Part shown: positions 1 to 47,957 of the stretch, in pieces
Layout of the letters: every line of letters starts with the position of its first letter
Position numbering within the stretch: position 1 is the first letter of the stretch
NCBI RefSeq assembly: GCF_004361065.1
Contig: NZ_SELT01000024.1
Location: 1 to 47,957, forward strand
DNA length: 47,957 nucleotides
Reading direction: 5' to 3'
From: Cognatilysobacter terrigena
GTDB taxonomy: Bacteria; Pseudomonadota; Gammaproteobacteria; Xanthomonadales; Xanthomonadaceae
Notes under the pieces: model-generated
Seen by the model: the letters and a program-made list of their open reading frames with translations, nothing else
What the model was told of the DNA's origin: nothing
Database searches by the model: none
Translations under genes and position numbers: made by a program

Positions 1-3000
1 GCGACCTCCGCCGTTGGCCTTGCGGATGTGCAGAACGTTGGCGACGTGTACGCCATTTCGTACTCCGCGGGTGGCAGTTACCAGGCATCCGGCCTGGTGG
101 CGTCGTCGTCGGGCGGCACCGCGAACATCGACAACGCGGGTCGCGTCATCGCGGTGGCGGGTTACTCGGCTCACGCAATCGATGCCAGTGGCCAGTACGG
201 CGCGACGGTCTCGAATGACGGGCTGGCGGTCGCCCAGGCTTACATCGCGTACGGCATCGTCGGCAGCTCCGCCGTGGGCGATGTCAGTGTGACAAACACC
301 GCCTACGGTGCGGACGTCGTCTACGGTGTGCTCGCGGTGGGCGTCAAGGGCGCGACGGTGCAGGGCGACATCGCCGTCGACAACGCGGGCACGATCTACA
401 CGAAGGCTTATGGCCTTCCGTCGGTCGGCGTCTTCGGCACGTCGACGTACGGCGATATCGCGCTGACCAACAGCGGGGACATCGCTTCGGTCGGCAACGG
501 CACCGGTGTCAGCGCCGAAGCTGTGTTCCTGACCTCGACGCATGGCGATATCCAGGTCGACAACACAGGCGCCATCGACGGAACGGGCGATTACAACGTC
601 TTCGGCGTGCGCACCCGCGCGTCGACGGGCGGCATCACCGTCGACAACGGCGGCAGCATTGCCGCTACCAGCACCTACGGCAGCGCGGTTGGGCTGCTGG
701 CGCAGGCTGGCGGTCCGATCGACATCACGAGCAGTGGCGACGTCCACGCGCAAAGCACCGACGGCCCCGCCGAAGCGATCCTCGCGGTGTCCAACGGCGC
801 GGTCACCCTGACGAATACGGGCTCGATCGGCGCGCAGTCGGCGTATGCGGGTGCGATTGGACTCGACCTCTCTGGCAGCAGCGTCACCGTGAACAACGGC
901 GGCCCCGTCAGCGCGACCGCGTACGGCAATGCCACCGGCATCTACGCCGTTGGCGGTACGGTGCAGATCAACAATGCCGGCGACCTCGCCGTGAGCTCCG
1001 CGTACGGCACGGCAGATGGCGTGTTCGCGTACGGGGACGACGTCGACATCCTGAACTCCGGCGGCATCCGTGTATCGGGCTACTCGTGGGCGGCCGGTAT
1101 CGAGGCGCAGGCCAATAACGGCGTCAGCGTCGACAACAGCGCCGCGATCAGCGCGGTCGCCGCGGACGGCACGGCGTTCGGCATTTACGCCACGAGCGGC
1201 ACCGGTGCTGCGTCGGTGACGAGCAGCGGCGCGCTCAACGTGACGGTTGCGGGCGGCAGCTACACGTCGTCGGCCACCGGCATCGGTGTTCGCGCAGGCG
1301 CGGCCGGCGCGATCGTGGACAACCACGGCGACATGACCGTGAGCGGCTACTACAGCAACGGCATCAGCGTGACGTCGGACGGTACCGCCGTCGTCAATAA
1401 CGACGGTGCGCTGACTATCGGCGACATGACCTACACCGCAGTCGCGACCGGTATCCATGCGTCGACCGGCTACGACGCCGGCAACATCAGCATCGTCAAT
1501 GGTGGCGACGTCACGGCGAATGCCGTGTTCATCGCAACGGGCATCGATGCGATCGCCACCGGTGCAGGCAGTACGGTCGACATCACCAACAATGGTGGGG
1601 TCGACGTCTACACGCTGTCGCCCAACTACACGACGACAGGCATCCTCGCGTCCGGTGACGGCACGACATCGGTCACGAATGCCGGACGTGTGGCGGTCAC
1701 GGGTTACGGCACGGTCGACGGTGTCGTCGCCACGTCGGTCAGCGGTCTGGCGAACATCGTCAACAGCGGCGATATCAGCAGCGTGTCCAATGGGTCGGCT
1801 TACGCGTATGGCGCGGTCGCGTCGTCGTCGGGCGGTACGGCGCGCGTCGACAATACCGGCGTCATCCAGGCGGCGAGTGCATACGCCGCCTATGGCGTCG
1901 AAGCGATCGGCCAGTACGGCGCGACCGTCGCCAACGACGGCTATGCGAGTGCGCAGGCGCTGTTCGCGTACGGCGTAACTGCTCGATCCGGCGCCGGCGA
2001 CGTCGTCGTGACGAACGGCGCGAATGGCACGGTCTACGCGTACGGCGCACTCGCCATCGGCGTGTTCGGGCGGACCGTGCAGGGCGACGTGTCCGTCACG
2101 AACGCGGGCAGCATCCAGACCGACGCCTATGCGCTGCCCTCGATCGGCGTGCGTGGCGCTTCGACGTACGGCGACGTTGCGCTGAACAACAGTGGCGATA
2201 TCACGTCGATCGGCGTGGGCTCGGCGTCGGGCATCAGCAGCGAAGCCGCATTGCTGACCGCCACGAACGGCGACATCCGCGTCGACAACAGCGGCACCAT
2301 CAATGCGCTGGGTTACTACGGCGGCTACGCGGTGCGCGCGCGCGCAACGGCCGGGGACGTCGGCGTCGTGAATAGCGGCAGCGTGTACGCGGTCGGTATC
2401 GGAGGCGATGCGATCGGTGCACTGGTCGAAGCAGGCGGCGCCGCAACGCTGACGAATACGGGCGACATGACTGCGGTTTCCGTCGACGGCATCGCCAACT
2501 CGGCCTTCGCACGTGCGAACGGTGCGATCACCGTCAGCAACGGCGGGTCGATCGGCGCGACGTCGTACGCGAGCGACGCGATCGGCCTGGATCTCGCCGC
2601 TGCGAATGTCGGCGTCACCAACACCGGTTCGATCAGTGTGTCGGCTTACGCGCTCGGCATGGGTATCCAGGCGCTTGGCGACACGGTCTCGGTGACGACG
2701 AGCGGCGACCTGACTGTCGGGGGTGATGCAGCGTATGGCGCCTATCTGCGCTCGATGTCCACGGCATCCTTCAGCAACACCGGCACAGCCACGGTGACCG
2801 GCGATGGGGCGTTCGGCGCGGCGGTCTTAAGCGATCAGCTCGCGAACGCTGTGAATAGCGGCACGTTGGCGGTCTCTGGCGGAACCGGTGCGTTTGGCCT
2901 GGAGGTGGGCGGCGTCGGCAACGGTGCGGTGGCCAACAACGGCGCAATCGCTGTCGATGCGCAGGGCATGGCGGTCGGCATCGCTGCGTCAAATCAAGGC

Positions 3001-5331
3001 TCGAGCATCGCGCGCAACAGTGGCACGCTGACGGTAAGCGGTGACACGGTGGCGGCGGGCATCAGCGCATCAGGATATGCCGGTACGACGATTGCAAACC
3101 TCGCCGGTTTGATCGACGTCACGTCGATCACGGGCGATGCATTCGGAATCCAGGGTGACAGCGGCGCCACGCTCACGATCGACAACGGCGCATCGATCAA
3201 CGCAACGGGTTACGGCTCGGCCACGGGTATTTCGGCGCAGATCTTCGCGAACGCCGGCATTCTCAATCGCGGCTCGATCGTTGCGCTGTCGAATTACGGC
3301 GCAGCCACCGGCATTGAAACGGGTGGCCAAGGCGCACTTGCGGTGGAGAATCGTTCGACCATTACGGCACAGGCCGGCGCGGCGGCGACGGGTATCGCCA
3401 TGACGAACGGCGTTGGTGCGACGTCGCTGCTCAACAGCGGCACCGTTTCCGCAACGTCGACCGGCGGCGAGGCCATCGGTGTGCGTGGCGGTAGCGCCGG
3501 CACGGTCGTCGTCGACAACCGCGGACTGATTACCTCCACGAGCAATACGTCGGCGGTGGCGGTCAGCTTCGACACGGCGGGCACGCTGCTCAACTCGGGC
3601 ACGTTGTCGCCAATCGCCGGTGGCGATGCGGCGGTCGCCGTGCGCGGCGATGCCGGCGTGCAGGACATCCGCAACAGCGGCTCGATCACCGGTGCCGTCA
3701 TCACGGGCGCGGGTGACGATCGCTTCGTCAACAACAGTGGCGGCACCTGGACGGTGTCGAACGCGTCGACCGACTTCGGCGACGGCAACGATACGCTCGT
3801 GAACTCGGCGAACGGCCACATCGTGCTCGATGGCGGTTCGATCGCCTTCGGCACGGGCGACGACACGCTCACCAATGCCGCGGGCGCCACGCTGTTGTTG
3901 AGCGGTGGATCGATCCGCTTCGGCTCCAGCACCGCCGGCAACGTCTTCGCCAACGCGGGCACGCTGCGGATCCTCGACACGGGCCTGATCGACATGGGAG
4001 CGGCGAACGCGAAGGCGTTCACCAACACCGGCCTGATCGACATGGCGAACGCCAGCCCGACCGACACGCTGACGCTCAACGGCAACTTGGCGGGTGCGGG
4101 TCGCCTCGCAATCGACCTCGATCCGAACGGCGGCGGCGCTGATCACTTCGTCGTGAACGGCAATGTGGCCGCCGGCACCACGCAGGCGGTCGATGTCTAC
4201 TTCACCGCGCTGCCGTCGAACGGCGTGGTGACGGCGACCGAGTTCGCTCGCGTGAGCGGCACCTCGACGGCCGACGCGTTCGTCGGCGGCCAGCTCATCG
4301 GCTACTCGCCCGCCGACTTCCTCGACCTGAAGATCGGCGTGACGAGCTCGATCTCGGCCAGCAACGCCTCGCCCGACATCTTCTACGTCGGCCTCGACGT
4401 TGCGGGCCTCAATACCGCCGGCGCACTGGCGGCTACGGTTGCGCCGGCGGCACACAGCCTGATGGCGGCGCAGGTGGGTACGTGGCGTGAGCGGATGGGT
4501 TTCGATCCGTCGCGCGGCGATGGCCGCGTCGGGCTCGGCCCGTGGGTGCGCGTATTCGGTGAGCATGGTCGCGTGTCGCCGAAGAATCTCGGCACGACGA
4601 TGGGCTCGTCGGGTGATCTTCGCTTCGACCAGTCGATGCACGGCACGGAGGTCGGCTTCGACGCGCATGTCGGTGCCGGCGTGCACGTCGGTCTGCTGGT
4701 CGGCGAGGCCGATGCGAGCCAGAACCTCGTCGCGCGTACGGGCACTGACCATCTCCGCGGCGAGACGTCCGGGCTGTATGGAACCTGGTTCGGCGCCAAC
4801 GGCACGTACGTCGACCTGTCGTATCGCTGGAACAATTTCACGGCAAAGATGAACTCGTCGGCTGGCGTCCAGACCACGCGCGGCGACGGTACGGCAATGA
4901 ACCTCGAAGCGGGCTTCGGCGGCCTGTCGTTCGGCGGCATCAATGTCGTTCCACAGGTGCAGTACACGCGCAGCAAGATCGACAACATCGACGCGGTGCA
5001 GGGTGCCACGGCCGTCTTCGCTGCCGATGGCGGACGTTCCAGCCGGGCTCGTGTCGGCCTCGAGTTCAACACGCTTCTGCGCAGCGGCGCGGTGACGTGG
5101 ATGCCGTACGGTGCGCTGAGCGCCGTGCGGGAATTCGATGGTCAGACGTCCTACGACATCGCGGGCGCATTCAGCGGGGTGACGTCGACCGAAGGCACCA
5201 GTGCGAAGGTGAATCTCGGCGTCGGCATGCAGTATCGCGGCGTCAGTGTGTCGGGCGGCGTGGACTGGACAGACGGCGGCGCGCTGCAGGACTTCCTCGG
5301 CGGCCAGCTGATCGTTCGTTACACCTGGTAA
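1..5331 (+). CDS. Large repeat-rich type Va autotransporter, 5'-truncated by the window edge
   Basis: The reading frame is open from base 1, so the signal peptide and the passenger start lie outside the window; 1776 residues are visible. The passenger (about 1-1500) is a long series of degenerate short repeats built on motifs such as VxNxGxI, NSGDI and YGxxxG, rich in Gly, Ala, Ser, Thr, Asn and Val, as expected of a right-handed beta-helix adhesin. A segment around residues 34-347 recurs around 607-920 at a nearly constant distance of 573 residues (1719 bp), a large internal duplication. The last ~260 residues (from about 1513, GPWVRVFGEHG) alternate aromatic and hydrophobic residues and end in RYTW, matching the autotransporter beta-barrel with an aromatic C-terminus. 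It should display its passenger on the cell surface; the ligand is unknown. A hairpin follows directly. Confidence 0.9.
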   Translation, partial: ATSAVGLADVQNVGDVYAISYSAGGSYQASGLVASSSGGTANIDNAGRVIAVAGYSAHAIDASGQYGATVSNDGLAVAQAYIAYGIVGSSAVGDVSVTNTAYGADVVYGVLAVGVKGATVQGDIAVDNAGTIYTKAYGLPSVGVFGTSTYGDIALTNSGDIASVGNGTGVSAEAVFLTSTHGDIQVDNTGAIDGTGDYNVFGVRTRASTGGITVDNGGSIAATSTYGSAVGLLAQAGGPIDITSSGDVHAQSTDGPAEAILAVSNGAVTLTNTGSIGAQSAYAGAIGLDLSGSSVTVNNGGPVSATAYGNATGIYAVGGTVQINNAGDLAVSSAYGTADGVFAYGDDVDILNSGGIRVSGYSWAAGIEAQANNGVSVDNSAAISAVAADGTAFGIYATSGTGAASVTSSGALNVTVAGGSYTSSATGIGVRAGAAGAIVDNHGDMTVSGYYSNGISVTSDGTAVVNNDGALTIGDMTYTAVATGIHASTGYDAGNISIVNGGDVTANAVFIATGIDAIATGAGSTVDITNNGGVDVYTLSPNYTTTGILASGDGTTSVTNAGRVAVTGYGTVDGVVATSVSGLANIVNSGDISSVSNGSAYAYGAVASSSGGTARVDNTGVIQAASAYAAYGVEAIGQYGATVANDGYASAQALFAYGVTARSGAGDVVVTNGANGTVYAYGALAIGVFGRTVQGDVSVTNAGSIQTDAYALPSIGVRGASTYGDVALNNSGDITSIGVGSASGISSEAALLTATNGDIRVDNSGTINALGYYGGYAVRARATAGDVGVVNSGSVYAVGIGGDAIGALVEAGGAATLTNTGDMTAVSVDGIANSAFARANGAITVSNGGSIGATSYASDAIGLDLAAANVGVTNTGSISVSAYALGMGIQALGDTVSVTTSGDLTVGGDAAYGAYLRSMSTASFSNTGTATVTGDGAFGAAVLSDQLANAVNSGTLAVSGGTGAFGLEVGGVGNGAVANNGAIAVDAQGMAVGIAASNQGSSIARNSGTLTVSGDTVAAGISASGYAGTTIANLAGLIDVTSITGDAFGIQGDSGATLTIDNGASINATGYGSATGISAQIFANAGILNRGSIVALSNYGAATGIETGGQGALAVENRSTITAQAGAAATGIAMTNGVGATSLLNSGTVSATSTGGEAIGVRGGSAGTVVVDNRGLITSTSNTSAVAVSFDTAGTLLNSGTLSPIAGGDAAVAVRGDAGVQDIRNSGSITGAVITGAGDDRFVNNSGGTWTVSNASTDFGDGNDTLVNSANGHIVLDGGSIAFGTGDDTLTNAAGATLLLSGGSIRFGSSTAGNVFANAGTLRILDTGLIDMGAANAKAFTNTGLIDMANASPTDTLTLNGNLAGAGRLAIDLDPNGGGADHFVVNGNVAAGTTQAVDVYFTALPSNGVVTATEFARVSGTSTADAFVGGQLIGYSPADFLDLKIGVTSSISASNASPDIFYVGLDVAGLNTAGALAATVAPAAHSLMAAQVGTWRERMGFDPSRGDGRVGLGPWVRVFGEHGRVSPKNLGTTMGSSGDLRFDQSMHGTEVGFDAHVGAGVHVGLLVGEADASQNLVARTGTDHLRGETSGLYGTWFGANGTYVDLSYRWNNFTAKMNSSAGVQTTRGDGTAMNLEAGFGGLSFGGINVVPQVQYTRSKIDNIDAVQGATAVFAADGGRSSRARVGLEFNTLLRSGAVTWMPYGALSAVREFDGQTSYDIAGAFSGVTSTEGTSAKVNLGVGMQYRGVSVSGGVDWTDGGALQDFLGGQLIVRYTW

Positions 5332-5340
5332 TCGCATGCG

Positions 5341-5362
5341 GCCGGCGGACCCATCCGCCGGC
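5341..5362 (+). terminator. Hairpin after the autotransporter gene
   Basis: A perfect 9-bp stem (GCCGGCGGA at 5341-5349 with TCCGCCGGC at 5354-5362) encloses a CCCA loop, 10 bases after the autotransporter stop codon. There is no T-tract, so it may be a weak or factor-dependent terminator or a 3' stabilising stem. It also argues that the following gene starts downstream of it. Confidence 0.55.
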
Positions 5363-5419
5363 CAAGCGCGCCAGATCCCACTGGCATACTCGTTCGACGA
5401 TTCACTTCCGGAGTTCCAC

Positions 5420-6607
5420 GTGGCGACCGAGAAAGACGCGGACGCAACGCGCATCAATGAGAACAGCGAGCCGGCTGGCTCGCAGGCGCGCCTCGACACG
5501 GTCGGTGCCGAAGCGCCGTCGCCCGCTGCGAAGTCGCCGGTCGACCTCAGTCAGCTCAAGGCCGACAAGAGTTGCTCGCGCGGTCTTGCAGGTTGGCTCG
5601 CGCAGAACCGCATGTCGCTCGCGATCTCGTCGTATCAGAGTGGGCGCATCTACCTCGTCGGCAGCGACGCGCAAGGGCGCGTGTCGTTCTTCGAGCGCAT
5701 CTTCGAACGCGCGATGGGTGTGGTCGGCAACGCGCAGCGCATCTATCTCGGCGGTCTCTACCAGCTTTGGCGCTTCGAGAACGTGCTGCGCCCGAACGAG
5801 GTCATCCACGGCCAGTACGACAAGTGCTACGTGCCGCGTAACGCGCAGACGATCGGTGATCTCGACATCCACGAGCTCGGCATCCGTAGCGATGGCCGAG
5901 TCGTGTTCGTCAACACGAAATATTCCTGCCTCGCCGAGCTGAGCACGACGCACAGCTTCAAAGCGATCTGGAAGCCCAACTTCATCAGCCGCCTCGCGCC
6001 CGAAGACCGGTGCCATCTCAACGGCCTGGCCATGGTCGATGGACGTCCGAAGTACGTCACGGCGGTTTGCCGCAGCGACAGCGTCGACGGTTGGCGCGAT
6101 CGACGCCGCGACGGCGGTGTGGTGATCGATGTCGAAACCGACGAGATCGTCTGCGAGGGACTTTCGATGCCGCATTCGCCGCGCTGGGCGAACGGCAAGC
6201 TTTGGGTGCTGAACGCGGGCACGGGACATCTCGGTTGGGTCGACTTCGAACGCAAGGCGTTCGTGCCGCTCACCTTCGTTCCGGGATTCGCGCGTGGCCT
6301 ATCGATTGTCGGCAATGTCGCCGCGGTGGGTCTCTCGAAGCCGCGCAACCAGCGGTTCGAGGGCCTGGATCTCGACGACGAGCTGCGCAAACGCGACGCC
6401 GATCCGTGGTGCGGCGTGCAAATCGTTTCGCTCACGAACGGCGACGTCCTCAACTGGATCCGTTTCGAGGGCGATGTCACCGAATTGTTCGACATCAGTT
6501 TCCTGCCCGGAGTCCGCAATCCGATGATGATCGGCCTGCGTACGGCGGAAATCCGTGACCTCATCACGTTCGAATCCGCCATTCCCGGCGCGGAGCTCGC
6601 TCCATGA
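5420..6607 (+). CDS. TIGR03032 family protein of unknown function
   Basis: The 395-residue product carries the signatures I recall for the TIGR03032 family: GLAGWLAQNRMSLAISSYQ near the N-terminus, LYQLWRFENVL, DLDIHELG, RLAPEDRCHLNGLAM, a GGVVIDV turn, GLSMPHSPRWANGKLWVLN and PGFARGL. The repeated short beta segments suggest a propeller-like fold. No signal peptide is seen. I choose the GTG at 5420 because GGAG stands 6 bases upstream. An in-frame ATG at 5336 would place the terminator-like hairpin at 5341-5362 inside the coding region and has no ribosome binding site. The stop overlaps the start of the EF-hand gene by ATGA, so the two are translationally coupled. The biochemical function of the family is not known to me; its position after a giant surface protein may be relevant. 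Confidence 0.8.
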   Translation: MATEKDADATRINENSEPAGSQARLDTVGAEAPSPAAKSPVDLSQLKADKSCSRGLAGWLAQNRMSLAISSYQSGRIYLVGSDAQGRVSFFERIFERAMGVVGNAQRIYLGGLYQLWRFENVLRPNEVIHGQYDKCYVPRNAQTIGDLDIHELGIRSDGRVVFVNTKYSCLAELSTTHSFKAIWKPNFISRLAPEDRCHLNGLAMVDGRPKYVTAVCRSDSVDGWRDRRRDGGVVIDVETDEIVCEGLSMPHSPRWANGKLWVLNAGTGHLGWVDFERKAFVPLTFVPGFARGLSIVGNVAAVGLSKPRNQRFEGLDLDDELRKRDADPWCGVQIVSLTNGDVLNWIRFEGDVTELFDISFLPGVRNPMMIGLRTAEIRDLITFESAIPGAELAP

Positions 6608-7047
6608 ACCGCTCGAAGACTGCTCTGATCCTCTCGATGTTGCTGCTGCCATCCGCGGCGTTCGCAGCCAATCCGCCGCCGGCCGCGAACAAGGCGACGC
6701 CACCGAATCCCGCGGACACCGTATTCACCGCATGGGACGCGGACCACAACGGTTCGCTGACGCAAGCGGAGTTCCGCCAAGGCTGGGCGCGACTGCAGAC
6801 CCGCATGCAGGTGGAACAGCGGCTGCGTGCGCAGTTCCAGCATCTGGACACCGACCGCAATGGCACCATCGACGCCAAGGAATACGCGGGGGTCGAACTC
6901 GCAAAGAAGGCGGGCACCGCGGCGCCGATGTCGCGCTTCGATCTGAACTACGACCAGAAGTTGAACTTCGCCGAGTACGTCGGCCTGGTGCAGACGCTGG
7001 CGCCGAACATGCCTGCGCCCGCAGCGGCGCCCGCGACGGGGCGCTGA
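6604..7047 (+). CDS. Exported EF-hand calcium-binding protein
   Basis: This 147-residue protein starts with a signal peptide (Lys-5, hydrophobic ILSMLLLPSAAFA, AXA cleavage after about residue 21). Three EF-hand-like loops follow: DADHNGSLTQAE (about 45-56), DTDRNGTIDAKE (about 83-94) and a weaker DLNYDQKLNFAE (about 117-128). All have acidic or Asn residues at positions 1, 3 and 5, Gly or a substitute at position 6, and Glu at 12. Similar periplasmic EF-hand proteins are common in Xanthomonadaceae. It overlaps the upstream gene by 4 bases (ATGA) and is followed after 3 bases by the next gene, so the three form an operon. A role in calcium sensing or buffering in the periplasm is inference. 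Confidence 0.85.
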   Translation: MNRSKTALILSMLLLPSAAFAANPPPAANKATPPNPADTVFTAWDADHNGSLTQAEFRQGWARLQTRMQVEQRLRAQFQHLDTDRNGTIDAKEYAGVELAKKAGTAAPMSRFDLNYDQKLNFAEYVGLVQTLAPNMPAPAAAPATGR

Positions 7048-7050
7048 CCT

Positions 7051-7566
7051 GTGGCCACCGACACCGTCGCGCTCTGGAAGCGTGTGACGCCCCAGGTACA
7101 GGACGAGCTCGTCGAATTCTGGCTGCGCCATCGCGCGCTGCCGAGCCGCGAAGTGGCCGAGCAGCGCGCGCAGCAGGCGGTCGCGATCGGGCGCGATGAC
7201 GACGGTGCGATCTGGGGCGTGTCGACCGCGTCCCTTCGGGTGTTGCCACGCCTGCGTCAACCGGTCTACGCCTATCGGCAGTTCTTCGCGGCATCGCATC
7301 GTGGACGCGGCGCCGCGCGCGAGTTCGCCATCGCGTCACGCGCCATTCTCGAGGCCTATAACGCATCGCTCGCAGCGCCCGAATCGCTCGGCGTGCTGCT
7401 CGAATTCGAAAACCGCGACCTCGGGGCGCGCTACACAGGCGCCGTCGAAAGCGGGTTTGTATTCATCGGTTACTCGCCGCGCGGCTTTGCGCAGCGCATT
7501 TCCTATTTCGACGGTGCGCAGCTGGCGCACGTTGGACTGCCGGCCCAAGTTCGGCGCCGCGCATGA
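7051..7566 (+). CDS. Hypothetical protein with GNAT-like acetyltransferase features
   Basis: The 171-residue product starts at a GTG three bases after the EF-hand gene, with a purine-rich GGGGCG about 9 bases upstream. The central segment RQFFAASHRGRGAAREFAIAS resembles the GNAT motif A that binds acetyl-CoA (a strand, then RGxGxA and a helix). It is followed by LLEFENRD and a beta strand FVFIGYSPRG, as in the second half of GNAT folds. N-terminal helices (WLRHRALPSREVAEQRAQQ) precede it. There is no signal peptide or membrane segment. The substrate is unknown. The GNAT assignment is by motif only and could be wrong; otherwise it is a conserved hypothetical in the same operon as the TIGR03032 and EF-hand genes. 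Confidence 0.6.
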   Translation: MATDTVALWKRVTPQVQDELVEFWLRHRALPSREVAEQRAQQAVAIGRDDDGAIWGVSTASLRVLPRLRQPVYAYRQFFAASHRGRGAAREFAIASRAILEAYNASLAAPESLGVLLEFENRDLGARYTGAVESGFVFIGYSPRGFAQRISYFDGAQLAHVGLPAQVRRRA

Positions 7567-7666
7567 GCACTACATCGTTGATCCACGTGTCGTCCGGGCC
7601 GCGTTGCGGCTCATCCGTCGTGCTGCCATCGGTGCGGCCGACCTCATCGCTCCAGGGGAATTGACC

Positions 7667-9313
7667 ATGCAGCATCCGCTTCGTTCGTTGACCGCCGCGA
7701 TCGTCGCGGCTCTCGTCGTTTCCGCTCCCGCAAGCGCCGGTGCGCTGAACGCGGCCACGCGTTCGGCCGTCGCCCAGCGCGCGCTGGGCCTTGCGCAGGG
7801 GCCGATGGCGGCCAGCCTGCGTCGTGCCGACGCCGACGCATTCGTGAGCAACGACGCCACCATCGACCGCAACGGGACCGAGCACGTCCGCTTCGCGCGC
7901 ACGTACCGCGGCCTTCCGGTGATCGGCGGTGACTTCGTCGTGCACTCGCGCAACGGCCAGGCGGTCGGCGTGAGTCAGATGCTCGCCACGACCGCGCGAC
8001 CGGACATCGTCCCGTCGGTGTCGCGCGATCGCGCGATCGTCGAAGCGGGCGCGCATTTCGGCACCGGCTTCGTGGGCATGCCGACCGCACGCCTCGTCGT
8101 CTACGCGCGACGCGGATCGCCGACGCTTGCCTATGAAGTCACGTTCTCCGGCAAGAAGGCCGACCAGACGCCGACCGACATGCATTACTTCGTCGACGCG
8201 CGCACGGCTGCGGTGCTCGACCAGTGGGACACCGTCGAAACGGCGGTCCAGGGGCCGGATGGCGGCGCGTCGCCGATCTGCGCGGGTGCGGTCGCCAAGA
8301 CGGGCTCCGGCGCCACGTTCACGTCGGGCACCGTGGCGCTTGCCACCGTGCTGTGTCCGAGCGGCAACTATCAGCTGGTCGACACCACCCGTGGCAACGC
8401 GTTCGTGACCAACATGGGCACGCAGACGTTTGGCAACGGCAACATGATGGTCGACGCCGACAATGTGTGGGGCAACGGGCAGAAGTCGAACGCGCAGACC
8501 GCGGGTGCGGACGTCGCCTACGGTGTGGGCATGACGTGGGACTACTACGCCAACGTCCACAGCCGTAACGGCATCGCCAACGACGGCGTGGGCGCCGTGA
8601 GCCGCGTCCATTACGGACGCAACTACGCCAACGCATTCTGGTCCGACAACTGCTTCTGCATGACCTACGGCGATGGCGACGGCCTCTCGACCAACCCGCT
8701 GACCGTGCTCGACGTGTCCGGCCACGAAATGAGCCACGGCGTCACGAGCCGCACCGCGCGCCTCGTCTACTCGGGCGAGTCCGGCGGTCTGAACGAGGCG
8801 ACGTCGGACATCTTCGGCACGATGGTCGAGTTCTACGCAAACAATCCCAACGATCGTCCGGACTATCTGATCGGCGAGAACGTCTATGCGGTCAACCCGA
8901 CGGGTCTGAAGGCCCTTCGCTACATGTTCAAGCCCAGCCTCGATGGCGCGTCGCCCGACTGCTACTCCGGCAGCATCGGCAGCAAGGACGTGCACTACAG
9001 CTCGGGCGTCGCCAACCACTTCTTCTACCTGCTTGCGGAGGGCGCCGTGGTGCCTGCTGGCTTCGGTGCAGGGACGTCGTACAACCTGACGCCGGCGTCG
9101 CTCGTCTGCAACGGCAATACGGGGCTGGTCGGCATCGGTCGCGATGCTGCGCAGAAGATCTGGTACAAGGCGCTGACCACGTACATGGTGTCCACGACCA
9201 ACTACGCGGGGGCCCGCGCCGCGACGCTCAGCGCCGCTACCGACCTGTACGGCGTCGGTTCGGCGCAGTACAACGCAGTCGCCGCGGCGTGGAGTGCGGT
9301 CAGCGTCAACTGA
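7667..9313 (+). CDS. Secreted M4 family (thermolysin-like) zinc metalloprotease
   Basis: The 548-residue preproprotein starts at the ATG at 7667, preceded by AGGGGA with a 7-base spacer. A longer in-frame reading from 7196 would overlap the previous gene and is rejected. A signal peptide (about 1-25, ending ASAG) is followed by an FTP/PepSY-type propeptide (about 30-190). The catalytic domain has the zinc motif HEMSH (His353, Glu354, His357), the third ligand in GGLNEATSDIFG (Glu377, 24 residues after the first His as in thermolysin), and the catalytic His in VHYSSGVANHFFYLLAEG (His443). All key residues are present. It should be secreted and autoprocessed to a broad-specificity endopeptidase. 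There is no obvious C-terminal PPC or P-domain. A strong hairpin terminates the gene. Confidence 0.95.
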   Translation: MQHPLRSLTAAIVAALVVSAPASAGALNAATRSAVAQRALGLAQGPMAASLRRADADAFVSNDATIDRNGTEHVRFARTYRGLPVIGGDFVVHSRNGQAVGVSQMLATTARPDIVPSVSRDRAIVEAGAHFGTGFVGMPTARLVVYARRGSPTLAYEVTFSGKKADQTPTDMHYFVDARTAAVLDQWDTVETAVQGPDGGASPICAGAVAKTGSGATFTSGTVALATVLCPSGNYQLVDTTRGNAFVTNMGTQTFGNGNMMVDADNVWGNGQKSNAQTAGADVAYGVGMTWDYYANVHSRNGIANDGVGAVSRVHYGRNYANAFWSDNCFCMTYGDGDGLSTNPLTVLDVSGHEMSHGVTSRTARLVYSGESGGLNEATSDIFGTMVEFYANNPNDRPDYLIGENVYAVNPTGLKALRYMFKPSLDGASPDCYSGSIGSKDVHYSSGVANHFFYLLAEGAVVPAGFGAGTSYNLTPASLVCNGNTGLVGIGRDAAQKIWYKALTTYMVSTTNYAGARAATLSAATDLYGVGSAQYNAVAAAWSAVSVN

Positions 9314-9336
9314 TCGACGCCATCTTCGTGACGCAG

Positions 9337-9364
9337 AACATGCCCGCCGTATGGCGGGCATGTT
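9337..9364 (+). terminator. Transcription terminator hairpin after the M4 protease
   Basis: A perfect 12-bp stem (9337-9348 with 9353-9364) encloses a GTAT loop and is followed by CGTTTGT, a short T-containing tail. It lies 24 bases after the protease stop codon and separates it from the RNA methyltransferase gene. Confidence 0.8.
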
Positions 9365-9445
9365 CGTTTGTGGCCAGACGGCCGGTTGAGGCAGAGGACG
9401 CGTCGCATCGACGACAATGGGCGACGTGACCGCGGAGCCCAGCCG

Positions 9446-10240
9446 ATGAACCGACCGTATCCCCCGCGCGGGCGTCCGCCGCGCGATGACGCGCCCGAGC
9501 GTGCCGTGCGCGATGAGGTGCGGTTGTACGGGCTCAACGCGGTGCGCGCGGTGTTCGCACGGCGACCCGAAGCCATCCGTAAGGTCTATCTGGCCGAAGC
9601 ACGCATTCCCGCGTTGCAGCCGCTTCTGAAGTGGTGTGTGGCGAATCGCGTCGGTTATCGCGTCGTCGAGGATGCAGACCTCCAGAAGCTCGCGGCGAGT
9701 TCGCATCACGAAGGCGTCGTGGCGGACGTGTTGCGCGATGCGCCGATGCCGTTGTCGACCTGGCTACGCGATCTGCCGGCCGGGCCGCAGTGCGCGCTGT
9801 GGCTGGATGGTGTCGGCAATCCGCACAACCTCGGCGCGATCCTGCGTTCGGCGGCGCATTTCGGTATCGCCGCGATCCTCGTGCCGAAGGAATCGACGCT
9901 CGCGCTCTCCGGCGCCGCGGCGCGCGTTGCGGAAGGCGGCGCCGAGTCCGTGCCGATGGTGCGGCTTGGTCGCGCGGACAACTCGATCGCGCAGCTTCAC
10001 GGCGCAGGCTTCCGGCTCGCGGCGACGCTGGTCGACGGCGGGGATGACGTGTTCACGGCGGCGTTGCCGGAACGCCTCGTCTACGTGATGGGCGCGGAAG
10101 GCGAGGGCATGGATCGCGCCTTCGCGTCCGCCTGCGACCTGCGTGTGTCGATTCCGGGTAGCGGCGCAGTCGAAAGCCTCAACGTCGCGAGTGCGACGGC
10201 GGTTCTGCTCGCCGAATGGCGTCGACGCGTCGCGCGTTAG
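9446..10240 (+). CDS. rlmB: TrmH/SpoU family RNA 2'-O-methyltransferase, RlmB-like
   Basis: The 264-residue protein has an N-terminal RNA-binding segment (VRLYGLNAVRAVFARRPEAIRKVYL, L30e-like) and a C-terminal SPOUT domain. The three SpoU motifs are clear: NPHNLGAILRSAAHFG (motif 1, with the catalytic Arg), YVMGAEGEGM (motif 2) and IPGSGAVESLNVASATAVLLAEW (motif 3). RlmB methylates the 2'-OH of G2251 in 23S rRNA. A related TrmH-like paralogue with another RNA target cannot be excluded, because SPGxGVESLN-type motifs are shared. The start is the ATG at 9446, with GGAG 8 bases upstream. The Arg- and Pro-rich first 20 residues are an extension. The 3' end overlaps the convergent histidine kinase gene by 4 bases. 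Confidence 0.85.
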   Translation: MNRPYPPRGRPPRDDAPERAVRDEVRLYGLNAVRAVFARRPEAIRKVYLAEARIPALQPLLKWCVANRVGYRVVEDADLQKLAASSHHEGVVADVLRDAPMPLSTWLRDLPAGPQCALWLDGVGNPHNLGAILRSAAHFGIAAILVPKESTLALSGAAARVAEGGAESVPMVRLGRADNSIAQLHGAGFRLAATLVDGGDDVFTAALPERLVYVMGAEGEGMDRAFASACDLRVSIPGSGAVESLNVASATAVLLAEWRRRVAR

Positions 10241-11481
10241 CCCTGCAGGACGCCGGCGCGCGCGTCGCTTTCCGGCGGTAGCGGTAGCACGGCCTCGATC
10301 GTCGTGCGGCCGGGGCGGCTTTCGAGCGTGAGCGCGCCACCGACCAGGCGCGCGCGTTCGCGCATGGTGATCAGGCCGAGGCCCGCACGATGGTCGGCAG
10401 GAATGCCGCGGCCGTCGTCCTCCACGCGCAAACGCAGTTCGACGTCGTCGCAGTGCAGATGCACGACGACGCGGCCTGCGCGCGCATGGCGCAGCACGTT
10501 CGTGAGTGCTTCCTGCGCAATGCGGAAGCACGCGAGTTCGACGTCGCGCGGCGGGCGACAGTCCAGCGGCGGGATGTCCAACTCGATGGCCGGAAGATCG
10601 CCGCGGAACAGCGCGCCGGCTTGCCAGCGCAGCGCGGCTTCGAGGCCCAGCGCATCGAGCTGCGGCGGGCGCAACAGCAGCGAGAGATCGCGAAGTTTGG
10701 CGACGGTCTGATCGGCGATCTGGCCGATTTCCTGCGCGGTTTCCGCGACCACTGCGGTTCGCGGCGGATCGGGCTCGTGCATCAGCGAACTGGCGCAGAG
10801 TTTGATCGCAGTGATGGCCTGGCCGATGTCGTCGTGCAGCTCGCGCGACAGCGAAGCACGTTCGTCTTCCTGCACGCTCATGAGGCGACGCGTCAGCGTT
10901 TCCAATTCCGCCCGTTGCGCATCGAGACGGGCGGCCAGCGCGCGATCCGCGCCGCGGTCGCTGACCTGCACGAGGCGTGTGACGGCCCCGCCGAGGTCGA
11001 CATCGCGCGCGGAGACGTGCGCTTCGAGCGGGCCGGCGCCGCGGCGACGCATCAGGACGTCGCGATCGAACGGGGCGGCGTCGATGACCGCGGTCGCATC
11101 GTGCGGGTCGATGAAGAGGGTGGCGACGTCCAGCGCCGCAAGGTCGCCATCGCCGAGGCCGAGCAGGGTGCGCGCCGCGGGGTTTGCCGCATGCACGTGG
11201 CCCTCGACGACGAGCAGCACGCCCTGCGGCAGCGTGTCGGCGAGTTCGAGCAGCGAGCGCTCGCAATCGGCGGCGGGGTCGGATGTGCCGTCGAGCGCGC
11301 GCCGCATCGCGGAGGCGGCGAACGCCGCAGCGGCGAGGGTGCCGACGGTGACGGCCGCCGCGGCGCGGAGGTCGAGGTGCAGGGCGTAGGGCACGCCGAG
11401 GGCGATGAGCAGCACCGGCACCAGGGGGAGCGCGGCCTGCACAGGCGAGCGGTGCGGGGGCACGGGCGCATCCATGGGCAT
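10237..11481 (-). CDS. NarX/DegS-type (HisKA_3) membrane sensor histidine kinase
   Basis: The protein (414 residues from the ATG at 11481; the start is uncertain because no clear ribosome binding site is visible) has two hydrophobic segments near the N-terminus (AALPLVPVLLIALGVPYAL and RAAAAVTVGTLAAAAFAAS). A PAS-like domain follows (LADTLPQGVLLVVEGHVHAANPAARTLLGLG), then a coiled linker and a HisKA_3 dimerisation domain with the phospho-accepting His in SLSRELHDDIGQAITAIK. The HATPase_c domain shows the N box (IAQEALTNVLRHA) and G boxes (VEDDGRGIP, GLGLITMRERARLVGG). No cognate LuxR-type response regulator is adjacent, so it is an orphan in this window. Its stop codon overlaps the rlmB-like stop on the other strand. 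It lies about 150 bases downstream of an MCP gene and may be read through from that gene's promoter. Confidence 0.85.
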   Translation of the reverse strand: MPMDAPVPPHRSPVQAALPLVPVLLIALGVPYALHLDLRAAAAVTVGTLAAAAFAASAMRRALDGTSDPAADCERSLLELADTLPQGVLLVVEGHVHAANPAARTLLGLGDGDLAALDVATLFIDPHDATAVIDAAPFDRDVLMRRRGAGPLEAHVSARDVDLGGAVTRLVQVSDRGADRALAARLDAQRAELETLTRRLMSVQEDERASLSRELHDDIGQAITAIKLCASSLMHEPDPPRTAVVAETAQEIGQIADQTVAKLRDLSLLLRPPQLDALGLEAALRWQAGALFRGDLPAIELDIPPLDCRPPRDVELACFRIAQEALTNVLRHARAGRVVVHLHCDDVELRLRVEDDGRGIPADHRAGLGLITMRERARLVGGALTLESRPGRTTIEAVLPLPPESDARAGVLQG

Positions 11482-11633
11482 GGCGGCAGTGTGCCCAGCC
11501 GGCGTCGGGGCGTCGACCCCGGACGGCATTGGACGTTCGGCCAGCGTTCGGCGGCGTGGACGCCCAAAACGATCGGGGCCGCGCACGGGTATGTCCGGCG
11601 GCGGCCCCGAAGCGTGTCGCGATCAGGCGCGGA

Positions 11634-12803
11634 TCAGAACAGCTCGATGCCGCCGGCGTCCATCGACTGCTGCATCACCGGCTTGTGCGGCGGGCGCTCC
11701 CACTCGCCGCGCATCGAGGCGATGCGCTGGGCGATCTGGGCGAGCGCGCGCTGCACTTCGGCGTCGTGATGCGGGCGGTGCAGGAGCTCCTGCAGCGCGA
11801 CCGCTTCGCGGTTGATCGAGGCGAGGCGATCGAGGTGCACGTTGGCCGCACCCAGCGCCTGCGTGGCGATGTCTTCGAACTGCAGCGAGCGCACGGCTTC
11901 GCCGACCGAACCGTCGATCGAGCGACCGCATTCGGAGATGTCGCGCATGCCGTTGCTCAGCGAGCGGTTGATGCCTTCGACGCGCTCCAGCATCGACGCG
12001 GCTTCGCCACGCGCGCTGCGGGCACGATCCATGTCGCGCGAGGCCATCGTCGTCACGGTGTCGCGCACCTTGGCGATCGCGTCCTTCGACGAATAGGCGA
12101 GCTTGCGGATCTGCTCGTTGAAGGCGGTGCTGCGCTCGGAGAGGTTGCGCACTTCGTCGGCGACCACCGCGAAGCCGCGGCCCGCTTCACCGGCGCGCGC
12201 CGCTTCGATGGCCGCGTTGAGCGCGAGCAGGTTGGTCTGGTCGGCGATCGACTTCACGTCCTCGAGGAGGGCGAAGATGCCGTCCAGATGCTCGGCCATC
12301 GCGTCGATGTGCGTCACCGTGTGGCTGCTCTGGCCGGACACGGCCTCGAGCGCCTCGACGAGCTGCTCCATCTGCTGGCTGGCCTGCACGGCGAAGCGCT
12401 GCACGTCGACGCCGCCGCCGTTGTCACCGGTGCGGTCGACGATGCGCGCCACGATCTGGCTCTGCTCGCGCGACTTGCGGTTCACCGCCTCGAAGCTGGT
12501 GCCGAGCTTGGCGACCGCCTCACGGATGAGGTCCTTGGTGCGGTCCATTTCGTGCTTGCTGCCGTTGATCTCGGTCGACACGAACGTGCGCAGCTCGTCG
12601 AGCACGCGCATCTGCTCGCGCACCATCGAGACCTGCTTGCCGCCGGTGTGGCTGACGGACCAGGCGAAGGCGAGCCAGGCGGCCGTCATCGTCACCAGCG
12701 CGCCCCACTTCACGGCGGACGGCCAGCCAAGGCCGACGGCCAGCATGACGAGCAGGGTGAGCGCGACCGGCGCTGCGATTCGGATGAGTACGCGGGAGTC
12801 CAT
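11634..12803 (-). CDS. Methyl-accepting chemotaxis protein without a large periplasmic domain
   Basis: The 389-residue protein has two closely spaced transmembrane segments (about residues 6-26 and 33-50) with only a few residues between them, so it lacks a classical periplasmic ligand-binding domain. The cytoplasmic coiled coil carries the conserved hairpin tip [20 protein letters not shown] and the following [22 protein letters not shown], which binds CheA and CheW. There is no HAMP domain and no CheR-tethering pentapeptide (it ends GGIELF). The start at the ATG at 12803 is fixed by the sigma-28 promoter immediately upstream, whose -10 box ends 30 bases before it. An earlier in-frame GTG at 12842 would lie within the promoter. 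It may sense an internal or membrane-linked signal. It is downstream of cheB but has its own promoter. Confidence 0.92.
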
Positions 12804-12832
12804 CACGGCTCTCTTGAAGAGGGTCACTTGCG

Positions 12833-12859
12833 ATAACGGCACTGCGGGAAGGGGCTTTA
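12833..12859 (-). promoter_or_regulatory. Sigma-28 (FliA) promoter for the short MCP gene
   Basis: On the minus strand TAAAGCCC (12859-12852), 11 bases, then GCCGTTAT (12840-12833) matches the flagellar consensus TAAAGTTT-N11-GCCGATAA. The start codon is about 30 bases downstream. Confidence 0.8.
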
Positions 12860-12927
12860 GTGGCTTGCGTCGCGAATTTCGACGCGAGGTGCCGTTCGAT
12901 CGCGATGCATGCGCGAACGTGAACCGC

Positions 12928-13992
12928 TCAGTCGCGGTCCGTCGCCGCGAGCAGGCGCGAGGCCACGTCGCCGAGCGGCAAGACGTCCTGCGCCGCGCCG
13001 CGTGCCACCGCCGCGCCGGGCATGCCCCAGACGACGCTGGTCGCCTGGTCCTGCGCGACGGTCGCCGCGCCGGAATCGCGCAGCTTCAACAGGCCCCGCG
13101 CGCCGTCTTCGCCCATGCCGGTGAGCAGGGCCGCGGCGGCGTTCCGGCCGGCGTGCGCCGCGACCGAGTCGAACAGGACGTCGACGCTGGGGCGATGGCC
13201 GTTGACCGGGGCGTCGTCGCCCAGGCGGCACAGCCAGCGCGCACCGCTGCGCTGCACGCGCAGATGGAAGCCGCCGGGCGCGACGTAGGCGTGGCCGGGC
13301 ATGATCTGCTGGCCGTCTTCCGCCTGCAGCACGGTCATCTTGCTGTTGCGGTTGAGGCGCTCGGCGAACGGCGCACTGAACTGCGCCGGGATGTGCTGGG
13401 CGATGACGACCGCCGGTGCATCCGCAGGCATGGACGACAGCACTTCGCGGATGGCTTCGGTGCCGCCGGTCGATGCGCCGATCGCGAGCAGGCGGTCGGT
13501 GGTGCGGTATGACGTGATCGCGGTACTGGCATTCGCAGCACGGGGTTCGATGCGCGCGACCCGAGCATGCGCGGCGGCATGCACCTTCTCACGCAGCACC
13601 GTCGCGTAGTCGACCATGCCACGCGCCACGTCGATGCTCGGCTTGGTGACGAAGTCGACCGCGCCGAGCGCGAGCGCATCGAGCGTTACCGTCGCTCCGG
13701 CCTGCGTGAGCGACGACACCATCACGACCGGCATCGGGCGCAGGCGCATGAGGTTCTGCAGGAACGTCAGCCCGTCCATGCGCGGCATCTCGACGTCGAG
13801 CGTCAGCACGTCGGGGTTGAGCTGCTTGATCTTGTCGCGGGCGATGAAGGGATCGGCGGCCGCGCCGACGACCTGGATGCCCGGATCCGCCGACAGCAGC
13901 TCCGTCATGAGCTGACGGATCAGCGCGGAGTCGTCGACGATCAACACGCGGACCGGTCGGCCTGCGGCCGCGGCGGTCGTGACTGCACTCAT
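12928..13992 (-). CDS. cheB: Chemotaxis protein-glutamate methylesterase/glutamine deamidase CheB
   Basis: The 354-residue protein has an N-terminal receiver domain ([14 protein letters not shown], phospho-acceptor Asp66 in [12 protein letters not shown], Lys in FVTKPS), a linker, and a C-terminal methylesterase domain. The catalytic Ser is in [12 protein letters not shown], the His in [11 protein letters not shown] and the Asp in [13 protein letters not shown]. Phosphorylated CheB removes methyl groups from MCP glutamates, opposing CheR to give adaptation. The start ATG overlaps the cheD stop (ATGA). The four-gene order GGDEF-EAL, cheR, cheD, cheB places a complete adaptation module in a single transcription unit. 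Confidence 0.97.
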
Positions 13993-14600
13993 GAAAACAG
14001 TTCCACGCTACCGGCAACAGGCGTATGCGAAAGCCGGCCGTACAGGGCGCGCTCGGCCTTGACGATTTCCTCGTCGCGGGTGACCGGCAGGTGGCGCACG
14101 AGCGCCCGGCCGGTCTGCACGAAGAAGCAGACCTTGCGCGGATGGATGTCGCCCAGATCCTGCGCGACGATGGGGATGTTCTCGGCGTCGAGGTAGTCGA
14201 GAACGAAGCGTGCGTTGCGCGTGCCGATCGGATCGCTGGTGAAGCCGCGCAGCACGTTGCCGCCGCCGAACACCTTGGCCTGCAGGCGCGAGCGACGCGC
14301 GCCACGCTTGAGCAGGTCGTTGATCAACAGTTCCATCGCATGCGCGCCATAACGCGCGCTGCCGTCCGATCGCGCCGCCATCGACGCGGGCTCCGCATCG
14401 GGCAGCATGAAGTGGTTCATGCCGCCGACGCCCAGCGCCGGGTCGTAGATGCACGCGGCCACGCACGAGCCGAGCAGCGTGACGATCGCCATCGCCTGGT
14501 CGCTGACCCGATAGTCGGCCGGCAACAGACGGAACGCGTGCGTCTGCAGCGCTTCGTCGTAATAGGTGCCAGGATCGGCGATGGCGAGTGCGGCACCCAT
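13989..14600 (-). CDS. cheD: Chemoreceptor glutamine deamidase CheD
   Basis: The 203-residue protein matches CheD. The catalytic Cys (Cys46) lies in [14 protein letters not shown] and the His (His63) in [10 protein letters not shown], with the 17-residue separation typical of the family. Later motifs [10 protein letters not shown] and the segment about [12 protein letters not shown] complete the fold. CheD deamidates specific MCP glutamines to glutamates that become methylatable. It starts one base after the cheR stop and overlaps cheB, so translation is coupled. The C-terminus is longer than in the minimal Thermotoga protein. Confidence 0.96.
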
Positions 14601-14601
14601 G

Positions 14602-15483
14602 TCAGCGGCGAGGCATGTAGATGGTGCGGCCGCAGCCGGTGAACAGGTCGGCGGCGTGGTGGAAGCTTTCCGAATGCCCGGCGTACAGGCGGCCTTCGGC
14701 GCCGAGCAGCGGACGCATGCGCGACAGCACCTGGTACTGCGTCGGCTTGTCGAAATAGATCATCACGTTGCGGCAGAAGATCGCCGTGAGTCCCGGCGCG
14801 ACGCAATAGGTGGAGTCGAGCAGGTTGAGCGGCTGGAACTCGACGAGGTCGCGCAGGGCCGGCTTGACGCGGCACTGGCCGGCATTCGGGCCGCTGCCGC
14901 GCAGGAAGAACGCCTGCTTGCGCTCCTCCGAGAGGTCGGCGATGCGATCGAGCGTATACACGCCGCGTTCCGCCGTTTCCAGCACCTGTGTATCGATGTC
15001 GGTGGCGAGGATGCGCACCGGCGGCGTCATCGTGCCGAAGGCTTCGCAGGCGGTGATCGCGAGCGACCACGGCTCTTCGCCGGTCGACGCCGCCGCGCAC
15101 CAGATACGCAGCGGTTCGCCGTTCGGCTTGCGCGCATGCGCCTCGCGCAGCTGCGTGATCAGCGCGTCGAAGTGATACGCCTCGCGGAAGAACGAGGTGA
15201 GGTTGGTCGTGAGGCAGTTGACGAACGCCTGCCACTCGTCCGCATCACCGCGGAACTCGAGGAAGTCGAGGTAGTCGCCGAAGCGCGAGAAGCCGTGCGC
15301 GCGAAGGCGACGCACGAGGCGGCTGTACACCATGTCGCGCTTGTGCGGACCGAGCGCGATGCCCGCGCGCTGGTGGATCAGCTTGCAGATGCGGGCGAAG
15401 TCGCGATCGTCGAACTCGAATGTGCGTTCGAGCGCCGAGCCGACCGGCGCGTCCTCGCGCCGGCGGCGGGTTGCCTCAGCCAT
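14602..15483 (-). CDS. cheR: Chemotaxis protein methyltransferase CheR
   Basis: The 293-residue protein has the N-terminal all-alpha CheR domain (FARICKLIHQRAGIALGPHKRDMVYSRLVRRLR) and the SAM-binding domain with LRIWCAAASTGEEPWSLAI, the acidic ILATDID and the NVMIYF motif (IFCRNVMIYFDKPTQ). It methylates glutamates on MCPs using S-adenosylmethionine. The start at the ATG at 15483 gives an 8-base overlap with the upstream GGDEF-EAL gene. A beta-subdomain insert that could bind an xWxxF tether is present in CheR proteins generally. The MCP at 17924-20572 ends in such a pentapeptide (HWQEF), so these two products are likely partners. Confidence 0.97.
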   Translation of the reverse strand: MAEATRRRREDAPVGSALERTFEFDDRDFARICKLIHQRAGIALGPHKRDMVYSRLVRRLRAHGFSRFGDYLDFLEFRGDADEWQAFVNCLTTNLTSFFREAYHFDALITQLREAHARKPNGEPLRIWCAAASTGEEPWSLAITACEAFGTMTPPVRILATDIDTQVLETAERGVYTLDRIADLSEERKQAFFLRGSGPNAGQCRVKPALRDLVEFQPLNLLDSTYCVAPGLTAIFCRNVMIYFDKPTQYQVLSRMRPLLGAEGRLYAGHSESFHHAADLFTGCGRTIYMPRR

Positions 15484-17710
15484 CCTGGCGCTCCCGCTGC
15501 AGCCACGGCGCATTGGCCGGGTTGGACGTCTGCGCCGCGAGCCACTTCTCGAAGGCCTGCGGTGCGAGCGCCGGCGAGTAGAGGAAGCCCTGCGCCGCGT
15601 TGCAGCCGATGCCGCGCAGCAGCTCGGCCTGCGCGTGGTTCTCCACGCCTTCCGCCGTAACGTGCAGTTCCATGTTGCGGGAGATCAGCACGATGGAGCG
15701 CACGATCGCGGCATCGCCGCGGTTGTCGAGCATGTCGCGCACGAACGAGCGGTCGATCTTGACGCGATCGATCGGGAAGCGCTGCAGCATGGACAGCGAT
15801 GCGAAGCCGGTGCCGAAGTCGTCGAACGAGAGCTTGACGCCGCGGTCGCGCAGCGCGGCCAGCGCGCGCGACGCGCTGTCGTCCGGATTGAGGGCGATCG
15901 TCTCGGTGATTTCGAGTTCGAGCTGCTCGGCCGGCAGGCCGGTGTCGCGCAGCGCTTCGTCGACGTCGTGGCGCAGGTCGGTTTCGTGCACCTGACCCGG
16001 GAAAAGATTGATGCTGATGGCGATGCGCCGGCCGCCGACTTCCGGCCACGAGGCCGCGTCGCGGCAGGCCTGGCGGATGATCCAACGGCCGACGTCGTTC
16101 GCGAGCGCGCTGCCCGCGAGAACGTCGAGGAACGCGGCGGGCGAGAGCAGGCCGCGCTCCGGATGGCGCCAGCGCAGCAGCGCTTCCGCGCCGAAGGTGA
16201 AGCCGTTCGTGAGGTCGATCTGCGGCTGGTAATGGAGTTCGAACTCACCGCGCGCGAACGCACGGCGCAACTCGACTTCCAGCATGCGGCGATCGATGAC
16301 TTCGCGGCGCATGCCGAGGTCGTACCGGCACCACTGGCGGCCGCCCCGTGCCTTCGCCTTGTACAGCGCGAGGTCGGCGCGCGCGATCAGCTCGCTCGCG
16401 TTCGGCAGCGAGTCCTCGCTGTGCAGGTCTTCGCGGACGGCGAGGCCGACGCTCGCTTCGAGATGCATCGGCGTACCGCTGATCTCCATCGGCTCGTTGA
16501 CCGAATGCAGCATGCGTTCGAGATGTGCCGGCAGGTCGACGGTGTCGATGTCGGTGAACAGCACGCCGAATTCGTCGCCGCCGAAACGGCCGACCTGCGC
16601 GTTCGACGGCAGCGCCATGCGGAGGCGCGCGGCTGTGGTCTGAAGCACGAGGTCACCGGCCGCGTGGCCGAGCGTGTCATTAATCGTCTTGAAGTTGTCG
16701 AGGCCGAGCAGCGCGAGTGCAACCGGCGTGTCGGTCGCCTCCAAACGCGCCGTCAGCGCTTCGACCAGCGCCGTACGGTTCGGCAGGCCCGTCAGCGCGT
16801 CGTACAGAGCGAGCTGGCGCAGCGTCGCCTGCTGCGCGAGATCGTCGGTGATGTCGCGCAGGATGATCGCCTTGCCATGGCCCTGGCCCAGGCGCCACGT
16901 GCAACGCGTCGCTTCGAGCGAGCGCACATCGCCATTCGGGCCGAAGGCGTGCAGGCGGACTTGCGGCGCGCGCCCGAGCAGGGCATCGCCGTCTTCGGCA
17001 TGTAGCCACGTATGCGCGGCGAGCGCGTCGTTCTGCAGCTGCGTGGGAAACAGGAGTTCGACCGGCATGCCGCGCATGCGTCGGCCGCGGATGCCGAACA
17101 GCAGTTCGGCGGCGCGATTGGCGAGCGTCACCTGACCGTGTTCGTCGGTGACGATCATCGCGCTGAAGCCCGCCTGCATGATCTGCGTGGCGATGCGATT
17201 GCGACGCTGCAGGCGCTGGCGTTCGACCAGTCGCTCGCCGAGACCGGCGACGCGCGTCAAGGTCTGCACGGTGTCGCGACCGGCCGCGTCGCGCGGATGA
17301 CGATCGGCGACGGCGAGCGTGCCGACGTGGCGACCGTGCTCGCCCAGCAGCGCCTGCGCATGGATGAAGCGGATGCCGGGATAACCGGCGACCACGGACT
17401 CGTTGACGAAGCAGGCATCGTCCAGCGCATCGGGCACCGTCAGGCGCGGCACTTCCGAACTGAGCGATGCACCGAGCGCGAGCAACGCGCTGTCGAGGCT
17501 TGCATCGAGTCCGAAGCGCGCCACGACGCGCGCACGCGCTTCACCATCCGACAACGCGACCCACGCGAACGGTGCGTCGGCGACGCGCGCGGCGAGCGCG
17601 GCAAGGTCATCGAATTCGTCGCCCCACGCGTGCGCATCCGGCGCCGAGCCCGGCACGAGCGACGACGACACGTCGAGGGCGTCGTCAGCAGGGGAGGGAA
17701 TCAGCGCCAT
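15476..17710 (-). CDS. GAF-PAS-GGDEF-EAL cyclic-di-GMP signalling protein
   Basis: The 744-residue cytoplasmic protein has a GAF-like N-terminal domain (about 20-175, LLGEHGRHVGTLAVADRHPRD), a PAS domain (about 190-300, SAMIVTDEHGQVTLANRAAELLFGI), a GGDEF domain (about 320-470) and an EAL domain (about 485-730). The GGDEF signature is intact (RFGGDEFG, 377-381). The EAL signature is intact (FGAEALLRWRHPE, Glu509), with the further metal and catalytic motifs EITET, FDDFGTG, KIDRSFV and EGVE. Both synthesis and hydrolysis of c-di-GMP are therefore possible. The start ATG at 17710 has AAGGA 5 bases upstream. It is the first gene of the unit with cheR, cheD and cheB and is preceded by its own sigma-28 promoter, linking c-di-GMP turnover to chemotactic adaptation. 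Confidence 0.93.
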   Translation of the reverse strand: MALIPSPADDALDVSSSLVPGSAPDAHAWGDEFDDLAALAARVADAPFAWVALSDGEARARVVARFGLDASLDSALLALGASLSSEVPRLTVPDALDDACFVNESVVAGYPGIRFIHAQALLGEHGRHVGTLAVADRHPRDAAGRDTVQTLTRVAGLGERLVERQRLQRRNRIATQIMQAGFSAMIVTDEHGQVTLANRAAELLFGIRGRRMRGMPVELLFPTQLQNDALAAHTWLHAEDGDALLGRAPQVRLHAFGPNGDVRSLEATRCTWRLGQGHGKAIILRDITDDLAQQATLRQLALYDALTGLPNRTALVEALTARLEATDTPVALALLGLDNFKTINDTLGHAAGDLVLQTTAARLRMALPSNAQVGRFGGDEFGVLFTDIDTVDLPAHLERMLHSVNEPMEISGTPMHLEASVGLAVREDLHSEDSLPNASELIARADLALYKAKARGGRQWCRYDLGMRREVIDRRMLEVELRRAFARGEFELHYQPQIDLTNGFTFGAEALLRWRHPERGLLSPAAFLDVLAGSALANDVGRWIIRQACRDAASWPEVGGRRIAISINLFPGQVHETDLRHDVDEALRDTGLPAEQLELEITETIALNPDDSASRALAALRDRGVKLSFDDFGTGFASLSMLQRFPIDRVKIDRSFVRDMLDNRGDAAIVRSIVLISRNMELHVTAEGVENHAQAELLRGIGCNAAQGFLYSPALAPQAFEKWLAAQTSNPANAPWLQRERQDG

Positions 17711-17769
17711 GGAGGTCCTTCGGTGGGGGCGTCCTGCACAGGCGTGCGACACAGGCCCGCGCTATTGGG

Positions 17770-17796
17770 TTAACGGCATGGGCTGGAGCGACTTGA
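17770..17796 (-). promoter_or_regulatory. Sigma-28 (FliA) promoter for the GGDEF-EAL/cheR/cheD/cheB unit
   Basis: On the minus strand TCAAGTCG (17796-17789), 11 bases, then GCCGTTAA (17777-17770). Both boxes are identical to those of the promoter in front of the STAS gene at 25165-25191. The start codon lies 60 bases downstream. Confidence 0.75.
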
Positions 17797-17871
17797 ACGT
17801 CGACGCGCGAAACCGGACAGCGTCGATGTCGAGGCGATCACAGAGCGCGGGCGGTTCGCATCACGGTCCCG

Positions 17872-17904
17872 AAAACACGAACGCCGGCACGAGGCCGGCG
17901 TTCG
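17872..17904 (-). terminator. Rho-independent terminator of the large MCP gene
   Basis: Read on the minus strand, an 11-bp perfect stem (17904-17894 with 17888-17878) with a 5-base loop is followed by TGTTTTC. It lies 20 bases after the MCP stop codon, so the MCP gene is a separate transcription unit from the cheR unit. Confidence 0.85.
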
Positions 17905-17923
17905 GGTCGACAGGGCAGGTGGA

Positions 17924-20572
17924 TCAGAACTCCTGCCAATGCTGCTCGCCGCTGGCCTTGGCCGTGCGACGCGCCTTCGGCGGCGCGACCGGCGTGGCCT
18001 TGGCGACCGGCGCGTGCGCCTTCACCGGCTCCGCCGCGCGGGCCAGCGCCGCGCTGACTTCGGCCTGCGCCTCGTCGAGACGGAAGGCAGCGACAGTCTC
18101 GACGAGCTGCACGGCCTGCTGCTCGAGCGAGCGGGCGGCGGCCGAAGCTTCCTCGACCAGCGTCGCGTTCTGCTGGGTCGATTCGTCCATGTGCAGGATC
18201 GCCTGGTTGACCTGCTCGATGCCGCTGGTCTGTTCCTGCGACGCCGCCGAGATGTCGGCGATGATGTCGGAGACGCGCTTCACGCTCGTCACGATCTCCT
18301 GCATCGTCTGGCCGGCCTGGTCGACCAGCTGCGTGCCTTCGCCGACCTTCTCGACCGAGTCGTTGATCAGGCCCTTGATCTCCTTTGCCGCCTGCGCCGA
18401 ACGCTGCGCGAGCGAGCGGACCTCGGAGGCGACGACCGCGAACCCGCGGCCCTGTTCGCCAGCGCGCGCCGCTTCCACCGCCGCGTTGAGCGCGAGGATG
18501 TTGGTCTGGAACGCGATGCCGTCGATGACGCTGATGATGTCGACGATCTTGCGCGACGACGCGTTGATCGCCCCCATCGTGTCGACGACCTTGCTCACCA
18601 CGGTGCCGCCCTGCTGCGCGACGTCGGCCGCGCCCATCGCGAGCTGGTTGGCCTGGCGCGCGTTGTCGGCGTTCTGGCGGACCGTGCTGGTCAGCTCTTC
18701 CATCGACGAGGCGGTTTCTTCCAGCGACGCGGCCTGCTGTTCGGTACGCGCCGACAGGTCGCTGTTGCCCGAGGCGATTTCGCCCGCGGCGGTGTTGATG
18801 AGCTGGCTGCCCATGCGGATCTGGCCGACGATGCCGGACAGCTGCTGCACGGTGCGGTTCGCATTGCGCGCGAGGTCGCCGAACTGGCCCGGCAGGTTCT
18901 CGTCCGCATGCTGCGTGAGGTCGCCATCCGACACCGCGGCCAGCAGCGAGCCCACTTCGCGCACGCCGTGGTCGGCGGACTGCATCAGCGTGTTGAGGTC
19001 GGCGACCATGTCGCGATAGATGAAGTCGTACGCGTCGGCGTTGCCACGCTTGCTGAAGTCGCCCGCGACGGCCGCATCGACGAGCGTCTTGATCTCGCCG
19101 GTCACCTTGAGCATGCCGGCCTTGACGGCATCCATCGACTGCGTGATGCGCGCCTTCTCGCCCGGATAGCGCTCGATGTCACGCGACAGGTCACCCTGCG
19201 CGTACTGGCCGACGAGATCCATGACGTTCTTCTGCACGTCGATGTGCGAACCGACGAGCGTGTTGAGGTCGTCGGCCATCACGCCGTACGAGCCCGGGAA
19301 CTGGTCCGCATCGATGCGGTGATCGATGTTGCCGGCCTCGTGCTGCTCGAACATCTGCTGCTGCGCCTTGGCGAAGCCGCGCAGCGCACTCACCGCGTTC
19401 TCGATGCCGTCGCCGATGACGCGCAGCTCGTCCTGGCTGTCGACGCCCACCTTCTCGGGGAACTGGCCGACGGCGAGAAGCTCGGCCGCATTCTTGATCT
19501 TGGCAAGCGATTCGCGCGTGCTGCGGCTGAAGCCCAGGAACAGATACGCGGCGACGCTCAGCGACAGGATGACGATGAAGATGACGGACAGCGTCTTGGT
19601 GCGCAGCGCGGCCACCTGGTCGGCCGCCGTGTCGTCGAGCGAGACGAACATCGCGTCCATCGCCTTGGCGACGGCATTGCGCATGGCTTCGTTGTTCGAG
19701 GCCATGGCCGGGATCGGCATGTCCTGGGTCTCGGCGTCGATGACGTTCTTCTGCACGAACGCCTTGTTGCCGTTGATCGCTGCGATGGCGGCCTGCATCG
19801 GGCCGTTCGCCTTCTTGGCGTTCGCCGGGTCGTACTTGCCGAGTTCCTTGTGGTCGAGCTCCATGCGGTCGAGCAGGAACTGTTCCATGTTGCCGGACGC
19901 CGCGAAGCCGGCGCGGTCGTCCGCCCAGATCGACTGTTCGCCCAGCACGTGCACCGCGGTCAGGCCGTACTGCGAGGCGGCTTCACTGAGCAGCGGCAGC
20001 CACTCGACGACGGACCGGCTCGCGTAATAGGTCGCAGGATCGTCCGTCAGCGCGAGGCCGCTGGCGACGTCCATCTGCTTCACGAGGAGGCGCGCCTGGC
20101 GCAAAGCCTCCGTGTGGGCCTCGGCCATCTTGGTCGGATCGCTCTCCGGCTGCTGCGCCTTCGCCCAGGCCGCCTTGAACGCGCTGATCGCGGGATCGAG
20201 CGGCTTGCCGCTCAGGCGATCGTCCTGCCACGCAGCGACGTCGGCCAGCGCCTTGTCCACGATGGGTGCGGCGGCTTCCGTCGCACCCGCCGCAACCGGC
20301 ACCTTGTAGATCTGGCGCATCGCGACACCGCGACGGTTCTGGATCGCGATCATCGCCTTGTCCATCGAATGGATGGGCTGCGATGCGCTGGCTGCCAGCT
20401 TCGCCGCGGACATGTCGTCGTAGGCGGACTTCGCGATGAAGCCCGTCAGCACGGCGCAGGTCAGCACGAACGTGGCGCCGATGACGACGGCCTTCTGGGT
20501 GAAGCGGAGCTTCGACATCAGCCGCGTGGCGGGTGCGAGGGCCCGATCGGCGAAGGAGGAGTTGAAACGCAT
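17924..20572 (-). CDS. Transmembrane methyl-accepting chemotaxis protein with a C-terminal CheR tether
   Basis: The 882-residue receptor has a first transmembrane segment (about 28-48), a periplasmic domain of about 280 residues predicted to be mostly helical, a second transmembrane segment (about 330-351, LSVIFIVILSLSVAAYLFLGF), a HAMP region, a long cytoplasmic linker and the signalling domain. The hairpin tip is IDGIAFQTNILALNAAVEA, followed by [22 protein letters not shown]. The protein ends EQHWQEF; HWQEF fits the xWxxF pentapeptide by which receptors such as E. coli Tar and Tsr tether CheR. The ligand is unknown and I do not recognise a Cache or Tar-type domain with certainty. It is transcribed from its own sigma-28 promoter and ended by a terminator. 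Confidence 0.94.
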   Translation of the reverse strand: MRFNSSFADRALAPATRLMSKLRFTQKAVVIGATFVLTCAVLTGFIAKSAYDDMSAAKLAASASQPIHSMDKAMIAIQNRRGVAMRQIYKVPVAAGATEAAAPIVDKALADVAAWQDDRLSGKPLDPAISAFKAAWAKAQQPESDPTKMAEAHTEALRQARLLVKQMDVASGLALTDDPATYYASRSVVEWLPLLSEAASQYGLTAVHVLGEQSIWADDRAGFAASGNMEQFLLDRMELDHKELGKYDPANAKKANGPMQAAIAAINGNKAFVQKNVIDAETQDMPIPAMASNNEAMRNAVAKAMDAMFVSLDDTAADQVAALRTKTLSVIFIVILSLSVAAYLFLGFSRSTRESLAKIKNAAELLAVGQFPEKVGVDSQDELRVIGDGIENAVSALRGFAKAQQQMFEQHEAGNIDHRIDADQFPGSYGVMADDLNTLVGSHIDVQKNVMDLVGQYAQGDLSRDIERYPGEKARITQSMDAVKAGMLKVTGEIKTLVDAAVAGDFSKRGNADAYDFIYRDMVADLNTLMQSADHGVREVGSLLAAVSDGDLTQHADENLPGQFGDLARNANRTVQQLSGIVGQIRMGSQLINTAAGEIASGNSDLSARTEQQAASLEETASSMEELTSTVRQNADNARQANQLAMGAADVAQQGGTVVSKVVDTMGAINASSRKIVDIISVIDGIAFQTNILALNAAVEAARAGEQGRGFAVVASEVRSLAQRSAQAAKEIKGLINDSVEKVGEGTQLVDQAGQTMQEIVTSVKRVSDIIADISAASQEQTSGIEQVNQAILHMDESTQQNATLVEEASAAARSLEQQAVQLVETVAAFRLDEAQAEVSAALARAAEPVKAHAPVAKATPVAPPKARRTAKASGEQHWQEF

Positions 20573-20614
20573 GACAGCCTCGGCGGTAGACCCTTCGTGG
20601 GTCGGCTACGTGCG

Positions 20615-20641
20615 TCATCGGCGTCACGGGGCTGAACTTTA
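20615..20641 (-). promoter_or_regulatory. Sigma-28 (FliA) promoter for the large MCP gene
   Basis: On the minus strand TAAAGTTC (20641-20634), 11 bases, then GCCGATGA (20622-20615): 14 of 16 positions match TAAAGTTT-N11-GCCGATAA. This is the best sigma-28 site in the window. The start codon is 43 bases downstream. Confidence 0.88.
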
Positions 20642-20847
20642 GTGATCGGCGTCGGACTTCCGGCGCGTCGGGAATTCAACACGGGCGCGGGATCGCGGCC
20701 GACGGGCGGCGTTATGGGATGTGCATCAAGAAGCTGCGCATCCGGCAAACGAAATGCGACGGGTGCGCTCAAGAACGCAGCGGTATGGCCGTTGTCGGGG
20801 TCACGGCGCCACGTACGCGCCGCGTCATCCGTGTCAGGAGAAAAACA

Positions 20848-21153
20848 ATGAATCGTTCCTTCGCGTTCGCGATCGCACTGGCCATGGGTGCCGTGCTGCC
20901 GGCCCAGGCGGGCGACCTCACGCCCATCAAGCGCGTCGAGCCGGCGTACCCGCCGGAGGCCGCCCGCGCCGGTACGACCGGTTATGTCGACGTCGAGTTC
21001 GAAGTCGATCCGGCCGGCAAGGTCGCTTCGGTGTCGGTCGTCAGCGCCAAGCCGACGCGCACGTTCGAGCAGTCGGCGGTGAAGGCCGTCAAGCAGTGGC
21101 AGTTCGCACCGGGCGGCGGCAAGGGCAAGGTTCGCCTGAGCTTCTCCCTGTAA
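20848..21153 (+). CDS. Exported TonB C-terminal-domain protein
   Basis: The 101-residue protein starts at the ATG at 20848, with AGGAG 7 bases upstream. A cleavable signal peptide (MNRSFAFAIALAMGAVLPAQAG) is followed directly by a TonB C-terminal domain: PIKRVEPAYPPEAARAGTTGYVDVEFEVDPAGKV, then VVSAKPTRTFEQSAVKAVKQWQF. The YPxxAxxxxxxGxVxVxFxV pattern is typical. It lacks the uncleaved N-terminal anchor and Pro-rich spacer of real TonB, so it cannot transduce energy as TonB does. A periplasmic envelope role is likely but undefined. It lies alone on the plus strand, divergent from the MCP, and is followed by a strong terminator. Confidence 0.88.
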   Translation: MNRSFAFAIALAMGAVLPAQAGDLTPIKRVEPAYPPEAARAGTTGYVDVEFEVDPAGKVASVSVVSAKPTRTFEQSAVKAVKQWQFAPGGGKGKVRLSFSL

Positions 21154-21221
21154 TACCGCGCTGCGGACGCCGCCTGCCGCAAGGCGGGCTGGCGTGGCAT
21201 CGCCACGAAATACCCTTGGAT

Positions 21222-21248
21222 GGGCCGCGCGAGCGGCCCTCTTTTTTT
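21222..21248 (+). terminator. Rho-independent terminator after the TonB-domain gene
   Basis: A perfect 7-bp stem GGGCCGC (21222-21228) and GCGGCCC (21233-21239) with a GCGA loop is followed by TC and seven T residues (21242-21248), a textbook intrinsic terminator. Confidence 0.93.
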
Positions 21249-21293
21249 GGTCGGGCGGGGCCGCATCGACGCGACCCCGCAAGAGACGTCGGA

Positions 21294-21752
21294 TCAGAGC
21301 GGCGGGTTGTTGCGCAGCGTCGTGCCCGACTGCCGTTGCGCGGCCTGCTGTGCACTCGTCAGCTGCTCGACATCCACGTCCTGCCGCCGCACGGGAACGG
21401 TCTGCGTGCTCTGCAGCGTCGACACCCGACGGCGGATATGCAGCTCTTCCTTCAGGACGAGGCGTCGTTCGACCACCAGCACCTCTTCATGCACCGGCAC
21501 GATGGTCACGTCGCCTTCGTAGCGCACCTCGACGAGCGCATCGACCGGCCGGCCGATCGCGACGCGCTCGATGACGACGTCCTCGCGCTGCAGCGGCATG
21601 TCGACGATCTCGTCGTGTGTCTGCGTGACGGTGCGGACGTGCACGACGCCCGTGTCCACGGTCTGCTTGCCGACCTCCAGCTCTTCCTGCACGACGGGCA
21701 CGACGAGTTCGGGTTCGCGATCGAATGCAGGAGAGCGGGGGAAAATCGGCAT
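21294..21752 (-). CDS. DUF2382 (YsnF/AvaK) domain protein
   Basis: The 152-residue protein is built of alternating acidic, basic and Val-rich strands typical of DUF2382: VVQEELEVGKQTVDTG, VDMPLQREDVVIERVAIGRPV, VTIVPVHEEVLVVERRLVLKEELHIRR. It has no signal peptide. An in-frame stop lies three codons upstream of the ATG at 21752, so the start cannot lie further upstream, although no good ribosome binding site is visible. Members of this family are often stress-associated, but their function is unknown. It lies between two terminators, so it is probably a monocistronic gene unrelated to the chemotaxis genes around it. Confidence 0.8.
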   Translation of the reverse strand: MPIFPRSPAFDREPELVVPVVQEELEVGKQTVDTGVVHVRTVTQTHDEIVDMPLQREDVVIERVAIGRPVDALVEVRYEGDVTIVPVHEEVLVVERRLVLKEELHIRRRVSTLQSTQTVPVRRQDVDVEQLTSAQQAAQRQSGTTLRNNPPL

Positions 21753-21902
21753 GCGACGTCATCGGTGTGCTGTGCGGCATTGCAGTGAACCTGCCGCGTT
21801 GTAAACCGATGGCGAAATCCGATGCATCGCTGCGCACGTCGCTCGACTACGGCCGGCGTCGATTAAGCAACCCGTCTTCGCTGAATACCGTCGCTTCGTC
21901 CA

Positions 21903-21933
21903 ATAAAAAAGCCGCGACGTCGCCGCCGCGGCT
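21903..21933 (-). terminator. Rho-independent terminator of the STAS-cheY-cheA-cheW unit
   Basis: On the minus strand AGCCGCG (21933-21927) pairs with CGCGGCT (21916-21910), 10-base loop, followed by TTTTTATT. It stands 24 bases after the cheW stop codon. Confidence 0.88.
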
Positions 21934-21957
21934 CATGCATGAAAGGGGACTGCTGGA

Positions 21958-22449
21958 TCAGGCGGCGATGGCCTGCTCGACGAGACCCATCTCCTCGCTC
22001 GTCATCAGGCGTTCGATGTCGAGGAGTATGAGCATGCGTTCGTCGACGACGCCGAGGCCCGTGAGGAACTTGCGATCGATCGCGGAGCCGAGGTCCGGCA
22101 CGGTGCGGACCTGCGAGGGTTCGAGGCGCAGCACGTCGCTGACGCCGTCGACGACGATGCCGATCGTGCGGCCGGCGACGCTCAGCACGATCATCACGGT
22201 CGTGTCGTCGTACGTCGCGTTCGAAAGCTGGAACTTCAGGCGCATGTCGACGACGGGGACGATGAGGCCGCGCAGGTTGATCGCGCCCTTCACGAAGTCG
22301 GGCGCACCCGGCAGGCGGGTGACCTGGTCGTAACCGCGGATCTCCTGCACCTTCAGGATGTCCACGCCGTACTCCTCGCTGCCGAGGGTGAACGTGAGGT
22401 ACTCGTGGTCGGTGATGGCCGCGGCGTCGTGGATGGTTTCGGTGCTCAT
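21958..22449 (-). CDS. cheW: Chemotaxis coupling protein CheW
   Basis: The 163-residue single-domain CheW has the expected core: YLTFTLGSEEYGVDILKVQEIRGY, then TRLPGAPDFVKGAINLRGLIVPVVDMRLKF and the C-terminal ILLDIERLM. It bridges MCP signalling tips to the CheA P5 domain. It is the last gene of a minus-strand unit STAS-cheY-cheA-cheW, 24 bases after cheA, and is followed by a terminator. It presumably works with the CheA at 22474-24447 rather than the CheA at 30925-32730. Confidence 0.97.
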   Translation of the reverse strand: MSTETIHDAAAITDHEYLTFTLGSEEYGVDILKVQEIRGYDQVTRLPGAPDFVKGAINLRGLIVPVVDMRLKFQLSNATYDDTTVMIVLSVAGRTIGIVVDGVSDVLRLEPSQVRTVPDLGSAIDRKFLTGLGVVDERMLILLDIERLMTSEEMGLVEQAIAA

Positions 22450-22473
22450 GATGCGTTCCTGTGACTGCGCGGG

Positions 22474-24447
22474 TTACGCCGCGTCCTTCATGCGGATGTG
22501 CTGCGCGAGGCCGTCGGCGTCGACGATCAGCGCGACGCGGCCGTCGCCGAGGATCGTCGCGCCGGAGACGCCGGCCACCTTGCGGTAGTTCGACTCGAGG
22601 TTCTTGATCACGACCTGCTGCTGGCCGATGAGCTCGTCGACTTCCAGCGCGATGCGCTTGCCTTCGCTTTCGACCACCACCGCGATCGCGGGCGTGTCGA
22701 GCATCGCGGAGGTGCCCGGGCCGAGGCCATACTGCTCGGACAGGTTGACCATCGGGATGTAGTCGTCGCGCAGGCGCAGCACGCGATCGCCGCCGCCGAT
22801 GGTGCGGACTTCGTCATCCTTCGGCTGCAGCGATTCGACGACGACGTTGAGCGGCAACACGAACACTTCGCTGCCCACCGCGACGGTCATGCCGTCGAGG
22901 ATGGCGAGCGTAAGCGGCAGGCGGATAGTCATCGTCGACCCCTTGCCCGTCACGCTGCGGATGTCGACGCTGCCGCCGAGCGCCTGGATGTTCTTGCGCA
23001 CCACGTCCATGCCGACACCACGGCCTGACACGTCGGTGAGCTTGTCGGCGGTGGAGAAGCCCGGGTGGAAGATCAGCTCCCACACCTGCGCGTCGGTCGG
23101 ATTCTCGGCGAGCGGAAGATTGCGCTCGATCGCCTTCGCGAGAATCTTGTCGCGGTTGAGGCCGCGGCCGTCGTCGGTGACTTCGATGACGATGTGGCCG
23201 CCCTGGTGCATTGCGGTGAGCGAGATGGTGCCCGTCTCGTCCTTGCCCGCGGCGCGGCGATCCTCGGGCAGCTCGAGGCCGTGGTCGATCGAATTGCGGA
23301 TGAGGTGAACGAGCGGATCGACGATCTTCTCGATCACGCCCTTGTCGAGTTCGGTCTGCTCGCCGACGGTCTTCAGGCGCACCTTCTTGCCCAGGCGCGT
23401 CGCGAGGTCGCGCACCATGCGCGGGAAGCGCGAGAACGCGAAGTCGACGGGCAGCATGCGCACCGACATCACCGCTTCCTGCAGGTCGCGCGAGTTGCGC
23501 TCGAGCTGGTTGATGGCAGCGAGCAGGCCTTCGTACTTGACCGGATCGAGGCCGTCGGCGCGCTGCTGCAGCATCGCCTGCGTGATCACGATCTCGCCGA
23601 CGAGGTTGATGAGCTGGTCGATCTTGGTGACCGCGACGCGGATCGAGCTTTCCGCCGCGCCACTGCCACCGGCCGCCGCGGCATGCGGATCGGCCTGTGT
23701 CGTTTCCGCCGCGGCCGGCGCGGCTTCCACTTCAACGACTTGGGGTTCGACCGCTTCGATCGAAAGATCGCACTGGTCTTCGACCCATGCGAACACGTCG
23801 TCAATGGCCGCGCGCTTGACCGTGCCGGGCAATTCGAACGACCAGCCGAGGTAGGCGTTGACCGGATCGAAGGCACCGAACTTCGGCAGCGTGTCGTCGA
23901 AGCAGACGATGTCGCGCGCGCCGAGGTCGGCGAGCTCGCGCAGCATGCGCAGCGGGTCGTTGCCGCTCATGAAGAGCGACTCGAACGGGCGGAAGCTGAT
24001 GCGCCAGCACTCGGGGCCATCGCTCTTGGGCCTGGCGGCCGCGGCGGTCGGCATCGTCGGCGCGACGCCGGTCAGCAGTGTGTCGAGTTCGCGCTTGCTG
24101 GCGTCGATGGCGGCCTGGTCGAGCGCACCGCCGTTCTCGGCGTATTGCAGCATGCCGCGCAGCACGTCGACCGACGGAAGCAGCACGCTCACCGCGGCGG
24201 AATCGAGATGACGCTTGCCGGCGCGGGCTTCGTCCAGCAGCGTTTCCATCACGTGCGTGAAGTCGCTGATGTACTTGAAGCCGAACGTGCCGGCGCCGCC
24301 CTTGATCGAGTGGGCGGCGCGGAAGATCGCATTGATCGTGTCGGCGTCGGAACGCCCCGCCTCCATGCCGAGGAGACCGGACTCCATCGTGTCGAGGCCT
24401 TCGCGGCTTTCCTCGAAGAACGCCGCGTGGAACCGGCTCATGTCCAT
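22474..24447 (-). CDS. cheA: Chemotaxis histidine kinase CheA (first of two)
   Basis: The 657-residue kinase has P1/Hpt with phospho-acceptor His46 in FRAAHSIKGGAGTFGF, a P2-like region (about 145-235, containing SGNDPLRMLRELADLGARDI), the P3 dimerisation helices (AVTKIDQLINLVGEIVITQAML), a P4 ATPase domain with the N box LVHLIRNSIDHGLELPEDRRA and G boxes VTDDGRGLNRDKI and GRGVGMDVV, and a P5 CheW-like domain ending LAQHIRMKDAA. All catalytic motifs are intact. It should phosphorylate the adjacent CheY and CheB. The ribosome binding site is AGGAG, with several ATGs in a row; the upstream ATG at 24447 is used here, though 24441 is equally possible. Confidence 0.97.
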   Translation of the reverse strand: MDMSRFHAAFFEESREGLDTMESGLLGMEAGRSDADTINAIFRAAHSIKGGAGTFGFKYISDFTHVMETLLDEARAGKRHLDSAAVSVLLPSVDVLRGMLQYAENGGALDQAAIDASKRELDTLLTGVAPTMPTAAAARPKSDGPECWRISFRPFESLFMSGNDPLRMLRELADLGARDIVCFDDTLPKFGAFDPVNAYLGWSFELPGTVKRAAIDDVFAWVEDQCDLSIEAVEPQVVEVEAAPAAAETTQADPHAAAAGGSGAAESSIRVAVTKIDQLINLVGEIVITQAMLQQRADGLDPVKYEGLLAAINQLERNSRDLQEAVMSVRMLPVDFAFSRFPRMVRDLATRLGKKVRLKTVGEQTELDKGVIEKIVDPLVHLIRNSIDHGLELPEDRRAAGKDETGTISLTAMHQGGHIVIEVTDDGRGLNRDKILAKAIERNLPLAENPTDAQVWELIFHPGFSTADKLTDVSGRGVGMDVVRKNIQALGGSVDIRSVTGKGSTMTIRLPLTLAILDGMTVAVGSEVFVLPLNVVVESLQPKDDEVRTIGGGDRVLRLRDDYIPMVNLSEQYGLGPGTSAMLDTPAIAVVVESEGKRIALEVDELIGQQQVVIKNLESNYRKVAGVSGATILGDGRVALIVDADGLAQHIRMKDAA

Positions 24448-24468
24448 GGGGACGACAACTCCTGACGC

Positions 24469-24834
24469 TTAGCCGAGGACCTTGCGGACCGTCGCGAGCA
24501 GCTGCTCCGGATCGAACGGCTTCACCAGCCAGCCGGTCGCGCCCGCGGCGCGGCCTTCCTGCTTCTTCTCCGGGCCGGATTCGGTGGTGAGCATGAGGAG
24601 CGGGGTGAAGCGGTAGTCCGGCAGCTGGCGCAGGTTGCGGATCAGCTCGATGCCGTCCATGCGCGGCATGTTGACGTCGGTGACGACCGCATCGAAACGA
24701 CGCGTCTTCGCGATGTCGAGCGCGGCCTGGCCATCCTCGGCTTCGCTGACGTTGAAGCCGCCGGAGGACAGCGCGAACGCGACCATCTGCCGCATGGAAG
24801 TGGAATCGTCGACGATCAGCAGTTGCGCGCTCAC
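24469..24834 (-). CDS. cheY: CheY-like single-domain response regulator
   Basis: The 121-residue receiver domain has the acidic pair in LLIVDDSTSMRQMV (Asp9-Asp10), phospho-acceptor Asp53 in VVTDVNMPRMDG, Thr in LLMLTTESG and Lys in WLVKPFDP. The GTG start at 24834 overlaps the STAS stop (GTGA) and has GGAGA upstream; a longer in-frame reading from 25137 would cover the STAS gene and is rejected. It resembles the CheY type that accompanies CheA-STAS clusters rather than the E. coli-like CheY at 33372. It may act as a phosphate sink or as a second output regulator. Confidence 0.94.
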   Translation of the reverse strand: MSAQLLIVDDSTSMRQMVAFALSSGGFNVSEAEDGQAALDIAKTRRFDAVVTDVNMPRMDGIELIRNLRQLPDYRFTPLLMLTTESGPEKKQEGRAAGATGWLVKPFDPEQLLATVRKVLG

Positions 24835-25130
24835 GCAATATCTCCGTTTACAGCTTGAGGGTTTTCGACACCCAGGCTCACCGCAAGCGCGAGCTGGCGC
24901 GCGGCGTTGACCAGGGCAGGGGATGCAAGGGTGAAGACAGTGCGGCGACCGGCGCCCGCGCGATCGCGCACGAACGCATGCAGCAACTGCAAGCCGGCGG
25001 CATGCACGCGCTGCACCTGGTCGGCGACGATCGAAACGGGTTCGTCGTCTTCGAGATGGGGCAGCAGCACCTGCTGCAGATCGCCCACGTGCTCGATGCC
25101 GAGATCGGATTGGAGGCTCAGTTCGGTCAT
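24831..25130 (-). CDS. STAS-domain protein of the chemotaxis unit
   Basis: The 99-residue protein fits a single STAS domain: LGIEHVGDLQQVLLPHL, then PVSIVADQVQRVHAAGLQLLHAFVRDRAGAGRRTVFTLASPALVNAARQLAL. The segment VHAAGLQLL corresponds to the DSSGLxLL motif of anti-sigma antagonists, with His-Ala in place of the usual phosphorylatable Ser pair. Such proteins precede cheY and cheA in several proteobacterial chemotaxis clusters; their role there is not established. The start ATG at 25130 has GAGGTG upstream and lies 35 bases from the sigma-28 -10 box. It is the first gene of the unit. Confidence 0.88.
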   Translation of the reverse strand: MTELSLQSDLGIEHVGDLQQVLLPHLEDDEPVSIVADQVQRVHAAGLQLLHAFVRDRAGAGRRTVFTLASPALVNAARQLALAVSLGVENPQAVNGDIA

Positions 25131-25164
25131 GACGCACCTCGCCGCGGAAAGGGTTACGACCGAT

Positions 25165-25191
25165 TTAACGGCCCCGTCGCGGGCGACTTGA
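25165..25191 (-). promoter_or_regulatory. Sigma-28 (FliA) promoter for the STAS-cheY-cheA-cheW unit
   Basis: On the minus strand TCAAGTCG (25191-25184), 11 bases, then GCCGTTAA (25172-25165), identical in both boxes to the promoter at 17770-17796. Confidence 0.8.
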
Positions 25192-25650
25192 GGTGGGGGG
25201 AGTGGGGGTGTTGTGGGAGGGCCGTCGCACTTCGTTGCGGGCGTGGCGCGGGCGGGGCGCGCGCCGCCACGCAGCCGGCGGTGGGGCGGCCATTCGTTGT
25301 CCGTGACTGCGACGCGGGTCGCGTCATTTGGCGCGTGAAGCGAAGGCAAGGGCGTTTCGTGCGCTGGCGCGCCCGAGTTACTTTCTTTGCTGGTGCAAAG
25401 AAAGTAACCAAAGAAAGCACCCTCCTCGACGAATCTACAGCTCGCGCTCGGGCGGCACTGTCCGGATCGCCACACTCGGCATCCTGCCTCGGGTGGCGAC
25501 GGCCGACATCGTGTCGGCCGCCCCTTCGGGGTCTCCACGGTTGGCATCGGCTGTCGATGCCGTCTGAAGCAAGAACCACTGCGAGTGAGGTCGGTGAACC
25601 TTCAGACCTCCTCTTGAACGCGCGAGGAGGGAGAAGCGAGGCGAAGTCGA
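25192..25650. other. Gene-free stretch dense in inverted repeats
   Basis: No convincing gene is present in these 459 bases. They hold the 14-bp palindrome at 25377-25408, an 8-bp hairpin at 25501-25519 (GGCCGACA/TGTCGGCC), a CCCC-TTC-GGGG hairpin next to it, a 7-bp hairpin around GGCATCG/CGATGCC near 25542-25560, and a longer-range GTCTGAAG/CTTCAGAC pair (about 25562-25608). Such mosaics recur between genes in Xanthomonadaceae as I recall. They could provide the terminator for the motC-parP operon. Confidence 0.6.
25377..25408. repeat. AT-rich 14-bp perfect palindrome (intergenic repeat element)
   Basis: GTTACTTTCTTTGC (25377-25390), loop TGGT, and its exact complement (25395-25408), followed by a further CAAAGAAAG. 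Its base composition differs sharply from the surrounding high-GC DNA. I recall near-identical elements scattered between genes in many Xanthomonadaceae, usually translated by mistake as peptides. It may act as a bidirectional terminator or a mobile repeat. Confidence 0.75.
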
Positions 25651-26460
25651 TTAGTCGAACAGCGCGTCCGCGTCCAGCAGCACCGTCGGGGCGTCCGTCA
25701 CGCGCGCCACGCCGAGCGTCGGGCCCGGGTCCGCGCCGAGCAGCGGCGGTTCGACGTGCTCGCGCTCCAGCGACACCACATCTTCCACGCAGGTCACCAG
25801 CACGCCGATCAGTTCGTCGTCGCGTTCGATGACGACCACGCGGGAGCGTTCCTCGATGTGCACCGCGCCGACATCGAGCCACAACCCGAGATCGAACACC
25901 GGCACGATGCGGCCGCGCAGGTTCATCACGCCCAGCACCGAATGCGCAGCGCCGCGCATGGCCACCACCGGCGCGACGCGCACCACTTCCTGCACGCGCA
26001 GCAGTTCGAACGCATACGAATCGCGGCCCACGCAGACGCGAAGCCAGCGATTGCCGCCGGTCGCCGTGCGTGCGCGGCCGGGCGCTGCGGCGACCGGCAC
26101 GCGCGGAATCGGCGCGATGGGCGTCGTCGCGGCGAAGGCTTCGAGCGACGGCAGAGCGCGCGCGGGCGACGGTGCGGGCGCCGGATGCACGACCGGCGGG
26201 TCGACGGACGTCGCACGTGCAACCGGCGCGACGGACTCGAACGCGGCAACGGACTCGGCGACGTGCGCGGAGGCCATGACCGGCGATGCGTCCACATCCC
26301 CCGTCAATTCGATTGCGGCGACGGCTTTCGCCTCGCTCATGTGCGGCGGAGCGTCGGTGTCGGTCGCTGTCGAGGGCGTCGGTAGCGCAGCAGCAGCCAC
26401 CGCGGCAGGCGCGGGCTGCGCGCCGAGCAGTTCGTCGAGATAGGCGTCGATGGGGGCCAT
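25651..26460 (-). CDS. parP: ParP-like CheW-domain array-positioning protein
   Basis: The 269-residue protein starts at the ATG at 26460, one base after the ParA-like gene. An N-terminal helix (MAPIDAYLDELLGAQ) is followed by an Ala/Pro/Val-rich low-complexity linker (about 16-150). A C-terminal CheW-like domain (about 155-269) contains WLRVCVGRDSYAFELLRVQEVVRVAPVVAMRGAAHSVLGVMNLRGRIVPVFDLGLWL. This architecture, directly after a ParA ATPase and MotCD, matches ParP, which binds ParC, CheA and MCPs to hold chemotaxis arrays at the cell pole (known from Vibrio). A plain CheW2 annotation is the alternative. Confidence 0.82.
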   Translation of the reverse strand: MAPIDAYLDELLGAQPAPAAVAAAALPTPSTATDTDAPPHMSEAKAVAAIELTGDVDASPVMASAHVAESVAAFESVAPVARATSVDPPVVHPAPAPSPARALPSLEAFAATTPIAPIPRVPVAAAPGRARTATGGNRWLRVCVGRDSYAFELLRVQEVVRVAPVVAMRGAAHSVLGVMNLRGRIVPVFDLGLWLDVGAVHIEERSRVVVIERDDELIGVLVTCVEDVVSLEREHVEPPLLGADPGPTLGVARVTDAPTVLLDADALFD

Positions 26461-26461
26461 G

Positions 26462-27232
26462 TCAGGCGGCCTCGCATTCAAGGGAAAGGGGATCGAGGAG
26501 CCACTGCAGCGCCTCGCGATAGGCATCGGCGCCGCGGCTCGCGAGCGTCGCGCCGGTCGCGACGGCCATCGCATCGCGCAGCTTCGTGTCGACCGGAATC
26601 GCGTCCGGGCTGACGTGGTCGCCGTAGGTCTCGCGCAACTGCTCGAGGCTGTGCTGGCCTGAGCGCGTGCGCTTGTCGTGGAGCGTCGGAATGATCGCGC
26701 GTGGCAGCGGGCGACGACGCGAGCGCTCGACCATGTCGGCCGTGCGCAGCATGTCGCGCAGGCCGTGCAGCGCGAGCGGATCGGTCTGCGTCGGCGCGAC
26801 GAGGCGATCGGCCGCGGCGAGCGCGTTGACCATCAGCAGGCCGAGCGTCGGCGGGCAGTCGAGCAGGGCGTAGTCGTAAACGTCGCGTGCGGCATGCAGT
26901 GCGCGGCCGAGCGCAAGTCCGAGCCCGGCCTGGCTCGCGCCGCGCCGTTCCAGCGTCGCCAGCGACGGCTGCGCCGGGCAGAGCGACAGACGCTCGACCG
27001 GCGTCGTCCGCGCAAGGCGCGACAGCATCTGCGTCGCGTCGGTGAAGAGTTCGTACGAGCCTCGCGGCGGCGGATCGACGGGAATGCCGAACGCATGCGA
27101 CATCGACGCATGCGGGTCGAGATCGACGAGCAGCACGCGATAGCCGGCGTCGACGAGGCCGCGTGCGAGGCAGAGCGTCGTCGTCGTCTTACCGACGCCG
27201 CCCTTCTGGTTGGCGATCGCCCAGGTCTCCAT
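26462..27232 (-). CDS. parC: ParC-like ParA-family ATPase of the chemotaxis locus
   Basis: The 256-residue protein has the deviant Walker A KGGVGKTT in AIANQKGGVGKTTTTLCLA, the Walker A' region VLLVDLDPHASMSHAFG and the Walker B DYALLDCPPTLGLLMVNALAAADRL. It is a MinD/ParA-type ATPase. No ParB gene or centromere-like repeats lie nearby, and it is translationally coupled to motD (TGATG overlap) and to parP. Its role is therefore polar placement and segregation of chemoreceptor arrays, as for ParC of Vibrio, rather than chromosome partitioning. Confidence 0.9.
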   Translation of the reverse strand: METWAIANQKGGVGKTTTTLCLARGLVDAGYRVLLVDLDPHASMSHAFGIPVDPPPRGSYELFTDATQMLSRLARTTPVERLSLCPAQPSLATLERRGASQAGLGLALGRALHAARDVYDYALLDCPPTLGLLMVNALAAADRLVAPTQTDPLALHGLRDMLRTADMVERSRRRPLPRAIIPTLHDKRTRSGQHSLEQLRETYGDHVSPDAIPVDTKLRDAMAVATGATLASRGADAYREALQWLLDPLSLECEAA

Positions 27233-28122
27233 CAGCCGGTCCTCCCGTCGGGGTGGATGTCGCCCGCGACGCGCGTGCGCGTGTCGGCGCCCGTCACCGC
27301 ATCGGTGCCCTGGCCGGCCGGCAGGATGACGAGCATCACGCGGCGATTCGCGTTGCGGCCTTCGGGCGTGGTGTTGTCGGCGACCGGCTGGAATTCCGCG
27401 TAACCCGTCATCGACAGGCGCGACGGCGCGATGCCGGCATCCGCCATCACGTGCAGCACGCTCGCGGCGCGCGCCGCAGAGAGTTCCCAGTTCGACGGGA
27501 ACTGCGCGCTCGCGATCGGCTGGTTGTCGGTATAGCCCTCGACGCGCAGTGCGTTCGGCTGGTCGCGGAGCACGTCGGCGACTTTGCGCACGGTGTCGAT
27601 CGCGAGCGCGCTCGGCAGCGCGGAGCCGCTGGTGAACAGCAGGTCGCTCTGGATCTCGACTTCGAGGTAATCGCTGCCCTGGCGCACGTGCACGAGCTTC
27701 TGCTGCACGAGGCCCGCAAGCGCATCGCCGATGCGGTCACCGATGCCCTGCAGCTGCGCGCGCATCGCCTTCTCGCGCGCGGCATGTTCCGCCGGTGTTT
27801 CGGCGACGTTGGGATGCAGGCGCGGCACGTCGACCGGCGCCGCACGCGTCGGGCCGGGTGCACCGGCGGTCGCGAGCGAAGGGCGGTCGTAGTCCGAACC
27901 GCGCAGCTGCGTGCGGCCGAGCTGCACCGGTGTCATCGACTTCGGCGGGCCGCCGAATGCGGTCGAGAGCGAGTCGGCGACCGCACGGTATTTACCCGCG
28001 TTCACCGACGAGATCGCGTACATCACGACGAAGAACGCGAGCAGCAGCGTGATGAGGTCGCCATAGGGAATGGCCCAGGCCTCGTGGTTCACGTGCTCTT
28101 CGTGGGCGAAGCGGCGCGCCAT
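27232..28122 (-). CDS. motD: Flagellar stator protein MotD (MotB family)
   Basis: The 296-residue protein has one N-terminal transmembrane segment with the proton-carrying Asp22 in AIPYGDLITLLLAFFVVMYAIS, a periplasmic plug/linker region (VNAGKYRAVADSLSTAFGG), and an OmpA-like peptidoglycan-binding domain (LRVEGYTDNQPI, then SNWELSAARAASVLHVM and GYAEFQPV, GRNANRRVMLVIL). With MotC it forms the ion channel of the stator. The start ATG overlaps the motC stop by one base, and the stop overlaps the parC start, so translation is coupled throughout. Confidence 0.95.
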   Translation of the reverse strand: MARRFAHEEHVNHEAWAIPYGDLITLLLAFFVVMYAISSVNAGKYRAVADSLSTAFGGPPKSMTPVQLGRTQLRGSDYDRPSLATAGAPGPTRAAPVDVPRLHPNVAETPAEHAAREKAMRAQLQGIGDRIGDALAGLVQQKLVHVRQGSDYLEVEIQSDLLFTSGSALPSALAIDTVRKVADVLRDQPNALRVEGYTDNQPIASAQFPSNWELSAARAASVLHVMADAGIAPSRLSMTGYAEFQPVADNTTPEGRNANRRVMLVILPAGQGTDAVTGADTRTRVAGDIHPDGRTG

Positions 28123-28862
28123 CAGTGCAGATAACCTGAGAGGCGCGATTCGATGTTCCGCGGGTTCTCGCCCTGCGCGATCGCGATCAGGCCTTCGATG
28201 ATCATCTCGCGCTCCGTCGCCTGCGCATTGATCACGCCCTTCAGCTTGGACGCCATCGGCAGCAGCATCAGGTTCGCCGAACCGATGCCGTAGATCGTCG
28301 CGGTGAATGCGGCCGCGATGCCGTGGCCGAGATGACTCGGGTCGGCGAGGTTCTTCATTACCGCCATCAGGCCGAGCACCGCGCCGATGATGCCGAGCGT
28401 CGGCGCGTAGATGCCCATGCCCTCGAACACCTTCGCCGCCGCCATGTCGCGATGCTGCTGGCTCTGCAGTTCGATCTCGAGCGTCTGCCGGATCTGTTCC
28501 GGTTCGCTGCCGTCGACCACCATCTGCAGGCCCTTGCGCAGAAAGTCGTCGCGCACGCCGGGAAGTTCGGGTTCGAGGCCGAGCAGACCCTGGCGACGCG
28601 CGGTGTTGCTCCACTCGAGGAGACGACGGATCTGCGCATGGCCGTCGCGCACCGGCGGCTGGAATACCCAGCGCACGATCTTCATCGCGCGACGGAACGT
28701 CGCCATCGGCGTCTGCACGAGGATCGCAGCGAGTGTGCCGAGGATCACGATCACGAACGCCGCCGGCGACCACAGCCCGGCGATGCCCGCGCCCTTGAGC
28801 ACGCTGCCGCCCACGAGAGCGGCCAGCGCGAGCACGACGCCGATGAAGGAGAGCCTGTCCAT
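28122..28862 (-). CDS. motC: Flagellar stator protein MotC (MotA family)
   Basis: The 246-residue protein has two N-terminal transmembrane segments (SFIGVVLALAALVGGSVL; SPAAFVIVILGTLAAILV), a cytoplasmic loop with charged residues for rotor contact (QIRRLLEWSNTARRQG) and a second pair of segments around YAPTLGIIGAVLGLMAVM and GHGIAAAFTATIYGIGSANLMLLP, the MotA/ExbB signature. No ribosome binding site precedes the ATG at 28862, and a sigma-28-like promoter ends only 9 bases away, so the transcript may be leaderless. It is the first gene of the motC-motD-parC-parP operon. Confidence 0.94.
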   Translation of the reverse strand: MDRLSFIGVVLALAALVGGSVLKGAGIAGLWSPAAFVIVILGTLAAILVQTPMATFRRAMKIVRWVFQPPVRDGHAQIRRLLEWSNTARRQGLLGLEPELPGVRDDFLRKGLQMVVDGSEPEQIRQTLEIELQSQQHRDMAAAKVFEGMGIYAPTLGIIGAVLGLMAVMKNLADPSHLGHGIAAAFTATIYGIGSANLMLLPMASKLKGVINAQATEREMIIEGLIAIAQGENPRNIESRLSGYLH

Positions 28863-28870
28863 CGGTGTTG

Positions 28871-28898
28871 TTAACGGATGGCACGCCAGCTTTCTTGA
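28871..28898 (-). promoter_or_regulatory. Candidate sigma-28-like promoter for motC
   Basis: On the minus strand TCAAGAAA (28898-28891), then 12 bases, then TCCGTTAA (28878-28871). The boxes resemble the other FliA sites, but the spacing is one base too long and the -10 box lacks the first G. It would start transcription within a few bases of the motC ATG. Confidence 0.4.
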
Positions 28899-28998
28899 GC
28901 CGCCCGGCGTGCCCCATTCGGCGACGCGGCGCGCGTTTCGGGCGGTGACGGCCCATCTCGACTGCCTATCATTGGGCGTCCATGGAGGAGGCAGCCGA

Positions 28999-29886
28999 GT
29001 GACGAGAAGGATGCTGGCCGCAGGTGGTGCCTTGGTGGCCGTCGCCGCCGTATTGATCGTATGGCGCCCGCTGCCCTTCGTTTCCGGCGCGACGGGGCGC
29101 TCCGCGTCGGACCCGGCCCAGCGTCACGCTGAAGGCAGCAAGGCCGACGGGCGGCGCTTCGACGCGCCGCTTCCCGAAGGTCCGTTCGATTCGGTCCGGC
29201 AGGAACTGACCCGCCGCGCCACCGCCGGCGATCCCGCGGCGGCGTACCACTTGGGCCGTGTGCTGGCGCAGTGCCATCGTTACAAGCCGATCGCCGATAA
29301 CGAGTTCGCCCGCATGGCCGCGCGAGCCATCGGTTCGCTGCGACACATCCTCCCGGGCGGGCAAGGCGAGGAGACGCTCCTGATGAATGCGGTGATCGAG
29401 GCCAAGCCCGAGATGGACGACCTGTGCGCAGGCACAGACGGCGTCCGTGCGAAGAACGAGGCGGATGAAGCGGCGCGCTGGATGGCAGCCGCGGCCGAGG
29501 CGGGCGATCCGCGTGCGATGGTCGACTACGCAGACGTGGCGTTCGCCGCGTTTCCCACTTCGGTTGCGGTGATCGATCACGCGGCCGAGGTCGCGCAGCG
29601 CCGGGAACGTGCGCGCGCGTGGTTGTTGGAGGCCCGCCGTGCCGGGAACGTGGAGGCGATGCTCGGACTCGCGAAGGCTTACGCGCTCGGCACGCTCTAT
29701 CCGCAGGACCGCGAGCGAGCGCTCGGCTGGCTGCTGGCCTACCGCGACGCGCGCGGCGAACACCGCGTGGGGCCCGCAGCCATCGCGTTCACGGAGTACC
29801 AGATGCGCAAGGGACTCGACGCGGCCGCGCAGGAACGTGCCGCGCGTTTCGCTCGATCCGTTGCGGCACCGGGAGCGGCTCGATGA
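28999..29886 (+). CDS. Membrane-anchored Sel1/TPR-like repeat protein
   Basis: The 295-residue product starts at a GTG at 28999, preceded by GGAGGAG with an 8-base spacer. A hydrophobic N-terminus (MLAAGGALVAVAAVLIVW) anchors or exports it. The remainder is helical with Sel1-like repeat units: AGDPAAAYHLGRVLAQC, AAEAGDPRAMVDYADVAF and AGNVEAMLGLAKAYALGTLYPQDRERALGWLLAYRDA. Conserved Cys pairs (AQCHRY, DDLCAG) suggest a disulphide in the periplasm. It overlaps by ATGA a second gene with the same architecture. Function unknown; a scaffold role is the usual inference for Sel1 proteins. The two genes run opposite to all flanking motility genes. Confidence 0.8.
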   Translation: MTRRMLAAGGALVAVAAVLIVWRPLPFVSGATGRSASDPAQRHAEGSKADGRRFDAPLPEGPFDSVRQELTRRATAGDPAAAYHLGRVLAQCHRYKPIADNEFARMAARAIGSLRHILPGGQGEETLLMNAVIEAKPEMDDLCAGTDGVRAKNEADEAARWMAAAAEAGDPRAMVDYADVAFAAFPTSVAVIDHAAEVAQRRERARAWLLEARRAGNVEAMLGLAKAYALGTLYPQDRERALGWLLAYRDARGEHRVGPAAIAFTEYQMRKGLDAAAQERAARFARSVAAPGAAR

Positions 29887-30848
29887 GGCGCGCGCTTATG
29901 GTCCTTCCGATGGCAGCGCTCATTGCCGCTGCGGCTTACGTCGGGTTCCGGTTTCGCGGGGGCCGCGACGTCCAGCCCGCCGCCGCGGTTCGCGGTACTG
30001 CGGTTGCGGGGGTGCGACCCGCACGGCCGTCGCCACGCGACATGGAGGACGCGCGTCGACGCATGGACGCGATCAGGAAAAGCATTGCGAACGCGCCGGC
30101 CGCGCCTGCGCCCGATCCCGGTTGGGAGCGACCGTTCGCGGAGGTGGAGCCGAGCCTGCGCGTCCGTGCCGAGGCAGGCGACATCCGGGCCGCGACCACG
30201 CTCGGTCTCCGCGCCGCCCGGTGCCACGCGCTCCTGGGTGACAGGCCGCGCGAGGACATCGTCGAGCAGTGGCAGGAGGCGCTCGCGCATCGGTCGCCTA
30301 TCGCAAGGAACGAGGACGTGCGACGGCGGAACATGGAAGACGCGATGAAGCGCGAGCTCGCGGCTTACGACGACTGTGCAGCGGTCGGCGCCGCACGCAC
30401 CGCGGATTACCTCGTCTGGCTCGAGCGCGCAGGCCGCGCGGGAGGGCTCCCCGCGCAGGTAGCGTTCGCGCAGCATGCGCTCGACGCGTGGTCAACGCCC
30501 GAGTCCATGGTGTCGCAGATCGAGGAAGCGGCGCGGCGGCGATCACTCGCGCGCGGTTGGCTGGAAGCGCAGATTGCGAACGGCCGGGAAAGCGCGCTCG
30601 CCGTCTACGCCGATCCGCTGTCCGGCAAACAGTCGCTCTACGCAGGCGATGTCGAACGCGTACAGACGTACAGCTACGTACTCGAGTTGGTGAGGAGCCG
30701 CCGTATCGGCGACTTCGACCGTCTCTGGGCTGAGGGTCCGCGCCCGTACGGCACGGATCTGACCCCCGCGCAGTGGCGCCGCGTAGCGGATGAGGGTCGC
30801 CGGATCTACCAGCTGTCGTTCAAGAACGCGCCGCTGTATCCCGACTAG
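29883..30848 (+). CDS. Exported helical-repeat protein, paralogue of the upstream gene
   Basis: The 321-residue protein begins with a membrane or signal segment (MVLPMAALIAAAAYVGFRF) and continues with helices resembling its neighbour: VEPSLRVRAEAGDIRAATTLGLRAARCHALLG, AARTADYLVWLERAGRAGGLPAQVAFAQHALDAW and RSLARGWLEAQIANGRESALAVYADPL. Two Cys residues (ARCHAL, DDCAAV) occupy positions comparable to those of the upstream protein. The start ATG overlaps the upstream stop (ATGA), so the pair is one operon. They appear to be diverged tandem duplicates. Function is unknown. Confidence 0.78.
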   Translation: MRRALMVLPMAALIAAAAYVGFRFRGGRDVQPAAAVRGTAVAGVRPARPSPRDMEDARRRMDAIRKSIANAPAAPAPDPGWERPFAEVEPSLRVRAEAGDIRAATTLGLRAARCHALLGDRPREDIVEQWQEALAHRSPIARNEDVRRRNMEDAMKRELAAYDDCAAVGAARTADYLVWLERAGRAGGLPAQVAFAQHALDAWSTPESMVSQIEEAARRRSLARGWLEAQIANGRESALAVYADPLSGKQSLYAGDVERVQTYSYVLELVRSRRIGDFDRLWAEGPRPYGTDLTPAQWRRVADEGRRIYQLSFKNAPLYPD

Positions 30849-30890
30849 GCGCATCGCGTCGGGATATCCGCTGTCCGAATTGCGCGGCAC

Positions 30891-30915
30891 CGCTGCATCG
30901 CATGCGAACGCAGCG
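30891..30915. terminator. Likely bidirectional terminator between convergent genes
   Basis: CGCTGC (30891-30896) pairs with GCAGCG (30910-30915) around an inner self-complementary TCGCATGCGA. It lies between the stop of the plus-strand repeat protein and the stop of the minus-strand cheA. Only a short T-rich stretch (TCTTGT) follows on the plus side. Confidence 0.45.
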
Positions 30916-30924
30916 TCTTGTCGA

Positions 30925-32730
30925 TCAGCCGTTCACCACCGCCCGCCGCGTCCGCACACCGGTTTCGTGCAGCGAATCGACGTCGAGGATCAGCGCCATG
31001 CGGCCGTCGCCGATCAGGCTGGCGCCCGCGTAGCCGGCCAGGCCGCGCAGGGTGCGGGGCAGGGCCTTGATGACGACTTCCTCGCGGCCGCGGACGCGGT
31101 CGACGAGGAGCACGAAGCGCTGCTCACCGGCCTGCAGGACAACGCCGGTCGCGGCGCCGTTCTCGCACGGGTCGAGGCCGAGCCAGGTGCGAAGGTCGAG
31201 CACGGGCGTCGGCTGTTCGCGAAGGTCGAGCACGCTCTGGCCGTCGATCCACATCGCATTGCCGCCGGTGTGCGCCAGCACTTCGACGACGCGCACGAGC
31301 GGAAGCGCGTAGACGTCGCCGTCGATTTCGACGAGCAGCGTCGGCAGGATGGCGAGCGTCAACGGCACTTTGATCGCCATGCGCGTGCCGCGGCCGATCT
31401 CGGAATGGATCTGCACGGTGCCGGCGAGCTCGCGGATCTTGCTCTGCACGACGTCCATGCCGACGCCGCGACCGGAGAGATCGCTCACTTCCGACTTCGT
31501 CGAGAAGCCCGGCAGGAAGATCAGCTGCAGGCATTCGTCGGCGGTGAGGCGCGCAGCGGCTTCGGCGTCGATCAGGCCCTTGCGGATCGCGCTCTCGCGG
31601 ATCTTGTCGGGATCGATGCCGGCACCGTCGTCGCGCACTTCGATCATCACGTGATCGCCTTCCTGCTGCGCGGAAAGACGCACGTTGCCCTGCTCGTTCT
31701 TGCCTGCGGCGCGACGCACGTCGGGCGCTTCGATGCCGTGGTCGATCGCATTGCGCACGAGGTGCACCAGCGGATCGGACAGGGCTTCGACGAGGTTGCG
31801 ATCGAGTTCGGTTTCCGCGCCGATCACTTCGAGTTCGACCGACTTCTTCACCTGGCGCGCGACATCGCGCGCCAGTTTCGGGAAGCGCGAGAACACGCGG
31901 CCGACCGGCTGCATACGCGCCATCATCACGGCGGACTGCAGGCGCGACGTCGCGGCGTCGAGTGCGGTGACCGCACGATCGAGGTCTTCATCGCGCAGAC
32001 GTGGCCGAATCGTCTTCAGGCGATTGCGCGCGAGCACGAGTTCGCCGACGAGGTTGACCATCGCGTCGAGTCGGCGCACGTCGACGCGCACCGTCGTTTC
32101 GCCGGCGTCGTTCGCGGCCGGGCTGCGACGTCCGCCCGCAACGGGTTCCGGACGCGCGACCTGGGTGGGAGAAGGCGCAGGGGCGACGGCAGCCGGTGGC
32201 GGTGCTTCGGACACCACCACGGCGCCGGGGAGCGCCCCCTTGCCATGGAACGCATCGAGCAGTGAATCGAAATCGAGATCGTCGAGGTTGTCGGGCAGGT
32301 CGCTCGCGGTGACGGCCGGAGCCGCTGCGGCATGCGAACCGCCGTGGCCGTCGACGTGCATGCTGTCGAGCAGGCCCTGCGGCACGTCCGGCAATGCGCG
32401 GCCCTGCGCGACGCATTCGAGCATGTCGGCGAGCAGGTCGATCGCCTGCTGCGCGCCATCGAATGCGAACCCGTCGAGCGGCATCGTGCCGTTGCGCGCG
32501 ACGTCGAGACGATCCTCGACGGCGTGGCACAACGTCACCATCGGCGGGAAGTCGAGGAAGCCCGCGCCGCCCTTGATGGTGTGGAAACCGCGGAACACGG
32601 TGTTGAGCGCGTCGCGATCTTCCGGCGCGCGTTCGAGCACCACCATCTGCTCGCCGAGCTGGTCGACGATCTCGCGGGCTTCGACGAGGAAGTCCGCGCA
32701 GATCTCGCTCATGCCGTCGGTTGCGCTCAT
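30925..32730 (-). CDS. cheA: Chemotaxis histidine kinase CheA (second, with cheY-cheZ)
   Basis: The 601-residue kinase has P1 with His50 in FRGFHTIKGGAGFLDFPPM, a Pro/Ala-rich linker (about 140-215) in place of a clear P2, the P3 dimerisation helices (DVRRLDAMVNLVGELVLARNRL), P4 with LVHLVRNAIDHGIEAPDVRRA and the G boxes EVRDDGAGIDPDKI and GRGVGMDVVQ, and a P5 CheW-like domain. It is the last gene of cheY-cheZ-cheA downstream of flhF-flhG-fliA, the usual place for the flagellar CheA in Xanthomonas and Pseudomonas. It is shorter than, and clearly diverged from, the CheA at 22474-24447, so the cell has two kinases in one region. Confidence 0.97.
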   Translation of the reverse strand: MSATDGMSEICADFLVEAREIVDQLGEQMVVLERAPEDRDALNTVFRGFHTIKGGAGFLDFPPMVTLCHAVEDRLDVARNGTMPLDGFAFDGAQQAIDLLADMLECVAQGRALPDVPQGLLDSMHVDGHGGSHAAAAPAVTASDLPDNLDDLDFDSLLDAFHGKGALPGAVVVSEAPPPAAVAPAPSPTQVARPEPVAGGRRSPAANDAGETTVRVDVRRLDAMVNLVGELVLARNRLKTIRPRLRDEDLDRAVTALDAATSRLQSAVMMARMQPVGRVFSRFPKLARDVARQVKKSVELEVIGAETELDRNLVEALSDPLVHLVRNAIDHGIEAPDVRRAAGKNEQGNVRLSAQQEGDHVMIEVRDDGAGIDPDKIRESAIRKGLIDAEAAARLTADECLQLIFLPGFSTKSEVSDLSGRGVGMDVVQSKIRELAGTVQIHSEIGRGTRMAIKVPLTLAILPTLLVEIDGDVYALPLVRVVEVLAHTGGNAMWIDGQSVLDLREQPTPVLDLRTWLGLDPCENGAATGVVLQAGEQRFVLLVDRVRGREEVVIKALPRTLRGLAGYAGASLIGDGRMALILDVDSLHETGVRTRRAVVNG

Positions 32731-32748
32731 GCCGTCAGATTCCGTGCG

Positions 32749-33375
32749 TCAGAGACCCAGCGCCGACAGCAGTTCGTCGGCGTTGTCCTGCGTGGCAGGC
32801 GTCGGATCGACGCCGGCGACCGCCGGCCCGTGGCCGCGGTTGTTGTTCGCGTTGAGGTGCAGCGGTTCGTGCGCGCTGCCGACGATGTCGCCGAGACCGG
32901 TGTGCACCGCGCGCACCAGTTCGACGACGCGCAGGATGATCTGGCCCGTAAGGTCCTGGTAACCCTGCGCGATCGACATCTCGGAAAAGCGCGAGCGCAG
33001 ACCGGCAAGGGCGTCGCGCTGCGCATCGCTCTGCGGTTCCGGCAGCGCATTGAGCAGGCGGCCGCATTCGTCGATCAGGTCGAGCGTGCGCATGCTGGAC
33101 GATTCGGTCAGCTGCACCACGTGCTCGAGGCGCGCACACGCGTCCGGCAGCGAAGCCGCGCCGGCGTTGCGACCGTCGTCACCGAGCGCGACCGCGAGCT
33201 CGCGCGCGAGGCGCACGATGCCCTGCACCAGCGGCTGCGTGCGCCACGAGACGAGGCCGTCGATAGCGGCGCGGCAGCCGGCGTCGTCACCGCTTTCCAG
33301 CGCGCGCAGCGCCGACTGCAGCGTTTCGACGATGGCGTCGCGTTCGGGCGAGACGACCGCGGCCGCCGCGTTCAT
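32749..33375 (-). CDS. cheZ: CheY-P phosphatase CheZ
   Basis: The 208-residue protein is predominantly helical, with the diagnostic [22 protein letters not shown], which carries the Gln and Asp that act on CheY-P. The C-terminal peptide [13 protein letters not shown] corresponds to the CheY-binding tail. The start ATG at 33375 overlaps the cheY stop (ATGA), and cheA follows after 18 bases. CheZ pairs with the E. coli-like CheY of the same unit and shortens the lifetime of the motor signal. Confidence 0.95.
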
Positions 33376-33764
33376 GCCGCGGCCTCGATGCGCTCGAAGA
33401 TCTTGGTCAGCTTGTCGCTCAGCGCACCGGCGGTGAACGGCTTGATGACGTAGCCATTCACGCCCGCCTGTGCGGCTTCGATGATCTGCTCGCGCTTGGC
33501 TTCGGCGGTGACCATGAGCACCGGCGTCTTCTGCAGCGCGGCGTCGGCGCGGATGTGCTTGAGCAGGTCGATGCCCGGCATGCCAGGCATGTTCCAGTCG
33601 GTGATCACGAGGTCGAACTTGGCCTTGCGCAGCTCGACGAGCGCGCTGTTGCCGTCTTCGGCTTCGGTGGTGTCGAAGAACCCGAGGTCGTTGAGCAGGT
33701 TCTTGACGATACGGCGCATCGTCGAGAAGTCGTCGACGATCAGGATCTTGATGTTCTTGTCCAT
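33372..33764 (-). CDS. cheY: Motor-binding response regulator CheY, E. coli type
   Basis: The 130-residue protein closely resembles E. coli Che[19 protein letters not shown] (Asp11-Asp12), phospho-acceptor Asp56 in [25 protein letters not shown] with the Thr switch residue, and Lys in GYVIKPFTA. Phosphorylated CheY binds FliM and reverses the motor. The start is the ATG at 33764; longer in-frame readings would extend through the promoter. It is the first gene after the sigma-28 promoter at 33793-33819 and is coupled to cheZ. Confidence 0.97.
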
Positions 33765-33792
33765 GGACGGGTTCCGGGCGGTCCTTGGGGAG

Positions 33793-33819
33793 CTATCGGC
33801 TCGTGGGGGGAGTTCTTGA
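33793..33819 (-). promoter_or_regulatory. Sigma-28 (FliA) promoter for cheY-cheZ-cheA
   Basis: On the minus strand TCAAGAAC (33819-33812), 11 bases, then GCCGATAG (33800-33793). It lies 29 bases upstream of the cheY start codon, within the 245-base gap between fliA and cheY; I see no other element in that gap. Confidence 0.82.
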
Positions 33820-34009
33820 GTGGCGCCGCGGGCGAAAATGGCGTGCGACGGATCACGGCGCGTCGCGACGCGGAAGACCATTCGCTTGCTACAACCGCCA
33901 ACCGCGTCACATGTGGACGTCGGCGCCGTTGGCCGGGCACGTAGCGCCAGCGAATCGGGACCGCATCACGCGTCACCGGGCAGGGCTTCACCCCACCCGT
34001 CGCGATCGC

Positions 34010-34789
34010 TTAGGCCGCAGCGTGCTCGGTCGCCGTGTCGCGCCAGTCGCCGAGGCGACCGCGCAGGCGCAGCATCGCCTGGCCGTGGATCTGGCAGACG
34101 CGCGATTCGCTGATGCCGAGCACCGCGCCGATCTCGCGCAGGTTCATTTCCTGCTCGTAGTACAGCGACAGCACCAGCTGCTCGCGCTCGGGCAGGTTGC
34201 CGATGGCTTCGCCGAGCGCCTGGCGGAACACGGTGTGTTCGAGTTCGCGCGCCGGCGTGAGGTTGCAGCTGGCCGCGAGGCGCGGTTCGCCGTCGAATTC
34301 CTCCATCTGCTCGTCCAGCGAGAGCAGCTGGCCGCGCGAGGCGTCTTCGAGCATGTGGTGGTAGTCGTCGACCGAGACGCCGAGCACTTCGGCGATTTCC
34401 GCCGAGTTCGCCGCGCGACCGTTCGCCTGTTCGACCTGGCGCGTCGCCGCGACCACGTCGCGATAACGACGATGCACGCTGCGCGGCACCCAGTCGCCAC
34501 GACGGATCTCGTCGATCATCGCGCCGCGGATGCGGATCGAGGCATACGTCTCGAACGCCGCGCCTTGGTCGGCCTGGAAGTTCTTCGCCGCTTCGATCAG
34601 GCCGAGCATGCCGGCCTGGATAAGGTCGTCGACTTCGACGCTCGCGGGCAATCGCGCGGCGAGGTGGTGCGCGATGCGACGCACGAGTTCGCCGTGGCGA
34701 ACCACGATCGCGTTGGCGTCGAACCCGTCGCTCGCGCTGCGGGTCTGCTTGTAGGCGTTGGCCTTCACTGCAGTGGCGGTCGTACTCAT
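34010..34789 (-). CDS. fliA: Flagellar sigma factor FliA (sigma-28)
   Basis: The 259-residue protein has region 2 (VDDLIQAGMLGLIEAAKNFQADQGAAFETYASIRIRGAMIDEIRRGDWVPRSV), region 3 (RAANSAEIAEVLGVSVDDYHHML) and region 4 (LPEREQLVLSLYYEQEMNLREIGAVLGISESRVCQIHGQAMLRLR). This is the FliA/WhiG branch of group 3 sigma-70 factors. The start ATG overlaps the flhG stop (ATGA). It directs RNA polymerase to late flagellar and chemotaxis promoters, five of which can be recognised in this window. It is the third gene of flhF-flhG-fliA. Confidence 0.97.
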   Translation of the reverse strand: MSTTATAVKANAYKQTRSASDGFDANAIVVRHGELVRRIAHHLAARLPASVEVDDLIQAGMLGLIEAAKNFQADQGAAFETYASIRIRGAMIDEIRRGDWVPRSVHRRYRDVVAATRQVEQANGRAANSAEIAEVLGVSVDDYHHMLEDASRGQLLSLDEQMEEFDGEPRLAASCNLTPARELEHTVFRQALGEAIGNLPEREQLVLSLYYEQEMNLREIGAVLGISESRVCQIHGQAMLRLRGRLGDWRDTATEHAAA

Positions 34790-35661
34790 GCGGTCGCGCT
34801 CCGCGCCGTCGGAATCAGGCGTTCCATGAAGAATTCGACGTGGCCGCGCGGGCCCGCCGGTGTCTGCCACTTTTCGGCGCGCTTGGCGATCTCGCGGAAC
34901 GCCATCGACGACGGCGCGGCCGGGAAGGCGTCGACGACGGCCTCCTGGCGCTGCACGGCGCGTCGCAGCCATTCGTCGCGCGGAATCGCGCCGAGGTAGT
35001 TCATCGTCACGTCGAGGAACTTCGACGTGACGCGTTCGAGCTTGTCGTACAGCTGGCGGCCTTCGCTCGGATGACCGACCTGGTTGGCGAGCACCTGCAC
35101 GCGGGTGACGCCGCGTTCGCGCGACAGCACCTTGATCAGCGCGTAGGCGTCGGTGACCGACGCGGGTTCGTCGCAGACGACGACCACCACGTCCTGCGCG
35201 GCCTGGCAGAAGGTGAGCACGCTGTCGGCGATGCCGGCGGCGTTGTCGACCACCATCACGTCGATCGGCACGTCGAGTTGCGAGAACGCGTGCACCAGGC
35301 CGATGTGCTGCGCCGGCGTGAGTTCGGTCATGTGGCGCTTGCCGCTGGCGGCGGGCACCACGAGCAGGCCGTTGGGGCCTTCGATCAGCGTGTCGGCGAG
35401 GTCGCAGCGGCCGGCGAACACGTCGCTCAGCGTGAAGCGCGGCGACAGGCCGAGCATCACGTCGACGTTCGCGAGACCGAGGTCGGTGTCGAGCAGCAAC
35501 ACGCGCTGACCGGAGTTCTGCAGCGACATCGCGAGGTTGACGCTCACCGACGTCTTGCCGACGCCGCCCTTGCCGCTGGCGACCGCGATGACGCGGACGG
35601 GGCCGGCAGGATCGTTGGCGGAGGCCATGCGCGTGGCGGCGATGGGATCAGGCGACGACAT
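34786..35661 (-). CDS. flhG: Flagellar number regulator FlhG (FleN), MinD-like ATPase
   Basis: The 291-residue ATPase has the deviant Walker A motif in VASGKGGVGKTSVSVNLA, DTDLGLANVDVMLGL (Walker A' region), and MVVDNAAGIADSVLTFCQAA. FlhG restrains flagellar number, antagonises FlhF and, in Pseudomonas, inhibits the master regulator FleQ. The start ATG at 35661 lies 14 bases inside the end of flhF, and the stop overlaps fliA, so translation is coupled across all three. The N-terminus before the P-loop is short and I do not see a clear DQAxxLR activation helix. Confidence 0.94.
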   Translation of the reverse strand: MSSPDPIAATRMASANDPAGPVRVIAVASGKGGVGKTSVSVNLAMSLQNSGQRVLLLDTDLGLANVDVMLGLSPRFTLSDVFAGRCDLADTLIEGPNGLLVVPAASGKRHMTELTPAQHIGLVHAFSQLDVPIDVMVVDNAAGIADSVLTFCQAAQDVVVVVCDEPASVTDAYALIKVLSRERGVTRVQVLANQVGHPSEGRQLYDKLERVTSKFLDVTMNYLGAIPRDEWLRRAVQRQEAVVDAFPAAPSSMAFREIAKRAEKWQTPAGPRGHVEFFMERLIPTARSATA

Positions 35662-37561
35662 GGCGGTCCTCGGTGGCGAGCGGGTTGTCGGCGGCGCGAC
35701 GGAGTTTTTCGATCTGGAGCACGAGTCGCGAGGCATCCGCGGCTTCGAGGTCGGCCGGCACCTGCTGGCCTGCAGTCGTATATGCAAGGGACAGGCCATG
35801 CTTGATGGCCACCGACACCGCGCTGCCGAGGCGACCGGTTTCGTCGAGCTTCGTCAGCACGACCGCTTCCGGCGCAGCCATGCGGTAGCGACGCACGGCT
35901 TCCGACATGTCCTGCTGCTGCAGGTTGGCCGGCAGCACGAGCAGCGAGCGCAGGTTGCGCGTGGCGCGCAGCCACGTGACCTGGCCGAGCAGCGCCTTGT
36001 CGCGCGCCGCGTAGCCCGCGGTGTCGACGAGCACGAGCGGGTAGTCGACGAGTTGGTCGAGCGCGTCGGTCAGGCCTTCGGGGCCTTCTGCTTCGCACAC
36101 GGTGATGCCGAGCTTGCGACCCAGCGCGTGCAGCTGTTCGCGCGCACCCGGGCGTTCGACATCGGTGGTGACGAGCGCGACGTCGCGGGCGCGGTGGCGC
36201 TGCGCGAAACGTGCGGCGAGCTTGGCGAGCGTGGTCGTCTTGCCGGCGCCGGTGGGGCCGATCAGCGCGAACACGCCGCCGTCTTCGAGCGGTTCGGAAC
36301 GCGCGATGGTGAGCATGCGCGCGAGTTCGGCGAGCAACGGCGCCTTGACCTTCGCCGGCTCGAGCTTGGGATCGATGCGCGACGCGATGGTCTGCGCGAG
36401 CGTGTCGTCGATGCCGTAGGCCTGCAGCGTTTCGAACGCGAGCGCACGCGCCGGCGAACCGCGCAGGCGCTCGAGGCCGAACTGGCCCATCTGGCGTTCG
36501 ATCATCTGGCGCATCGACGCGAGTTCGTTGCGCATTGCGACGATGGTCGGATCTTCGGACTGGTTGACGACGAGCTGCAGGGTCGGCGGCGCGGCGACGG
36601 TGACGATCTGCTGCGGCGCCGTCGCGATGACCGGCGCCGGCGCCTGCACCGCGGCCATCTCGGCGAGCGGATCGAACGCATCGACATAGGTCTGCGGTGC
36701 GCGCGGCGCGGCGACGGGTGCCGTGGCGACGAGTTCGGCGAAGGTCGGCTCGGTGGCGGCGATCGTTTCGACGACCGGCGTCGCGATGACGACGGGTTCG
36801 ACGACTGGTGCGATGGCCACCGGCGCCGGGATCTCGACGATCTCGACGTCGACCACCGTCGGCGTTTCGACGGCGGCGGCGACCGGCGCTTCGACGACGT
36901 CGTCGAGCGAGGCGGCGGCTTCGACGTGCGCCTGGGCGCGCGTCTGCACGTATTCGGCTTCGGCCTGCGCGAGTTCGGTGGCGCGCGAGCTGAACGTGGC
37001 GGTCGGCTCGTCCTCGTCGGTGAGGCGGCGGAGCAGGGCGCGGAAATCGTCGCCGGCGCGCGTCGACTTCGCTTCGGCGTGTTCGGGCTTGGGCTGCGGT
37101 GCGGCTTCGACCGCCGGCGCGGGCTTGCGCAACATCGACGACAGTGCCGGCGCCGGCTTTTCGGCGTCGGCCATCGCGGCGCGGGCGCGTTCGGCGAGGG
37201 CGCTGCGCGTGGCCGCGGCCTGCGGCGTGTTGCTGGCGAGCGCCGCGATCATGGCGTCGGCGCGGGAAATCGACTTCGGGGCGTCCGCGTTCGCGGCGAC
37301 CGTCTCGAGCTGGCGGGTGCGCAGCGGCGCGGCGGCGAAGGCCGGCATCGTGTCGAGCGCGGTGACCGGGCGCTCCGGCTCCTCGGCGGCGTTGCGCAGC
37401 GCCTGCTGCACCAGCGCCTCGTCGTAATCGGTGGCGGCCACGATCTCGATGCCGCCGTGCACCGGCTTGTTCGACAGGATGACGGCGTCGGGGCCGTGCT
37501 CCTCGCGCACCATCTTCAGGGCGGTGCGCATGTCGGGGGCTACGAAACGCTTGATTCTCAT
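35648..37561 (-). CDS. flhF: Flagellar placement GTPase FlhF with an extended linker
   Basis: The 637-residue SRP-type GTPase starts with the basic B domain (MRIKRFVAPDMRTALKMVREEHGPDAVILSN), followed by a linker of more than 250 residues rich in Ala, Val, Thr, Glu and Pro. The NG domain follows, with the P-loop GPTGAGKTTTLAKL near residue 435, then DVALVTTD, LVLVDTAGYAARDK and LTKLDETGRLG. FlhF recruits early flagellar components to the cell pole. It is longer than the Pseudomonas protein, mainly through the linker. It is the first gene of flhF-flhG-fliA and is preceded by a sigma-54 promoter. Confidence 0.95.
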   Translation of the reverse strand: MRIKRFVAPDMRTALKMVREEHGPDAVILSNKPVHGGIEIVAATDYDEALVQQALRNAAEEPERPVTALDTMPAFAAAPLRTRQLETVAANADAPKSISRADAMIAALASNTPQAAATRSALAERARAAMADAEKPAPALSSMLRKPAPAVEAAPQPKPEHAEAKSTRAGDDFRALLRRLTDEDEPTATFSSRATELAQAEAEYVQTRAQAHVEAAASLDDVVEAPVAAAVETPTVVDVEIVEIPAPVAIAPVVEPVVIATPVVETIAATEPTFAELVATAPVAAPRAPQTYVDAFDPLAEMAAVQAPAPVIATAPQQIVTVAAPPTLQLVVNQSEDPTIVAMRNELASMRQMIERQMGQFGLERLRGSPARALAFETLQAYGIDDTLAQTIASRIDPKLEPAKVKAPLLAELARMLTIARSEPLEDGGVFALIGPTGAGKTTTLAKLAARFAQRHRARDVALVTTDVERPGAREQLHALGRKLGITVCEAEGPEGLTDALDQLVDYPLVLVDTAGYAARDKALLGQVTWLRATRNLRSLLVLPANLQQQDMSEAVRRYRMAAPEAVVLTKLDETGRLGSAVSVAIKHGLSLAYTTAGQQVPADLEAADASRLVLQIEKLRRAADNPLATEDRHVVA

Positions 37562-37607
37562 TGCGTCGGTCTCGAAACGTGTGGCCGGTGGCTGACGTCA
37601 GGACGTG

Positions 37608-37623
37608 TGCAATGGGCGTGCCA
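37608..37623 (-). promoter_or_regulatory. Sigma-54 (RpoN) promoter for flhF-flhG-fliA
   Basis: On the minus strand TGGCACG (37623-37617), CCCA, TTGCA (37612-37608): a full match to the -24/-12 consensus TGGCACG-N4-TTGCW, 47 bases before the flhF start codon. In related flagellar cascades such promoters are activated by FleQ-type enhancer-binding proteins. Confidence 0.85.
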
Positions 37624-37882
37624 GAGCCCTACGACGGGAAAGCGTCGGGCTTGAGCGGCCGTAGGCGTGGTGTTTCGGGACGGACTGCGCGGTTCGGGAG
37701 CGTGGGCTCGACCGGCGGCCGACGCGCTCGGAGCGGCGGGCCGCGTCCGTCGTCGCACAACCGCCGCTGGCGCGAACCCGCCACCTCATCGGCGGCCGCC
37801 GCTAACGAGCGGCTGAGCCGCCTTTCATGACGCGCTTCGCCGGAGCTGCCCATGGTGGGCACTCACGATCGGAGCGAACCTC
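37624..37882. other. Intergenic region upstream of flhF and the PepSY gene
   Basis: No gene is convincing here. It would hold any enhancer-binding sites for the sigma-54 promoter and the promoter of the PepSY gene. Two hairpins are visible: GCCGCT/AGCGGC near 37797-37812 and TGCCCA/TGGGCA with a TGG loop at 37847-37861, the latter 21 bases before the PepSY start codon and so possibly in its leader. Confidence 0.5.
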
Positions 37883-38224
37883 ATGAGGCTTGAATCCACA
37901 CAGATTTCGATTGCCCTCGTCGTCCTGCTGGGCAGCGCGGTCGCATGCGCGACCACGCATCCGGCATCGGCGCTCTTGTCGCGGTCGCGTGCGGAACACA
38001 TCGCGCTCGGGCGCGTGCACGACGGAACGATCAAGAGTGCGGAGCTGGAGACGGAAAAACATCGCAAGGTGTGGTCGTTCGACATCGCGCGCCCGGGCAA
38101 GGCCGGCATCACCGAAGTCCTGGTCGACGTCCACTCGGGCCAGATCGTCAGTGTCACGACGGAGACCCCGAAACAGGAGCGCGCGGAGAAGAAGGCCGAG
38201 GCAAAGGAGACTGCTCGTCACTAA
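37883..38224 (+). CDS. Exported PepSY-domain protein
   Basis: The 113-residue protein starts with a signal peptide or lipoprotein-like N-terminus (ISIALVVLLGSAVACATT; the Cys could be lipidated, although the lipobox is imperfect). A single PepSY domain follows: LSRSRAEHIALGRVHDGTIKSAELETEKHRKVWSFDIARPGKAGITEVLVDVHSGQIVSV, with the typical strand-turn VDVHSGQIV. The tail is Lys/Glu-rich. PepSY domains commonly inhibit proteases or act in envelope sensing; the partner is unknown. The ATG at 37883 has GGAG 9 bases upstream. Confidence 0.82.
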   Translation: MRLESTQISIALVVLLGSAVACATTHPASALLSRSRAEHIALGRVHDGTIKSAELETEKHRKVWSFDIARPGKAGITEVLVDVHSGQIVSVTTETPKQERAEKKAEAKETARH

Positions 38225-38419
38225 TGCACTCGTCGGTCTCACGCGACGGGTGGCCGGGGTTATCTCGGGCGCCCGTCCTTCTCGAGCCACGTCACCCCGG
38301 TTCGCGCGCGACGAGACGTCCGGAATATCAATGGAGCGGGGGACGCGTGCGCTCGTCGACCGCGCAGACTGCCGGCCACGGACCAACGACTGCCGTCGTT
38401 CGCACCGCCGAATTGGTGA

Positions 38420-38752
38420 CTACGCCTCGCCCGTAAAACCCGATGGCGCGGACCGGTGCTCGTGCGCGTCGGGCCGAAGCCCATGCGCGCTGGCGTGATG
38501 GATCGACTCGAAGGTGAAAGGTTCCTTCCACTGCGTGATGCAGCTCAGCACCGCTGCGACGTCCGACCCGAGGGCCACGCAGTAGCCCTTCAGGCCCAGG
38601 GCCGTCAGGAATGGCGTACTCAGGCAGGCCATGTCGAGGTCGGCGTCGCCCACCTCCAACACGCCTTCGAACTCCGCGGGCATCGACCCCCAGAGGTCCA
38701 GGGGCAGTACGACCGTCGCGCCATCGTCCCGATGGAAGATCTTCACCCGCAT
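38420..38752 (-). CDS. Small hypothetical protein
   Basis: The 110-residue product starts at the ATG at 38752, with a strong AGGAGG ribosome binding site just upstream. Recognisable segments are MRVKIFHRDDGATVVLPLDLWGSMP, EFEGVLEVGDADLDMACLSTPFLTALGLKGYCVALGSDVAAVLSCITQWKEPF. There is no signal peptide or membrane segment. I do not recognise the family. It is flanked by opposite-strand genes on both sides, so it is monocistronic. The strong ribosome binding site is the main support. Confidence 0.6.
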   Translation of the reverse strand: MRVKIFHRDDGATVVLPLDLWGSMPAEFEGVLEVGDADLDMACLSTPFLTALGLKGYCVALGSDVAAVLSCITQWKEPFTFESIHHASAHGLRPDAHEHRSAPSGFTGEA

Positions 38753-38906
38753 GAATCCTCCTCGCTGCGATATGGGCACCCTAGGGGGGCTGTCTCGGTG
38801 CCGTTCGATACGTCGTCGCCGACGTGGACCGCGACGACTTCCTTCACCTCGCTTCGTCGCTCATCGACTAATGTGCGCTACCGCGCATAAGGCCGATGTC
38901 GATTCA

Positions 38907-39227
38907 ATGCCGCTTTCCCCCTCCCATGGCGATGGACTGCTAAGCCGTGCGGACCTTGAGATCGAGCTGGCCCGGCTTGCGCTGATGACCGCGCGCAAGC
39001 GGGAGTCCGGCGAGTCCGACGCGCGGCTTGTGGCGTGGTTCGAGGAGGTATCGGTCGACCTGATCAACCGCGTCGCGCCGGAGCTGCGCCCATTGGCGAT
39101 CGAGCGCATCCAGCAGATCGCGGAGTTCAACGGGCGGATGGAGATCACCCGCCTGTCAATTGACGCCTCGACGCTGGGCTTCGGGATGACCTATCTGCTG
39201 TCCCGTGACGTCAACGGAAACTGCTGA
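38907..39227 (+). CDS. Small hypothetical helical protein
   Basis: The 106-residue product (from the ATG at 38907; an ATG at 38871 is an alternative) has an amphipathic helical composition: LLSRADLEIELARLALMTARKRES, then DARLVAWFEEVSVDLINRVAPELRPLAIERIQQIAEFNG. No ribosome binding site is convincing for either start. No family is recognised. It lies between two minus-strand genes. Codon use fits the rest of the window, with third positions strongly G/C, which is the main evidence that it is real. Confidence 0.5.
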   Translation: MPLSPSHGDGLLSRADLEIELARLALMTARKRESGESDARLVAWFEEVSVDLINRVAPELRPLAIERIQQIAEFNGRMEITRLSIDASTLGFGMTYLLSRDVNGNC

Positions 39228-39269
39228 CGCCTGGTCGACGTACGACGACGTCATTACGCGAACGCATCT

Positions 39270-41996
39270 TCACTGCGACAGCAGCGTGGCGATGTGATCG
39301 ATATCGACCGGCTTCACCACATGGTGATCGAACCCGGCGGCGCGTGATGCCGCTTCGTCGTGGCGCTGCCCGTAACCACTGAGCGCGATGAAACGACTGG
39401 CGGGTTGACGCAGGCGCGTGCGGAGCCGGCCGGCGAGCTCGTGGCCCGTCATGTCGGGCATGCCGACGTCGAGGATGAAAGCGTCCCACTCCGCGCGCTG
39501 CTCCAGCATCCCCAGCGCTTCGGCGCCGCTCGCCGCTACGGCGACATCGTGTCCGAGCAATCGCAGCACGCTTGCGAGCGTGTCCGCTGCATCGCGATTG
39601 TCGTCGACCACCATGACCGTCCGTTTGGACGCCGACATGCGAGTCGGTGCGGGAATCACGACCGGCTCCTGGTCGACCACGGCGCGCGGAAGCAGGAATT
39701 TGAACGTGCTTCCTTGCCCGAGGCCCTCGCTCGATGCGGTGATGTTGCCGCCGTGCGCGCGCACGATGCTGCGCACCAGCGCCAACCCGATACCCAGCCC
39801 ACCCTGCGTGCGATCGGGCGTGCGTTCCGCCTGTGTAAACAGGTCGAACACGTGCGGCAGCAGCGAGGCTTCCATGCCGATGCCGTTGTCTATCACGTCG
39901 ATGGATACCTCGCTGGCGGTGACGGCGAGCGCCAGTCGGATCGAACCCGTGGGAGGCGTGTACTTCGCCGCGTTATTCAGGAGGTTCGACACGACCTGCA
40001 CCAGCCGATGCCGGTCGCCCAGTACGAACGCCGGTCCGCCGGTGGTCTCCACCGCCAGGGTGTGCCGACGCGACTGCATGGTGGGCTCGGTCTGCTCGAC
40101 GGCGGCCGCGATGACGGCGCGCATGTCCACCGGTTCGCGTTCGAACTCGACGAGCCCACGCGTCACGCGCGAGACATCGAGCAGATCGTCGACGAGCTCG
40201 GTCATGTGGGCGACCTGTCGCGAAATGATCTGCGCGGCCTTGTTGACGCGCGCTTCGTCGCCCGGCGCCAGGCGCAGCAACTCCGCGGCCGTACGGATCG
40301 GGGCCAGCGGGTTGCGCAGTTCGTGCGCGAGCATGGCGAGGAACTCGTCCTTGCGTCGGTCCGACTGCTCCAGCTCCTGCATCATCCGGCGTCGCTCGGT
40401 GATGTCGATCGATGCACCGATCAGGCCGATCACGTTGCCCTGATCGTCGAACCACGGCGCCTTGGTCGATAGCCACGTCGCCGGCGAGCCGTCCGCGAGC
40501 TGCACCTCTTCCTCGACCTGCTCGGCGACACCGTTCGCCATGATGCGGCGGTCCGTCGCGATGATCGCCTCCGCCTGCGACCGGTCGGCCAGCAGTTCCA
40601 GATCGGTACGACCGATGAACTGCGACTGCGGCACGCCCAGCAGTTCGGCGACGCCACGATTGCCGACGACCAGCCGGCCCTCGCGATCCTTCGCATAGAC
40701 CACGCCCGGAACCGTCTCGGTGAAAGTGCTCAGCAGCGTGAGCGCGCGATCGCGTTCGGCTTCGACGCGGTGTCGCTCGTCATGGCCGAGCAGCACGCCG
40801 GGGAAGCGCACGGGTCGCCCCGTCTCGTCCTTTTCGACGCGCCCGTTCGCCTCGACCCAGGCCCACGTGCCGTCGCGCGTCAGCACGCGGTACTCGCAGC
40901 GATAGGCGCCGCCGCGCGCGAGCACATGGTCGATCGCCGCGCTCACGCGCGTGCGGTCGTCGGGGTGGATCGCATCGAATGCGATGCCCAGCGGAATGCC
41001 TTCGTGACACGCCTGTTCGTCGAGCCCGAACAGATGGGCGAATCGACCGTCGCCGCTGATGCGGTCTTCCGGGATCAACCAGACCCACGTACCGAGGATA
41101 GCGCCCGCATCGAGCGCCAGCTGCACGCGCTCGGCGGCGAGCATCGCGGCCTCGGCCTCCACGCGGCGCTGCGTGATGTCGTGGAAGAACACCGCCAATC
41201 CTTCCTCGACGGGGAATGCGCGGATTTCGAACCAGCGCTCGCGCCCGTCTTCGAACCGGTAGTGATATTCGATGCTCTCCGCGCGGCCGGTCGCGCGTGC
41301 GCGCAGGTACATCTCGCCGAGCGGCGACTCGAGCGTGCCGGGAAACAGATCCCAGTGCAGTTGCCCGATCAGCTGGTCGCGACGGAGTTGCGTCAACCGT
41401 TCGGTGACGGGGTTGACCTCGACGATGTGGAAGTCGCGATCGAACAGGACGAACGCTTCGTCCATGTTCGCCAGCACCTGGCGGTGTCGCGCATCGCTCG
41501 CGGACAGTTCGCGTTGCAGCTGCATCTGCGCGGTGATGTCGCTGCATGCGCCGAACATGCCGGCGACCGTGCCGGAGTCATCGCGCACCGGCGCGAAGAA
41601 GAACGAGAAGTACGTTTCTTCCGGATAACCGTTGCGTTCGAGCATGAGTCGCATGCTCGAGATATGCACCGGGTCGCCGGCCGCGGCCGCTGCAATGAGC
41701 GGTTCGAGCTCGCTGCGGATCTCCGGCCACACCTCGTCGAGGATGTCGCGTCCGATCGCCCGCGGATGCTTGGCGCCGAGGAATGGGACGTAATGGTCGT
41801 TGTAGAGGAACGCCCTCGACGGCCCCCAGACGATGTACATCGGCTGGTTCGATGCCAGCATCAACGCGACGAGCGTGCAAAGCGCTTCCGGCCAGGCGTC
41901 GACGGGACCGAGCGACGTGTCGTTCCAGTCCATGCTCCGCAGGCGCTCGCCCATCTGACCGCCGCCGGCAAGTACATGCCGTTCCGCATGGGTCAT
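39270..41996 (-). CDS. Multi-PAS hybrid sensor histidine kinase
   Basis: The 908-residue soluble protein has an N-terminal PAS-like region (LRSMDWNDTSLGPVDAWPEAL, then MYIVWGPSRAFLYNDHYVPFLG), three further PAS domains (about 168-280, 295-410, 425-545; for example AFVLFDRDFHIVEVNPVTERL and GVVYAKDREGRLVVGNRGVAELL) with PAC tails, a HisKA domain with His558 in AMLAHELRNPLAPIRTAAELL, a HATPase domain (NLLNNAAKYTPPTGSI; DNGIGMEASLL; GGLGIGLALV) and a C-terminal receiver with phospho-acceptor Asp843 in FILDVGMPDMTG. There are no transmembrane segments. A separate Hpt protein and output regulator are needed but not present here. The start at 41996 has a G-rich stretch upstream; an ATG at 42035 is an alternative. 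Confidence 0.92.
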   Translation of the reverse strand: MTHAERHVLAGGGQMGERLRSMDWNDTSLGPVDAWPEALCTLVALMLASNQPMYIVWGPSRAFLYNDHYVPFLGAKHPRAIGRDILDEVWPEIRSELEPLIAAAAAGDPVHISSMRLMLERNGYPEETYFSFFFAPVRDDSGTVAGMFGACSDITAQMQLQRELSASDARHRQVLANMDEAFVLFDRDFHIVEVNPVTERLTQLRRDQLIGQLHWDLFPGTLESPLGEMYLRARATGRAESIEYHYRFEDGRERWFEIRAFPVEEGLAVFFHDITQRRVEAEAAMLAAERVQLALDAGAILGTWVWLIPEDRISGDGRFAHLFGLDEQACHEGIPLGIAFDAIHPDDRTRVSAAIDHVLARGGAYRCEYRVLTRDGTWAWVEANGRVEKDETGRPVRFPGVLLGHDERHRVEAERDRALTLLSTFTETVPGVVYAKDREGRLVVGNRGVAELLGVPQSQFIGRTDLELLADRSQAEAIIATDRRIMANGVAEQVEEEVQLADGSPATWLSTKAPWFDDQGNVIGLIGASIDITERRRMMQELEQSDRRKDEFLAMLAHELRNPLAPIRTAAELLRLAPGDEARVNKAAQIISRQVAHMTELVDDLLDVSRVTRGLVEFEREPVDMRAVIAAAVEQTEPTMQSRRHTLAVETTGGPAFVLGDRHRLVQVVSNLLNNAAKYTPPTGSIRLALAVTASEVSIDVIDNGIGMEASLLPHVFDLFTQAERTPDRTQGGLGIGLALVRSIVRAHGGNITASSEGLGQGSTFKFLLPRAVVDQEPVVIPAPTRMSASKRTVMVVDDNRDAADTLASVLRLLGHDVAVAASGAEALGMLEQRAEWDAFILDVGMPDMTGHELAGRLRTRLRQPASRFIALSGYGQRHDEAASRAAGFDHHVVKPVDIDHIATLLSQ

Positions 41997-42150
41997 CACT
42001 GCTGCCCCCCGGGCCGGCGGCCTTCGTGTGGCCATGATACGGACGTTCCCACGCTGCACGGGGTCTCGCCGGGCCCCAACCGACGACAGGCCGTGCGGTG
42101 GCGCGCAGTTTGGGATGGAATCCGTATCTCCACCGACGCGGGAGATTCCG

Positions 42151-42466
42151 ATGAAAGCGTTGCTTGCGAGCGTTCTCGCTGTCGCCGCTGCGGGCGGCGT
42201 GCACGCCGATGGTCTCGAATGACAGCTCACCTGCAGACCGTGAGGTGAGCTACAGCTGCGCCGACGGCGAATCGGTGTCGGTCAAGTTCTTCCCGGCGCA
42301 GGGCGTGGCCAGCCTCAAGCGCAACGGGCAGGCGATCGAGTTGCAGCAGCAGCCGGTCGCGTCCGGGTTCGCGTACAGCAATGGACCGAACACGATCCGC
42401 GGCAAGGGATCGGAGCTCATGCTCGAGATCGGTCGAATGGTGCCTATCGCCTGCAAGGCAACCTGA
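42151..42466 (+). pseudogene. mliC: Frameshifted MliC-type lysozyme inhibitor gene
   Basis: An ATG at 42151 with GGAGA upstream begins a signal peptide (MKALLASVLAVAAAGGVHA) that stops at TGA 42220-42222 after 23 codons. In the +1 frame the sequence continues without a stop to 42466 and encodes an MliC-like domain: VSYSCADGESVSVKFFPAQ, then ASGFAYSNGPNTIRGKGSELMLE and a final Cys, with the two Cys expected in the family. Removing the T at 42220 joins both parts into one exported protein of about 104 residues. MliC inhibits C-type lysozyme. It may be a recent null mutation, a sequencing error or, less likely, a programmed shift at the weak stop UGAC. An internal ATG at 42209 would give a form lacking a signal. 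Confidence 0.75.
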
Positions 42467-42750
42467 CCGTCCACACGTTCGAATCGCCGTGCCGATTCGC
42501 GGCCGAGTCACTCCTCGACTGCGATGCGACCGCCGCGCGTTCGTCGCCAACGACGCGCGTCGACATCGTGCGGCCGGCGACGAGGTCGAGCCCGGACGGT
42601 GCTACCGCCTACGATTACTTCGGTAGGCGCGAGTCTCGTGACCCAAGCGAAATTTGTGGCTGCACCGAAATCATCGCGCTTGTGGCGATCACGGACGCCA
42701 ACAAGACTTGCGGCTGTCGCGATGCATCCATCGCCTGGCCGGAGCCTGCC
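42467..42750. other. Gap before the cupin gene
   Basis: I see no supported gene in these 284 bases. A 6-bp stem CTACCG/CGGTAG around 42602-42626 is visible, without a T-tract. Base composition from about 42640 is less GC-rich than its surroundings, and the promoter of the cupin gene is expected here. Confidence 0.4.
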
Positions 42751-43068
42751 GTGTCGACCGATCCCTCCATTGCGTCGTCGATTGACGCCATACCCGCCAT
42801 CGCCGTGGGCGACGGTTGCATCCGCCGCGACCTGCCGACATCCCAGGCGGCGCGTTGGTGGGTGGTCGAGTTCGCGCCCGGCGCGACGTGGCCCCACGTC
42901 GATGAGCATCCGGACGGTGAGGATTACGTCGTCCTCGAGGGCGAGGTGATCGAAGGCGATCGGCGTTTCGGCGCGGGCAGCGTGGTCAGCTTCTCGCCGG
43001 GGAGCCGGCACCGGCCGCGCAGCGAGACGGGCGCGCGACTGCTCGGCTTCAACGTGGTGGCCGCATGA
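42751..43068 (+). CDS. Small cupin-domain protein
   Basis: The 105-residue protein starts at a GTG at 42751, with GGAG 6 bases upstream; longer in-frame readings have no ribosome binding site. The cupin core is visible: WWVVEFAPGATWPHVDEHPDGEDYVVLEGEVIEGDRRFGAGSVVSFSPGSRHRPRSETGARLLGF. The metal-binding His residues of motif 1 (PHVDEHPDGEDYVVLEG) and the His of motif 2 (PGSRHRP) are present. It resembles the ChrR-type anti-sigma cupin or a small dioxygenase-like cupin. It overlaps the following gene by ATGA, so the two products probably act in one process, which I cannot name. Confidence 0.82.
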   Translation: MSTDPSIASSIDAIPAIAVGDGCIRRDLPTSQAARWWVVEFAPGATWPHVDEHPDGEDYVVLEGEVIEGDRRFGAGSVVSFSPGSRHRPRSETGARLLGFNVVAA

Positions 43069-43904
43069 GCAGCGTGCAGTCGCCGACGCGCCGCCGGTTG
43101 CTCGGCGCGAGCGCGCTCGCGATCGCTGCGGCCGCACTGCCACGCTTCGTGCGCGCCGCCGCGCCACCATTGCGCATCCGGCGGCTGGGCTGGGCGGGCC
43201 TGCAACTCGAACTCGGCGACGACAGCCTGCTGATCGATCCGCTGAACAACACGGCCGTGTGGGGCGACGCGCTGAAGTCGCCGCTGATGGCGCCGGAGTC
43301 GACGCGCGGACAGCAGTTCGCGCTCGTCAGCCACCGGCATCCGGATCATTTCGATGTCGATCTGCTGAGCCGTGTACTCGGTCGCGACGGCGTGCTCGCG
43401 TGCCTGCCCGATGTCGCCGAACTTGCTGCGGCGCGCGGGATTCGTACGCGTCCAGCGGAACTGTTCCGCCCGATCCTGCTGGGCGATTTCACGGCGACCC
43501 CGGTGCCGGCCTCCGACGGTTACGGCGATCCGCAGGTGTCGTGGGTGGTGTCGGCCGGCGGTCGACGCGTGCTGCATGCAGGCGACACGATGTGGCACGG
43601 CGCGTGGTGGCATGTCGGTCGCCAGCTCGGGCCGTTCGACGTCGCATTCCTTCCCATCAACGGCGCGCGCTTCTCATGGCGCCAGCCTGCGAGCGATCAA
43701 CCCGCGGTGCTCACGCCCGCGCAGGCGGTCGACGCCGCACGCATTCTCGGCGCGCGATGCATCGTGCCGATCCATTACGGCGTGCAGGGTGCCGAAGGCT
43801 ACGCGGAGCAGCCCGACGTGGAGCGCGAGCTGCGGCGCATCTCGGCGGGCAAGTCGATCGACGTGCAGGTGTTGCAGCCGGGTGACTGGCTGAAATGGAA
43901 CTGA
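43065..43904 (+). CDS. Tat-exported metallo-beta-lactamase-fold hydrolase (UlaG-like)
   Basis: The 279-residue protein begins with a twin-arginine signal (TRRRLLGASALAIAAAALPRFVRA). The mature part is an MBL fold of the UlaG / NAPE-PLD type: RRLGWAGLQLELGDDSLLIDPLNNT, the metal motif SHRHPDHFDVDLL (HxHxDH form SHRHPDH), then VLHAGDTMWHGAWWHVG, DVAFLPINGARFSW and a C-terminal CIVPIHYGVQG with the last His ligand. It should be a periplasmic hydrolase of a phosphodiester, lactone or related substrate. It is coupled to the cupin gene by an ATGA overlap. Confidence 0.88.
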   Translation: MSSVQSPTRRRLLGASALAIAAAALPRFVRAAAPPLRIRRLGWAGLQLELGDDSLLIDPLNNTAVWGDALKSPLMAPESTRGQQFALVSHRHPDHFDVDLLSRVLGRDGVLACLPDVAELAAARGIRTRPAELFRPILLGDFTATPVPASDGYGDPQVSWVVSAGGRRVLHAGDTMWHGAWWHVGRQLGPFDVAFLPINGARFSWRQPASDQPAVLTPAQAVDAARILGARCIVPIHYGVQGAEGYAEQPDVERELRRISAGKSIDVQVLQPGDWLKWN

Positions 43905-44269
43905 CGCTCGCCGCGACATCGTGCCACGCACCGTGGCGGCGTGATGCGGGCTACTGAGGTAGTGCGGCGGGTACGGCAGGAACTAAGTACAGCAGCATTT
44001 CTCATCGTTGATGTCGGTTCTCGGCTGCAAGCGGTCGTTGCGCGCGGCGGCTCGTACGCTGGTGCCCGGACGTCGAGTCCTTTGCGCCCTGACGCGGCAT
44101 ATCGACGTCCGTCTCCAGGTGCGCTTGAAGTGATTCGCGTTCTGCTCCCTTGGCGGATTTGCGCTCGCGTCGTCTAACGAATCGCTAACGCCCGCACCCG
44201 ACGGGCGGCCGCCGTGCCGCACGGGCCTGCCCTATAAGAGCTCGGCGCGCCACGCGCCGGAGCCCGCCC
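43905..44269. other. Intergenic region upstream of the MBOAT gene
   Basis: There is no convincing gene in these 365 bases. A 6-bp hairpin GCCACG/CGTGGC with a CAC loop lies at 43923-43937, 20 bases after the MBL gene. A TATAAG element (44233-44238) could be a -10 box but has no -35 partner. A hairpin with stem GGCGCG/CGCGCC (44244-44249, 44253-44258, loop CCA), extended by CTC/GAG with one bulge, includes the GGAG ribosome binding site (44259-44262) of the MBOAT gene. Confidence 0.5.
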
Positions 44270-45685
44270 ATGGTCTTCAACTCGCTCACCTTCGCGGTGT
44301 TCTTCGTGCTCGTGCTGGCGATGCATTCGCTGCCGCTGGGCTGGACGACCAGGAAGGTCAACCTGCTGCTCGCGAGCTACCTGTTCTACGCCGCGTGGAA
44401 TCCGCCTTTCATCATCCTGCTGTGGATTTCCACCGTAGTGGACTGGTACGCGGCGCAGGGCCTGGTGCATGCGCAGCGACCGCTCGCGCGCAAGGCATGG
44501 ATGCTGCTGTCGGTGGTGGTGAACCTCGGCATGCTGGCGTGGTTCAAGTACGGCGAGTTCGCGCTCGACAACTTCGCGGCATTGATGCACTCGCTCGGCG
44601 TCGCCTACCAGCCGCCGAAGTCCGACATCGTGCTTCCGGTCGGCATCTCGTTCTACACGTTCGCCACGTTGTCCTACACGCTCGACGTCTACCTGCGCCG
44701 CGCGATGCCCGCGCGCAACTTCCTCGACTACGCGCTGTTCGTGACGTTCTTCCCGCACCTCGTCGCCGGCCCGATCATGCGGCCGACCGAGCTGGTGCCG
44801 CAGTTCGAGCAGCCGCGCCGCGCGAGCGGCGACGCGATCCGCTTTGGCCTAGCGCTGATGACGCTTGGTCTTTTCATGAAGGTAGTGCTCGCAGATGGTT
44901 TCCTCGCGCCGCCGGCAGAAGGCGTGTTCGATGCGAAGACAGCGCCGGGCGCGCTCGATGCGTGGATCGGCACGCTCGCCTTCAGCGGACAGATCTTCTG
45001 CGACTTCGCCGGCTACTCCACGACGGCGATCGGCGCAGCGATGTGCCTCGGCTTCGCGATGCCCGACAACTTCCGGTTCCCTTACGCCGCCGTCGGCTTC
45101 TCGGATTTCTGGCGACGTTGGCACATCACCCTGTCGTCGTGGCTTCGCGACTACCTCTACATTCCACTCGGTGGCAATCGCCATGGTCCCGCGCGCACCT
45201 ACATCGCGCTGATGCTGACGATGCTGCTCGGTGGCCTGTGGCACGGCGCGAACTGGACCTTCGTCGCTTGGGGCGGGCTGCATGGTCTGTACCTCGCCGG
45301 CGAACGCATGCTGCGCTCGCGCTTTGGACACTGGCGACCCGGGCCGCTCACGTTCTTCGGACTCGGACTGCTCACCTACGCGCTGATCAACGTGACGTGG
45401 GTGTTCTTCCGGTCGAAGACGTTCGAAGGCGCGTTCACGATGCTGCGTGGCATGGCGGGCGCGACGCCGCATCCGATGCCGCTGCTGTCGGCGTTCGAGC
45501 TGATCGCCGTCGCGCTGATCATGACGTCGATCGTGGCCGTGCACTGGCGCATGCGCGACACCACGCTCGAAGCAGTAGTCGCACGCATCCCGGCACCCGC
45601 CATCGCAATCGGCTGGGCGGCCATGGCGTTCGCGGTGGTCGTTGAACAGGGAGAGGGCAATGCCTTCATCTATTTCCAGTTTTGA
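44270..45685 (+). CDS. MBOAT family O-acyltransferase (AlgI-like)
   Basis: The 471-residue polytopic membrane protein has the MBOAT signatures: SLTFAVFFVLVLAMHSLPLGW, LLASYLFYAAWNPPFIILL, VLPVGISFYTFATLSYTLDVYLRR, FPHLVAGPIMRPTELVPQF, FSDFWRRWHITLSSWLRDYLYIPLGGNRHG and the catalytic His in LGGLWHGANWTFVAWGGLHG. Such proteins transfer acyl, usually acetyl, groups across the membrane to polysaccharides or peptidoglycan together with an SGNH partner. The next gene overlaps its 3' end by 26 bases and supplies that partner. No alginate genes are present, so the acceptor is unknown. Confidence 0.93.
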   Translation: MVFNSLTFAVFFVLVLAMHSLPLGWTTRKVNLLLASYLFYAAWNPPFIILLWISTVVDWYAAQGLVHAQRPLARKAWMLLSVVVNLGMLAWFKYGEFALDNFAALMHSLGVAYQPPKSDIVLPVGISFYTFATLSYTLDVYLRRAMPARNFLDYALFVTFFPHLVAGPIMRPTELVPQFEQPRRASGDAIRFGLALMTLGLFMKVVLADGFLAPPAEGVFDAKTAPGALDAWIGTLAFSGQIFCDFAGYSTTAIGAAMCLGFAMPDNFRFPYAAVGFSDFWRRWHITLSSWLRDYLYIPLGGNRHGPARTYIALMLTMLLGGLWHGANWTFVAWGGLHGLYLAGERMLRSRFGHWRPGPLTFFGLGLLTYALINVTWVFFRSKTFEGAFTMLRGMAGATPHPMPLLSAFELIAVALIMTSIVAVHWRMRDTTLEAVVARIPAPAIAIGWAAMAFAVVVEQGEGNAFIYFQF

Positions 45686-46868
45686 AGCGCTGCCCAATGC
45701 GGTGCGCGCCACTGCTGCAGATCGCCCGGGCGAAGCGCAGCCGGTACCGGTTCGCCCTGTGCCACCCCAGCCGTGGCGTGGCATCGCTGCGACGGCCGTC
45801 TTGCTCGCCGTCATCGCGATCGCCGGCTGGGAGTGGCAGATGCGGCGTGTCGGTTTGCGTGCCGGCGACTACGGGATCGAGCTCTCCGGCTGGGCCGCGG
45901 CACGCCGGCAGATCGACGTGGGCGATGTACCCGTAGCCATCGTCGGCGACTCGCGCATCCTGTTCGACACCGACCTCGACCGTTTCCAGCAACTCACCGG
46001 CGTGCGTCCGTTGCAGCTCGCTCTGCCGGGCTCGAACGCACGACCGGTCCTCGAGGACGTCGCCAACGACCCGAATTTCCACGGCCTGCTCATCGTCGGG
46101 CTCGCCGACATGTCGTACTTCCGCGACGGCCTTGGCAACGGAGAGCGCGCGCTCGATCGCTCCCACAGCGAGATGCCGTCGCAACGTACGGGCTACCTGC
46201 TGTCGCGGCTGCTCGAGCGCTATTTCGCGTTCATCGATCCCGCATATCGGCTCAGCACGTTGGTCTACACCGCGGATCGCGGGCAGCGACGCGGCGGCGC
46301 GTCCTGGTACTACCGCCCGTGGAAGTTGATCCAGGTCGATGAGCGCGGACAGGCGTCGCTATGGTCCAAGATCGAGACCGATCCGCACCTTCGCGCGCAA
46401 GCACGCCAAGCCTGGCTCGATATGCCGGGACGTCCGCCGCGGCCGCCGGTCGATGCGAAGACGATCGAGTCCACGCTGGCGAGGACGCAGGCCGCGGTCG
46501 CGCGCATCCGTGCGCGCGGGGGTGACGTCGTGTTCGTGCGGCCACCATCGTCCGGCCCGTTGCGTATTCGCGAGGAACAGCGCATTCCGCGGCGGCTCGG
46601 CTGGGACGCGTTACTCGCTCGCGCACAGGCTGTCGGCATCCACGTCGACGACCATCCGCAATTGCAGGGGCTCGACATTCCGGAGTGGTCGCACCTGTCG
46701 CTGCGCTGCGCGCCGGTCTATACCGATGCTTATGTGCGCCTGCTCGCAGCCTCGACCTCGCGCGTGGCGATCCGGGCCGACGCGCCGTTGCCGCTGACGC
46801 CGCGCGACTGCGTGACGGGGTGGCCTGGGCGCGCCGTCGCCGTTGCGGGAAGTTTGTCCGGGCAGTGA
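45660..46868 (+). CDS. Membrane-anchored SGNH-like partner of the MBOAT acyltransferase
   Basis: The 402-residue protein starts at the ATG at 45660 (GGGAGAGG upstream), inside the end of the MBOAT gene. A Pro-rich cytoplasmic N-terminus precedes one transmembrane segment (about 42-58, ATAVLLAVIAIAGW). The extracytoplasmic part has a GDS-like block (VPVAIVGDSRILFDTDLDRF), PLQLALPGSNARPVLEDVA and a late EWSHLSLRCAPVYTDAYVRLL in the position of the SGNH His block. The fold resembles AlgJ/AlgX- or DltD-type acyl transfer proteins, but the residue pattern is atypical. It probably passes the acyl group from the MBOAT protein to the final acceptor. Confidence 0.75.
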   Translation: MPSSISSFEALPNAVRATAADRPGEAQPVPVRPVPPQPWRGIAATAVLLAVIAIAGWEWQMRRVGLRAGDYGIELSGWAAARRQIDVGDVPVAIVGDSRILFDTDLDRFQQLTGVRPLQLALPGSNARPVLEDVANDPNFHGLLIVGLADMSYFRDGLGNGERALDRSHSEMPSQRTGYLLSRLLERYFAFIDPAYRLSTLVYTADRGQRRGGASWYYRPWKLIQVDERGQASLWSKIETDPHLRAQARQAWLDMPGRPPRPPVDAKTIESTLARTQAAVARIRARGGDVVFVRPPSSGPLRIREEQRIPRRLGWDALLARAQAVGIHVDDHPQLQGLDIPEWSHLSLRCAPVYTDAYVRLLAASTSRVAIRADAPLPLTPRDCVTGWPGRAVAVAGSLSGQ

Positions 46869-46951
46869 CAGACCCCGTCGACTTCAGCGCGTCAGCAATT
46901 GGATAACCAGTGAACATGGCGTGCGCCGCTGGCCGCGCGGCGACCGCTCAT

Positions 46952-47957
46952 CCGGCCCAGCGCAGCGCGCTGGGCCTTCCGTCGGGCCTGCCGTCATCCG
47001 GCCCCCGCCAGCGGCGCGGTCGTTCGCGAGGGCCACGCGGCGATGCCGCGTAAGCGGCCCTCACTCACCCGGCCCAGCGCAGCGCGCTGGGCGTTCCGTC
47101 AGGCCTGCGCGGCAGTGCCGCGCAAAGCGCGGCCTGCCATCATCCGGCCCGCGCCAGCGGCGCGGTCGTTCGCGAGGGCCACGCGGCGATGCCGCGTAAG
47201 CGGCCCTCACTCACCCGGCCCAGCGCAGCGCGCTGGGCGTTCCGTCAGGCCTGCGCGGCAGTGCCGCGCAAAGCGCGGCCTGCCATCATCCGGCCCGCGC
47301 CAGCGGCGCGGTCGTTCGCGAGGGCCACGCGGCGATGCCGCGTAAGCGGCCCTCACTCACCCGGCCCAGCGCAGCGCGCTGGGCGTTCCGTCAGGCCTGC
47401 GCGGCAGTGCCGCGCAAAGCGCGGCCTGCCATCATCCGGCCCGCGCCAGCGGCGCGGTCGTTCGCGAGGGCCACGCGGCGATGCCGCGTAAGCGGCCCTC
47501 ACTCACCCGGCCCAGCGCAGCGCGCTGGGCGTTCCGTCAGGCCTGCGCGGCAGTGCCGCGCAAAGCGCGGCCTGCCATCATCCGGCCCGCGCCAGCGGCG
47601 CGGTCGTTCGCGAGGGCCACGCGGCGATGCCGCGTAAGCGGCCCTCACTCACCCGGCCCAGCGCAGCGCGCTGGGCGTTCCGTCAGGCCTGCGCGGCAGT
47701 GCCGCGCAAAGCGCGGCCTGCCATCATCCGGCCCGCGCCAGCGGCGCGGTCGTTCGCGAGGGCCACGCGGCGATGCCGCGTAAGCGGCCCTCACTCACCC
47801 GGCCCAGCGCAGCGCGCTGGGCGTTCCGTCAGGCCTGCGCGGCAGTGCCGCGCAAAGCGCGGCCTGCCATCATCCGGCCCGCGCCAGCGGCGCGGTCGTT
47901 CGCGAGGGCCACGCGGCGATGCCGCGTAAGCGGCCCTCACTCACCCGGCCCAGCGCA
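46952..47957. repeat. 146-bp higher-order tandem repeat array with paired hairpins, cut by the right edge
   Basis: Six complete 146-bp units begin at 47069, 47215, 47361, 47507, 47653 and 47799 and appear identical by eye. A shortened 117-bp unit precedes them at 46952, and 13 bases of an eighth unit end the window. Each unit holds two related monomers (75 and 71 bp), each starting CCGGCCC. In the first full unit, monomer A has a 9-bp hairpin with loop AGC (47072-47092) and an inner 7-bp hairpin with loop AGT (47107-47123) inside an outer CAGGCC/GGCCTG stem. Monomer B has a 7-bp hairpin with loop AGC (47149-47165) and an inner 7-bp hairpin with loop GAT (47181-47197) inside an outer GAGGGCC/GGCCCTC stem. 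There are no unique spacers and no protein coding support. Confidence 0.95.

Follow-up and report, generated by a model that had tools for sequence, protein, structure and literature searches.

A tandem array of a two-hairpin DNA element in Cognatilysobacter terrigena and its dispersed, possibly mobile relatives in the Lysobacteraceae

Introduction

Elements of the IS200/IS605 type transpose as single strands 3' of a short fixed motif and have hairpins near their ends. Integron attC sites lie just behind stop codons, conserve structure more than sequence and have the core sites RYYYAAC and GTTRRRY. Insertion of the IS200/IS605 type involves no larger target duplication, according to the part of the source available to us (PMC2817692). 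REP-type repeats, including the SMAG repeats, form local tandem arrays that take in flanking DNA, as described in the accessible portions of two reports (PMC2613905, PMC2817692), and in this they resemble the element studied here. CGTC- and GTAG-tagged palindromic repeats have also been distinguished, the CGTC kind being said, in the sections drawn on here, to have no dedicated transposase (PMC3733652); the words Xanthomonas and Lysobacter were absent from that text.

Here we analysed a stretch of 47,957 bp (the window), which is the entire contig C24 of a 3.22-Mb draft genome in 88 contigs. A preliminary description, made from the sequence of the window, had taken as its object a tandem array at the contig end. 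The array is real, but the main object appears to be a dispersed element, of which the array would be a local tandem amplification.

Results

A tandem array of two diverged monomers

TRF placed a single tandem array at 46985-47957, the last 973 bases of the window, with a period of 146 bp, 6.7 copies and 99% matches, in agreement with the 146-bp dimer first described, and the stem sequences quoted in that description are present in it. The unit consists of two diverged head-to-tail copies of one element, A (75 bp) and B (71 bp). The six complete A monomers are all identical, as are six of the seven B monomers, the exception being the first. With so many identical copies, the array contains no CRISPR-type unique spacers, as had been noted. 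The features of the window are listed below; monomer coordinates are those of model matches, in which neighbouring monomers share two bases.

44270-45685, plus strand: DltB-like ORF beside the 408-aa ORF (143 bits, under that model's cut-off)
45642-46868, plus strand: convergent neighbour, a 408-aa ORF without NCBIfam match
About 46947-46997, minus strand: truncated A copy that borders the array, with hairpin 1 retained and hairpin 2 reduced by loss of its inner part (end placed by eye)
46985-47957, minus strand: tandem array of the A+B dimer, period 146 bp, running off the contig end (TRF; same units on C37:1-189)
46998-47070, minus strand: B monomer 1, with one base different, at 47005, which breaks one hairpin 1 pair
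47069-47145, minus strand: A monomer 1
47144-47216, minus strand: B monomer 2
47149-47165, minus strand: hairpin 1 of B monomer 2 (CCGCGCC, loop GCT, GGCGCGG)
47172-47210, minus strand: hairpin 2 of B monomer 2 (outer stem of 9 pairs, one of them T-G; bulge GCTT; inner stem ACGCGGC/GCCGCGT; triloop ATC)
47211-47216, minus strand: head GGGTGA of B monomer 2, the same motif as the flhA Gly-stop GGG TGA on C37
47215-47291, 47361-47437, 47507-47583, 47653-47729 and 47799-47875, minus strand: A monomers 2-6, identical
47290-47362, 47436-47508, 47582-47654, 47728-47800 and 47874-47946, minus strand: further B monomers, identical

Overlapping 100-aa open frames recur with the array on the plus strand (47043-47929) and are probably a by-product of the GC-rich repeats.

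The contig break interrupts the array. On the adjoining contig C37, positions 1-189 hold the same A/B units, followed by the 3' end of flhA, whose stop codon is the end of the array; therefore, the copy number within the window is not the full count of the array. The two contigs are presumably joined through the array that is common to both. Looked for beside flhA, the convergent gene of C24 had no match in the two congeners examined. The position of the array at a contig end of an 88-contig draft would suit an assembly artefact, but we regard this explanation as highly improbable, given that two separate congeneric assemblies (L094 and L316) have tandem copies, with different stems, after the flhA stop codon.

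Monomer architecture and folding

In the informative orientation, the minus strand (sense for flhA), each monomer reads GGGTGA (or GGATGA), hairpin 2, a CGAACG-like spacer, hairpin 1 and GGGCCGG. Hairpin 2 is made up of a variable outer stem, a bulge (GCTT or longer), an inner stem and a triloop, and hairpin 1 has a GCT loop. The inner stem, earlier given as 7 bp, can form 8 pairs in monomer A, as judged by eye. Folding partly bore out the proposed structure: against dinucleotide shuffles, A and B folded better than the shuffle mean on either strand (z -2.2 to -4.0), and both proposed hairpins were predicted for B as RNA and as DNA and for A as DNA, but in the minimum-energy RNA fold of A, on both strands, hairpin 2 gave way to a different hairpin.

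The RNA fold of A weighs against one alternative, in which the hairpins form an RNA-level 3' element that, behind a stop codon, protects the mRNA 3' end or insulates neighbouring genes, selection on the RNA keeping the stems paired. The sequence after hairpin 1 is a further argument against this alternative, which we consider rather unlikely overall: its consensus is GGGCCGG and no T-run follows the hairpin, so that this feature of an intrinsic terminator is absent. Rfam 15 gave no match above the gathering score in the window, the best weak match to the array by E-value being flpD (E 0.68), and no published description of the element was found in the literature searched, subscription papers lying outside its scope; the earlier statement that no described family has this layout is consistent with both results.

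Dispersed copies in the genus and the family

A covariance model built from six copies gave 28 matches in the genome of C. terrigena (E up to 1), namely 13 in the window, three on C37 and 12 dispersed. With the own genome included in both counts, matches were found in 24 of 40 genomes (E up to 0.001) and in seven of eight genomes of the genus (E up to 0.01); since at most 123-150 candidates were scored per genome, copy numbers from these whole-genome searches are lower bounds. The search of related genomes that had been thought informative at the outset therefore recovered a family of copies, and compensatory changes recur among them.

The exact hairpin 1 pattern occurs in at least 119 stretches of public (GTDB) genomes, a lower bound on its breadth that is biased to one hairpin 1 type. 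Among the matches listed, 71 of 80 titles are Lysobacteraceae or Lysobacterales by name (Luteimonas, Lysobacter, Stenotrophomonas, Pseudoxanthomonas, Vulcaniibacterium, Xanthomonas and other members of the family or order), and six are Proteobacteria or Pseudomonadota without finer assignment. The remaining three, a Streptomyces, a Hyphomonadaceae bin and a Pseudomonas, lack the rest of the element and look like chance matches.

A phage origin was also considered and rejected, there being no exact match to the hairpin 1 pattern in IMG/VR. Separately, two identical diverged copies lie inverted and about 400 bp apart in the own genome (L066 and L067, at C14:25590 and 25985); they have a different head (TGGCGATCC) and similar flanks, and their type recurs in congeners (L323, L344, L351, L355).

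Stem pairing and covariation

In hairpin 1, the two pattern-free positions on each side were complementary in 115 of 130 distinct hits, in five types, compared with about 57 of 130 expected if the sides in the same table were dealt randomly. For hairpin 2, which the search pattern did not touch, we compared the 8 bases after the head with the 8 bases before GAACG in 110 of the 136 hits (12 had no head motif, 10 were duplicates and four lay at edges). These sequence-anchored arms were 84.2% Watson-Crick, against 41.6% when arms were swapped between elements (maximum 46% in 500 swaps), even though the 110 elements have 91 distinct 5' outer arms.

An alignment of 124 distinct members, which took in 100 of the 119 public loci (among the 19 left out, L102, L110, L127 and L171 were dropped as their hits were foreign-looking or incomplete), gave a similar picture: 95.9% of cells pair versus 74.8% after shuffling, although this alignment was fitted to the structure of the model, which favours pairing, a bias of which the anchored test is free. 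Two-sided changes were present in 23 of 24 pairs, a number reached in none of 500 shuffles, and the cells comprised 523 compensatory, 49 one-sided and 119 unpaired cases, with G-C to C-G swaps common among the two-sided changes. The covariation that had been read from A and B is thus borne out across the family, and stem-breaking changes were clearly fewer than compensatory ones in homologous monomers.

What this covariation means is less straightforward. It is strong, as the RNA alternative would lead one to expect, and on the GGGTGA strand, the gene-sense strand, G-T pairs exceed A-C pairs (30 versus 12; p 0.008 against 1:1), although the expectation from arm swaps is itself 54% G-T, which weakens the excess. 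This small signal is as expected if the GGGTGA strand is the folding strand. On the other hand, because one-sided states are rare (49 versus 523) and G-C to C-G swaps are common, covariation is not proof of RNA selection, and the scarcity of one-sided states counts against the RNA alternative. The earlier conclusion that covariation points to selection on the folded form therefore stands for the paired stems and the repeated compensation, but not for the cause, since concerted changes in which one arm is copied from its partner, or selection acting on the hairpin as DNA, would fit as well.

Template switching within a palindrome is known as quasipalindrome correction, and if it kept the arms complementary here, covariation would not report function. 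We treat this purely mutational origin as a possibility, though a doubtful one. The hypervariable outer arms that nevertheless pair are what correction predicts, as is the excess of two-sided over one-sided changes by more than 10 to 1, G-C to C-G swaps included. However, sequence is conserved between genera in the head, in the GAACG spacer and in large parts of the inner stem and the loops. Correction by itself would not produce such conservation, part of which is due to the search pattern and the model.

Copies at stop codons and the flhA locus

We located the heads of 68 copies in relation to genes, these being the copies matched at E up to 0.001 in seven congeneric genomes, with the other copies of the array left out. 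Thirty-one start exactly at the stop codon of a gene (position +3, in an open gene-like frame), five have a stop at +5 to +8, three are in tandem and the remaining 29 lack a sense stop at this point. When only non-tandem, GGGTGA-headed copies were considered, 28 of 37 were at such a stop, compared with 11 of 488 GGGTGA sites elsewhere, the background being taken from public 8-kb loci of other genomes.

Where the array meets flhA, the gene's stop codon is the TGA of the element's head (ATT GGG TGA). The own locus was the only one of 30 flhA loci with a model match. Those of the empty ends that were read finish in GGC TGA, GGT TGA, GGA TGA, AGT TGA and others, and in many of them the next ORF, which we take to be flhF, closely follows flhA. 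In a congener with no model match (L257), flhA ends GGC TGA and thus has the same last residue as in C. terrigena, indicating that the end of the FlhA protein is unchanged and that the element lies 3' of a pre-existing motif. As a separate observation, runs of GGGATTC-type heptamers lie downstream of flhA in L261, L270, L273 and L277; they resemble a quadruplex repeat reported for Xanthomonas in the part of the paper available to us (PMC4692102).

Within the genus, elements recur in several genomes at each of six kinds of gene end, in some cases with quite different outer stems that are nevertheless paired. Both this repeated occupancy and the overlap of the head with stop codons would suit the RNA alternative, but the orthologous ends are mostly empty (no model match at 29 of 30 flhA and 26 of 30 glnA loci). 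Since several of these ends have elements in two or more congeneric species, recent movement at them is not established, and movement in the genus is possibly old instead of current.

Gene-tail units of near-constant length

Many of the copies in other genera are antisense to one of four genes, at its 3' end: glnA (presumably, to judge by its sequence), acnA, the gene of a LuxR-type response regulator and that of an M23 peptidase with LysM; glnA copies are also found in two genomes of the own genus (L079, L315). Copies in this orientation, like those within a MITE described below, count against an RNA-level 3' element. Wherever the layout was read, a short spacer separates the intact gene from the element, and the gene's tail is repeated after the element. 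Flank repeats were scored at 40 of 103 elements, and 28 of these 40 had a spacing of 149-153 bp, across all four genes; the lengths of tail and spacer vary by gene although the unit stays at 149-153 bp.

Two or three tandem units of 148-155 bp, each comprising element, spacer and gene-tail copy, were seen at L100, L104, L108, L111, L117, L120, L124, L133, L165, L178 and L198. Their length is near-equal across four unrelated genes; in the count of these units, elements were tallied only after a tail copy, so that a total of one more tail than elements is partly built in. The correct frame for the native C-terminus of the gene was obtained at 10 of the 26 loci surveyed for tandem units.

The glnA loci provided empty sites for comparison. 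Element and tail copy were present in four of 30 loci, and the other 26 had neither a model match nor a tail copy, although one of these (L227) was readable for 84 bases only and another (L255) has, by eye, a degenerate element-like stretch that the model did not report. At two filled loci (L226, L229), native-looking downstream DNA follows the displaced tail and, by eye, the spacer is not repeated, the layout expected if a ready-made unit had inserted 3' of the GGRTG in the gene itself. For these two loci we rejected an origin of the 150-bp unit by target-site duplication of some 77 bp, since, by eye, the tail is repeated and the adjacent spacer is not. At L253 and in other arrays, the spacer is repeated along with the element.

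The 3' flank of the element is also related to its target. Pairing with the target flank extends over 7 bp or more for 18 of the 32 elements in tail loci, compared with one of 77 in other loci, and the mean pairing run was 5.8, against 3.3 with flanks taken from the other class. Swapping within the class gave a mean of 5.1 (maximum 5.7 in 200 swaps), which stays high because loci of one gene have the motif in common. At the regulator gene, three target variants are matched by three flanks, with exceptions such as L117. A stem that closes the structure could account for the pairing as well as a guide could.

We tentatively propose, as a possibility well short of likely, that these are tiny site-specific mobile elements with two harmless modes of insertion. 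They would enter either at a Gly-stop, sharing GGGTGA with it, or within a conserved gene at its 3' end, in the form of a 149-153 bp unit whose tail copy makes the protein whole again; in the latter mode, the 3' flank (CATCC plus gene-specific bases) would pair with the target flank and vary between species like a guide.

Filled and empty sites and the search for a transposase

Empty sites were seen for both placements, at stop codons and at gene tails. In addition, of 20 copies retrieved from G033, a genome of a different family of the order, 14 lie within a MITE of about 235 bp with CTAGTGTGGTGTTCCG ends. The MITE copies at C2 and C15 have a second element where 13 other copies read that far have none; they are the cleanest filled/empty pair, though one event may underlie both. 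No MITE copy without the first element matched the search pattern, and the filled/empty comparison therefore applies to the second element only. The Gly-stop sites of flhA and the filled and empty MITE copies fit insertion 3' of a fixed short target, with a junction that cannot be placed to the base.

A Y1 (HUH) transposase had no match in the own genome and none in four genomes that carry copies (G001, G002, G003, G006); a Y1 gene was present in 16 of the 26 genomes searched. Mean numbers of matches per genome were 5.5 without and 5.4 with a Y1 gene (24 family genomes, own array counted once), and beside the eight Y1 loci examined no model match was better than E 0.045. A link to RAYT was therefore rejected as a candidate, having gained no support from the family search in 26 genomes or from the model search beside the eight Y1 loci.

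These results bear on whether the element could be an ordinary REP/BIME family mobilised by RAYT, which we hold to be improbable. The likeness is evident in the short GC-rich palindromes, the 5' tag, the location at gene ends and the tandem copies with flanking DNA, as in the SMAG arrays described in the available part of that report (PMC2613905). Yet the head is GGGTGA in 93 of 110 anchored elements, and none of the 17 other heads is GTAG, GTGG or GGAG, in line with the first observation that the GTAG/GGAG tag is lacking, although the survey sought GGGTGA-like heads only and 12 of 136 hits had none. Moreover, there are two unlike hairpins in fixed order, few copies were found per genome, the own genome has no Y1 match, and copies neither correlate with nor adjoin Y1 genes.

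Discussion

With some, though not strong, confidence, we explain the array by a Lysobacteraceae mobile DNA element, non-autonomous and with two hairpins, whose diverged A and B copies were amplified locally, head to tail. The placement of its copies, at stop codons, beside duplicated gene tails and inside a MITE, points to mobile DNA. Against this explanation stand the missing Y1 match in the own genome and in four genomes with copies, match numbers that are alike with and without a Y1 gene, the lack of a match better than E 0.045 beside the eight Y1 loci, the shared occupancy of gene ends among congeneric species, the 29 of 68 copies whose head has no sense stop, and the possible single origin of the G033 pair. 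The element is best explained as REP-like but distinct, and we do not file it as REP because the GTAG-type tag and the transposase link were both looked for and neither was found.

In the mechanism that we envisage, the GGGTGA strand would fold as single-stranded DNA, and an enzyme acting in trans would recognise the hairpins and join the element 3' of a GGRTG site, as is thought to occur for IS200/IS605-type and REP elements. Insertions would survive where they are harmless, at a stop codon, or at a gene end when the unit brings a tail copy. The dimer array would then have been enlarged by unequal exchange or slippage between copies.

If this explanation is right, the element represents a class of very small mobile DNA elements, so far undescribed, that occurs in several genera and follows a simple rule of safe insertion. 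With their 91 distinct outer arms, the 110 elements would also be a natural set for telling apart RNA selection, DNA-hairpin selection and correction between arms. How a unit of fixed length, 150 bp, comes to restore a gene's 3' end is left unexplained in those parts of the REP literature that we examined, and this unit makes the mechanism directly testable.

Among known systems, the REP/BIME repeats associated with RAYT, especially SMAG of Stenotrophomonas maltophilia, are likewise short, GC-rich imperfect palindromes with a conserved 5' tag. They have a GTAG/GTGG tag and one palindrome of 20-40 bp, whereas the element described here has GGGTGA, a length of about 73 bp and two different hairpins in fixed order; they are linked to RAYT, and no such link was found here. 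At most 24 matches were found per family genome (a lower bound, 123 candidates being scored in each), in contrast to the 37-427 perfect copies reported for Stenotrophomonas REPs in the portion of the literature at hand. The CGTC and GTAG repeats are, like the present element, tagged palindromic repeats, but with other tags, a length of 20-40 bp and one hairpin. Integron attC sites share with it the conservation of structure over sequence and the position behind a stop codon; it differs from them in its two separate hairpins and, by eye, in having no attC core sites. Like elements of the IS200/IS605 type, it has hairpins close to its ends, and it would share with them insertion 3' of a short motif and the absence of a larger duplication. 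Unlike that type, the element is without a transposase gene, its units carry the tail of the target gene, and its 3' flank pairs with the target flank over up to 10 bp.
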